A DNA stretch of 42,867 nucleotides from Myxococcales bacterium (GTDB lineage Bacteria > Myxococcota_A > Polyangia > Polyangiales > Polyangiaceae). The stretch covers positions 1-42,867 of the forward strand of contig JAAFHV010000047.1 in assembly GCA_013297655.1 (NCBI GenBank), in the 5' to 3' direction. Made by a program: the position numbers and the translations under genes. Below, piece by piece: positions 1 to 42,867 of the stretch (position 1 is its first letter; every line of letters begins with the position of its first letter). The notes beneath the pieces are model-generated. The model ran no database searches. It was not told where the DNA came from and saw nothing but the letters and a program-made list of their open reading frames with translations.

Positions 1-5
1 TTTCG

Positions 6-138
6 GCGAACAAGGCGAACTCGCGAACTGGCGAACGGGCGAACTGGCGAACGGGCGAACTCGCGAACTGGCGAACTGGCGAACTGGCGAACTGGCGAAC
101 AAGGCGAACTGGCGAACTGGCGAACTGGGCGAAACAAG
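6..138. repeat. Tandem array of an 8-bp unit (GCGAACTG and variants)
   Basis: About sixteen consecutive copies of an 8-bp unit beginning GCGAAC are visible, starting at 6, 15, 23, 31, 39, 47, 55, 63, 71, 79, 87, 95, 104, 112, 120 and 129. Most end in TG; others end in GG or TC. Two copies (6 and 95) are the 9-bp form GCGAACAAG, and the copy at 120 carries an extra G, so the period slips there. The array reaches almost to the left edge of the window and may continue beyond it. It lies just beyond the 3' end of the histidine kinase gene and shows no coding features, because the 8-bp period rotates the reading frame. Confidence 0.9.
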
Positions 139-142
139 CGAC

Positions 143-1531
143 CTACGCGTCTCGCGCGGCCTCCCGCACCAACTCACCCCTTCGCCACCGGCAACCGAAC
201 CTCCAAACGCGTACCCGACGACCGCTTCGTCGCCCCGCGACGCGCGCCTCGCCGCGATGCCGCTTCGCCACGTGGGCGACGAGCGCGAGCCCGATGCCGT
301 GGCCCGGCGATCCGTGGGCGCCGTGGCCTCGCGCAAAGGGCTCGAACACCTTGCGGCGCTCCGATTCGGCGATTCCAGGCCCGTCGTCCTCGATCGAAAG
401 AATGGCAATCTCGTTGGCACCCGTAACGTCAATCGATACCTGATTACCGAACTTGAGCGCGTTCGATACCCCGTTCGAGATCGCGATCCCCAACGCCGAA
501 GCGTCGCCACGAACGAGCACGTCCGGGCCGGGCTCCACCGTCACACGCGCGCGCTCGTCGTCGGTAAGGTCGAGCACGGTCTCCTCCACCACGTCGCGAA
601 GCGAAACAAGCTCGCGCGCGTCGTCTTGTGTCTCCGGGCTCGCGAAGAGCAGGAGCCGCTCGGTCACGTCTTGAAGGTGACGCACCTTCTGAAGCGCACG
701 CTCGAGGGAAACCGCCGGACGCGTGGAGGCGACGCCGTCCGCCTCCTCCGACGCCTCCTCCGAGGCACCCAGCGTGCTCTCGGCCAAAAGCTCCAGCTCC
801 GCACGCACGATCGTGAGCGGGGTCCGGAGCTCGTGCGCCGCGTTGACCGCGAAGCGCGACGAATGCGCGAGCGCGTCCATCATTCGCGTGTAGAGCAGCT
901 CGACCGCGGTCCGGAGCGCGTCTACCTCGGCCACCCCTTCCCGTCTCCCGAGCTGCTCGAGCGCCGTGGGCGAAGCTTTGGGGACCGACTCGAGTCGAAG
1001 CTCGGCGATACCACCCTGGAGCCGCACGAGCGGCGCGAGCGCACGCCGCGCGAGCACCGCGCCCAAGCCCCAAGCCACTAGCGCCGCAAACGACGCGGCG
1101 GCGAGCGCGGCCAACGCGAATAGGCCCGTCCTCGACTCCGCACGAGTGCCGGCGGAGACCCGCGCGCCGCTCGCGCTCGAGACGGTGCACACACGAAATG
1201 CCTCCCGCGTGGAGCAGCCCAGCTCGCCGCGCGTGCCATGCAGCTCGCCAGCAAGCGACTCGCCGCTCTGCGCCACTACGCGAAAACGAATCCCCAATGA
1301 CGTGGCCTCGTCTTCTTCGTCCCGAATCACGGTCGCGATCGGCGGGTGCGTGGGCAGATCCAGCTCGCGCGCCACTTCGCCCGCCGCCGCTTCCAGGCTC
1401 CGATCGGTCGCGCTCGTAAGCAGCGCGTCGGCGAAGGCACATGCCACGATCGACGCGACCGCCGCCGCGATCGCGGCAGAGACGAGGCTCGCGAGCGAGA
1501 CCCGCGCCGTGAGGCTCGTGGGCCGCTTCAG
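143..1531 (-). CDS. Sensor histidine kinase (HAMP-HisKA-HATPase), 3' end apparently frameshifted
   Basis: Membrane sensor kinase of a two-component pair with the regulator just upstream. Numbered from the proposed start: transmembrane segment about residues 12-38, a roughly 100-residue periplasmic region, second membrane segment about 135-160, HAMP linker, then HisKA with phospho-acceptor H233 in HELRTP. The HATPase domain has an N box (SNGVSNALKFG), G1 (DDGPGI) and G2 (GHGIGLALV). No ATG, GTG or TTG lies at the expected place. The best-placed codon is CTG at 1531, overlapping the regulator stop as CTGA; an upstream start deep inside the regulator gene is the alternative. After about position 225 the frame becomes Arg/Trp-rich and unlike a kinase end, whereas the neighbouring frame reads SSGTRLEVRLPVAKG and stops at 174, a typical kinase C-terminus. 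This suggests one missing base. Family confidence is high, ends are uncertain. Confidence 0.88.
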   Translation of the reverse strand: MKRPTSLTARVSLASLVSAAIAAAVASIVACAFADALLTSATDRSLEAAAGEVARELDLPTHPPIATVIRDEEDEATSLGIRFRVVAQSGESLAGELHGTRGELGCSTREAFRVCTVSSASGARVSAGTRAESRTGLFALAALAAASFAALVAWGLGAVLARRALAPLVRLQGGIAELRLESVPKASPTALEQLGRREGVAEVDALRTAVELLYTRMMDALAHSSRFAVNAAHELRTPLTIVRAELELLAESTLGASEEASEEADGVASTRPAVSLERALQKVRHLQDVTERLLLFASPETQDDARELVSLRDVVEETVLDLTDDERARVTVEPGPDVLVRGDASALGIAISNGVSNALKFGNQVSIDVTGANEIAILSIEDDGPGIAESERRKVFEPFARGHGAHGSPGHGIGLALVAHVAKRHRGEARVAGRRSGRRVRVWRFGCRWRRGELVREAARDA

Positions 1532-2205
1532 GGCTCTACCCCGAACGCATAACCCTCGTTGCGAATCGTGCGAATCACGTTCGGCCCCAGCTTGCTCCGC
1601 AGACGAGCCACGAGCACGTTCAGACTGCTCGTGTTCGACTCCGTCGCTTCGCCCCATACCTGATCGAGCAACGTGGTTCGGGTCACGAGCTGGCCGCTCC
1701 GAGCGACGAGAACCTCCAAAATCGCCCACTGGCGCGCGGTGATCGGCACTTCGACGTCGGCGCGGGTCGCGCGCCGCTTCGTGAAGTCGAGTGTGACCTC
1801 GCCCGCGACCTTCGGGCGCCCATAGACCGGCGCCGTGAGCGCTCCGCCCGCCCGCCGCCCCAACGCACGAACGCGGGCACGAAGCTCCGCTACCGCGAAC
1901 GGCTTGGGGAGGAAATCGTCGGCCCCAGCGTCCAAGCCTTCGACCCGCACCGCGACGTCGGTCTTCGCGGTGAGGAGCAAGATAGGAAACGTGAACCCCT
2001 CGCCGCGAAGTGCGCCGCAGAGCTCGAGCCCCGAGCCATCCGGAAGCGCAATATCGAGTAGGACGAGGTTCGGGGCACCATCAAGAAGGGCAATGCGCGC
2101 CGCCTTTACCGAGTCGGCCGTTTCGACGACGTGGCCGTCCGCGAGCAGCGCGCGGCGCACCACGCTCCGCACGTCGTCGTCGTCGTCCACGACCAAGATC
2201 CTCAT
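1528..2205 (-). CDS. OmpR/PhoB-family response regulator
   Basis: DNA-binding response regulator of 225 residues, the usual family length. The receiver domain (about 1-118) has the acidic cluster DDDDD at 7-11, phospho-acceptor D51 in LLDIALPDGSG, T79, and K101 in the KPF motif, so it should be phosphorylatable. A winged-helix domain follows (about 130-225), with the motifs SLNVLVARLRSKLG and IRTIRNEGYAF typical of OmpR-type effector domains. The ATG at 2205 has a weak G-rich ribosome-binding site. The stop overlaps the proposed CTG start of the histidine kinase, so the two are co-translated and very probably partners. The gene starts 93 bp after the TonB receptor gene in the same direction, so it may belong to or control the iron-type locus upstream; that is inference. 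Confidence 0.95.
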   Translation of the reverse strand: MRILVVDDDDDVRSVVRRALLADGHVVETADSVKAARIALLDGAPNLVLLDIALPDGSGLELCGALRGEGFTFPILLLTAKTDVAVRVEGLDAGADDFLPKPFAVAELRARVRALGRRAGGALTAPVYGRPKVAGEVTLDFTKRRATRADVEVPITARQWAILEVLVARSGQLVTRTTLLDQVWGEATESNTSSLNVLVARLRSKLGPNVIRTIRNEGYAFGVEP

Positions 2206-2298
2206 CCCCCGACCTTAGCCGCCCAGAGCGACGACAGCGAGAAGCGGCGAGGGCGCCGTTTGCCGGCCGTTAAGCTACCGTGCAATCCGCGAACGCGT

Positions 2299-4656
2299 TC
2301 AGAACGTGGCCTTCACGCCGATCTGCACCCAGCGTGGCGCGTTCACCCGCGCGCCGTAGGGCCTCCGCCCCACGACGTTCGCGACCCCGTTCACGTTGCG
2401 AACGTTCGCGTACACCTTCAGCCACTTGAGCGGCGACACGTACGCGCCGAGATCGAGCCAGATTTGTTCGTCGGTCGCGATCGTCTCCGCGATCGGCGCG
2501 CTGCCAGCGATCTCACGCATCGGCGCGACGTAGTTGAACGCGGCAGAGAGGCCCACGTACTTGTGCTCCACCCCCGTCGTCAGGTTGAGCTGATGGCGCG
2601 GAATGTAAGGAATCTTGTCGCCGGCACGCACGTTTCCATAAATGGGATCGCCGGAGAGGAAGTCGCTCCGAAACTCGCCGTACGTAAGCGTGTAGGCTGC
2701 AGTCATCGGGATCTTCACCGGCCCGGCGGGGGCTTCGTACGTCGCGAATGCCTCTAGCCCGTACACGTGGGCAGTGCCGGCATCGAACTGACGGTCGAGC
2801 CCCACGTCGACGCAGCCGCTCGAGAGCGTGCAGATATCGGTGAGGTTCGAATAATCGTTGAAGAACCCTATCGCCTCGAAGCGCGCGCGACCGCGGGTGT
2901 AGCGCGCGCCCGCCTCGTAGTTCACGCTGTACTCGGGGCTCACCTCGCGGCCGCTACCGGGCGGCGGGGGGCTGAATCCGCGGTACGCGCCGCCGAGCAA
3001 ACCGAGCTGCTTCGTGAGCGCGTAGTACGCACCGACACCGGGCATGAGCGCGCCGGTGAACCCATTTTTCGCGCCGTTCGTGAGATAGTCCTCCGCGCGT
3101 GAGGCGATGAACTCGGCGCGCAGCCCCGGCGTCACGGTAAGTCGATTCCAGTTCATCGCGTCCGTCACGTGGAGCGCGAGCGCGTAGGTCCGCGCGAAGT
3201 TCCGTGTCGTCACGATTTCGGGCTCGTTCGCGGAGACGAGCACACCCGATTGCATCAGGTATCCCTGCTCCGTATGGAGACGATTGATTTCGTCGTAGTG
3301 GAGCCGCGCCCCGACCTCGATCGCGTGCGTGACCGGCCCCGTGCGCCCCGTCGTGGTGAGCACGCTTTGAATGCCCTGGCTCACGAAGCTGCGGTTGTTC
3401 GGCCCCACGTAGAGCGTGTCGGAGCCGGTTCCACTCGAGTCGATCGTGCCTTTGAGCACCGCATAGTAGCCGGCATTCGCGGGGTCGTCGGGGCTCGCGA
3501 GCACGTCCGACGCGGAGGCGCGACCGAGGCGATTGAGCTTCGACCACGTGCGCTGGTAGTCGAACCGGTACGCCTGTGTCTTCAGCGTGTACGAGGTCTC
3601 CGCGCCCTCCATCGTGTGCGAGAGCACGATCCCGGTCCGATGGTTCTTCATCTGATCGAGCTGGCTCGCGGCATAGCGCCGATACGGATCTTCGCGAAAA
3701 TCGGCGAGCGTCTGCCCGAGGTACGTCTCGTTCGAGACCTCGTCGGCATACGAGAGCTTGAGCCCGAACGTGTGCTTCGTGGAGGCGGTCGGGTCGACGA
3801 CGTAATTGGCTTTCACCATCCAGTCGTTGCGCGTAGAGCCCGTGTCGGCCCCGCTCGGCAGGTTGGCGAACCCGGTGTTCTGCAGGCGCACCCCCTCGAT
3901 GAGCACTCCCCAATGCTCGTTGCCCACTCCCGCGTACGCGTGCGCCTTGCCGTAGCCGTATGCGCCGAGGGAGAGATCGACCATCGCCGAAGGTTTGTTC
4001 GGGATTTGACGGGTCAGAAAATCGATCGCCCCGCCGACCGTCTGCGGGCCATACGCGATCGCAGAAGGCCCTTTCGCGACGCGCACTTGCGTCATTCGCG
4101 CCATAAGCGGGAAGTAGTACGCCGCGGGCGCAGAGTACGGCGCAGGCCCAAAGAGGATGCCGTCCTCCATGAGAGTGAGCTTCTTGCTGCGGTCAGGGTT
4201 TCCGCCACGAATACCGATGTTCGGGCGGAGGCCGACGCCGTCCTCGCCGCGCATGTACACGCCGGGAACCTGGAGCAATACCGCGGTCGGATCGTCGTAC
4301 GAGAAGCGCTCGAGCTGTTGCTTGCGGAGGACCTGAACCGAGCCCGCGCTCCTCGCGAGGGGGTTGCCGGAGATGACCACGTCCTCGACCACGGGCGGCG
4401 GCTTCGTGGGGGCGCTCGCGGGCGATGGCGAGGGGTCGGCCGCTGCAGGAGGCGGCTTCGTCGGGTCGCTGGCGGGCGCCGGGACGCTGGACGACGCGGG
4501 CTCTGCGGGGGCGACCGCGGGGGGCGGAGGATCGCTCTGCCCGCTCTGCCCGCTGGCGGGGAGCGGCTCACCTTGCGCCGCAGCGATGGATGAGAGCGAG
4601 CAGACGACGAGCCCCACGGAGAGGGCGGTTTTGCGCGATCGAGACGAGTTCTGCAT
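2299..4656 (-). CDS. TonB-dependent outer-membrane receptor, FecA-like
   Basis: A 785-residue outer-membrane transporter. A signal peptide (about 1-27, ending AAAQ) is followed by an unusually long Pro/Ala/Ser-rich linker (about 28-88) and a TonB-box-like stretch EDVVISG (91-97). The plug domain (about 100-220) contains LRPNIGIRGGNPDRS and LTLMEDGI, which resemble FecA-type ferric siderophore receptors. The beta-barrel runs to a terminal Phe (VQIGVKATF), the usual outer-membrane insertion signature. The substrate cannot be read from sequence; a ferric chelate is the likeliest by family and by the imelysin-like neighbour. The gene lies 30 bp downstream of the HTTM gene and in the same direction, so the two are probably cotranscribed. 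No Fur-box-like sequence was recognised near it. Confidence 0.93.
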   Translation of the reverse strand: MQNSSRSRKTALSVGLVVCSLSSIAAAQGEPLPASGQSGQSDPPPPAVAPAEPASSSVPAPASDPTKPPPAAADPSPSPASAPTKPPPVVEDVVISGNPLARSAGSVQVLRKQQLERFSYDDPTAVLLQVPGVYMRGEDGVGLRPNIGIRGGNPDRSKKLTLMEDGILFGPAPYSAPAAYYFPLMARMTQVRVAKGPSAIAYGPQTVGGAIDFLTRQIPNKPSAMVDLSLGAYGYGKAHAYAGVGNEHWGVLIEGVRLQNTGFANLPSGADTGSTRNDWMVKANYVVDPTASTKHTFGLKLSYADEVSNETYLGQTLADFREDPYRRYAASQLDQMKNHRTGIVLSHTMEGAETSYTLKTQAYRFDYQRTWSKLNRLGRASASDVLASPDDPANAGYYAVLKGTIDSSGTGSDTLYVGPNNRSFVSQGIQSVLTTTGRTGPVTHAIEVGARLHYDEINRLHTEQGYLMQSGVLVSANEPEIVTTRNFARTYALALHVTDAMNWNRLTVTPGLRAEFIASRAEDYLTNGAKNGFTGALMPGVGAYYALTKQLGLLGGAYRGFSPPPPGSGREVSPEYSVNYEAGARYTRGRARFEAIGFFNDYSNLTDICTLSSGCVDVGLDRQFDAGTAHVYGLEAFATYEAPAGPVKIPMTAAYTLTYGEFRSDFLSGDPIYGNVRAGDKIPYIPRHQLNLTTGVEHKYVGLSAAFNYVAPMREIAGSAPIAETIATDEQIWLDLGAYVSPLKWLKVYANVRNVNGVANVVGRRPYGARVNAPRWVQIGVKATF

Positions 4657-4686
4657 GACAGCGAGGAATCTTGAGGACGATGAAAC

Positions 4687-6174
4687 CTAGAGGACGGGCC
4701 TCGTCGGCGGTGGTGGCCCCACGGGGCCGGGCATGACGTACGACGCAGGGCCAACTCCGTCTTCAACGGTCATCAAGTCGACCGCGGGATCGACGAGCGG
4801 GACGCCCGGACGCGCGTTGAGAGACACGAGCGCCTCGGCGTAAACGGCGACCTCGCCTTCGCGCGCGGCGAAATCCTCGCCGATCGTGTGGGCGAGCTGG
4901 AGGACGAGGTCGGGCTGGCTCGCCATCTCGTTCTCCTGGTACGGGGTGAGGTACTTTCGTGGGCTCACGATCCACGTCTTGCCGGTGGTCTTGCTCTTCA
5001 CGAAGAAGGTCACCGAGCCCCCCTTCGCGCGGACCATCACGCGCCACGAGTACCGCATGCCCTGCTCGTGCCAGAGCACGTTTCCGCCGTAAAAAAAGCC
5101 GCGGATCGGCATGAGCACCTGCAGCGCGACGTACACGACACCGAGGCCGAGGGCGACGCGGCCTGGCAACGACGCGCGCACTCTCGGCACCGGGATCGCG
5201 CGCGCCGTCACGTCTTCGTTCACGGCGACCTTCTCGCGCCCGAGCCCGCCGCGCAGACGACGCAGTAACGCGCGCGGCCACGACGCATCGAAGAACACGA
5301 GCGCCCCGAGGCTCATGATCACGGGAAACATCCCGATGTCGAAGAGCATCCGAGTGAGCACGTGAAACGCGATGACAACGCCATAAGCGAAGGGCCGTGT
5401 CCGACGAAACGACAGCCAACCCACGATCGTCGCGTCGAAGAGGAACCCGGCCCAGCTCATCGCGAGCGGCACGTGTGGCACCGTGAAGAGCCGGCCGAGC
5501 AGCGGAATGTCCGTGCGCGCGCCGAGCCAAATGCCGAGCGGCTGTCCGTGAAGGAGCCAATCGGGCTGCGCCTTCGCGAGAGCCGCGAACACGTACACGA
5601 CGCCAATTTGCACGCGGAAAAGCGCATGCCACGCGAACGGAACGGTGCTCGTGTCGCGCGGCTCCGGCTTGCCGAAACGCACGCGCAGCTTTCTTGCGAG
5701 CCACGCGTCGACCGACCACGCCTTCGCCGCGGGGGACACCGCGAGCAGCCACGCGAGGAGGCCCGCGAGGTAGTAGTGGTTCAGGTAGGTCGACACGTCG
5801 ACGAGCTGCACGTACGTGAGGCCCGCGGCGAAGAGCGCCGCCGTCACCCGAAACGCGAAGCCCGCCGCGACCGCGATGCCGAGCGCCGAGAGCGCCCAAA
5901 AGAGCGCGTGCATGTGGGTCCGCGAGAGCGGCGCGACCCAGGAAAAACCCCAGTAGTGGAAGCGATAGCGCGGCGAGACGAGCAGCTCGTCGACCCACCC
6001 GTGGGCGAGGAAGCGCTGCATCGAGACGCCGAGGGCGAGGCCGAAGAGCACTCGAAAGGCCGCGAGCCACGCCACGTCGGTGCGCGCGAGCAGCCACGCC
6101 TCGGCGCGCTCCACGATGCGCGAGGGGGTGCTCACGTGGCCTGTTCCCGCGCCTGCCGTGTCAGTCGGTGTCAC
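4687..6174 (-). CDS. HTTM-domain membrane protein, vitamin-K-dependent gamma-carboxylase-like
   Basis: A 495-residue integral membrane protein of the HTTM family, which includes vitamin-K-dependent gamma-glutamyl carboxylase. Several membrane segments are visible between about residues 35 and 360, followed by a soluble C-terminal part rich in beta-type sequence (about 365-495). The motif NHYYL (H133) matches the NNHSYL region of animal carboxylase around its H160. AALAKAQPDW (K201) aligns with AGVKKLDADW, where animal K218 is the catalytic base. Both key residues are therefore retained, which suggests an active carboxylase or epoxidase-type enzyme rather than a dead homologue. Its substrate is unknown. 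The ATG at 6174 lies 14 nt inside the end of the imelysin gene, so translation is coupled, and the TonB receptor follows after 30 bp. The family call is firm; activity is inference. Confidence 0.88.
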   Translation of the reverse strand: MTPTDTAGAGTGHVSTPSRIVERAEAWLLARTDVAWLAAFRVLFGLALGVSMQRFLAHGWVDELLVSPRYRFHYWGFSWVAPLSRTHMHALFWALSALGIAVAAGFAFRVTAALFAAGLTYVQLVDVSTYLNHYYLAGLLAWLLAVSPAAKAWSVDAWLARKLRVRFGKPEPRDTSTVPFAWHALFRVQIGVVYVFAALAKAQPDWLLHGQPLGIWLGARTDIPLLGRLFTVPHVPLAMSWAGFLFDATIVGWLSFRRTRPFAYGVVIAFHVLTRMLFDIGMFPVIMSLGALVFFDASWPRALLRRLRGGLGREKVAVNEDVTARAIPVPRVRASLPGRVALGLGVVYVALQVLMPIRGFFYGGNVLWHEQGMRYSWRVMVRAKGGSVTFFVKSKTTGKTWIVSPRKYLTPYQENEMASQPDLVLQLAHTIGEDFAAREGEVAVYAEALVSLNARPGVPLVDPAVDLMTVEDGVGPASYVMPGPVGPPPPTRPVL

Positions 6175-7444
6175 TGGCCGCGCTCGCGGGGAGCTTCAAG
6201 TTGAGCGGGCTCGCCGAGCCGAAGAGGTTCGTTTTCAGTAGGTTCGTGAGCAGGCGCAGCGTTTGGTAGAGAGCGTTGAACTGGGCTGGGGTCGCCTGCG
6301 AAAAGGGAGGAAACGCGTCCGCCGCGGCTTGGGCAGCGGCGAGCTTCGCGGCGATATCGGCGGCGAGCGCTCCGTTCCCGCTCGCGACGAGCCAGTCGTC
6401 GAACCCGACCCCGGCGCCGTCCGGCCCGCACCCGGCGTAGAGCGACCGAAACGCGCGGAGGTTTGCGCGAATCGCCTCGATGTCGACCTGCGCGAACGGG
6501 GTCTCCGGGTTCGGCGAGGTGGTGCTGAAGCCGGCGTACGCGGCGAGCTTGAGGTCTTTCACCTCCACCTCGGGGTAGAGCATCGACCAAGCGACCACGT
6601 TCAGCGTCTCTTGCTCCGAGCCGTAGCCGTCGAACGCGAGGAGCTTCGTTTTGTAGTCTTCGCCGTCCTTCGTGTACACTTTGCGGATCGCCTGCGCGCG
6701 GACGAGGGTGTCGGCCGACACCGCAGTGAGGTAGTCGCGCTTCGCGGCGCCGAGCGCTTCGGGACCGAGCGCGGACCACGCTTGCCCCGCGCTCGACGCG
6801 GGAGAACATGCGGTGTCGCTCCCGGCGAAAAAAAGCATGTATTCGATCGCAAAGAGACCACGACCGCTCGGGAAGACGAAATCGAAGGAGTCTTTGTAAC
6901 CCTTCAGCGCGATCTGCGTCTCGACCTGGCAGCGGCTCGTGTCTGGCCACGAGTGCACGAACGAGCGGAGCCCGCGCCCGTGGTAGGTGTCGTTCGCTTT
7001 GTCCGCGACCGGCCCGAACTCGAAGAGGGTCATGGTCGACCACGCGTCCATCGCGCGGCGGTACGCGAGCTGCGCGAGGGCGCGGCTCTCGCTCGTCTTC
7101 TGCGCGACGTCGCGATCGACTGTCGTCCGCAGCACGCTCACCGCGTTCTCGAGGGTGCAGGCGTGAAACGCGGCACAGTCGACGGCGGCACCGAGGAGAC
7201 CTTGTTTGGTGAACGCGGCGGTCGACGACGGCGCCGCTCCGCACGCGCGCGGCCCGTCGGGGAGGCCGGCCGAGTCGGGGACGACGCCCGCATCGAACGG
7301 TGGCGGGAGCTGCTCGGGAGTGGTCGCGGTGCCCTTCGCCGCGATGCCTGGACGAGGATCCTCGGTCGCGCGGCAGGCCGCGATCGCGCCGAGCGCGAGA
7401 ACCAGAAGCCCAGCCACGTGAGCGAAACGGCGAGTGTGCAGCAT
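6161..7444 (-). CDS. Imelysin-family lipoprotein (iron-regulated type)
   Basis: A 427-residue lipoprotein. The start ATG at 7444 was chosen because it opens directly onto a signal peptide with lipobox IAAC (C24), preceded by GAGAAG; a longer reading frame upstream lacks these features. The mature part is alpha-helical. It carries AMDAWSTMTLFEFGPV and the GRGLFAIEYMLFFAG region, characteristic of imelysin/IrpA proteins, which bind or handle iron at the cell surface or in the periplasm. The family's proposed metal motif GxHxxE reads GLFAIE here, so the His is Phe (F198) while the Glu (E201) remains, as in degenerate imelysin-like proteins. Internal Cys pairs are present. It is followed by the overlapping HTTM gene and the TonB receptor, supporting a joint role in metal uptake. 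The precise function is unknown. Confidence 0.9.
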   Translation of the reverse strand: MLHTRRFAHVAGLLVLALGAIAACRATEDPRPGIAAKGTATTPEQLPPPFDAGVVPDSAGLPDGPRACGAAPSSTAAFTKQGLLGAAVDCAAFHACTLENAVSVLRTTVDRDVAQKTSESRALAQLAYRRAMDAWSTMTLFEFGPVADKANDTYHGRGLRSFVHSWPDTSRCQVETQIALKGYKDSFDFVFPSGRGLFAIEYMLFFAGSDTACSPASSAGQAWSALGPEALGAAKRDYLTAVSADTLVRAQAIRKVYTKDGEDYKTKLLAFDGYGSEQETLNVVAWSMLYPEVEVKDLKLAAYAGFSTTSPNPETPFAQVDIEAIRANLRAFRSLYAGCGPDGAGVGFDDWLVASGNGALAADIAAKLAAAQAAADAFPPFSQATPAQFNALYQTLRLLTNLLKTNLFGSASPLNLKLPASAASDTD

Positions 7445-7467
7445 GGGGGTCTTCTCGAGGCACCATA

Positions 7468-7492
7468 CCCTCGGAGCGAGGGCGTTTTTATA
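7468..7492 (-). promoter_or_regulatory. Candidate promoter and hairpin/operator for the imelysin-HTTM-TonB operon
   Basis: On the minus strand a TATAAA hexamer (7487-7492) is a good -10 element, with no convincing -35. Immediately downstream, where transcription would begin, is a perfect inverted repeat CCCTCG-CTC-CGAGGG in minus-strand order (7468-7482). It could be an operator or a 5'-end mRNA hairpin. The same hairpin plus T-run resembles a terminator for plus-strand transcription, but no plus-strand gene ends there. The rest of the 261-bp gap (7445-7705) holds the terminator described separately and nothing else recognised. Confidence 0.4.
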
Positions 7493-7661
7493 CGAAGTTC
7501 GCGACAACCTGGTGTTCGGGTACCCCCCTCGGAGCCGTCGCGCGCGAGCCATGATTCATGAAGGCTGCACACGTCGCCGTCAACCTCTCGCGCGTCGACA
7601 CGCCACGTCGCAGAGGCGGACGCGCGAGGTACTTCGCGCCGCCCATCACCCGGGTCCGTCG

Positions 7662-7693
7662 AGAGGCGGCGCGCGACACGAGCCGCCGCCTCT
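7662..7693 (-). terminator. Stem-loop after the delta-60 lipoprotein gene
   Basis: A perfect 10-bp stem (7662-7671 with 7684-7693, arm AGAGGCGGCG on the plus strand) with a 12-nt loop lies 13 bp beyond the stop of the lipoprotein gene. There is no clear U-tract, so it may slow or end transcription, or protect the mRNA 3' end, rather than act as a canonical intrinsic terminator. Confidence 0.5.
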
Positions 7694-7705
7694 GGAGCCG
7701 AACGT

Positions 7706-9250
7706 TCAGTTGCCGACCTTGAGCGTCACGACGAACGAGCTCGGATCGGCCGTCGTGCTCTGCGACGACGCGGCGATACGCTTGCCGTCCGGCGAGACCG
7801 CGACCTTGAAGAAGGGAAAGCCGTGGGTGGGGTACACTTTGTAGCCCTCGCCGCCGAACGAGCCCTTGTCGAGCTTGCCGTTTTTGTCGAAGAGGAACAC
7901 CGCCGCCTTGTCGTCCCAGCAGCCGACTTGAACGGTGCGGTCGTCCGAGAGGATCGCGAGGTCGCGGCCGTTGTCGCGGAAGGGCCGCGCGCCGGTGCCC
8001 GCTCCCGTCTTGCCCTCGCTCTGGATCGCCCACGCGCCGAGGCGACCGAACGTCGGATCCACCCCATCGCGGTTGACACCGAACGTGAGAAGGTCGTTCT
8101 CCTGCGTGGCCACGTCGAAGTTCGACTTGCCGTAGCCGGTCGTCACGTAGCGCCCGCCCGACTGCTTCACGACCGCATACGCCTCGGCGGCGCCTTGTGC
8201 GGAGACGAACGGGTTGAACTTGGTTTGCCCCGGCGACGCTGCGGCGGACGTGGTCCCGAACCCGAACGTGGAGTCGGGAGTGCCATCGGGCTTGAGGCGA
8301 ATCAGCACGACGTTGATGCTCGGACCGACTCCGAAGTTCGCATACCCAGCGGACACGATCGTTCCGTCGGCCTCGACGATCCCGCGGCGCGCGTCGTCGG
8401 GGAGCCCCTTACCGTCCGCGTCGGCCCAGAAGGGCTTTCCGCTGTTGAACGCCGGATCGTGCGAGAAGTCGCTGGCGAGCACGCGGGCTACCCAGCGGTC
8501 GTTGTCGACCCGCTGCGTGCCACCGACGGCGACCTTGGCCGGCGCGCCGAACGCGAAGACCACAATCTTTTCCGCCGCCGCGTTGCTCTTGTCGAGCGCG
8601 ATTCCCCACGATTGATACTGCGGAGTCTGCGGTACGCCCGCGTCGTTCGTGACGGGCCAATCGGCAAATTCGCTGTCCTGCCAGCCGAGAACGAGGGCCT
8701 GCGGCGTGCCGAACGTGTAGGTCGTGCCCGTCTTGGTGAGCTTGGCGAGCCACACCTTCCCGCCCGCGGCAGCTTGAACCACGAAGCTCCCGTCCGCGAG
8801 CTCGACGAGGCCGTACGAGGTCTCGTCGCCATCGATCGGGACCGTGATCGCACCGTCGGTGCCGAAGGTCTTGTCGACCTTGTTCGTGGTCTTGTCGATG
8901 CGCCACACCGCGAGCTGGCGGTCGCCACCGACGAGCTTCGCGCCGGACATGTAAAGGTTTCCGTCCGACGCCCAGAGGAGTCCATACGGGTTCAGCGCGC
9001 CCGAAACGAGGCCTTCCGACTCGGCCACGACCGGGACCGCAGGCGCGGCATCCGGGGTCGCGTCGACCGGCGGAGGGGCCGCGTCGGTCGGGACCGTCGT
9101 CGGCACGGTGTTCGTCGGCGGGACGGTGCCGGTCGGCACGGTGCCGCTGTCCGGCGTCGCGGTCGTGTCATCACTGCACGCGGCGACGGACGTGGTCGCG
9201 GCGACGAGCGCCAACAAACCAGAAGCAAGAATGTGCGAACGGTAGCGCAT
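7706..9250 (-). CDS. Delta-60 repeat lipoprotein
   Basis: A 514-residue secreted lipoprotein. The ATG at 9250 is preferred over one 9 bp upstream because GGGAG lies about 10 nt before it. The signal peptide ends in lipobox VAAC (C25). A Thr/Pro/Ala/Val-rich linker (about 30-75) leads to a beta-propeller-like domain made of delta-60 repeats, each marked by D-x-(T/S/A)-F followed by a Gly-rich turn: DKTFGTDG, DPAFNSG, DSTFGFG, DPTFGRLG and a diverged DKGSFGGEG. Delta-60 repeats are known from myxobacterial and delta-proteobacterial surface proteins and have no defined ligand. The protein lies upstream of the imelysin operon in the same direction with a 261-bp gap. It may be part of the same locus but probably has its own promoter. 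Confidence 0.85.
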   Translation of the reverse strand: MRYRSHILASGLLALVAATTSVAACSDDTTATPDSGTVPTGTVPPTNTVPTTVPTDAAPPPVDATPDAAPAVPVVAESEGLVSGALNPYGLLWASDGNLYMSGAKLVGGDRQLAVWRIDKTTNKVDKTFGTDGAITVPIDGDETSYGLVELADGSFVVQAAAGGKVWLAKLTKTGTTYTFGTPQALVLGWQDSEFADWPVTNDAGVPQTPQYQSWGIALDKSNAAAEKIVVFAFGAPAKVAVGGTQRVDNDRWVARVLASDFSHDPAFNSGKPFWADADGKGLPDDARRGIVEADGTIVSAGYANFGVGPSINVVLIRLKPDGTPDSTFGFGTTSAAASPGQTKFNPFVSAQGAAEAYAVVKQSGGRYVTTGYGKSNFDVATQENDLLTFGVNRDGVDPTFGRLGAWAIQSEGKTGAGTGARPFRDNGRDLAILSDDRTVQVGCWDDKAAVFLFDKNGKLDKGSFGGEGYKVYPTHGFPFFKVAVSPDGKRIAASSQSTTADPSSFVVTLKVGN

Positions 9251-9301
9251 GTGAGTCATTCTCCCGTGGTGGCGCGCCTCGTTCGCGCGCCTCTCGACTT
9301 C

Positions 9302-9367
9302 GGTATAGCGCCGCACCCAAGCAAGTGAAAGTCAATTTCGACAAGAGGTGGAACTGCACGAAATGAC
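9302..9367. promoter_or_regulatory. Divergent intergenic region with candidate promoter and inverted repeat
   Basis: This region lies between the delta-60 lipoprotein gene (minus) and the YkgJ-like gene (plus). On the minus strand TATACC (9302-9307) with TTTCAC 17 nt upstream is a weak sigma70-type candidate about 50 nt before the lipoprotein start. An imperfect inverted repeat, GTCAATTTCG (9331-9340) against CGAAATGAC (9359-9367), sits upstream and could bind a regulator of either gene. Neither element is proven. Confidence 0.3.
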
Positions 9368-9420
9368 GCAACTTACATCGACCATCTCGTGGCGTTCCCC
9401 CCTGCGGCGGGGAGAACACC

Positions 9421-9816
9421 ATGAGCGAACCACTCGCCTCGGAGGGCGGTGAGGGCTGCCTGAGATGCGGCGCGTGTTGCTTCTCGAACCTCGCGACGTA
9501 CGTGCCGGTACGGGGGGACGACTACGCGCGGCTCGGTGAGCGGGCAGAGGAGCTCGTGTTCTTTACCGACAACCGCGCGTACCTCGTGATGCACGGCGGG
9601 CACTGCGCGGCGCTCGCGATCACGACGGACGAGGACGGCGCGCGTTTCACCTGCCTCGTCTACGCGACACGCCCGGCGACGTGCCGCGAGCTCCACCGCG
9701 GATCGCCCGCCTGTGAGGGTGAAATCGCAGAAAAAGGTGCACGACCGCGACGTGCACACGACGCGTTGGTCGCGCTCCGAGTACGCTCCCCCCGCGACGA
9801 CAAGGACCCCACGTGA
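9421..9816 (+). CDS. YkgJ-family cysteine-cluster protein
   Basis: A 131-residue soluble protein of the YkgJ (UPF0153-type) family, whose members bind zinc or iron through a cysteine cluster. The N-terminal motif CLRCGACC (C13, C16, C19, C20) and later Cys in HCAAL, FTCLVY and ATCREL are the family's conserved ligands, and YATRPATCREL is the typical C-terminal signature. The ATG at 9421 follows GGGGAGA at good spacing. The stop codon overlaps the GTG start of the RNA helicase gene by 4 nt (GTGA), so the two are co-translated, although no functional link between the families is known to me. Confidence 0.88.
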   Translation: MSEPLASEGGEGCLRCGACCFSNLATYVPVRGDDYARLGERAEELVFFTDNRAYLVMHGGHCAALAITTDEDGARFTCLVYATRPATCRELHRGSPACEGEIAEKGARPRRAHDALVALRVRSPRDDKDPT

Positions 9817-12380
9817 CTACCCTCTACGATTCTCTCGCCAAGCTCGACGAACGCTCCCCGGACGAAGCGCTGCTCGACACGTTCGTCGCGCACGTGGAGG
9901 GCCAAGGCCTCTCGCTCTACCCCGCTCAAGAAGAGGCGATCCTCGAGCTCCTCTCAGACCGGCACGTGGTCCTCGCGACGCCGACGGGCTCGGGCAAGAG
10001 CCTCGTCGCGCTGTTCGCGCACTTCCTCGCGCTCGTGCGGGGCCAGCGGTCGATCTACACCGCGCCGATCAAGGCGCTCGCGAACGAAAAGTTCTTCGCC
10101 CTCTCGCGCGAATTCGGGAAAGACCGGGTCGGGCTCTTGACCGGCGACGCGACGATCAACCCTGGCGCGCCGATCTTGTGCGCGACGGCAGAGATCCTCG
10201 CGAGCATGGCCCTCCGCGAAGGCGATCGCGCCGATCTCGGGCACGTCGTGATGGACGAGTTTCACTACTACTCCGACAAGGACCGCGGCATCGCGTGGCA
10301 AGTGCCGCTCCTCGAGCTGCCCCACGTGCGCTTCTTGCTCATGTCGGCCACCCTCGGCGACACCACGTTCTTCGAGCGCGACCTCGAGCGTCGTACCGGC
10401 GCGAAGGTCACGACCGTACGTTCGGACGAGCGGCCAGTGCCGCTTCACTTCGAGTACCGCGACACGCCCCTCCACGAGACCCTGGAGAAGCTCGTGCGCT
10501 CCGATCGTGCGCCGATCTACCTCGTGAGCTTCTCGCAGCGCGGCGCGACCGAAGAAGCGCAGAACCTCATGAGCGTGGATTTTTGCACGAAGGAAGAGAA
10601 GAAGAAGATCCACGAGGCCTGTCTCGGCATGCGCTTCGACAGCCCCTTCGGCAAAGACATGCAGCGCTACGTGCGCCACGGCATCGGTGTGCACCACGCG
10701 GGCCTGCTCCCGAAGTACCGGCTCTTGGTCGAGAAGCTCGCGCAAAAAGGGCTCCTCAAGATCATCTCCGGCACCGACACCCTCGGCGTCGGGGTGAACG
10801 TCCCCATTCGCACCGTCGTCTTCACCAAGCTCTGCAAGTACGACGGCGAGAAGACCGCGATCCTCACCGTGCGCGACTTCAAACAGATCGCCGGGCGCGC
10901 CGGTCGTCGTGGCTTCGACACGGAGGGCACCGTGGTCGCGCAAGCGCCCGAGCACGTGATCGAGAATCTGCGCCTCGAGGCCAAAGCCGCCGGCGACCCG
11001 AAAAAAATGAAGAAGCTCGTTCGCCGGAAGCCACCGGAGAAGGGCTACGTCCCGTGGGACGCGAGCACCTTCGAGAAGCTCCGCACGAGCCAACCCGAGG
11101 CGCTCGTGTCGCGCTTCCAAGTGTCGCACGGCATGCTCCTCGACGTGCTCACCCGCGACGGCGGCGGCTGCATGGCGATGGCGCGGCTCGTGAAAAAGAG
11201 CCACGAGCGCCTCCCGGAGAAGCGCAAAATCGCGCGCCACGCGGCTCAGCTCTACACGTCGCTCCTCGACGCGCAGGTGCTCGTGCTCGAGCCGCGCGAC
11301 GACGGCGAGCCGGAGAACTTCGGTCGCAAAGGCGCCTGGCCCATGCTCGCGCAAGATCTCCAGCTCGACTTCGCGCTGAACCAGCCGCTCTCGCTCTACC
11401 TCCTCGAGACCCTCCCGAAGCTCGACGCTTCGTCGCCGACGCACGCCCTCGACGTGCTCACGATCGTGGAGTCGATCTGCGAGAACCCGGAGCAGATCCT
11501 CATGCGCCAGCTCGATCGCGCCAAAGAGCTGAAGATGGCCGAGATGAAGATGGCCGGGATCCCGTTCGAGGAGCGCATCGAAGAGCTCGAGAAGGTGGAG
11601 CTCGATCCGCCGCTGAGGCAAGAGTCGTACACCACGTTCAACGCCTTTCGCGCCCTCCACCCGTGGGTGATCTCGCACAACGTGAAGCCGAAGTGCATCG
11701 CGCGCGAGATGATCGAAGAGGTCGCCTCGTTCAACGAATACGTGAAGGAATACGGGCTCGAACGAGTCGAGGGGCTCCTCCTTCGGTACTTGAGCGAGGT
11801 CTACAAAACGATGGTCCAGTCGGTGCCCGAGGCGATGAAGAACGACGCCATCGACGACGTCATCGCGTACATCGGCGGCATGGTTCGTCAGGCCGACTCG
11901 AGCCTCCTCGACGAGTGGGAGAAGATGCGCGATCCGGCCTACGTGGACGCTCTCGTGCGTCGCGACGAGGACGCGCTCCTCGAGGCCACGCGCGCGCACG
12001 AAGGCCCCCTCGACGTCACCCGCGACGAGGCCGCGTTCACCGCCCTCGTCCGCAACGCGGCGTTCGCTGTCGTGCGCGCGCTCGCCCGCGGCGATCTCGC
12101 CTTCGCGAAGGAGCTCTGCCAAAACCCCGACCTCGACGAAGCGGCGCTCTCGAAAGCGCTCGCCGCGATCGCGGAGCACCACGGCCGTGTCCGCGAGGAC
12201 GCCGAAGCGCGAAGCCCGAAGCACCTCACGATCCAAAAGGACGAGCACGTCTGGTCGATCGAACAAGGGCTCGTCGGCGACGACGGCGCGACCGGGTTCG
12301 TCCTCCGCGCGAAGATCGATCTCGAGGGCTCCCGGCTCGAGGGGCGAGCCGTGCTTCGGGTCACGAGCCTCGGAGAGTAA
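9813..12380 (+). CDS. Ski2/Mtr4-like DExH-box RNA helicase with DUF3516-type C-terminus
   Basis: An 855-residue ATP-dependent RNA helicase. Walker A is TPTGSGKS (about 56-63), the DExH box is DEFH (148-151), motif III is SAT (178-180), and motif VI is QIAGRAGRRG (358-367). GTDTLGVGVN marks the second RecA lobe. This set and the long C-terminal half (about 380-855, helical, with Lys/Glu-rich stretches) match Ski2-like bacterial helicases carrying a DUF3516 region. Likely role: unwinding structured RNA during RNA processing or decay. The GTG start at 9813 overlaps the YkgJ-like gene by 4 nt. The protein appears complete and its motifs intact. It has no signal peptide or membrane segment, so it is cytoplasmic. 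Confidence 0.92.
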   Translation: MTTLYDSLAKLDERSPDEALLDTFVAHVEGQGLSLYPAQEEAILELLSDRHVVLATPTGSGKSLVALFAHFLALVRGQRSIYTAPIKALANEKFFALSREFGKDRVGLLTGDATINPGAPILCATAEILASMALREGDRADLGHVVMDEFHYYSDKDRGIAWQVPLLELPHVRFLLMSATLGDTTFFERDLERRTGAKVTTVRSDERPVPLHFEYRDTPLHETLEKLVRSDRAPIYLVSFSQRGATEEAQNLMSVDFCTKEEKKKIHEACLGMRFDSPFGKDMQRYVRHGIGVHHAGLLPKYRLLVEKLAQKGLLKIISGTDTLGVGVNVPIRTVVFTKLCKYDGEKTAILTVRDFKQIAGRAGRRGFDTEGTVVAQAPEHVIENLRLEAKAAGDPKKMKKLVRRKPPEKGYVPWDASTFEKLRTSQPEALVSRFQVSHGMLLDVLTRDGGGCMAMARLVKKSHERLPEKRKIARHAAQLYTSLLDAQVLVLEPRDDGEPENFGRKGAWPMLAQDLQLDFALNQPLSLYLLETLPKLDASSPTHALDVLTIVESICENPEQILMRQLDRAKELKMAEMKMAGIPFEERIEELEKVELDPPLRQESYTTFNAFRALHPWVISHNVKPKCIAREMIEEVASFNEYVKEYGLERVEGLLLRYLSEVYKTMVQSVPEAMKNDAIDDVIAYIGGMVRQADSSLLDEWEKMRDPAYVDALVRRDEDALLEATRAHEGPLDVTRDEAAFTALVRNAAFAVVRALARGDLAFAKELCQNPDLDEAALSKALAAIAEHHGRVREDAEARSPKHLTIQKDEHVWSIEQGLVGDDGATGFVLRAKIDLEGSRLEGRAVLRVTSLGE

Positions 12381-12448
12381 GCCCGCGGAAGTTGGCCGCG
12401 CGAAAACCGGCTTTCTAAGCTTCGTCTCGAAGTCGAAAGGAGACCTCG

Positions 12449-12835
12449 ATGACGAAGCTCGTCCATCCCCCGCGCCGCCGTGGATACCGCCGCCGTGTGC
12501 ACATTCCGTACGGCGAAGTGGTGCGCGAGAGCGACTTCCGTGTCGTCTCCAGCCTCACCCTCGACCTGTCGCCCTTCGGCGCCATGGTGCGGGCAGACAA
12601 GGCCGTGCTCACCGGCGAAGAGGTCATCTTCTCGCTCCGGCCCGCGCGCCGCGATCTGTGGGTCGACGTGTTCGCGACCGTGACGCGGGTGATTCACGGG
12701 CGGCGCGAGGCGGACGTGATGGGCCACTGCCTCGGCCTGTCGTTCCACGATCTCGACGCGGCGACGTCGCGCGCCCTCTACGCGAGCATGGCCGCCCCCG
12801 AGACGCGCCTCTTGCCGCCCGCCCGCCGGAGCTGA
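12449..12835 (+). CDS. PilZ-domain protein
   Basis: A 128-residue protein consisting essentially of one PilZ domain. The N-terminal RxxxR-type arginine patch (RRRGYRRRVHIP, about 8-19) and the downstream DLSPFGAMV (D/NxSxxG type) are the two c-di-GMP-binding motifs. The protein is therefore likely to bind c-di-GMP and act as an adaptor, for example in motility or surface behaviour; the partner is unknown. The ATG at 12449 has an excellent AAGGAG ribosome-binding site. The gene stands alone 68 bp after the helicase. The C-terminus is Pro/Arg-rich and probably disordered. Confidence 0.85.
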   Translation: MTKLVHPPRRRGYRRRVHIPYGEVVRESDFRVVSSLTLDLSPFGAMVRADKAVLTGEEVIFSLRPARRDLWVDVFATVTRVIHGRREADVMGHCLGLSFHDLDAATSRALYASMAAPETRLLPPARRS

Positions 12836-12849
12836 TTTTTCAACGGAGA

Positions 12850-12877
12850 GCCACGCGCGCCCGCAGACGCGCGTGGC
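12850..12877. terminator. Bidirectional stem-loop between convergent genes
   Basis: A perfect 10-bp inverted repeat (12850-12859 with 12868-12877, arm GCCACGCGCG) with an 8-nt loop lies between the PilZ gene stop (12835, plus) and the isomerase-like gene stop (12884, minus). There is no strong U-tract on the plus strand, while the minus-strand side runs into GTTGAAAAAT. It is well placed to end transcription from both sides. Confidence 0.6.
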
Positions 12878-12883
12878 CGTGGC

Positions 12884-14137
12884 TCACGCCTCTTCGCGCG
12901 GACGACGGAGCCTGTCCTCGACGAGCACGAGGCGGTCTTGTCCCCAGTAAAGCTCGCCGTCGACGACGAACGTGGGCGCACCGAACACCCCGCGCGCGAC
13001 CGCTTCTTCGGTCGCGCGGGTGAGCTCTGCCTTCACCTCCGGGCTCGCGATCCGCGGGAGCACCGAGCTTGCGTCTTCTCCCAGCAGCTCGCCGAGCACC
13101 GTCTCGTCCGCGATGTCGCGATCGTCGGCCCAGTACGCGCGAAACACCGCGTCGCGGAACGCGCGCCGCTTTTCCTCCGGCAGGAGCAGCGTCGCCCGTA
13201 GCGCCTTGAGGGAGCTCATCGGGAAGCGCGTGGGAAACGTGTAGGCTACACCGAGCTGCGCCGCCCAACGGGTGAGGTCCGCGAACGTGTGCGCTTGGCG
13301 CTCGGGCGAGAAGGTCGAGAGCGGCACGTTCACCTGCCCCACCGATTTGAACACGGCCCCGAGCAGCATCGGGCGGCTCACCACCGTGGCCCCCGTTCGG
13401 GCGGCGACGCGCTCTACCTCGACCATGCCGAGGTACGCGAACGGCGACGAGTAGTCCCAGTAGGCCTCCACGACGCGACCCGCTCCTGCATCGGTCGGCG
13501 CGGGCTCCTCGCGGCGCTCGCCCTCGACCAAAACGAGGCGGTCCTGGCCCCAGTAAAGGTGCGTATCGTCTACGAAAAACGTAGGCGCACCGAATACACC
13601 ACGCGCGACCGCGCGGTCGGTCTCGCGCTTCAAGGCTTCTTTGATCTCGGGGCTCGTCATCCGCGCGAGCACGACCGCCGGATCGAAGCCCGCACCACGC
13701 ACGACCTCGGCGATCGTCTCGTCCGCGCTCGGATCTTTCCCGAGCGCCCAATACGCGTGGAAGAAGCTGGCGACCACCTTCGGATCGACGTCGCACGCGA
13801 GGGTCGCGCGGAGGGCGTTCACCGTCTTGCGCGGGTGCTCCGGCGGCACGGTGAGCGGGAGCCCGTGATGCTTCGCCCATCGCGCCATGTCCGCGAGGTT
13901 GTGTGCCGCTTTGCCGCCCGAGAGGGTGCCCATCAGGTTCTGCGGAGTGCCGCGCGCCTGGAACACGCCGCCGAGCAAGAACGGACGAAGCGTGAGTGGA
14001 ACCCCCATCCGCGCCGCGACCGGGATCGCGGTGTGCGACGCGATGTACGCGTAGGGGCACGAATAATCGAAATACAGCTCGAGGCTCTTCGCCGGAAAGG
14101 TGCGCGTGGGCTCGATGGCAGGCATGAGCGCGAGCAT
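12884..14137 (-). CDS. Tandem DsbA/HCCA-isomerase-like protein (two fused domains)
   Basis: A 417-residue protein built of two copies of a thioredoxin-fold domain of the DsbA / 2-hydroxychromene-2-carboxylate isomerase (kappa-GST-like) family, at about residues 18-206 and 223-406. Each copy begins with a matching strand (LYFDYSCPYAY; AYWDYSSPFAYLG) and ends with nearly the same sequence (ARGVFGAPTF, then LYWGQDRLVLVE). The second copy has the isomerase-like Ser at the active position (S231). The first has Ser-Cys (C27), closer to a DsbA/FrnE-like site but lacking the second Cys of CxxC. The usual family protein is a single domain of about 200 residues. Reaction and substrate are unknown; glutathione-dependent isomerisation or thiol chemistry are the options. 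The start may instead be the ATG at 14125. No signal peptide is evident. Confidence 0.85.
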   Translation of the reverse strand: MLALMPAIEPTRTFPAKSLELYFDYSCPYAYIASHTAIPVAARMGVPLTLRPFLLGGVFQARGTPQNLMGTLSGGKAAHNLADMARWAKHHGLPLTVPPEHPRKTVNALRATLACDVDPKVVASFFHAYWALGKDPSADETIAEVVRGAGFDPAVVLARMTSPEIKEALKRETDRAVARGVFGAPTFFVDDTHLYWGQDRLVLVEGERREEPAPTDAGAGRVVEAYWDYSSPFAYLGMVEVERVAARTGATVVSRPMLLGAVFKSVGQVNVPLSTFSPERQAHTFADLTRWAAQLGVAYTFPTRFPMSSLKALRATLLLPEEKRRAFRDAVFRAYWADDRDIADETVLGELLGEDASSVLPRIASPEVKAELTRATEEAVARGVFGAPTFVVDGELYWGQDRLVLVEDRLRRPREEA

Positions 14138-14184
14138 AACCCGCGAGCGCGCGATGAGTGCCCCCGGGCGGCGCCAAGCACACG

Positions 14185-14211
14185 AAAAAGGGCCCCGCGA
14201 GGCCCTTTTTT
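14185..14211 (-). terminator. Intrinsic terminator of the serine-protease gene
   Basis: AAAAAGGGCC (14185-14194) pairs perfectly with GGCCCTTTTT (14201-14210) around a 6-nt loop, giving a GC-rich stem with A/T flanks on both sides. On the minus strand it lies 23 bp beyond the protease stop at 14234 and ends in a U-run. It is the most canonical intrinsic terminator in the window. Confidence 0.85.
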
Positions 14212-14233
14212 GTCGACTACGAGGCCGCGGGGC

Positions 14234-15700
14234 TCACGCGCCGCGACGCTGACGACGGCGCGCGACGAGCACGAACGCGAGCGTGGAGAGGGCGAGACCG
14301 AAGCCTCCCGCTGCTCCGGAGGCGGAGCCCGCGCCGTTCGCGACCGAGCACCCCGTCGTCGTCGTCGTGGTGGTGCCGCCGCCACCGCCGCCGCCTCCCG
14401 CTCCGCCATCGGCGGCGGGGGGCGCCTCCCCGCCTTCCCCGATCGGATCGTTCACACAATCGGCTTTGCACTTCGTCGCGGCGCAGTCGGCGACCGCTTT
14501 TCGGAGCGGGTTCGTCGCGCAGCTCGCGTCGGCGGAGGCGCCCGCCTTGAGGCAGATGTAACAATCGGTGTCGGCGGCGCAGGCAGCGATCGGATCGCAA
14601 CAGCTCGCCGTGGTGCAGGCGCCGCAGGCGTCGTTCGTGGCGCTGATGCCGCACGTGGGGACCCGCTTGCACTCCGCAGTGCAGAGCGATCGGCACACCG
14701 TGGTGCCGCAGGTGCAGTTCGCGGCGGCCTGGAATTTCGCCTGTCCGCGCGGGTATCTTGCGTCGCACGCGTTGGTGCAGACGATGTCGGTGCACTTGTT
14801 TCGGCACTCGGCGAGCGACGCGCAGTCCCTGTTCGAGAAGCACTCGGACTGCTTCAGCGCGCATGCGTTGTCGCCGGAGGACTCTGCCTTGGTGCAGGAG
14901 TCGCAGCTCTCCGCCGGCACCGCTTTCGCGAGCTGTTGCTGCACGAAGGTGTAGTTCGATTGGAGGGTGAGGCGCGCGCTGTACGCCTCCTGGGTGCAAT
15001 TTCCGCTCACGAACGAGTGCACCGCGACCACACGCTCGGCGGTGCCAGTACCGCGAATGGCAGGGCCGCCGCTGTCGCCCTGGCAGATGTTCCCGTTCGT
15101 GTAGCGGTAGCCGACGTGCGTATTGCTGAGCTCCGCGATGGAGAGCGTGATGGCTTTGCGGATCGTGTTGTCGCCACCGGCGCTGCCCGCAGGTGTGGTG
15201 CGGCCGTAGCCGACGCTCGTGAGGCGGGTGCCGACCGCGAGCTGGTCCGGCGCGTCGGTGATCGGGATCACCGGAGTGCCCGTGTTCGCGCCCAAGATCC
15301 GCACCATCGCGACGTCGGCGGGGTTACCCGTTTGGCCGTCGTAGTTGGGGTGCGCCGCATAATCGAGGACCTCGAAGCGCTTCGCGGTGGCCGCGTCGTA
15401 GTTCGGACCCATGAGCACGATCGTGGGCGGGATGTCGACGCAGTGGGCCGCCGTGAGCACCCAGGCCACACGCCCCTGCTTCTTGACGATCGTGCCCGAG
15501 CACGCCCCCGCCTGGTTGCCCTGCTGCGAGATGATCGCGACGACCGCTTCGTGGCTCGTGTCCGCCGCGCCGCCGATGATGGCCGACTCGTCCGAGCCGA
15601 GCGGCGCGTCGTCGGCGGGGGTGCTTCCGCACGCGACAGCGCCGAGCGCGAGAGCAACCAGGGGGCCGGCGACAAGCGGGAGACGAGAAGAGAGGGTCAA
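14234..15700 (-). CDS. Trypsin-like serine protease lipoprotein with Cys-rich region and MYXO-CTERM-like tail
   Basis: A secreted S1-family protease of 488 residues from a TTG start at 15700. That start was chosen because GAAAGG lies 7 nt upstream and a lipoprotein signal with lipobox AVAC (C24) follows. The activation-type N-terminus is IIGG (41-44). The catalytic triad is intact: H86 in TAAHC, D129 in ADVAMV, S210 in GDSGGP. After the protease domain come about 160 residues with some 25 cysteines (266-425), then a Gly-rich and poly-Thr spacer. The end has GCS, a hydrophobic segment and RRRQRR, the pattern of MYXO-CTERM sorting tails that are processed and anchored at the cell surface. Having both an N-terminal lipobox and a C-terminal sorting tail is odd. 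A good terminator follows. Confidence 0.88.
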   Translation of the reverse strand: MTLSSRLPLVAGPLVALALGAVACGSTPADDAPLGSDESAIIGGAADTSHEAVVAIISQQGNQAGACSGTIVKKQGRVAWVLTAAHCVDIPPTIVLMGPNYDAATAKRFEVLDYAAHPNYDGQTGNPADVAMVRILGANTGTPVIPITDAPDQLAVGTRLTSVGYGRTTPAGSAGGDNTIRKAITLSIAELSNTHVGYRYTNGNICQGDSGGPAIRGTGTAERVVAVHSFVSGNCTQEAYSARLTLQSNYTFVQQQLAKAVPAESCDSCTKAESSGDNACALKQSECFSNRDCASLAECRNKCTDIVCTNACDARYPRGQAKFQAAANCTCGTTVCRSLCTAECKRVPTCGISATNDACGACTTASCCDPIAACAADTDCYICLKAGASADASCATNPLRKAVADCAATKCKADCVNDPIGEGGEAPPAADGGAGGGGGGGGTTTTTTTGCSVANGAGSASGAAGGFGLALSTLAFVLVARRRQRRGA

Positions 15701-15930
15701 GGCGGGACCTTTCGGAAGAAGGAGGCGCACGCTCGCGCCCTCATTGTACGGAAGGAGGGCGTCGGATCTTCTGAGCCGGCAGAAACTTTCGCATTTTTCG
15801 TCCTCGTTCGGGGCCGCGCCGCCGGGTCCAACGAGGAAAGTCACCGTTTCCCGAGCCCTTCGACGCAGCTCGGCAAGCCCGTGCACACAAGGTGTGACGA
15901 CGCGAGGCGCGAGACACCAGGGAGTGCCGC

Positions 15931-15943
15931 TATACTCGCGGCA
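15931..15943 (+). promoter_or_regulatory. TATACT -10 element placing transcription start at the ade start codon
   Basis: TATACT at 15931-15936 is a near-perfect -10 hexamer only 6 nt before the ATG of the adenine deaminase gene (15943). No Shine-Dalgarno sequence is present between them. Transcription from this element would start at or next to the A of the ATG, giving a leaderless mRNA. The -35 region is poor. The remaining 230 bp of this divergent gap (15701-15930) shows nothing else I recognise. Confidence 0.5.
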
Positions 15944-17640
15944 TGGCAACGCGACGCGATCTGATCTCCGCCGCCCAAGGGAAAATTCCCTGCGATCTCC
16001 TCCTCGAGGAAGCCACCTGGCTCGACGTGTTCACCGGCACGTTCCGGAAGGGCAACGTCGCGGTCTACGACGGCACGATCGTAGGCATTGGCGAGGATGC
16101 GACGCTCCCCGCCAAGCGCAAACGCAACGTCGCGGGGATGACGATCGTGCCCGGGTTCGTCGACGCGCACGTGCACCTCGAGAGCTCGCTCATGACACCG
16201 CGCAACTTCGAGCGGTCCGTCTTGCCGCGCGGCACCACGACCGCGATCTGCGATCCGCACGAGCTCGCGAACGTGCTCGGCCTCCCTGGGATTCGTTATT
16301 TCCTCGAGGCGAGCGAGACGCTCTCGTTGTCGCTCAAGGTCATGCTCAGCTCGTGCGTTCCCGCGACCACGTTCGAGACGAACGGCGGCGGCGCGCTCGA
16401 CGCGATGGCCCTCGCAGGGCTCGCGAGCCACCCGAGCGCGCTCGGCCTCGCCGAGGTCATGAACGTGCCCGGGGTGCTCCACGCGCTCCCGGACATGATG
16501 GAGAAGCTCGACGCCTTCGAGGGTCGCCCGATCGACGGCCATTGCCCGCTCCTTCGCGGACAGGCGCTCTCCGCCTACGCCGCGGCGGGCATCACGAGCT
16601 GCCACGAGAGCTCGGAGCTCGAGGAGGCGCGCGAGAAGCTCATGAAGGGCATCCACGTGTGGATCCGCGAGGGCAGCGTCGCGAAGGATCTCGACGCGCT
16701 CTTGCCGCTCTTGGACATGGCGACCTCCACGAGCATGGGGTTTTGCACCGACGATCGAAACCCGCTCGACATCGCGCGGGAAGGCCACGTCGATCACCTG
16801 GTCCGCACCGCGATTCGGCGCGGCGTTCCTCCCGAGGTCGTGTTCCGCGCCGCGAGCTACGGCGTGGCTCTTCACTACGGCCTCGCGTCGCACGCGACAA
16901 AGCGTCGCATCGGCGCGCTCGCCCCCGGCTTCGCGGCCGACCTGGTCGTCCTGGGCGACGTGGGCTCGTGCGCGATCGACTCGGTCTACGCCTCGGGCGT
17001 GCACACGAGCGAGATCGTCGAGGCCGGCGACAGGCCCCTCTCCTCCACCGGCAACACCGTAAAATGCACGATCCCGAACCCCGAGGACCTCGAAGGGCCG
17101 GATGGGCAGGTGCACGTCATCGGCGTTCGCCACGGGCGCATCCTCACGGACCGCAGCGTGGAGAGCTCACGCGCCCGCGGGGTGGCGCGCCTCTCCGTGA
17201 TCGAGCGCCACGGGCACGGCCGTAAGCCCTCCAACGGCTACGTGCGCGGCTTCGGTGAAGCGTTCTCCGGCGCGATCGCGTCGAGCGTCGGCCACGACAG
17301 CCACAACCTCATCGTCGTCGGCACCGACACGTCGGACATGCAAAAGGCGCTCGCTGTCCTCGCCGAGCACGGCGGTGGCTTCGCGGTCGTGAAGGGAGGA
17401 GCGCTCCTCGCGTGCCTCCCCCTCCCCGAGGGTGGGCTCATGTCGACGAAGAGCCCGGACGAGCTCCGCGCCGCGCTCGAAGAGCTCCATGGCGCGAGCA
17501 AAGCGGCAGGCTGCGAGCTCCCCGAGCCGTTCCTCCAGCTCGCGTTCTTGAGCCTGCCCGTCATCCCGTCGCTCAAGCTCACCGACCACGGTCTCATGGA
17601 TGTCGACGCGTGGTCCCTCATCCCCGTGCGCGCCGCTTGA
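15943..17640 (+). CDS. ade: Adenine deaminase
   Basis: A 565-residue amidohydrolase converting adenine to hypoxanthine and ammonia in purine salvage. The metal-binding motif VDAHVHLESS (H76, H78, E80), CDPHELANV (H106) and the GFCTDDRNPLD segment are the signatures of the Ade family, and the C-terminal domain (about 400-565) is also typical. Length is normal for the family. The ATG at 15943 has no Shine-Dalgarno site but a -10 box directly upstream, suggesting leaderless expression. The protease gene diverges from it. The next gene downstream in the same direction begins 139 bp away and seems unrelated. Confidence 0.95.
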   Translation: MATRRDLISAAQGKIPCDLLLEEATWLDVFTGTFRKGNVAVYDGTIVGIGEDATLPAKRKRNVAGMTIVPGFVDAHVHLESSLMTPRNFERSVLPRGTTTAICDPHELANVLGLPGIRYFLEASETLSLSLKVMLSSCVPATTFETNGGGALDAMALAGLASHPSALGLAEVMNVPGVLHALPDMMEKLDAFEGRPIDGHCPLLRGQALSAYAAAGITSCHESSELEEAREKLMKGIHVWIREGSVAKDLDALLPLLDMATSTSMGFCTDDRNPLDIAREGHVDHLVRTAIRRGVPPEVVFRAASYGVALHYGLASHATKRRIGALAPGFAADLVVLGDVGSCAIDSVYASGVHTSEIVEAGDRPLSSTGNTVKCTIPNPEDLEGPDGQVHVIGVRHGRILTDRSVESSRARGVARLSVIERHGHGRKPSNGYVRGFGEAFSGAIASSVGHDSHNLIVVGTDTSDMQKALAVLAEHGGGFAVVKGGALLACLPLPEGGLMSTKSPDELRAALEELHGASKAAGCELPEPFLQLAFLSLPVIPSLKLTDHGLMDVDAWSLIPVRAA

Positions 17641-17779
17641 ACGAATGGCCCGAGCCGCTCGGCCGAACTACGCCAAATCCCTCCAACGTGTCATAAAAAG
17701 CCCCGCGCTCCTAGGATTCTTCAGAACCTCTTTGCGCCCGGGGCCCGGCGCGCTATGCCACACGCGGAAAGAGGGTTAC

Positions 17780-18193
17780 GTGGCGCAACCGAAGGAAGAC
17801 ATCCGCTCGGAAGAAGAGAACCCCGAGGAGCCCTTTTCGCGCACGCCCTCGAGCCGGCCCACGCGACCGCCGTCCGCGTTCTCGGTCGACGTCACGCAGG
17901 TTCCCCTCACCGGCGAGAACGTGCCGCGCCCCCTCACTACTCACCCGGGCGACGCCAACCTCGACGTGCGGGAGGCCTTCTTGTTCCTCCACGCCGACGG
18001 CGCATCGTCGCTCTACGCGATCGCCGACATGACCCAGGTGCCGCTCGACGAGGTGAAGATCGGCTTCCTTCGTCTCCACGCGAAGGGCCTCGTCGAGCTC
18101 GAGCAAGCCACCTCGCCGCGCTCCGGCCTCGCGTTCTCGAACGAGCGGCCCACGGTCACGCCGCCGCCGATTCCGCGCGCCATAAAGAGCTGA
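17780..18193 (+). CDS. Small protein with winged-helix-like domain
   Basis: A 137-residue protein of unknown function. The GTG at 17780 is chosen because GGAAAGAGGG precedes it; the open frame extends further upstream but with non-coding-like composition overlapping the end of ade. The first 60 residues are acidic and Pro/Ser/Arg-rich, probably disordered. Residues about 70-115 (starting DVREAFLFLHADG and including YAIADMTQVPLDEV) look like a helix-turn-helix or winged-helix domain of the kind that senses through several short helices. The tail is Pro-rich. It could be a small regulator or adaptor. The hairpin CGGCGG/CCGCCG (18239-18256) lies beyond its stop. I do not recognise a named family. 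Confidence 0.6.
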   Translation: MAQPKEDIRSEEENPEEPFSRTPSSRPTRPPSAFSVDVTQVPLTGENVPRPLTTHPGDANLDVREAFLFLHADGASSLYAIADMTQVPLDEVKIGFLRLHAKGLVELEQATSPRSGLAFSNERPTVTPPPIPRAIKS

Positions 18194-18354
18194 TCGACCG
18201 GCGCCGCGCTTCGCGCGCTTCTCGCGCTCATCATGGTTCGGCGGTTCGTTCCGCCGGCCCCGCGGTTCCGCTTCCTGTTCTACGTCGACGTGGAAACCGC
18301 GTTCGACCCCGCATGTCCGACGGCGTAGAAACGCGGCGAGCCTGGACCACCGCG
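18194..18354. other. Convergent intergenic gap with weak hairpin
   Basis: Between the winged-helix-like gene (plus) and the HEAT-repeat gene (minus). It contains an inverted repeat CGGCGG (18239-18244) / CCGCCG (18251-18256) with a 6-nt loop and no U-tract, a possible terminator. A 31-codon plus-strand frame from the ATG at 18233 lacks a ribosome-binding site and is not called as a gene. Confidence 0.35.
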
Positions 18355-21192
18355 TCAGGGGATGTCGCCGTGCACCACGCGCGCCGCGAGCATGCGCTGA
18401 ACCTCGGGGTCGTCGCGGTGGGACGCGAGCGCGCGCTCCGCACGTGTCCGCACGAACGAACGCGGATCGTCGAGCAGGTGCACGAGCTCCGGCAGGGCGC
18501 GCGGATCGTCGGGAGGGTCGTCGGCGATGACCGCGCGCACGTGCGGATCGGTCGACCGCAGGCCCTCGATCAGCGCCATGTTGCCGCGCGGATCTCCCAT
18601 TCGTTTCAATGCTTTACAGAACCACACGAGGTGGTGGGGCGCGTCGTCGTACTCGTACGTCGAGGCGAGCGGCTCCTCGAACAAGCGGCGCAGGCTACGC
18701 ACGAGCGGCGCGACGGACGACGGGTGCCCGATCGCCGCGAGGCGGAGCGCGACGTTGTAACGGAACACGCCGTTCTTGTCGTGGAGCGCCTGGTGGAGCG
18801 CGTCGAGGCCGCGGCGCTCGATCTCCGGGAGGAGGAATCGGTAGTACGGGCGCACACGGGGGACGCGGTGCCCTTGTGCGCGAAACGCCGCCGTCGCCGC
18901 GCGCCGAACGGCGTGATCGTCGAGGGTGACGAAGTAGCGAACGGCGTCCATGTCGAACTCGACGCCACCCGATTCTTCGAAGCACCGGAACGCCCACACG
19001 CGGCGGCGCGAGGTCTCTTCGCGCTTGAACGCGGGCTCCCACAGCGCACGCTCGAGCGCGTCGTCGAAGCCCTCGACCTTGGCGCCGAGCTTCGTCATCG
19101 TCGCGAGGCGTACGACCTCGGCGGCGCGGTCCGCGAGCACCACGTCGCGCGCGAGATCGCGCGTGTCGCGCGCTTCGTCGGCGCTCGATCCGCCGAGCTG
19201 CCCGAGCGCCCAGAGGAGCTCGGTCGGCACGCCGTCGCGTTGGGTCGCCGCGATTCGGGTGAGCTCGCGGAGCCGTGGCGCCGCCGCGGTGTGATCGAGG
19301 CGAGCGAGCGCCTCCGCGCATATCGGGTAGAGCGGCCGATACTCGAGGCTCTTCGACGAGAGCAGCTCGAACAACAGCGCCCCTGCCGGCGCGGCGCTCG
19401 CGCCGATCGCACCGAGGGTGACGACGAGCTCACGTACGAGGGGGCCGCGCTCGAGCCCCTCCTTCCAGTCGCGGAGCGGGTTGTCGGCGAGCAGGCTCGC
19501 GAGGCGGGGCGCGGCGACACGTGCATCGAGGCCGCGGAGCGCGGAGACCACGCTCGTCTCGAGGTGCCGATAGCGTTGCGGCGCGCGATCGAGGAGGGAT
19601 ACGAGGTGCGGCGTCGCGCGCGCATCGCCGATCGCTCCGAGCATCTCGATCGCGCGCAAATCCTCGCGCAACGCCCTACCGACGAGCAGTGGAACGAGCA
19701 CCGGGTGCGCGTGCTCCGAGAGCGCGAGCAGCGCCTCCTCTTTTTCGTTCAAGAGCACGAGGTTGTCGTGAACGTGGCCGTCGCGGTCCAGGTAGTCGAC
19801 GATCGTGAGCGCGCACTCCACGTCCGGTCGCTCGGCGAGCGTGGAGCGGATGGCGTCGTGCACGCCGGTGTCTTCGAGGTGCTCCCACGCGAGGGCCTCG
19901 AGGTCCCCCACCGACCGCATGCGGTACCCGCTCCGCATCGACGCCGGGTTCGGGCTCACCACGTCGCGATCGGACCCGGGCGCGCGGACCCGCGAGCGCG
20001 ACGAGACGCGCGACGAGGGCGGCGCTCCGAGCCCGAGGGAGAGAAAATCGGACTTTGCTTTGGACAGGCTCTTCCCCGCGCCGAGCAGATCCCGTCGACC
20101 GCGCGCGACGTCGTCGAAGAACCCCGCCGCGTCGACGACGAGCTTCGCGGGGCTCTTCCGGCACACCGAAATCGCCTCCAGCATGCGCTGCTCTTCGTCG
20201 AGAAAGTACGTACGAAAGAGCGTGTAGAGCGCGGTGGGAACCGAGCCTGGCATCGCGCGGAGGTACCGATCCCAGATCGTCTTCGAGAGCGGCGGGTTGT
20301 GGCGGCTCGAGAACGCGCGGCGCACGTCGTCGAGGTTGAAGATCCCGTCGTCCGAGACGAGCCCGAAGATCCAAAGCGAGCGCGCGAACCCCTGCAGCAC
20401 CGCCGAACGCGGCGGCACGTAGGGAGCCCCCTTCCCCTTCCGCGCGATCTTCTCGATCTCGGCGAACGGCGAGCGGCGGGAGAGGTACGGGCGCACCGCC
20501 TCCGCCGACTCGGCGAACTCCGCGTCGTCGATCTCGCCGGAGCGTCGAACGTCGAGGAGCGCCGCCGCGTACGCGAACGACGATAGGTCGCGCGTGAGCG
20601 GCCCGGTGAGCGAGCGCTTCACCCACGAGTACGAGAACACCGCGTCGCGGCTCACGCGTCGCGGGGCATCGGGCCGAGGCTCGTCGAGGCCGTCGTAGAG
20701 CGAGACGAAGAACGTCTCCCCCGCGTCGGTCCGCGCGATCGGCAGCGCGCCGACGAGGAGCCCCAAAAGCGCGCTCGAGCCACCCGCCGCCACGAGCGAA
20801 GCGAAAGCGTCGTCGCCTCGTGGCTCGCGCGGCTCGTGCGACTCACGAACCGATGCGGTCCACGTCGCGTCGTTGGAGGCGCCTTCGGCAGGCGCCGTGC
20901 GGGGCGGAGCGTCGAGGGCGAGCGGGTGCAGGAGCTCGAGGTCGCCGAGGATGGGCCTCACTCCCGAGAGCGAGGTGAACGCGACGAGATCGCGCGGCGG
21001 CACGAACCCGTACGCGCGCACGAAATCTTGCACGAAGCGAACCGCCGGCGGCGAAGGCTCGCGAACGAACCGCTCGAGGAACGCGTGCGGCGTCTCCGTG
21101 CGCACGCGCGAGACGAGCGTCTTCGTCGCGAACGCGAGGCGCGCTTCGAGCGTGAGCTCTTCGGGTTGGTCGGAGGAGAGTGCACCCATCAT
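18355..21192 (-). CDS. Large HEAT-repeat protein
   Basis: A 945-residue protein with no signal peptide or membrane segment, so probably cytoplasmic. The C-terminal half (about 480-945) is built of HEAT-like alpha-helical repeats; examples are LRAIEMLGAIGDARATPHL and NVALRLAAIGHPSSVAPL. The N-terminal half is of unknown fold. It contains two degenerate EF-hand-like loops, LLDVRRSGEIDDAEF and GLVSDDGIFNLDDV, followed by helices, so a vestigial calcium-binding pair is possible. HEAT scaffolds usually mediate protein-protein contacts; no partner is indicated here. The start is one of two adjacent ATGs (21192 or 21189). It lies 243 bp downstream of the PGAM5-like gene, same strand, in a gap where I see no clear promoter. 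Confidence 0.75.
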   Translation of the reverse strand: MMGALSSDQPEELTLEARLAFATKTLVSRVRTETPHAFLERFVREPSPPAVRFVQDFVRAYGFVPPRDLVAFTSLSGVRPILGDLELLHPLALDAPPRTAPAEGASNDATWTASVRESHEPREPRGDDAFASLVAAGGSSALLGLLVGALPIARTDAGETFFVSLYDGLDEPRPDAPRRVSRDAVFSYSWVKRSLTGPLTRDLSSFAYAAALLDVRRSGEIDDAEFAESAEAVRPYLSRRSPFAEIEKIARKGKGAPYVPPRSAVLQGFARSLWIFGLVSDDGIFNLDDVRRAFSSRHNPPLSKTIWDRYLRAMPGSVPTALYTLFRTYFLDEEQRMLEAISVCRKSPAKLVVDAAGFFDDVARGRRDLLGAGKSLSKAKSDFLSLGLGAPPSSRVSSRSRVRAPGSDRDVVSPNPASMRSGYRMRSVGDLEALAWEHLEDTGVHDAIRSTLAERPDVECALTIVDYLDRDGHVHDNLVLLNEKEEALLALSEHAHPVLVPLLVGRALREDLRAIEMLGAIGDARATPHLVSLLDRAPQRYRHLETSVVSALRGLDARVAAPRLASLLADNPLRDWKEGLERGPLVRELVVTLGAIGASAAPAGALLFELLSSKSLEYRPLYPICAEALARLDHTAAAPRLRELTRIAATQRDGVPTELLWALGQLGGSSADEARDTRDLARDVVLADRAAEVVRLATMTKLGAKVEGFDDALERALWEPAFKREETSRRRVWAFRCFEESGGVEFDMDAVRYFVTLDDHAVRRAATAAFRAQGHRVPRVRPYYRFLLPEIERRGLDALHQALHDKNGVFRYNVALRLAAIGHPSSVAPLVRSLRRLFEEPLASTYEYDDAPHHLVWFCKALKRMGDPRGNMALIEGLRSTDPHVRAVIADDPPDDPRALPELVHLLDDPRSFVRTRAERALASHRDDPEVQRMLAARVVHGDIP

Positions 21193-21435
21193 CGTCGCGG
21201 CTCGGGTCCATCACGCGCCCACTCGCATGCGCGTGGCCCCCGCCCGCGGTCGCACCGAAGATGGTCGTGAAAACCTCGGCCCGGGTCAACGAGAGAGACA
21301 GCCTCTTTTTCGGCGCGACACCGTGCCACGATGTGGTCGCATGGCCGACGTGCTCGCGTGCCACGTACGCAACGGCGCGAGATTGCACCGAATGACTCAA
21401 AAGATGCTCCGACGGAAAGCCGCCCGAAGCGAGCG

Positions 21436-21975
21436 TTACGTCACCGCATCGGGTGGGAGGTGCGAGGTCTCGTTGTAGGAGACGACACGTAGACGGGTGT
21501 CGCGAACGAAGATTTTCGTGATCCCGCAGTGATTCGAGACGAGCTTCGTCCAGGTGCGCGCGGGAACTCCGAGGGCCTTCGCGACGAGGTAACGAATCAG
21601 GTTGCCGTGGCAAACGAGGAGCTCCGACGTATCGCCGCGCGCAGGAGCGAAGAAGGTGGCGAAGACCTCGTCGAAGCGCTCGCGGTCGGCGGCAGCGCTC
21701 TTCGCGGTCACGCCGAGGGAGGTCACCTTGGTGGGCACGCCCTCGGCCAAGATGCCCACCACGACGGGCTTCACCTTCCATGGGCCGACGACCTCCGCGC
21801 ACGTCTCGCGCGCGCGTACGAGCGGGCTCGAGACGACGCGATCGAAGCGCTCGCGCCGAAGCGCGACCTCCGAGTAACGCGCCTGCCGCTGACCGAGCAA
21901 CGTGAGGCCCGGATCGGGACCGTCGTCGAGCCGATACTCGCCGTGCCGCAGGAGCACCACCGTGCGAAGCCCCAT
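21436..21975 (-). CDS. PGAM5-like histidine phosphatase
   Basis: A 179-residue member of the histidine phosphatase superfamily. LLRHGEYR (R10, H11, the phospho-acceptor His) and VCHGNLIRYL (H123) provide the active site, and SSPLVRARET is the conserved middle motif. HGNLIRYLVAKALGVP, then NHCGIT, resembles the PGAM5 subgroup, which dephosphorylates proteins rather than phosphoglycerate. The ATG at 21975 is chosen because it places the RHG motif at the usual distance from the N-terminus; an upstream start would add a non-conserved leader. It is divergent from the KirBac gene with 94 bp between starts. The substrate is unknown. Confidence 0.88.
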   Translation of the reverse strand: MGLRTVVLLRHGEYRLDDGPDPGLTLLGQRQARYSEVALRRERFDRVVSSPLVRARETCAEVVGPWKVKPVVVGILAEGVPTKVTSLGVTAKSAAADRERFDEVFATFFAPARGDTSELLVCHGNLIRYLVAKALGVPARTWTKLVSNHCGITKIFVRDTRLRVVSYNETSHLPPDAVT

Positions 21976-22069
21976 GCGTCGATGCTCGCCCACCTCTCGA
22001 CCGGTTGCACCCAAAACCTTCACGCAGGATTCGACCCGCCGGCGGGACGTTCACGTACGATCGGCCTCG

Positions 22070-22966
22070 ATGGCGGAGCGCACGATCAAGTTGGTCGACA
22101 ATTCCCAGCAGCGCGGGATGTCTCTCCGCATTCGTGGGCGCCCCTTCGAGCCGCACAAAGACCTCTACCACTACGTGCTGTCGGTCTCGTGGCTCGGCTT
22201 CTTCGTGATCGTGTTCCTGCTCTATGTCGCGGTCAACGTGCTCTTCGCCGCCACCTACCGCCTCGCCCCGGACTGCATCGCGGGGGTGCACGACTTCGAG
22301 GCGGCGTTTTACTTCAGCGTGCAAACCATGGCGACGATCGGCTACGGCACCTTCGCGCCCGCGACCCGCTTCGGCCACGTGCTCGTCACGTTCGAGGCGA
22401 TCGCCGGCGTCTTCGCGACCGCGATGGTGACGGGCCTCACGTTCGCCAAATTCGCCCGTCCGACGGCGCGCGTGATCTTCGCGAGCAAGGTCGTCATCGC
22501 GCCTCGCAACGGCGTACCGCACCTCATGTTCCGCGTCGCGAACGCGCGAAACAACACGGTGGTGGAGGCCCAGCTCCGCGTCACCGTGCTCGTCAACGAG
22601 AAGACGCGCGAGGGCGACCTCATGCGCAGACAGGTCGACGTCCCGCTCGTGCGTCCGCAGACGAGCCTCTTTGCGCTCTCGTGGACGGCGATGCACGAGA
22701 TCACGGAAAAAAGCCTGTTCTTCGGCCCCACCGCGCTCGACGATCTTCGCGCCAAGAACGCAGAGATTTTGCTCAGCTTGAGCGGCCTCGATGACACGAT
22801 CTCGCAGCCGATCCACGCCCGCTACCGCTACGCGATCGACGACGTGGTGCACGATCACAAGTTCAAGGACGTGATCTCCACCGACGAGCACGGCGGGCGC
22901 GTCCTCGACTACAGCGCGTTCCACGACGTCGTCGCCCTCGACGAGAGCTCGCCGCGCGATACCTGA
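22070..22966 (+). CDS. Inward-rectifier-type potassium channel (KirBac)
   Basis: A 298-residue inner-membrane potassium channel. There are two membrane segments (about 38-60 and 101-126) around a pore helix and the selectivity filter TIGYGTFAP (T89-P97). The following cytoplasmic beta-rich domain (about 130-290) has the Kir signature sequence RVANARNN and later FSL-type strands (LFALSWTAMHEI). Length and layout match KirBac proteins. The ATG at 22070 starts a short N-terminal region with RGRPFEPHKDLYHYVLSVSW, similar to the slide helix of KirBac. The longer open frame upstream is not conserved. It is a single-gene transcript divergent from the PGAM5-like gene. The physiological role, presumably membrane-potential or K+ control, is inferred. 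Confidence 0.93.
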   Translation: MAERTIKLVDNSQQRGMSLRIRGRPFEPHKDLYHYVLSVSWLGFFVIVFLLYVAVNVLFAATYRLAPDCIAGVHDFEAAFYFSVQTMATIGYGTFAPATRFGHVLVTFEAIAGVFATAMVTGLTFAKFARPTARVIFASKVVIAPRNGVPHLMFRVANARNNTVVEAQLRVTVLVNEKTREGDLMRRQVDVPLVRPQTSLFALSWTAMHEITEKSLFFGPTALDDLRAKNAEILLSLSGLDDTISQPIHARYRYAIDDVVHDHKFKDVISTDEHGGRVLDYSAFHDVVALDESSPRDT

Positions 22967-23042
22967 TCGCCAGTCGCGCGTGATTCGTGCGCGCGCGCTC
23001 GCGCGTCGATCGACGTGACCGAGGATCGAGTCGACAAACGAA

Positions 23043-23077
23043 ACGAGGGCGGCACGGACGAACCGCGCAGCCCTCGT
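23043..23077 (-). terminator. Stem-loop terminating the TlpA-like gene
   Basis: ACGAGGGC (23043-23050) pairs perfectly with GCCCTCGT (23070-23077) around a 19-nt loop. On the minus strand the stem is followed by TTTCGTTTG. It lies 18 bp beyond the TlpA-like stop and also faces the end of the KirBac gene (22966). Confidence 0.6.
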
Positions 23078-23095
23078 GTCACGAGACCTCGAAGA

Positions 23096-23656
23096 TCAGA
23101 GGAGGCTCTTGATCTCCTTCTCGATCTCGGCCTCTTCGCCGTCGTGGTAGCCGAGGTGGACGAAGCGGACGACGCCCTGCTTGTCGACCACGAACGAGGC
23201 CGGCATGCTCTTGGGCTGCCACTTGGCCGCGATCTCTTTGCCCTTGTCCCAGCCGAGCGGGAACTTGGCGCCGAACTGCTCGCCGAACTCCTTGATGCCG
23301 GTGTTCTCGTCGTCCTCGGAGATGCCGACGACCTCGATCTGGCCTTTGTACTTCGTGAAGATCTCTTGGATCTTGGGGAAGGACTTCTTGCAGGGCTCGC
23401 ACCACGTCGCCCAGAAGTCGACGTAGACGACCTTGCCCTTCCACTTGTCCATCGAGGCCTTGCCCTGGCCGTTCAACGACTCGACATCGAACGCGGGGGC
23501 CGGATTGCCGACGAGCGGGTGCTTGCCGCCGCCCTCGGGCGACGCTGCACCACCGCCATCACCGCACGCGACGAGGGCGAGACCGGCGATCGCAAGACCG
23601 AGGACACCGGCCGTCAGAAACTTGGTCGAGAGAACCTTGGAGCCCGTGAATGTCAT
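23096..23656 (-). CDS. TlpA/ResA-like thioredoxin lipoprotein
   Basis: A 186-residue periplasmic thiol-disulfide oxidoreductase. The signal peptide ends in lipobox LVAC (C31); a Gly-rich linker follows. The thioredoxin domain (about 48-186) carries WATWCEPCKK with active-site C86 and C89 and the conserved cis-Pro in SMPASFVVD. Such proteins reduce or repair disulfides in envelope or cytochrome c precursors. The ATG at 23656 is preferred over a GTG six codons upstream because the extended -10 box at 23667-23675 would overlap the longer version. A terminator-like hairpin follows. Confidence 0.9.
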   Translation of the reverse strand: MTFTGSKVLSTKFLTAGVLGLAIAGLALVACGDGGGAASPEGGGKHPLVGNPAPAFDVESLNGQGKASMDKWKGKVVYVDFWATWCEPCKKSFPKIQEIFTKYKGQIEVVGISEDDENTGIKEFGEQFGAKFPLGWDKGKEIAAKWQPKSMPASFVVDKQGVVRFVHLGYHDGEEAEIEKEIKSLL

Positions 23657-23666
23657 GGACCGTACG

Positions 23667-23675
23667 AGTATCACA
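23667..23675 (-). promoter_or_regulatory. Extended -10 promoter of the TlpA-like gene
   Basis: On the minus strand the sequence TGTGATACT (23675-23667) fits the extended -10 pattern TGnTAnnnT. It ends 10 nt before the ATG at 23656, so the untranslated leader would be only a few nucleotides. No -35 match was seen, as is usual for extended -10 promoters. Confidence 0.45.
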
Positions 23676-23790
23676 GCCGTCGCCTATCCGATCCCGAGAT
23701 CGTGGCAAGGTTACGAGGGTGGTAGTCCGATGTAGGACGCGACCAGTTCTTTCGTGAGGTCGCGGGGTTCGAGGCGGGCTCGGCTCACGA

Positions 23791-25176
23791 TCAATTCAGG
23801 ATCGCGAGTGCCTCTTCCACTGTCCTCACGCCGAGTGCCAGGGTCGCTTCTTTGTCGCGTGGGCGAGCCTTCTTCGGTGTGTCGTCGAGCGCAGACTGCG
23901 CGTAGGGAACCACCGCCCGCGTGAAGCCCATTCCCTCCGCCTCCGCGATGCGCTCTTTGGCGCGCGGCACGCTGCGGACCTCCCCGGAGAGGCCGATCTC
24001 CCCGAAGGCGACGAGGTTCGGCGGAGCCGCCCGTTCGCGAAGGCTCGACGCGAGCGCGAGGGCGACGGCGAGGTCGGCCGCGGGCTCGTCGATGCGCGCG
24101 CCTCCCGCGACGCTGACGAACACGTCACAACCCGAGAGCGCGAGCCCGCACTTGCGTTCGAGCACGGCGAGGATCATCGCGAGGCGCGCGCCGTCGATGC
24201 CGACCGCCGTTCGCCGCGGCGATCCGTGCGAGAACGGCGACACGAGCGCCTGCACCTCCACCAGCATCGGACGAGAGCCCTCGCACGTGGCGCAGATCAC
24301 GCTGCCGGAGGCCTTCGCGTTTCGCTCGGCGAGGAAGAGCGCGCTCGGGTTCGCGACCTCCGCCATTCCGCTCGACGTCATCTCGAACACGCCGACCTCG
24401 GTCGCGCTCCCGAACCTGTTTTTCTGCGCTCGAAGCGATCGGAAGGCTTGGCCCCGCTCGCCCTCGAACGCGAGCACGGTGTCGACGAGGTGCTCGAGTA
24501 CCTTCGGCCCCGCGAGCGCGCCGTCTTTCGTGACGTGGCCGACGAGGAACGCGGCGACACCTTCGCGTTTGCACACCTCGACGATGCGCGACGCCACCTC
24601 GCGGAGCTGGCTCACCGTGCCGGCCGCGCTCTCGAGGGTGCTGCTCCGCACGGTCTGCACGCTGTCGAGGACGAGGGCCTGCGGCTTCGTCTCGGAGATC
24701 GCGGCGATGACCTCGTCGAGGTCGTTCTCCGCGAGCACGTGGAGCTCGTTCGCGGTCGCGCCGAGCCTGCGCGCACGGGTCGCGGTTTGTCCCGCGCTCT
24801 CCTCTCCGGAGACATAGAGCGTGACGATGCCCTTCTTCGAGAGCTCGGCGAGGGCCTGGAGGAGGAGCGTCGATTTGCCCACTCCCGGATCGCCGCCGAG
24901 GAGCACCACTCCGCCGGGGACGAGGCCGCCGCCGAGCACACGATCGAGCTCCGCGATCCCCGTCTCGATCCGCGCTTGCGTATCGGCGGCGATGTCGCCG
25001 ATCGGAACGGCCCTCGTTTTTCCAGGGACCGAGCGCGCGCGCGCCTTCTTCGCGTCGCCCGGGGTGCGCTCTTCGACGAGGCTATTCCAGGCGTGACAGC
25101 CCGTGCAGCGCCCGAGCCATCTCATGCTCGTCGCGCCGCACGCCTGGCATACGAACTGGGTCTCGCTCTTGGCCAC
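23791..25176 (-). CDS. radA: DNA repair protein RadA
   Basis: A 461-residue RadA/Sms protein, a RecA-like ATPase that promotes branch migration of recombination intermediates. The N-terminal zinc finger has C10, C13, C24 and C27. Walker A is GGDPGVGKST (94-103); the RadA-specific KNRFG motif is at 252-256. The C-terminal Lon-protease-like domain (about 285-461) contains DVFVSVAGGARIDEP and FGEIGLSGEVR. All expected motifs are intact and the length is normal. Its ATG at 25176 lies 6 bp after the stop of the SH3-like lipoprotein gene, same strand, so they are probably cotranscribed. Confidence 0.97.
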   Translation of the reverse strand: MAKSETQFVCQACGATSMRWLGRCTGCHAWNSLVEERTPGDAKKARARSVPGKTRAVPIGDIAADTQARIETGIAELDRVLGGGLVPGGVVLLGGDPGVGKSTLLLQALAELSKKGIVTLYVSGEESAGQTATRARRLGATANELHVLAENDLDEVIAAISETKPQALVLDSVQTVRSSTLESAAGTVSQLREVASRIVEVCKREGVAAFLVGHVTKDGALAGPKVLEHLVDTVLAFEGERGQAFRSLRAQKNRFGSATEVGVFEMTSSGMAEVANPSALFLAERNAKASGSVICATCEGSRPMLVEVQALVSPFSHGSPRRTAVGIDGARLAMILAVLERKCGLALSGCDVFVSVAGGARIDEPAADLAVALALASSLRERAAPPNLVAFGEIGLSGEVRSVPRAKERIAEAEGMGFTRAVVPYAQSALDDTPKKARPRDKEATLALGVRTVEEALAILN

Positions 25177-25182
25177 CCGCGC

Positions 25183-26139
25183 TCAGGGGCAGGTCGCCGC
25201 GTTCACGAGACACACCGACTGCGTCGTGCCGCACTTCTTGGTGCAGCGCGCCGACCCGCAGACGGCCGCGCTCGCGGTGCAATCCTTGTGGCACTTGCCG
25301 TCCTTCGCGACGAGCACGTAGGTGGCGGGGCACTTGCCGGCCGTAGGCGCGACCTCGGGGCCCGTCGCCGCCGGTGCGACCGAGGCGTCGACCGTGACGG
25401 CAGGCGCCGACGCGTCCTTCACGGTGGCCGGGGCGCCCGCGTCGTGCGCGACGTGGGGGTGGTAAACGACGCACGTGGTGACGCCGTCGCCGGCCTTGCC
25501 GTTGACGATCTTGTTCGCGGAGCCCTTGCAGGCCTGCCCGGTGGGGCACTCCTTGTCCTCCGCGCAAATCTTCGCGCAGACGGGCAAGTCGACCATCACG
25601 AGGGTGAGACCGGCGGGGCAGCTCGTCGGCGGCACCGGCACCGGCACCGAAGCATCGACACGGACGACGGCGCCTCCGTCGGTCTTGATCGTCGGGACCA
25701 CCACGGCGGGCGCGACGGCGGCGCCACCGAGCGACGGCGCGAATATCCACCCCATGAGCGACTCGCTCGTGTTCTTCGGGTTCGCGAACACAGCGAGGAT
25801 GTACGCATCGCGCTGCGCGATCTCGGTGACCTCGGTGCCCTTCGGGAGCGGCGTCACGACCGGGCCGTTCGGCGGTGACTCACGCGCGTTCGCCGCGAGG
25901 ACCACGAGCGCGTGCACGTTCGCGAGCTTGGTCTCTTCTCCGAACCGCGCGACGTCCTCCGAGTTCGACGCGAGCGGAGTCGACGGCGGCGGCGTCGAGG
26001 GCTCGGTCGTCGGTTCGGTCGTCGGCTCCGACGAAGGCTCGGGCTCGGCGCCCGCGTCGGGCACTTCCTTCTTCTTGCAGTGGACGGCCGAGACGGAGAC
26101 GAGGGAGAGCAGCGCGAGGAGGGCGAGAGTGCGTTTCAT
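25183..26139 (-). CDS. SH3-like Cys-containing lipoprotein
   Basis: A 318-residue lipoprotein. The ATG at 26139 opens onto a signal peptide with lipobox SAVHC. A Glu/Pro/Ser/Thr-rich linker with PTTEPTTEP-type repeats follows. The segment including LVVLAANARESPPNGPVVTPLPKGTEV and ILAVFANPKN, MGWIFAPSL resembles a bacterial SH3 (SH3b) domain, which often binds cell wall. The C-terminal half has Ala/Val/Asp-rich linkers and about fourteen cysteines in short CxxxC-type clusters (for example CAKICAEDKECPTGQAC), likely disulfide-bonded. Function unknown. The pairing with radA just downstream is probably only transcriptional. Confidence 0.75.
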   Translation of the reverse strand: MKRTLALLALLSLVSVSAVHCKKKEVPDAGAEPEPSSEPTTEPTTEPSTPPPSTPLASNSEDVARFGEETKLANVHALVVLAANARESPPNGPVVTPLPKGTEVTEIAQRDAYILAVFANPKNTSESLMGWIFAPSLGGAAVAPAVVVPTIKTDGGAVVRVDASVPVPVPPTSCPAGLTLVMVDLPVCAKICAEDKECPTGQACKGSANKIVNGKAGDGVTTCVVYHPHVAHDAGAPATVKDASAPAVTVDASVAPAATGPEVAPTAGKCPATYVLVAKDGKCHKDCTASAAVCGSARCTKKCGTTQSVCLVNAATCP

Positions 26140-26333
26140 GCGATCTTGCGCATTCGTCTCACGTTTCAACGGGGCTGTCTCGGGCGTTTGCGCAAGGTAA
26201 ACCCGACCTCGGCGAGGGTCGTGCATAACCTATCGAGTCTCTTCGGGATCTGCGCGCCTCACGCGCCGTTGAGGGGCTCACGCGAGGCGCGCGCCGGCCT
26301 TGTCCTCGCCGCCCGTCGGGGGCACCATGAGGC

Positions 26334-27563
26334 GTGGGTTTTTTCGATCGTTTCCGTCGCGCCCCCGAGGCTCCTGCCGCCCCCGTCAACGAGCGCAGCG
26401 AGCCGCTCGCGAACGTGCCGGCCCCGGAGCTCCCGAAGGAGATCGCGCGCCTCGGAAAGATGGGACAGCAAGGGGGCCCGTCGGAGCAAGAGGTGCTCGC
26501 CGTGCTCACGAGCCTGCGATCGTCACCTCTCGAAGGACGCGCGCTCGACCTGCTGTTCTCCGCCACCCGCGGTCGAGAGCTCCCCGACGCGATCGCGCTC
26601 ACCGCGGCGGCGATGCTCGTCGATCGAGGCGAACGCACCCTCGCGCTCAAGATTTTGCAGCCCGTGCGGCACCCATCGGGGCTTCTTTTGCGCGCCGATC
26701 TCTCCGCCGATGCGGGCGACGTGCCGACCGCGCTCGCGTGCGTAGAGCGTGTATTGCTCAAGGATCTCGATCACCCGGGCGCAAAAGAGCGTCACGCGCG
26801 GTTTCGCGCCGAGCTCGGGCTCGCCGGTCCGCAGAAGGCCGTGAGCGCCGGCGCGACGATGGTCGCACGCGAGGCCGACGCGCCCTTCGAGCTCCTCCGC
26901 GAGCTCGCCCGTGGCGGCGCGGGCGCGGTATACGAGGCGGTCGATCGCGAGCTCCTCCGCCGTGTCGCGCTCAAGGTGTACCACCACCCCGAGCGCGACG
27001 AGGCCCAGCTCCTCCACGAGGCGCGCGTCGCGACGGCGCTCGCCGGCCAAGGCGTGGTCCGCATCTACGACGTCGATCCCGAGCATGGCTGGATCGCCCT
27101 CTCCTGGGCCAAGCTCGGCTCCTTTCGTGAGCACGTCCGGGCCAAAGATCGCGGCACCCTGATGCCGATCGAACGCTGGCTCTTTCCTCTCACGGCCGCG
27201 CTCGCGCGTGTCCACGCGGGGGGCTGGGTCCACCACGACGTCAAGCCCGCCAATGTGCTCCTCGCCGACCTCGACACACCGGTCCTCACCGACTTCGGCA
27301 TCGCCCGTCGCATCGGCGAGCCGAGCCCCGCCGGCAGCCTCGGTTACGTCTCGCCGGAGCGCCTCGCCGGCCGCATGAGCGATCCACGCGACGACGTGTA
27401 CGGCCTCGGTCGCATGCTCGAAGACGTGATCGACGCGGTCGGGCCCGTCGCCGACGCGCTCAAGTTTCGTCCCTTCGCCTCGGTGTGCACCGGCCCCGAC
27501 GTCGAGCGCCCCGCCGACGCACGTGCATTTTACACACGTCTCCGCGTCGAGCTCCGTGTCTGA
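26334..27563 (+). CDS. Ser/Thr protein kinase with TPR-like N-terminal region
   Basis: A 409-residue bacterial Hanks-type kinase. It starts at the GTG at 26334 with the short hydrophobic MGFFDRF leader. Residues about 50-160 are helical and TPR-like. The kinase domain (about 184-390) has a glycine loop RGGAGAVYEA, VALK (K214), E229, a catalytic loop VHHDVKPANVLL (D302, K304, N307), DFG (D320) and SPERL in place of APE. All catalytic residues are present, so it should be active. No transmembrane segment or PASTA domain is present, so it is cytosolic. It overlaps the following rhodanese-MoeB gene by 8 nt. Substrates are unknown. Confidence 0.9.
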   Translation: MGFFDRFRRAPEAPAAPVNERSEPLANVPAPELPKEIARLGKMGQQGGPSEQEVLAVLTSLRSSPLEGRALDLLFSATRGRELPDAIALTAAAMLVDRGERTLALKILQPVRHPSGLLLRADLSADAGDVPTALACVERVLLKDLDHPGAKERHARFRAELGLAGPQKAVSAGATMVAREADAPFELLRELARGGAGAVYEAVDRELLRRVALKVYHHPERDEAQLLHEARVATALAGQGVVRIYDVDPEHGWIALSWAKLGSFREHVRAKDRGTLMPIERWLFPLTAALARVHAGGWVHHDVKPANVLLADLDTPVLTDFGIARRIGEPSPAGSLGYVSPERLAGRMSDPRDDVYGLGRMLEDVIDAVGPVADALKFRPFASVCTGPDVERPADARAFYTRLRVELRV

Positions 27564-28617
27564 CACCGTGCTCGCGGGCGACCTGCACGCCGCGCTCGCG
27601 AACGAAGAACCTCTCGTGCTCCTCGACGTGCGCGAGGCCGACGAGCTCGCCCTCGCGCAGATCGAGGGGGTCGTGCACGTGCCGCTCGCCGACGTCGCCA
27701 CGCGCGCTTCGTCGCTCGATTCGAGTGCGTCGTTCGTCGTCATTTGTGCGGTCGGAGGCCGCGCCCGAAAAGCGCAGACAACCCTGCGCGACCTCGGTTT
27801 TTCTCGGGTCCGCGTGCTCGAAGGCGGGATGACGGCGTGGCTCTCGGCCGGGCTCCCCGCGATCGGCTCCGCGGTCCCGAGCGCCGACGTCGCCGCCCGC
27901 TACGACCGCCAGATGCGCCTCCCCGAGGTGGGCCCCGAAGGCCAGGCGAAGCTCCTCGCCGCCAAGGTCGCGATCGTCGGCGGCGGTGGCCTCGGCTGCC
28001 CGCTCCTCCTTTATCTCGCGGCGGCGGGGGTGGGCCATCTCACCGTGATCGACTTCGATCACGTCGCGCTCCACAACCTGCATCGCCAAGTTCTCTACGG
28101 CACCGCCGACGTCGGGAGACCGAAGGTGCTCGCGGCGAAAGACGCCATCGCGCGCACCAACCCGGGCATCGAGGTCACCGCCGTCGAGGCGCGACTCCAC
28201 GAGGAAAACACACGCGAGCTCTTGTCCGGTCACCACGTCTTGGTCGACGCGACCGACAGCTTCGCCGCGCGCTACGCCGTAAACCGTGCATCTTGCATGC
28301 TCTCGATCCCCGCCGTGTTCGGCGCCGTCTCGCGCTTCTCGGGCGAGGTGCTCACCCGCGTGCCGGGGAGCGCCTGTTACGCGTGTCTCCACCCCACCGC
28401 GCCAGGTCCGGGTCTCGCGCCCACGTGCGCGGAAGAGGGCGTGCTCGGGGTGGTGCCCGGGATCGTGGGTCTCCTTCAGGCGAACGAGGTCCTCAAGCTC
28501 CTCCTCGGGTACGGCGCTCCCCTCGCCTCCAAGCTGCTCACCTTCGACGCCCGCAGCACCACGTTCCGTGCTCTCGCGCTGCCCCGCGATCCCGCCTGCG
28601 CCGCCTGCGGATCGTGA
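27556..28617 (+). CDS. Rhodanese-MoeB/ThiF fusion (sulfur-carrier adenylyltransferase)
   Basis: A 353-residue two-domain protein. An N-terminal rhodanese domain (about 5-103) has the active-site loop CAVGGR (C64). The C-terminal E1-like ThiF/MoeB domain (about 112-353) has a nucleotide loop GGGGLG (142-147), HRQVLY and DATDSFAARY motifs, and the zinc-binding pairs C274/C277 and C348/C351. MoeB-type enzymes adenylate the C-terminus of small sulfur carriers such as MoaD or ThiS; rhodaneses supply the sulfur. In common MoeZ/MOCS3 proteins the rhodanese is C-terminal, so this order is reversed. The GTG at 27556 overlaps the kinase end by 8 nt; the ATG at 27523 is an alternative. No sulfur-carrier gene is visible nearby. 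Confidence 0.9.
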   Translation: MSDTVLAGDLHAALANEEPLVLLDVREADELALAQIEGVVHVPLADVATRASSLDSSASFVVICAVGGRARKAQTTLRDLGFSRVRVLEGGMTAWLSAGLPAIGSAVPSADVAARYDRQMRLPEVGPEGQAKLLAAKVAIVGGGGLGCPLLLYLAAAGVGHLTVIDFDHVALHNLHRQVLYGTADVGRPKVLAAKDAIARTNPGIEVTAVEARLHEENTRELLSGHHVLVDATDSFAARYAVNRASCMLSIPAVFGAVSRFSGEVLTRVPGSACYACLHPTAPGPGLAPTCAEEGVLGVVPGIVGLLQANEVLKLLLGYGAPLASKLLTFDARSTTFRALALPRDPACAACGS

Positions 28618-28644
28618 TCGCACACGAAATCGACAAAAAGGGAA

Positions 28645-28669
28645 AAGGCGAGGAACCCGTCCTCGCCTT
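28645..28669 (-). terminator. Terminator between the convergent MoeB and M15 peptidase genes
   Basis: AAGGCGAGGA (28645-28654) pairs perfectly with TCCTCGCCTT (28660-28669) around a 5-nt loop. On the minus strand the stem is followed by TTCCCTTTTTG, a U-rich tail, so it is an intrinsic terminator for the peptidase gene and possibly bidirectional. Confidence 0.75.
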
Positions 28670-28725
28670 CCGGCCACCGCGCAACCGAAGGTGCGCGCCA
28701 AGCCAAGTCAAGCTTCGTTAAGTGC

Positions 28726-30012
28726 TCAGTCGCGCACGCCGTCGACCATTTCTTGCGGCTTGGTCGGCGTCGTCCCGTGCTCGGCGTTTGCTTCCGGCTC
28801 GGACTTCTCTTCCGTCGTCGAAGACGCCTCGACCTTCGGGGTCTTCGGCGGCCACTCCGTCACGTAGCGCGGGGTCTCCCCCGGGCCGCTCGCGTCGATC
28901 CAAGAGACGTGGCCCGCGCCCGGGTCGCGCACGTCCACGTGGACGAACGACGAGTTCGGGTAGTAGCCACATCCCGTGTCGGGGATCGTCTTGCAGAACG
29001 CGACGAGCTCCTCGTTTTGCACGCCTTCGATCCGGATATCCATCGCGCGGCCGTGCGAGTGCAGGCTGCCGGTCGACATCGGACGGTAGCCGGAGACCAC
29101 GCTCACACGAACGTTGCTTCCGGGCTTCTTGAAGTGCGTCGCGAGGAGATCGAGGCGCTCGACGAGGCCGGGATCGACACGCTTCACGCTCGCGGGGAGG
29201 ACGTCGTCCTTCTTGTCCGCCTTCTGCGTCTTGGCTTTGGAAGAGAGCGACTCAGCTTTTCCGGTCGACGTTACGTCGAGGACGGGCCGCGCGACCTGTG
29301 AGGGTCGCAGGACGATGCTAAGCCGCTCCAAGGCAAAAGGGGCGAGACCCCCTTCGCAGCGCTGGAGCGCGAACTTGTCCACTTCCGCGCCGCGCACGAT
29401 CTCGACCGGCTCGTGAAAGCACGCCACCTTGGCGGCGGGCTTCGCGGGCGTAGTGTCGGCCTTGCGGTTGTCCTTCTTGGCGTGGGCCTTGGGCTCCGCT
29501 TTGGAGTCGTGGCCGGCCTTCTTGGACTCGTGTTTGTCGTTCGAGGAGGGCTTGTCGGCCTTCTCGGACTTCTCGGACTTCTTCGAGTCGTGCCCCTTCT
29601 TCTCGACCTTGTCCTCGGATTCGAGGTCCTTCTTGTCGAGCTTCTCGGTCGCCGACGCGGGGAGGAGCGGGAGCTCCTTCTTTCCGTGCTCGACACGGTC
29701 GCGGTCGTGGTGACGCGCGCTCGCCTTGGAGACGAGCACCCCGTGCGGGACGTTCGGCTCGTGGTGCGAGAAGTCATCGTGCTTCGTCGATCGCTTGGGA
29801 TCGGCGTGCGTGTCACGGTCGTGACCGCGGGCAGACTTGTCACGCGCAGCGCGCGGGTGGGTCTTGTCGTTGGCCTTCTTGTCCGAGCCCTTGGGCGCCG
29901 TGCTGGCGCCCTTGTCGGACTTGGAATGGGACTTGTGGCCGCTGGTCTCCGCGGCGCTCGCCGATAGCGGAACGAGCAGCGCGAGCGCTACGAATGAGGC
30001 GAGACGCTTCAT
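28726..30012 (-). CDS. M15/DUF882-type peptidase with highly charged low-complexity region
   Basis: A 428-residue exported protein. A signal peptide (about 1-22, SASAAE) precedes a very unusual stretch (about 23-190) made almost only of Lys, Asp, Ser, His, Glu and Ala. A bridging region (about 190-290) with one Cys pair follows. The M15-type domain (about 300-395) contains SGYRPMSTGSLHSHGRAMDIRI and GYYPNSSFVHVDVRD, the zinc-ligand motifs of DUF882/YcbK-like L,D-peptidases of cell-wall or related substrates. The ATG at 30012 has GGAGG 6 nt upstream and is preferred to the GTG at 30018. The His/Lys-rich segment could bind metal, anionic polymer or nucleic acid; that is speculation. Confidence 0.85.
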   Translation of the reverse strand: MKRLASFVALALLVPLSASAAETSGHKSHSKSDKGASTAPKGSDKKANDKTHPRAARDKSARGHDRDTHADPKRSTKHDDFSHHEPNVPHGVLVSKASARHHDRDRVEHGKKELPLLPASATEKLDKKDLESEDKVEKKGHDSKKSEKSEKADKPSSNDKHESKKAGHDSKAEPKAHAKKDNRKADTTPAKPAAKVACFHEPVEIVRGAEVDKFALQRCEGGLAPFALERLSIVLRPSQVARPVLDVTSTGKAESLSSKAKTQKADKKDDVLPASVKRVDPGLVERLDLLATHFKKPGSNVRVSVVSGYRPMSTGSLHSHGRAMDIRIEGVQNEELVAFCKTIPDTGCGYYPNSSFVHVDVRDPGAGHVSWIDASGPGETPRYVTEWPPKTPKVEASSTTEEKSEPEANAEHGTTPTKPQEMVDGVRD

Positions 30013-30160
30013 GATCACCCTCCAGTGGGGATGCGCATTGGGATTCTTGCGCGGTGTCGTCTGTTATCCCACACGCCCTTACCCACCCCCAAAATAGCCG
30101 CGACGATTTTCCGAACCCTCTTTGCGGTTCGCGCGAGAGAGGCGAAAAGCGAGACGCCGA

Positions 30161-30574
30161 ATGGAAAAGCTCACCTTCGAGTCCCGCTTCCGCGATCTCC
30201 TCGCGACGTTCCAGAAGACGAAAGAGAACGCGGGCTGCCTCGCGTGCGAGGCCTGCGAGTCCTGTGTAGATTGCACGTTTTGCAAACGCTGCACGAAGAC
30301 GGTGCGCTCGAACTACTGCGTCGACTGCCACGGCTGCACGGAGTGCTCCCATTGCACCGAGAGCCGCGATCTTCACGGCTCTACCCACTGCCACGCGAGC
30401 GAGCGCTGCCGCGGCTCGGCTTACCTCGTGCGATCGGTGGACTGCTCGTCGTGCACGTACTGCTACGGCTGCGTGGGCCTCACGCGGAAAGACTTCCACA
30501 TTTTGAACGAGCCCTACGATCGCGCGACCTACTTCGAGATGGTGAAGAAGCTCGACCGGGCGCTGGGCCGCTGA
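30161..30574 (+). CDS. Cysteine-repeat protein (18 Cys)
   Basis: A 137-residue soluble protein from the ATG at 30161. The central part, about residues 25-110, has 18 cysteines. Many are spaced CxxC in succession (CLACEACESCVDC, then CHGCTECSHC). It carries no signal peptide or membrane segment, so it is probably cytoplasmic. The regular CxxC ladder suggests either a metal-binding or metal-cluster-binding protein or a small beta-solenoid stabilised by metal; I do not recognise a specific family name. Its stop overlaps the dtd start by 1 nt (TGATG), which means co-translation with D-aminoacyl-tRNA deacylase. A short conserved C-terminus (LNEPYDRATYFEMVKKL) lies beyond the Cys region. Confidence 0.72.
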   Translation: MEKLTFESRFRDLLATFQKTKENAGCLACEACESCVDCTFCKRCTKTVRSNYCVDCHGCTECSHCTESRDLHGSTHCHASERCRGSAYLVRSVDCSSCTYCYGCVGLTRKDFHILNEPYDRATYFEMVKKLDRALGR

Positions 30575-31032
30575 TGCGCGCCGTGGTTCAGCGGGTGCTC
30601 GAGGCACGCGTGACGGTCGAGGGCGAGACCACGGGCGCGATCGACGCGGGCCTCCTCGTCTACCTAGGGTGCGGGAAGGGCGACACCGCGGACGACGGCG
30701 CGTGGCTCCTCGAGAAGATCCTCGGGCTTCGCATCTTCGAGAACAACGAGGGAAAAATGGATCGATCCGTGCTCGACACGGGCGGCTCCCTCCTCGTCGT
30801 GAGCCAGTTCACCCTCTACGGCGACGTGAAAAAAGGGCGCCGCCCGAGCTTCGAGGGGGCGATGGCTCCCGCCGAGGCGAAGCTGCTCTACGAGGCCTTT
30901 TGTGAGCGCGCGCGAACACGGATTCGTGTAGCGGAGGGGCGCTTTCAGGCCGACATGCGGGTCTCGTCGGTGAACGCCGGCCCCGTCACGCTCTGGATCG
31001 AGAGCCCGAAACGTGCGGAGATATCCCCGTGA
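30574..31032 (+). CDS. dtd: D-aminoacyl-tRNA deacylase
   Basis: A 152-residue DTD protein, which removes D-amino acids (and glycine mischarged on tRNA-Ala) from tRNAs. SQFTLYGDVKKGRRPSF and VNAGPVTLWIES (the Gly-cis-Pro motif) are the family's two active-site signatures, and MRAVVQRV is the usual N-terminus. The ATG at 30574 overlaps the stop of the Cys-repeat gene. Its stop overlaps the GTG start of the tail-anchored gene by 4 nt. Complete and normal in length. Confidence 0.96.
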   Translation: MRAVVQRVLEARVTVEGETTGAIDAGLLVYLGCGKGDTADDGAWLLEKILGLRIFENNEGKMDRSVLDTGGSLLVVSQFTLYGDVKKGRRPSFEGAMAPAEAKLLYEAFCERARTRIRVAEGRFQADMRVSSVNAGPVTLWIESPKRAEISP

Positions 31033-31619
31033 GCGACGAAGACGAGAAGAACGACGAGACCGGCGCGCCCGCGACCACGAGCGACTCGGTTTCGTCTGCC
31101 GGCACGGGCGCCACGTCCGATTCCGCGACCACGAGGGAGCGCGCGGACGAGGCCCCGAGCGACGCGCCCGCCGACGTGCCGACGACCCACGACACGAACG
31201 AGCACGCGAGCGACGCGCCGAGCGAGATCTCGGAGGCCAAGGATCCTGCCGCTCCTCCCGAGCCGCCGGCGCGTGAGCCCGCCTCGCCCGCGTCGTCGGA
31301 CGCGCTCTTCGAGGCGCTCTGGAAGCGCGTCCTCGAGGCGTGGGACGACGACAAGCCGCACGCCGCCATTTTGGAGCACGCGATGAGAAGCGAGATGCTT
31401 CCGGAGCTCGCGGGTCGCTACCGCGCCGAAAAAGACGTGGTCGGACACGAGCTTCGCGCAAAAAAGAAGCTCGACGCCCTCGTGCTCGCGGCGACGCAGA
31501 TGCTCATGGCGACGAAGACCGAGAAGGCACCAAAGACGCCGTGGCAGCTCACGGTGAGCGTCGCGATCGTGTGCGTGATCGTGCTCGTTTGGGTCGCGTA
31601 CAAAGTGTTCCGCCCCTGA
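31029..31619 (+). CDS. Acidic tail-anchored protein of unknown function
   Basis: A 196-residue protein from a GTG at 31029 that overlaps the dtd stop (GTGA). The first 90 residues are Asp/Glu/Ala/Thr/Pro-rich and probably disordered. Residues about 90-165 form predicted helices, including FEALWKRVLEAWDDDKPHAAILEHA. A single hydrophobic segment (about 174-191, VSVAIVCVIVLVWVAY) close to the C-terminus suggests a tail-anchored membrane protein with a cytoplasmic body. No family recognised. The gene order places it with dtd and the Cys-repeat gene. Confidence 0.7.
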   Translation: MSDEDEKNDETGAPATTSDSVSSAGTGATSDSATTRERADEAPSDAPADVPTTHDTNEHASDAPSEISEAKDPAAPPEPPAREPASPASSDALFEALWKRVLEAWDDDKPHAAILEHAMRSEMLPELAGRYRAEKDVVGHELRAKKKLDALVLAATQMLMATKTEKAPKTPWQLTVSVAIVCVIVLVWVAYKVFRP

Positions 31620-31653
31620 CCGCGCTGCTCCTGACGCGCGCGCCACGACGAAG

Positions 31654-32706
31654 CTAACGCGCGCGCCCGACCACCATCCGAACGGCGAGCCCGATCGCCT
31701 CGCGCATGCCGAGCGGGTCGGCGCGCCCCGTCCCCGCGCGATCGAACGCGGTGCCGTGATCGACGCTCGTGCGCACGATCGGCAACCCGAGCGACACGTT
31801 CACCGCCTCGCCGAACCCGGTGAGCTTCATCGCGATCGTGGCTTGGTCGTGGAACATGGTGACCGCGCCGGCGTAGTGCCCCTCATGAGCGAGGCGGAGC
31901 GCCGACTCGGCGGGCACCGGACCTTCGATCACGACCGCGAGCCCTTCGCGCTCGATCACACCACGTGCCTCGATGATCGCAGGGGAAATACGCTCGATTT
32001 CTTCGCGACCGAGGAGCCCGTCCTCCCCTGCGTGGGGGTTCAAGCCGGAGACGACGAGGCGTTGCGGCTTCCCTCCGGCGAGGCCCGCGAGGAAGCGTGC
32101 AGTATGCAACGTGGCGCGAACCACCGCCGCCTTCGTGATCCGCTTCGGCACGTCTTTCACGGCGAGGTGGGTCGTGACGAGCGACGTGGTGAACTTGCGT
32201 GACCAGAACGCCATCGTGACGCTCGGCGCTCCGAGGCGGGCCATGAGGTGCTCGGTGTGGCCGAGGAACGTGCGCGATCCCTCCGCCCCGGACGACGCGA
32301 TCTCGGCTTTGCTCACCGGCCCGGTGACGAGCGCGTCCCCTGCTCCGCGCGCGACCAGATCACAGCCCGCGTCGATGAACGCGAGCGCCGCGGCGCCTCC
32401 CTCGGGGCTCGGCGCGCCAGGCTTCTTCGCGCGCGACGAGAGCTTCGCGTGCGGCGCGAGCACGAACGTCTCGGCGCTCTCGGACGCGAACGCGGCTTCC
32501 GCGCTCCGTGCCCGAACGAGCCTCGAAGGGTCGAGCCCGAGCAGCGTCGCTCGCTCGCGCAACCCATGAAAATCACCCAACAAAAGCGCCTTTGCACCTC
32601 GGGGCAGCTTCATCGTCGCGAGCAGGCTCACGTCGGGACCGATGCCGGCCGGAGACCCCGTGCTCACGACGAGGCGCACGGCTCCTCGGCGCACACGCGC
32701 GCTCAC
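31654..32706 (-). CDS. pdxA: 4-hydroxythreonine-4-phosphate dehydrogenase
   Basis: A 350-residue PdxA enzyme, which oxidises 4-phosphohydroxy-L-threonine in the DXP-dependent pyridoxal phosphate pathway. GSPAGIGPD, TGPVSKAEI, FLGHTEHL, GLNPHAGEDG, FHDQ and SVDHGTAFD are the family's substrate- and metal-binding motifs (metal ligands are the conserved His residues). The start is a GTG at 32706, overlapping the stop of the upstream regulator by 4 nt (GTGA). It is thus translationally coupled to the winged-helix regulator and, upstream of that, tldD. No pdxJ is visible in the window. Confidence 0.95.
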   Translation of the reverse strand: MSARVRRGAVRLVVSTGSPAGIGPDVSLLATMKLPRGAKALLLGDFHGLRERATLLGLDPSRLVRARSAEAAFASESAETFVLAPHAKLSSRAKKPGAPSPEGGAAALAFIDAGCDLVARGAGDALVTGPVSKAEIASSGAEGSRTFLGHTEHLMARLGAPSVTMAFWSRKFTTSLVTTHLAVKDVPKRITKAAVVRATLHTARFLAGLAGGKPQRLVVSGLNPHAGEDGLLGREEIERISPAIIEARGVIEREGLAVVIEGPVPAESALRLAHEGHYAGAVTMFHDQATIAMKLTGFGEAVNVSLGLPIVRTSVDHGTAFDRAGTGRADPLGMREAIGLAVRMVVGRAR

Positions 32707-33446
32707 GAACGATCCTTGGGTGGACCTTCTCCCGGCCCACGGAGCACGTACCCCGAGCCGCGGCGGGTCTCGAGCGGGAGCGCGTCACCTAGCTTCGCGC
32801 GGAGCCTTCGCACGTGGATGTCGACCGTGCGCGCGCCGCCCTCGTAGCGCGGGCCCCACACCCTCGCGAGCAGCGCTTGGCGCGCGAACACACGTCCGCG
32901 ATTTTGGGCGAGGAACGCGAGGAGCGAGAACTCTTTCGCCGTCAGGTTGATCCGCGCGCCGTTCACGCTCACCTCGCGCGCGGCCCGGTCGACCACGAGA
33001 TCGCCGAGCTTTACCCGCTCCTCGGTGAGAAATTCGCTCTTTTGCCACTCGAGCTTTCGAATGCGCGCGTAGAGCTCGGCCGGGAAATACGGGAGCACGA
33101 TGAAGTCGTCGAAGCCCGATTGGAGCGGCACGTTCGTGACCTGGCGCTCCGGCACCGCGAGCAGCGACGGCACCTCCGCGAAGAGGGCGTCCTTCTTGAA
33201 GGCACGGAGCGCCGACACCGCGAGATCGGGCCTCCCGCCGCCTTCGATCACGAGCACCCGCATGCGCACCCGCTCGGAGCTCTCGCCCTCGAGCACGGTC
33301 GAAGGCTCGTCCCAAAAATCGAGCACCCGCACCTCGGCCCCGAGCTGCCGGAGCACCGGCGCCGCGTTGCCCTCGTCCCAGAGGCGTGGCTTGTCCCCCA
33401 CCACGACGACGATCGACGCCGGCGTGGCCGTCTTTATGCGCTCCAC
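32703..33446 (-). CDS. Winged-helix regulator with degenerate receiver domain
   Basis: A 247-residue OmpR-type regulator. The C-terminal winged helix (about 145-237) is well conserved: LTAKEFSLLAFLAQNRGRVF, TVDIHVRRLRAKLG and RRGSGYVL. The N-terminal domain keeps a receiver-like layout, but the phospho-acceptor position reads VLVIEGGG (E68 where Asp is expected). The usual KPF reads LPYF (Lys replaced by Leu, about 118), and the switch Thr is not seen. It is therefore unlikely to be phosphorylated and may be constitutively active or respond to another signal. It lies 19 bp after tldD and overlaps pdxA by 4 nt, so the three are likely one operon. Targets unknown. Confidence 0.87.
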   Translation of the reverse strand: MERIKTATPASIVVVVGDKPRLWDEGNAAPVLRQLGAEVRVLDFWDEPSTVLEGESSERVRMRVLVIEGGGRPDLAVSALRAFKKDALFAEVPSLLAVPERQVTNVPLQSGFDDFIVLPYFPAELYARIRKLEWQKSEFLTEERVKLGDLVVDRAAREVSVNGARINLTAKEFSLLAFLAQNRGRVFARQALLARVWGPRYEGGARTVDIHVRRLRAKLGDALPLETRRGSGYVLRGPGEGPPKDRS

Positions 33447-33465
33447 GGAATGCGCGGCTCCCGAA

Positions 33466-34911
<1,446 letters not shown>

Positions 34912-35041
34912 GCCGACACCGTAAGCGGTCCTTCGAGGGAGCGGAAGCCATCGATTTCGAGCCCACGCCGTGAAAAGGTTCGATGTTCCGCTGAAAATTC
35001 GTCCGAGAGGCTCACGGGCTGCACTAGAGTGAGGCGGCACA

Positions 35042-35479
35042 ATGCTGGGCTTGCTCGTCGCCGTGCACGTGATGGCCAACGTCGTTTGGATCGGGGCGAT
35101 CGCTTCGGTCGGGTGGCTCGTGCGCCGCGCGTCGGACGCGTCGCTCGCCGAATCCGAGAGGAAGACGCTGGCCCAAGCCGCGTACCAGCTCTTGTACAAA
35201 CGGGCCGCCGTCCCGGCCTTCGCGGTGAGCTTCCTCGCCGCCATCGCTCGCGTCGGCGTCGACCCGAAATCCTATTTTTCCCAGCATTGGTTCCACGGAA
35301 AGCTGCTTTTTGGGCTCGTCGTCATCGCGCTCCACCACGTGATCGGAGCAAAGGCGAAAAAGGCCGATTCCGGGAGTAGGCAAGGCTTGGAAAGCAGCGC
35401 TATTCTCACGGGTGCGCTCCTCGCAGCGGCCTTCCTCGCCATCGTCTTCGCCGTGATGAAATCGAGCCTCGTGCCTTGA
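35042..35479 (+). CDS. CopD/HemJ-like membrane protein
   Basis: A 145-residue integral membrane protein with about four hydrophobic segments (roughly 1-25, 55-70, 84-101, 118-139). H9 in the first helix, the basic R28/R29 patch and the third-helix region SQHWFHGKLLFGLVVIALHH (H82, H85, K87, H98, H99) resemble the heme-binding His and Lys of the HemJ protoporphyrinogen oxidase / CopD superfamily. Which of these functions applies cannot be settled from sequence. The ATG at 35042 has GAGG about 7 nt upstream and TAGAGT (35025-35030) as a weak -10 candidate. The gene is monocistronic-looking, 132 bp before the TPR gene. Confidence 0.7.
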   Translation: MLGLLVAVHVMANVVWIGAIASVGWLVRRASDASLAESERKTLAQAAYQLLYKRAAVPAFAVSFLAAIARVGVDPKSYFSQHWFHGKLLFGLVVIALHHVIGAKAKKADSGSRQGLESSAILTGALLAAAFLAIVFAVMKSSLVP

Positions 35480-35611
35480 GGTCTGCTCTCTTCGTTCCCC
35501 GCTTGGTCCTACGCCGCGCGCCTTCACGACAACGGTTCCGGACCTCGGTTTCGTCAGCCACGTCAGCCCCGCCCCTCCCGTCCGATACGCCCCGAAGGAG
35601 AACGTCACCCC

Positions 35612-38242
35612 GTGGCCATTGACCGCGAGAAGGTGCTCCAAGCCGCCCAAAAGTACGTCGAGAAAAAGAAGTACGACAAGGCGGTCCTCGAGTACCAAAA
35701 GCTCGTCCAGGCGGATCCGAACGACGCCAGGACTCTGCTCAAGATCGGCGATCTCCAGACCAAAATGGGGACGTATCCCGACGCCATCTCCACGTACGAG
35801 GGCGTAGGGCGCCTGTACGCGCAGCAGGGCTTCGCGCTCAAGGCGATTGCAGTCTACAAGCAAATTCGGGAGCTCATCGCGAAGCACGCGCCGACGCTCG
35901 ACGAACGTTACGGCCACATCACGCCGAAGCTCGCGGAGCTCTACGAGCAGCTCGGTCTCGTGAGCGACGCGCTCGCCGCCCTCGACGAGGTGGCGACCCG
36001 CTTCCAGCGCCAGCAGCGCGACGACGAAGCGATCGCGGTCTGCCAAAAGATCGTCCAGCTCGATCCGACGAATCCCCTCCCTCACCTGCGTCTCGCGGAG
36101 GCGCTCTCGCGCACACGCGACGTCGACGGCGCGGTCGCCTCGTTCCGCACCGCCGCCGCGCAGCTCGTCCAGATCGGCCGTCGCGACGACGCCGTGAAGG
36201 TGCTCGAGCGCCTCTTGCATCACAAAGCGGATGGCGAGCAGGCCCGCCTCTGCGCCGAGCTCTACCTCCAGCGTGGCCAGCCGCAAGACGGCATGCTCGC
36301 CCTCGCGAAGCTCCAGGTCTGCTTCCAAGCCGACCCACGCGATCTCGACACCCTCGGTCTCCTCTCCCGCGCGTTCACCGTGATCGGCCAGGCCGCCAAG
36401 TCGATCGAGGTCCAAAAGGAAATGGCCCGCGTCGCGCGCGACACCGGGCGGATGGATCTCTTCCGCGACATCGCGACGCGCCTTCTCCAGTTCGCACCGC
36501 ACGACGACGTGGTGCAGCGCCTCGCCGGTCAGGCGATGCCGGAGCGCATGCAGGCGTATTCGGGCCCTCCTGGCGCCGGTCCCACGCCACCGCCCCCCGC
36601 TGCCGTCGCGCCTCCACCGCCGATGCCCCCCGCTCCGCCCGCCGCACCCATGTTGCGGCAGCAGCAGCAGCAGCCGGCAGCCACGAATCCCTTCGCACAG
36701 ACGGCGCTCGCCCACGGCCAAGCATGGCCGATGCCTGCGCCGCAGCAGCAGCAGCCGCAACACGAATCGCAGCCCGCGCCCGAGCTCGAAGAAGATCCGG
36801 AGCTCGACTCGAGCTACGAGGAGCTCGAAGGCGACGAGCTCTACGACGAAGCTCAGCACGAGCCCCAGCAAGCGGAGCCCACGGCGGCGCTCGGCGCGAT
36901 GCCCGGCGACCAGGCCGAGCCCGAGACCGGCCCGACCGGCGACGACGTCCCTCAGCTCCTCGCGAACGCGGCGGCTTTCCGACGGGTGCGCCTCTACGAC
37001 AAGGCGCTCGCCGCCCTCGAGCACGCGCTCGGCATCGAGCCACGCGCGGTCGAGGTCTACGAGGCGATGCGCGACATCTACCTCGAGGACAACCGGGTCG
37101 AAGAAGCGGTCCAGGCGATGCTTGCGGTCGCGAGCCTCTTCGTCGATGCCCTCGATGGCGACTCGGCAGCGCGCACGCTCCAAGACGTGCTCGCGTACGA
37201 TCCGAGCAACGAGCGCGCGATCGAGCTCCTCCGCGAGCTTGGCTACGAGGTGGTCGACGAGTACGGCGAGGCCCAAGGGGAACCCACCGAACAAGGCTAC
37301 GACGAAGCGAGCCGGCTCCCTTCGTACGACCTCGAAGAGATGGGCCCAGAGGACGTCTCGAGCCAATACACCGACCCTCACCACGTGGTGATGCGTGGTG
37401 GCGCTGCCGGCGGCGACGCCGATCCGCTCCCGAGCTTCAGCCTCGATCCGAACGAGCAGCACGACGAGCGCAAGAGCACCGCCGCGCCTCCTCGTGCTGG
37501 CGGCTCCAACGCCCCGCGCGGCATGGAGCTCGAAGAAGCGCTCGAAGAGTCGGAGTTCTTCGCATCGCGAGGGCTCTTCGACGACGCCTACAACATCCTC
37601 GCGGTGCAGCTCGAGCGCTACCCGAACCACCCGCTCCTCCGCGAGCGCTTGGCGGAGCTCGAGTACGCCCAGCAGTCCGCGAGCGGCGCTCGCGAGCGCC
37701 CCACCGACGACCGCAGCTTCGCGATCGCCGAGTCGCTCGACCTCTACCCCGAGGCTCCCGTCACCGCCGCGGGCGGCTTCTCGAGCGGCGACCAGCAGGT
37801 CGACGTCGAAGAGGTCTTCCAGAAGTTCAAAGAGGGCGTCGAGAAGCAGGTCTCCGCCGACGACTCCCAGACGCACTACGATCTCGCCGTCGCCTACAAA
37901 GAGATGGGCCTCATCGACGACGCCATCCGCGAGTTCGACGTCGCGGCGCGCGACCAAGAGATGGAATGCGTCTGCCAGAGCATGATCGGCACCCTCGAGC
38001 TCGCCCGCGGCAACGTCGGCGAAGCGATCGAAGCGTTCCTCCGCGGGCTGAACTCCCCCGTGAAAGAGCCCGCGCAGGAGACCACGCTCCTCTACGAGCT
38101 CGGCAACGCGTACGAAGCGAAGAAGATGACCCGCGAAGCGCTCGCGTACTTCCAAAAGGTCGTCCGCAAAGATCCGCGCTACCGCGACGTCGGCGATCGC
38201 ATCGCGCGCCTCTCGCAAAAAGCCCCCGTTCGCGCGAGCTGA
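35612..38242 (+). CDS. Large TPR protein with Gln/Pro-rich linker
   Basis: An 876-residue scaffold-type protein without signal peptide. The GTG at 35612 follows GAAGGAG. TPR-like helical pairs fill the N-terminal part (about 1-305; for example YDKAVLEYQKLVQADPND and VLERLLHHKADGEQA). A Pro/Gln/Ala/Glu-rich linker of about 120 residues (about 310-430, with QQQQQ runs and an acidic patch) follows. More TPRs (about 435-560), a second acidic low-complexity segment (about 560-625) and final TPRs (about 625-876) complete it. It is predicted to be an elongated adaptor for protein complexes; TPR proteins of this kind in myxobacteria include polarity and motility factors, but I cannot assign this one. 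It stands alone between convergent neighbours. Confidence 0.82.
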   Translation: MAIDREKVLQAAQKYVEKKKYDKAVLEYQKLVQADPNDARTLLKIGDLQTKMGTYPDAISTYEGVGRLYAQQGFALKAIAVYKQIRELIAKHAPTLDERYGHITPKLAELYEQLGLVSDALAALDEVATRFQRQQRDDEAIAVCQKIVQLDPTNPLPHLRLAEALSRTRDVDGAVASFRTAAAQLVQIGRRDDAVKVLERLLHHKADGEQARLCAELYLQRGQPQDGMLALAKLQVCFQADPRDLDTLGLLSRAFTVIGQAAKSIEVQKEMARVARDTGRMDLFRDIATRLLQFAPHDDVVQRLAGQAMPERMQAYSGPPGAGPTPPPPAAVAPPPPMPPAPPAAPMLRQQQQQPAATNPFAQTALAHGQAWPMPAPQQQQPQHESQPAPELEEDPELDSSYEELEGDELYDEAQHEPQQAEPTAALGAMPGDQAEPETGPTGDDVPQLLANAAAFRRVRLYDKALAALEHALGIEPRAVEVYEAMRDIYLEDNRVEEAVQAMLAVASLFVDALDGDSAARTLQDVLAYDPSNERAIELLRELGYEVVDEYGEAQGEPTEQGYDEASRLPSYDLEEMGPEDVSSQYTDPHHVVMRGGAAGGDADPLPSFSLDPNEQHDERKSTAAPPRAGGSNAPRGMELEEALEESEFFASRGLFDDAYNILAVQLERYPNHPLLRERLAELEYAQQSASGARERPTDDRSFAIAESLDLYPEAPVTAAGGFSSGDQQVDVEEVFQKFKEGVEKQVSADDSQTHYDLAVAYKEMGLIDDAIREFDVAARDQEMECVCQSMIGTLELARGNVGEAIEAFLRGLNSPVKEPAQETTLLYELGNAYEAKKMTREALAYFQKVVRKDPRYRDVGDRIARLSQKAPVRAS

Positions 38243-38311
38243 ACGCAAGCGCCCGCTGGCGACGGCACCGCGTCGACCGTCCGAGGCAAGGCACGGCGGC
38301 CAACCGCAGCT

Positions 38312-39142
38312 TTATTTCTTAGGGATTCCGGACATTTGCCGTGGTGTGCGCACGGCGTCGACGAGCTTCTTCGCGTAGGGGCTCGCCACTTCGCCGAGCG
38401 CCTCGAGCACCTCGCGGCGGGTGAGCCCCGAGCGCACGAAGAGGCGCCGGTACACCCGCTCGAGCTCGCGTACGTCTTCGTCGGAGAAGCCCCGCCGCGC
38501 GAGGCCCACCTTGTTCAGCGCGCGCACCCGGGCGCGATCGCCTTGCACGATCACGAAAGGCGGGACGTCGACCTCGCACATCGCGCCGGCGGCGACGAAC
38601 GCGCTCTCGCCGACACGGACGTGCTGCGCGACCCCGGAGAGCCCGCCGAACGTGACATGGTCCTCCACCTCCGCGTGGCCGGCGAGCTGTACCCCGTTCG
38701 CGACGACGACCGAGCTGCCGACCCGCGCGTCGTGCCCCACGTGAGACTGCGCCATGAGCAGCGTGCTCGAGCCCACCGTCGTGGTGCGCCCGTCCGTTCC
38801 GCGGTGAATCGTGACGCCTTCGCGCACCACCACGTCGTCCCCGAGGAGCACGCTTCCTTGTGTGCCCGCGCCGCCAGCCCGCACCTGCGCAGGTCCGCCG
38901 ACGATCGAAAATGGATGCAAGATGCATCGTTCGCCGAGCACCGCCGGTCCCGAGAGGACCACGTGCGACACGAGCACGGTGTCCCGCCCCACGACCACGT
39001 CGGGGCCGACGACGCAGTAGGGACCTACGACCGTGCCTTCGCCGAGCTGCGCGCGCGGATCGACGACCGCGGTGCCGTGGAGGCTCGGCGGACGGCGCGG
39101 CGACGAGGCCGCCTCGGTGCGCGCTCCCGGCTCGATGGTCAT
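38312..39142 (-). CDS. lpxA: UDP-N-acetylglucosamine acyltransferase
   Basis: A 276-residue LpxA, which attaches the first acyl chain to UDP-GlcNAc in lipid A synthesis. The left-handed hexapeptide beta-helix repeats (VVGPYCVVGPDVVVGRD and following) and the catalytic region LLMAQSHVGHDARVG (the conserved His in SHVGHD) are clear. The C-terminal helical part contains GLARRGFSDEDVRELERVY, typical of LpxA. The ATG at 39142 overlaps the fabZ stop by 4 nt (ATGA), making it the last gene of the skp-lpxD-fabZ-lpxA operon inside the window. It converges on the TPR gene with a 69-bp gap in which no terminator was recognised. Confidence 0.95.
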   Translation of the reverse strand: MTIEPGARTEAASSPRRPPSLHGTAVVDPRAQLGEGTVVGPYCVVGPDVVVGRDTVLVSHVVLSGPAVLGERCILHPFSIVGGPAQVRAGGAGTQGSVLLGDDVVVREGVTIHRGTDGRTTTVGSSTLLMAQSHVGHDARVGSSVVVANGVQLAGHAEVEDHVTFGGLSGVAQHVRVGESAFVAAGAMCEVDVPPFVIVQGDRARVRALNKVGLARRGFSDEDVRELERVYRRLFVRSGLTRREVLEALGEVASPYAKKLVDAVRTPRQMSGIPKK

Positions 39143-39609
39143 GCGTTCCTGTCGACCACGCTCGCGAGGAGCTCGCCCTCGGCGCAAAGCGCGCCATCGA
39201 CCGACGCGGTGCCCTTGAGCTTCCACACGTTCTCGCGGTGGTGCATCACCTTCACCTCGAGATCGAGGCGATCGCCGGGGATGACGGGCCGGCGAAATTT
39301 CGCGCGGTCGATGCCGAGGAAGTACATGAGCGACGTCGAGATATCGAACGGGTCGCTCGCGTACGCGAGGATGCCGCCGATCTGCGCGAGCGACTCGAGA
39401 ATGAGCACCCCCGGCATCACCGGGTGATGCGGGAAATGCCCCAAGAACCAAGGCTCGTTCATGGTCACGCACTTGTGACCACGCACGACCTCCTTCGGCA
39501 CCACCTCCGTCACCCGATCGACCATCACGAATGGCCACCGGTGCGGGAGGATTTGCAAGATGCGCTCGATCTCGATGACCGTGCGGGGAGACGAGGTGGG
39601 TTCGGTCAC
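39139..39609 (-). CDS. fabZ: 3-hydroxyacyl-ACP dehydratase FabZ
   Basis: A 156-residue FabZ, which dehydrates beta-hydroxyacyl-ACP in fatty-acid elongation. The active-site motifs LPHRWPFVMVDRV and GHFPHHPVMPGVLILESLAQ (His in HFPHHPVMPG, then the conserved Glu) are present. The GTG start at 39609 overlaps the lpxD stop by 4 nt, and the stop overlaps the lpxA start. Placement between lpxD and lpxA is the classical Gram-negative arrangement that balances phospholipid and lipid A acyl chains. Confidence 0.96.
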   Translation of the reverse strand: MTEPTSSPRTVIEIERILQILPHRWPFVMVDRVTEVVPKEVVRGHKCVTMNEPWFLGHFPHHPVMPGVLILESLAQIGGILAYASDPFDISTSLMYFLGIDRAKFRRPVIPGDRLDLEVKVMHHRENVWKLKGTASVDGALCAEGELLASVVDRNA

Positions 39610-40529
39610 GTCGGGGTCCTCCTTCGAGGGGCGCGCCTCGTGGTCGCCCGGTACGTCGCCGCGAGGCCTCGAAGCCACTTCGCGTGCCCCACCGCGGGAT
39701 ATCCTGCCACGACCGCGGAGGCAGGTACATGCCCGATGACCCCCGCCTTCGCCGCCACCTTCGCGCCATCCCCGATGTGCACGTGGTCGGCGACCCCGGC
39801 CTGCCCGCCGAGCATCGCGCCGCGGCCCACGTGCACCGATCCCGCAAGACCCACCTGCGCGCAGAGCACCGCGTGCTCTCCCACGTCCGCGTTGTGACCC
39901 ACGTGCACGTGCGCGTCGAGCTTCGCGCCGTGACGAACGCGGGTGGGCCCGAGGGTGCCCGCGTCGACGGTGGAGCACGAGCCAATCCACACGTCGTCCT
40001 CGAGCACGACGCCACCGTATTGCGGCACGTGAACGAGCCCCGAAGGGCCCGCGACGAACCCGAATCCAGGCGCGCCGATCACGGCGTAAGCCCCCACGTG
40101 CACCCGCGCGCCGATGCGAACGCGAGGGTAAATCACGGCCGTCGGATGGATCTCGCACCCCTCTCCGGCGGGCTCCGACTGATCTTCGGCGCGGGCCTCG
40201 AGCAGCAACGCCGCGATGACCAGCGACGGGTCCGGATGCACCCACGCGGGCACGTCACCGAGCCTAGCCACGAGGCGCTCCGCGACGATTATCGTCGCGC
40301 CGGCCGTCACCGCATTGGCTGCATGATGCACATATTCGGCGCGCGAGAGCGGCACGAGCGCCTCGGGCCACGGCGACGCGATCGCGGCGAGCCCGACCAC
40401 GTGCGCACCGGAGGTCGCGTTCCCGGTCGCGCTCGCCTTCGAAACGAGACGCCCCCCGAAGCGGCCAAGGAGGGCCTCGAGGGGCGTAGGGTCGAGGTGG
40501 ATGCGAGAGGGCATCGCGCGCACGACCAT
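39606..40529 (-). CDS. lpxD: UDP-3-O-acylglucosamine N-acyltransferase
   Basis: A 307-residue LpxD, which adds the second (N-linked) acyl chain in lipid A synthesis. The N-terminal uridine-binding domain (about 1-105) precedes hexapeptide repeats (ARVHVGAYAVIGAPGFGF and following) with DAHVHVGHNADVG as the catalytic His region. GYPAVGHAKWLR near the end is also typical. Either the ATG at 40529 or the one at 40514 could be used. It follows skp by 9 bp and overlaps fabZ by 4 nt. Confidence 0.95.
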   Translation of the reverse strand: MVVRAMPSRIHLDPTPLEALLGRFGGRLVSKASATGNATSGAHVVGLAAIASPWPEALVPLSRAEYVHHAANAVTAGATIIVAERLVARLGDVPAWVHPDPSLVIAALLLEARAEDQSEPAGEGCEIHPTAVIYPRVRIGARVHVGAYAVIGAPGFGFVAGPSGLVHVPQYGGVVLEDDVWIGSCSTVDAGTLGPTRVRHGAKLDAHVHVGHNADVGEHAVLCAQVGLAGSVHVGRGAMLGGQAGVADHVHIGDGAKVAAKAGVIGHVPASAVVAGYPAVGHAKWLRGLAATYRATTRRAPRRRTPT

Positions 40530-40538
40530 GCCGAAGCT

Positions 40539-41114
40539 TTACTTCTTGGGCGCGGGAGCCGGAGCGGGAGCGCCGCCGCCACCGCTGTTGTAGGCCTGGA
40601 TCGCGCGGTCGGTGAGGTCGAGGTCGCTGCGCACGTACGCGGTCGTGTTCTTGTCGATCACGATGTCGACGTTCTCGCTCGTGGCGATGCGCTTGATGAT
40701 CGCCATGACCTTCTCGATCACGGGCTCGGTGAGCTCTTTCTGCTTCTTTTCGAGCTCTTTATTGTACTCGAGGAAGATCTGCTGAAGGTCGACCATCTGC
40801 TTTTGCCACTCGTCGACGCGCTTCTGGAGCGCCTCCTTCGAGAGCACGCGCGACTGCTTGTCGATCTCTTCCTTCTGGCGCTGGAGGTCCTTCTGCTTGC
40901 CGTCGAGCTGCTGCTGGCGGCTCTCGAAGAGCTTCTTCAGCGTGGCTTGGGCGCGGAGGCCGTCTTCCGTCTGGGCGACCGCGCGCTGCACGTCGACCAC
41001 ACCGACACGCACGGACGCACCTTCGGCGTGGGCCGGGGACGCGGCAAAAAGCGCGGCGGAGAAGGTGAGCGCCGCGAAGGCACGGGCAACGAACGAGAAC
41101 CGAGTAGAGGCCAT
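40539..41114 (-). CDS. skp: OmpH/Skp-family periplasmic chaperone
   Basis: A 191-residue secreted chaperone for outer-membrane proteins. A signal peptide (about 1-30, ending AHA) precedes VGVVDVQRAVAQTEDG, the conserved N-terminal strand of the family. A long helical coiled-coil-rich middle (about 55-135, rich in Gln, Lys, Glu) forms the tentacles. The C-terminal part includes VDIVIDKNTTAYV, then a Gly/Pro/Ala-rich tail. The ATG at 41114 follows AAAAGGA. Skp is the first gene of the lpxD-fabZ-lpxA operon, a common arrangement. A good sigma70-like promoter lies upstream. Confidence 0.94.
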   Translation of the reverse strand: MASTRFSFVARAFAALTFSAALFAASPAHAEGASVRVGVVDVQRAVAQTEDGLRAQATLKKLFESRQQQLDGKQKDLQRQKEEIDKQSRVLSKEALQKRVDEWQKQMVDLQQIFLEYNKELEKKQKELTEPVIEKVMAIIKRIATSENVDIVIDKNTTAYVRSDLDLTDRAIQAYNSGGGGAPAPAPAPKK

Positions 41115-41149
41115 GGGGAAACGTCCTTTTCGTAGCAGAAGCCCGCCCG

Positions 41150-41178
41150 GGACTAGCTCGCCACGGCAGCGGGGTCAA
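41150..41178 (-). promoter_or_regulatory. Sigma70-type promoter of the skp-lpxD-fabZ-lpxA operon
   Basis: On the minus strand TTGACC (41178-41173) and TAGTCC (41155-41150) are separated by exactly 17 nt. TTGACC matches the -35 consensus at 5 of 6 positions; the -10 is weak. The predicted leader to the skp ATG is about 30 nt. Confidence 0.55.
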
Positions 41179-41325
41179 GTCGTCGGTCGAGCGCGATCAC
41201 GAGAGCCGAAGAGCACGATCACGGGAGCCTGGTGTCGTTAACGATGGTTCACAAAGCCCGACTCTCCGCGTGCACAACCCGGGGTGATGGCGCACGATTC
41301 CCGGTGGGTCGCACGGGTTTGTCGC

Positions 41326-41344
41326 TGGCACGAGAGTTGATAAT
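41326..41344 (+). promoter_or_regulatory. Candidate promoter of the Cys-repeat lipoprotein gene
   Basis: GATAAT (41339-41344) is a strong -10 match, with no good -35 at 17 nt. The overlapping sequence TGGCAC-N5-TTGAT (41326-41341) resembles a sigma54 -24/-12 element (TGGCAC-N5-TTGCW) with correct spacing but a changed -12 GC. The leader to the ATG at 41409 would be about 60 nt. The remaining sequence between 41179 and 41325 shows nothing recognised. Confidence 0.4.
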
Positions 41345-41408
41345 GTTTCGTCGATTCCTGGGGCGAACGCGCCACCAGACACCCTCGCGCCTTTCGGAGG
41401 CACCCCTC

Positions 41409-42410
41409 ATGACGTTCGGCAAGCTTGCGTTCCTCTCGCTCATCGGAGCCATCGGCGGAGTCGCCTTCTCGGCAGGCTGCGGCACGGAGACCGGCGGGCG
41501 CTACTATTGCGACGCAACCGGTTGTTACGACTGCGACGGCTTCGGCTTCGGCTGCTCCGCGGTCGCCTCCCCCTCCAAGCCCAACTGCCGCAACAACGCC
41601 GCGTGCGGCGCGAATGCCGCGTGCACGAGCGTGGGTTGCGCTCAGCGCTGCACGAGCGACGAGACCTGCCCTCGTGGCGAGGTTTGCCGCACCGGGCTCT
41701 GCGTTGCGCCCACCACCACCACCCCACCTGCCACCCGCGAGTGCACCGACAAGACCGACTGCGGCGCGAGCGCGGCGTGCGTCTCGGGCGTCTGCAAGGC
41801 CTGCGGCGGAACGAACGGCCCCTGTCCCTGCACCACCCAGGCCGAGTGCTCCACCGGCGACGTGTGCATCGCGGGCTCGTGCACACCGAAGGCGAGCACG
41901 TGCACCTTCTCGAGCGAGTGCGGCGCCACTCAGGTCTGCGCGGACGGCCAATGCCTCTCCGAGTGCGACGCGAACCGCGCGTGCACCACGGGCTTCACCT
42001 GCGATCGCGGCGTCTGCCGGTCCACCATCGACGGCTCGTGCTCCGACACCAACCCCTGCCCCGACAACCGCCTCTGCGTCGCTGGTGGCTGCGCGATTCA
42101 GTGCACGGGCGACGCCCAGTGCGCCGCGGGCAAGTACTGCAACCAGGGCGCTTGCATGGTGGACACCCGCCCCAAGCCGAACTGCACGAGCGACACCCAA
42201 TGCACCGGCGGCGCGAACCCCCGCGTGTGCCGCGACGGCTTCTGCAAGTACACCTGCGCCGACGACCAAGTGTGCCGCACGATCGACACCCGCATCGGCT
42301 ACTGCGCTGCCGACAAGGTCTGCCGCACCGCCCAAGAAGCCAACCCCGAGTGCCGCGACAGCGCGCAGTGCGGCCAAGGCAAGATCTGCATCGACAACAC
42401 CTGCCGCTGA
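41409..42410 (+). CDS. Cysteine-repeat lipoprotein
   Basis: A 333-residue secreted lipoprotein. The ATG at 41409 follows GGAGG at 8-nt spacing; the signal peptide ends at the lipobox-like SAGC. Nearly the whole mature protein is made of short Cys-rich modules of the pattern C(x5)C(x6)C(x4-5)C, for example CRNNAACGANAACTSVGCAQ and CTDKTDCGASAACVSGVC, about eight in all, separated by Thr/Pro-rich or acidic spacers. Each module likely forms two disulfides, as in Dickkopf-type or EGF-like domains. Such proteins are abundant in myxobacterial surfaces and may bind polysaccharide or other proteins; function unknown. It is a single gene with a hairpin after it. Confidence 0.82.
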   Translation: MTFGKLAFLSLIGAIGGVAFSAGCGTETGGRYYCDATGCYDCDGFGFGCSAVASPSKPNCRNNAACGANAACTSVGCAQRCTSDETCPRGEVCRTGLCVAPTTTTPPATRECTDKTDCGASAACVSGVCKACGGTNGPCPCTTQAECSTGDVCIAGSCTPKASTCTFSSECGATQVCADGQCLSECDANRACTTGFTCDRGVCRSTIDGSCSDTNPCPDNRLCVAGGCAIQCTGDAQCAAGKYCNQGACMVDTRPKPNCTSDTQCTGGANPRVCRDGFCKYTCADDQVCRTIDTRIGYCAADKVCRTAQEANPECRDSAQCGQGKICIDNTCR

Positions 42411-42443
42411 GATTTCCCTAGAAGTTTCAAGGTTCTACGAACA

Positions 42444-42470
42444 AGGGCGAGGCCTTCACGGTCTCGCCCT
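42444..42470 (+). terminator. Stem-loop after the Cys-repeat lipoprotein gene
   Basis: AGGGCGAG (42444-42451) pairs with CTCGCCCT (42463-42470), with the stem extending inward through CC/GG to a short loop. It lies 34 bp after the lipoprotein stop and faces the minus-strand partial gene ending at 42674. No strong U-tract. The remaining sequence between 42471 and 42673 shows nothing recognised. Confidence 0.55.
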
Positions 42471-42673
42471 CGTCGTATTTCTTGGCTCACGCAAGACAAG
42501 GGCAGGTCGCGTGGCGAGACGCCCCGACCGCACGATCGCTGTGTCGGCAACGCAGGTCTGCAAGCGAGCGCGTGTGTCTCGGGTCGAGGGTGCCGTCGCG
42601 CGACCGCGCCGAGCACGCACGGTCGAGCACGCCCGTCGACGACGCTCGCACGCGCGTTCGTAGGCGAGCGTCG

Positions 42674-42867
42674 CTACTGGCGGGCCATGAAGGGGCACAC
42701 GCCGAGCAGCTTTCGGAACGGACGCCGCGAGCAATCGAAGCCGGTCGAGCGCCCGTACATCTTGTGCTCGGAGCACTCCTGGGATCGCTCGAAGGAGCCC
42801 TCGCTAGCGAGCTCGATGTCGCGCGAGCAGTCGCCGATCTTCTCGACGTCCCAACGGTAAAAACCGT
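42674..42867 (-). CDS. 3' end of an unrecognised Cys-containing gene (partial)
   Basis: Only the last 64 codons are in the window; the start lies beyond the right edge. The minus-strand frame is open to the edge and ends at TAG (42676-42674). Its C-terminus includes DCSRDIELAS, QECSEHKMYG, DCSRRPF and GVCPFMARQ, with four evenly spread cysteines. The amino-acid composition fits a real gene of this genome and not a shadow frame. No family recognised. It converges on the Cys-repeat lipoprotein gene. Confidence 0.65.
   Translation of the reverse strand, partial: GFYRWDVEKIGDCSRDIELASEGSFERSQECSEHKMYGRSTGFDCSRRPFRKLLGVCPFMARQ

Follow-up and report, generated by a model that had tools for sequence, protein, structure and literature searches.

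A vitamin-K-dependent gamma-carboxylase-like enzyme beside an imelysin and a TonB receptor in a putative iron-acquisition operon of a Myxococcales bacterium

Introduction

What does a membrane enzyme related to the vitamin-K-dependent gamma-carboxylase (GGCX), which in humans acts on clotting proteins, do between an imelysin-like lipoprotein and a TonB-dependent receptor? The question is raised by a locus in the window, by which we mean the whole stretch of 42,867 nucleotides from a Myxococcales bacterium (contig JAAFHV010000047.1) that was analysed. To our knowledge, no native substrate has been described for any bacterial GGCX-like gene, and we know of no iron-uptake model containing a step with an O2-using membrane enzyme.

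Results and Discussion

Four genes on one strand

The four genes that an earlier note had placed in this order are real, and all lie on the minus strand. The first gene of the presumed operon (7706..9250) encodes a delta-60 (DUF5122) lipoprotein that matches PF17164 over the cut-off and falls just below it for TIGR02608 (75.0, cut-off 76.5); its open reading frame spans 7706-9316, with a likely start at ATG 9250 and the lipobox VAAC. Next is an imelysin-like lipoprotein of the GxxxxE (IPPA) family (6161..7444; PF09375, E = 1e-22), with an open reading frame of 6161-7552, a likely start at ATG 7444 and a lipobox at Cys24. It is followed by the GGCX-like membrane enzyme (4687..6135; open reading frame 4687-6174), in which both the HTTM domain (PF05090, E = 3.5e-69) and the VKGC lumenal domain (PF22777, E = 4e-43) are matched, identifying it as GGCX type, and by a FecA-like TonB-dependent receptor (2299..4656; PF07715 and PF00593). 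The gap between the delta-60 and imelysin genes is 153 or 261 bp. The 30-bp junction reported between the enzyme and receptor genes stands. The 14-nt overlap reported between the imelysin and enzyme genes requires the enzyme to start at the first GTG (6174); with a later GTG (6135), which is also plausible, the two genes are 25 nt apart. The window yielded no tRNA and no RNA family above threshold.

Two-component genes are present at 143-2205, and the earlier note had described them as following the trio. Such a system adjoins only 1 of 80 comparable loci, a count that takes in loci on short contigs, and on this ground we rule it out as an operon member.

The locus and iron

A Fur-box-like site with 13 of 17 positions identical to TTGAAAATGATTTTCAA lies at 9325..9341 (no strand assigned), about 75 bp before ATG 9250. 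Of five consensus strings, two score highest here within the window and the other three rank the site joint first or close to first; among random 300-bp slices it has a rank of 0.01. Fur-type sites were found upstream of 55 of 67 loci (window included), compared to 10-17 of 67 with shuffled strings; the consensus strings are of the E. coli, general and Flavobacteria types and may not represent this phylum's operator. We conclude that a candidate Fur-type operator precedes the first gene.

A matching gene set is found in Riemerella anatipestifer, where the consecutively numbered RAYM_09779-09794 encode a TonB receptor, a vitamin K-dependent gamma-carboxylase, an imelysin lipoprotein and a hypothetical protein. 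According to the available text of PMC5609570, these genes respond to iron (Table 4), and the response persists in a fur mutant. This set differs from ours in belonging to another phylum and in its fourth protein, which is unnamed in that text and, judged from Bacteroidota loci, is probably DUF4856. The literature text available to us contained no functional study of RAYM_09779-09794. The upstream Fur-type sites and the iron-responsive Riemerella genes support the link to iron that had been proposed. It is very likely that the locus serves iron acquisition, and its reading as an iron-acquisition operon, with transcription as a unit predicted from the sequence, is well supported.

Several other known systems can be compared with the locus. 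The Fur-regulated imelysin operons PA4370-PA4373 and VC1264-1266 share a GxxxxE imelysin and iron regulation with our locus, which, unlike them, lacks the first (GxHxxE) imelysin and the di-haem oxidoreductase and carries the delta-60 protein, the GGCX-like enzyme and the TonB receptor instead (available text of Xu et al. 2011, PMC3143127). In the form available, the main text of PMC3143127 nowhere uses carboxylase, vitamin, receptor, HTTM or TonB. EfeUOB likewise uses an imelysin-type protein in iron uptake, but a scan of nine gene products in and beside the locus showed neither an EfeU-like permease nor an EfeB-like peroxidase. The receptor resembles FecA in having a plug and barrel, and of the solved structures FecA alone matches it at an E of 1e-8 or lower (1pnz, E = 5e-23). 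FecA is also its best NCBIfam match, but at 113.7 bits the receptor is far under the cut-off of 1100, and an N-terminal signalling domain was not found, only plug and barrel being matched.

Conservation of the neighbourhood

The earlier note had suggested a shared function for the imelysin, enzyme and receptor, to be checked by surveying their neighbourhood and to be abandoned if the trio was not conserved in relatives. Among 80 GTDB loci with the enzyme, an imelysin lies within 5 kb in 74 and directly upstream in 69, a TonB receptor lies directly downstream in 56, and both are immediate neighbours in 51; these loci are biased to close relatives of the query, as Bacteroidota genomes were sampled unevenly. 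The cluster recurs in several bacterial phyla, so that conservation was found where its absence would have told against a shared function. Where the enzyme had at first appeared to be missing, it was masked by a long receptor reading frame running across it in a different frame (an explanation read from coordinates), and on re-examination it is present in all 80. The enzyme locus L084 belongs to Bizionia argentinensis JUB59, a strain for which a gene deletion has been described (PMC9478572). A fusion of the GGCX-like enzyme to the TonB receptor was considered and rejected, since no single frame held both domains.

In 140 genomes of the window's phylum, 31 of 49 PF22777 matches lie just downstream of an imelysin match on the same strand, and of the 34 genomes that carry the enzyme, 32 also have an imelysin match, compared with 21 of the 106 that lack it. 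We consider it highly probable that the products of the locus work together. The enzyme might instead owe its place solely to shared ancestry and iron regulation and have no part in imelysin function, as enzyme copies without an imelysin could suggest: 18 of the 49 matches are unlinked to one (several are fragments or at contig ends), as are three of the 80 GTDB loci (L087, L093 and L109). However, adjacency persists across phyla despite different flanks, and of the 53 cases in the phylum sample described below, 50 have one or the other of two enzymes in this position, making this explanation very improbable. No recurrent partner of imelysin-free enzyme copies emerged among 17 neighbour proteins of 10 copies, a scan that left out the neighbours of L127, L128 and L130. 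Fe-S domains adjoin two of these 10 copies.

The loci have two layouts. One combines DUF4856 or a delta-60 protein with a TonB receptor, and the other has a di-haem oxidoreductase, usually without a TonB receptor; the imelysin is the sole partner common to both. DUF4856 occurs in 44 of the 80 loci, and the window has the delta-60 protein at that place. Delta-60 relatives occur in 12 of the 80, four of them upstream on the same strand. A second locus in the window's genome (L121, on C532) carries a GxHxxE imelysin and a di-haem oxidoreductase. The second layout bears on the idea that the enzyme is a redox partner, passing menaquinol electrons to imelysin-bound ferric iron, a role proposed for EfeB-type or di-haem oxidoreductases in other imelysin operons. 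The presence of a di-haem oxidoreductase in these loci fits such a role, but the loci still retain the GGCX-like enzyme, and the two are thus not simple substitutes. As we also know of no iron-reducing chemistry of GGCX, we regard this role as quite unlikely.

The GGCX-type enzyme

The window enzyme aligns with human GGCX (E = 5e-25), and its predicted model matches the GGCX structure 9wfc with a TM of 0.77 by query length. By alignment, the equivalent of the catalytic base Lys218 is encoded at 5572..5574 and that of Asn159-His160 at 5776..5781, both on the minus strand; the lysine and histidine are Lys188 and His120 of the window enzyme. The lysine is present in 98 of 98 aligned copies having that column and the histidine in 94 of 98, with all four losses in copies not adjoining an imelysin. 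Unlike human GGCX (758 aa), the window enzyme has 482 aa and no known Gla-domain substrate or propeptide. It also lacks Tyr395, Asn158, Lys217 and Met401, the Glu-pocket positions Tyr395 and Asn158 being Met and Leu (36 of 99 copies do have Tyr at the former), and, having no cysteine at all, it lacks the Cys99-Cys450 disulfide. Another bacterial GGCX-like protein, the Leptospira orthologue, reportedly has altered activity.

The genome contains one VKOR and futalosine menaquinone route genes (PF02621), with no menB match over the cut-off. VKOR is not enriched with the enzyme in the phylum sample (20 of 34 genomes with it, 78 of 106 without). The enzyme is probably catalytically active.

The imelysin and its acidic C-terminus

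The window imelysin has the motif GLFAIE, that is, GxxxxE instead of GxHxxE, with the His absent. Its AF2 model (pLDDT 87.9) matches 7xrx and 3pf0, and it combines the imelysin fold, GxxxxE and lipoprotein signal of the IPPA type. Four columns (P167, G338, D425 and D427) are invariant among 45 aligned relatives. The last two are the third-last and last residues of the acidic C-terminus, SDTD, whose codons lie at 6164..6175 on the minus strand. An acidic tail is found in 102 of 103 imelysins adjacent to a GGCX-like enzyme (the exception, L046, is probably out of frame at its end), in 19 of 19 adjacent to a diiron hydroxylase, and in 5 of 44 closed frames adjacent to neither, counts that include a few genomes twice (for example, L043 and L139).

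We considered the tail as an enzyme-specific tag or proof of substrate and rejected this. It is also present in IPPA (3pf0), an imelysin without either enzyme, and in four alphaproteobacterial imelysins without either (L201, L202, L203 and L210), where the next gene is DUF1513 in three and CorA in one. The acidic tail therefore marks the imelysin family.

Exchange with a diiron hydroxylase

Beside 53 tail-bearing imelysins of the window's phylum, in which alone this exchange is documented, the enzyme slot holds a GGCX-like protein in 30 cases and a diiron FA_hydroxylase in 20. The slot was exchanged repeatedly. The best tree has nine changes of slot type, and its starred branches require at least three changes for the hydroxylase label; this is a quick tree that used 100 of the 166 rows, picked randomly inside each group, and 36 of its 96 inner branches are open. 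Eleven genomes carry the hydroxylase and the TonB receptor as a fusion, both domains lying in one frame. Exchange and receptor fusion together point to an iron-uptake step dependent on a membrane enzyme that uses O2.

Our preferred explanation, to which we give somewhat less than even confidence, is that all four genes form a Fur-controlled operon that acquires iron at the outer membrane. When iron is short the FecA-like receptor would import a ferric chelate, and the delta-60 lipoprotein and GxxxxE imelysin would accept or retain this iron in the periplasm. The enzyme, active with menaquinol, O2 and probably CO2, would oxidatively modify, most likely carboxylate, acidic side chains of the imelysin, creating a harder metal ligand. 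The futalosine-route genes fit this picture; points against it are the iron response that persists in the Riemerella fur mutant, the GGCX residues that the window protein does not keep, the lack of VKOR enrichment, the 18 enzyme matches unlinked to an imelysin, the acidic tails of imelysins with neither enzyme and the lack of a menB match over the cut-off. Gene order, conservation, catalytic residues, predicted fold and Fur-type sites are established at the level of sequence; target and product we infer, and the imelysin as the target is a tentative choice, held slightly less firmly. The most specific form, in which the enzyme makes gamma-carboxyglutamate or beta-carboxyaspartate on the imelysin, possibly within the nearly invariant acidic C-terminus, as a ferric ligand and the hydroxylase does the equivalent (e.g., beta-hydroxylation) in relatives, is unlikely as it stands. 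If true, it would provide a case of bacterial protein carboxylation that has a native substrate and serves iron uptake. The data link bacterial GGCX-like genes to a single partner protein, a single type of regulator and a single process, and this partner is therefore a candidate substrate to test.

The same exchange could mean that the substrate is not a protein but a small molecule soluble in the membrane (a quinone, a lipid or the imported chelate), the two enzymes being interchangeable because both oxygenate one lipid-phase compound for iron release or transfer. Known relatives of the diiron FA_hydroxylase act on lipids. The fused proteins have a signal-like segment after the hydroxylase's last His motif, so the hydroxylase active site should face the cytosol, whereas that of GGCX faces the ER lumen (here the periplasm), as far as the predicted topology goes. 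Nor did any Glu or Asp column in the imelysin, DUF4856 or the receptor separate GGCX-like from hydroxylase loci, which counts against our preferred explanation; the earlier suggestion that the enzyme modifies a surface protein or ligand is a conjecture. We rate action on a small molecule as rather unlikely, but less so than the specific carboxylation. No candidate compound is known, and GGCX-like proteins linked to an imelysin retain both the lumenal domain and the Asn159-His160 pair, which in GGCX holds the Glu side chain.

A conserved putative operon of imelysin, a GGCX-like enzyme and a TonB receptor

All four genes of the locus are read from the minus strand. They encode a delta-60 lipoprotein (7706-9250, frame open to 9316; PF17164), an imelysin-like lipoprotein (6161-7444, frame to 7552; PF09375, E 1e-22), a GGCX-like enzyme (4687-6135, frame to 6174; PF05090, E 3.5e-69, and PF22777, E 4e-43) and a TonB receptor (2299-4656; PF07715 and PF00593). 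The earlier description called the enzyme vitamin-K-carboxylase-like. Because the PF22777 lumenal domain is matched besides PF05090, the protein is, judged by its domains, of the vitamin-K-carboxylase type rather than a bare HTTM protein.

A GTDB scan confirmed at least 560 relatives of the enzyme, and the best 80 of these were used for locus counts. Their record titles name Myxococcota, Bacteroidetes, Fodinibius, Rhodothermaceae, Chloroflexi, Trueperaceae, Bdellovibrionaceae and one Ectothiorhodospiraceae bin; the nearest named loci among the matches listed are from Labilithrix and Sorangium. An imelysin lies within 5 kb of the enzyme in 74/80 loci; in three of the remaining six (L054, L055 and L099) the contig ends within the locus. 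Imelysin is directly upstream in 69 of the 80 and a TonB receptor directly downstream in 56, with both in 51, so the trio, whose conservation the earlier note had set as a test, is conserved across genomes. The OmpR-type two-component system adjoining our locus (143-2205, minus strand), also part of the earlier description, is present but accompanies such loci in only 1/80.

Other partners in these 80 loci are DUF4856 (44), delta-60 (12) and a di-haem oxidoreductase (10); no paper mentioning DUF4856 was found in the literature searched. Two layouts recur. Layout A, that of the window, runs DUF4856 or delta-60, imelysin, GGCX-like enzyme, TonB receptor. Layout B runs imelysin, di-haem oxidoreductase, imelysin, GGCX-like enzyme, with the enzyme on the opposite strand in three Chloroflexi loci. 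The window's genome (9.9 Mb in 546 contigs) carries a layout B locus on another contig, C532 (L121, 6603-13184).

Across a sample of 140 genomes from the phylum, which includes that of the window, PF22777 gave 49 matches in 34 genomes and PF09375 gave 90 in 53. A same-strand imelysin match directly precedes 31/49 PF22777 matches, and imelysin is present in 32/34 enzyme-bearing genomes vs 21/106 without the enzyme (Fisher p 3e-15, kinship ignored). The 18 unlinked PF22777 matches include several fragments or copies at contig ends. No recurring partner of imelysin-free copies emerged among 17 neighbours of 10 copies, two of which have Fe-S domains beside them.

Several neighbourhoods deserve separate mention. 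On a Paracoccus albus plasmid (L205, 6923-8314, plus strand) a GGCX-like gene sits beside a DUF393 gene, with no annotated imelysin nearby. In L133 (5729-13296, minus strand) a GGCX-like stretch adjoins an Fe-S protein that matches the lumenal domain weakly, as well as an NQR2/RnfD-Nuo51-type protein and an FGE-sulfatase-domain protein. In the window itself, a CxxCxxCC-domain protein gene overlapping a DUF3516 DEAD-box helicase gene (9421-12377, plus strand) diverges from the operon, and 21902-22963 (plus strand) encodes an inward-rectifier potassium channel of the bacterial Kir type (PF01007, PF17655).

Evidence for iron regulation

A putative Fur-type site lies at 9325-9341, about 75 bp upstream of the first gene. 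It is the window's top match for two of five Fur-type strings and tied or near the top for the other three. Measured against random slices, Fur-type sites within 300 bp upstream reached the top 5% in 55/67 loci, the window included; shuffled strings gave 10-17 of 67 in five runs. A cruder version of the test gave 51/84.

In the available text of PMC5609570, Riemerella anatipestifer RAYM_09779-09794, which are consecutively numbered, are induced by iron limitation (printed ratios 2.11, 2.64, 3.07 and 2.41) and listed as putatively Fur-regulated; the response nevertheless persists in a fur mutant. Within the literature searched, only this paper, as far as its available text goes, has imelysin and a gamma-carboxylase together. 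According to excerpts of other reports, the ten transcripts that depend most on MliR in Bizionia argentinensis include an imelysin and a siderophore receptor (the species is that of locus L084, but these are possibly not the same genes), and a related Leptospira imelysin/di-haem operon responds to dipyridyl. The iron handling suggested earlier is supported by the upstream sites and the Riemerella induction, and we consider it well supported that this is an iron-acquisition operon whose genes act together. In the texts searched, as distinct from figures, we found no paper joining imelysin with HTTM and none joining it with a fatty acid hydroxylase; Fig. 8 of PMC3143127 may already show such a context.

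Active-site residues of the GGCX-like enzyme

The sole solved relative of the enzyme is human GGCX (E 5e-25), to which its AF2 model (pLDDT 90.6) aligns with a TM of 0.77. Active-site roles in GGCX are assigned to Lys218, His160, Asn159, Tyr395, Asn158 and Met401 in the accessible part of PMC12589487. We surveyed 99 bacterial copies, among them one fragment that lacks these columns and a few from genomes represented twice. All 98 copies that have the columns retain Lys218; Asn159 is conserved in 96/98 and His160 in 94/98, and none of the copies that break Asn159/His160 conservation (L130-L133, L158) is adjacent to imelysin. Where GGCX has Tyr395, the window enzyme has Met, and 36 of the 99 copies have Tyr; Lys217, Asn158 and the GGCX disulfide are not conserved. 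Four of the copies not adjacent to imelysin (L130, L131, L132 and L158) retain Lys218 and have lost His160, and therefore may have another activity.

Two PF02621 matches point to a futalosine menaquinone route in the window's genome, where menB gave no match over its cut-off. VKOR occurs there in one copy and is not enriched with the enzyme (20/34 enzyme genomes vs 78/106 others).

The acidic imelysin tail and exchange with a diiron hydroxylase

The window imelysin has GxxxxE (GLFAIE) in place of GxHxxE, and by this motif is of the IPPA family as described in the available text of Xu et al. 2011 (PMC3143127). The motif His is missing from aligned imelysins of layout A (65/65), enzyme-adjacent ones of layout B (7/7) and hydroxylase-linked ones (17/17), and kept in the first imelysin of layout B (8/8). 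Across 45 aligned relatives no more than four columns are invariant, two of them the last and third-last residues of an acidic C-terminus (SDTD in the window; GDND, DADGD or DTDGD in relatives). This tail is also found in IPPA itself (3pf0), whose last residues are disordered in the crystal according to the same partial source, and in four alphaproteobacterial copies followed by DUF1513 (three) or CorA (one). It is absent from the DUF4856 and delta-60 proteins.

At 53 tail-bearing imelysins from the 140-genome sample, the place of the enzyme beside imelysin is taken by a GGCX-like protein in 30, a diiron FA_hydroxylase relative in 20 (19 adjacent to imelysin, one beyond the receptor) and neither in 3, two of which (L142 and L176) are at a contig end. 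Nine hydroxylase frames were checked in Pfam, all PF04116; similarity to one of these nine identified the others. No operon has both enzymes, with L158 showing a weak GGCX-like stretch on the opposite strand, and none of the best 80 of at least 560 GGCX-like loci has a hydroxylase relative. The two types require 9 changes on a tree built from 100 imelysins; for the hydroxylase label, no fewer than 3 are forced by starred branches. The window's genome also has the hydroxylase version (contig C35, L122 4582-6876). No Glu/Asp columns of partner proteins were found to track enzyme type.

The most economical reading is that the enzyme would oxidatively modify imelysin, since imelysin is the sole partner common to both layouts. 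The exchange makes a substrate in the lipid phase, shared by enzyme and hydroxylase, a serious rival, strengthened by the two active sites, which would be expected on opposite sides of the membrane. Besides the acidic C-terminus of imelysin, a lead toward the enzyme's role is the hydroxylase-fused receptor. In 11 genomes (L137, L146, L147, L148, L150, L151, L153, L154, L155, L157 and L159; for example L148 2850-6017, minus strand) hydroxylase and TonB receptor form a single open frame, and most of the junctions contain a signal-peptide-like segment. Of six fused frames run through Pfam, five have all three domains and the sixth is truncated where its contig ends. We know of no earlier description of this domain architecture. 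In another hydroxylase-type locus, imelysin and TonB receptor are separated by a gene for a TonB protein (L144 3912-4670, plus strand).
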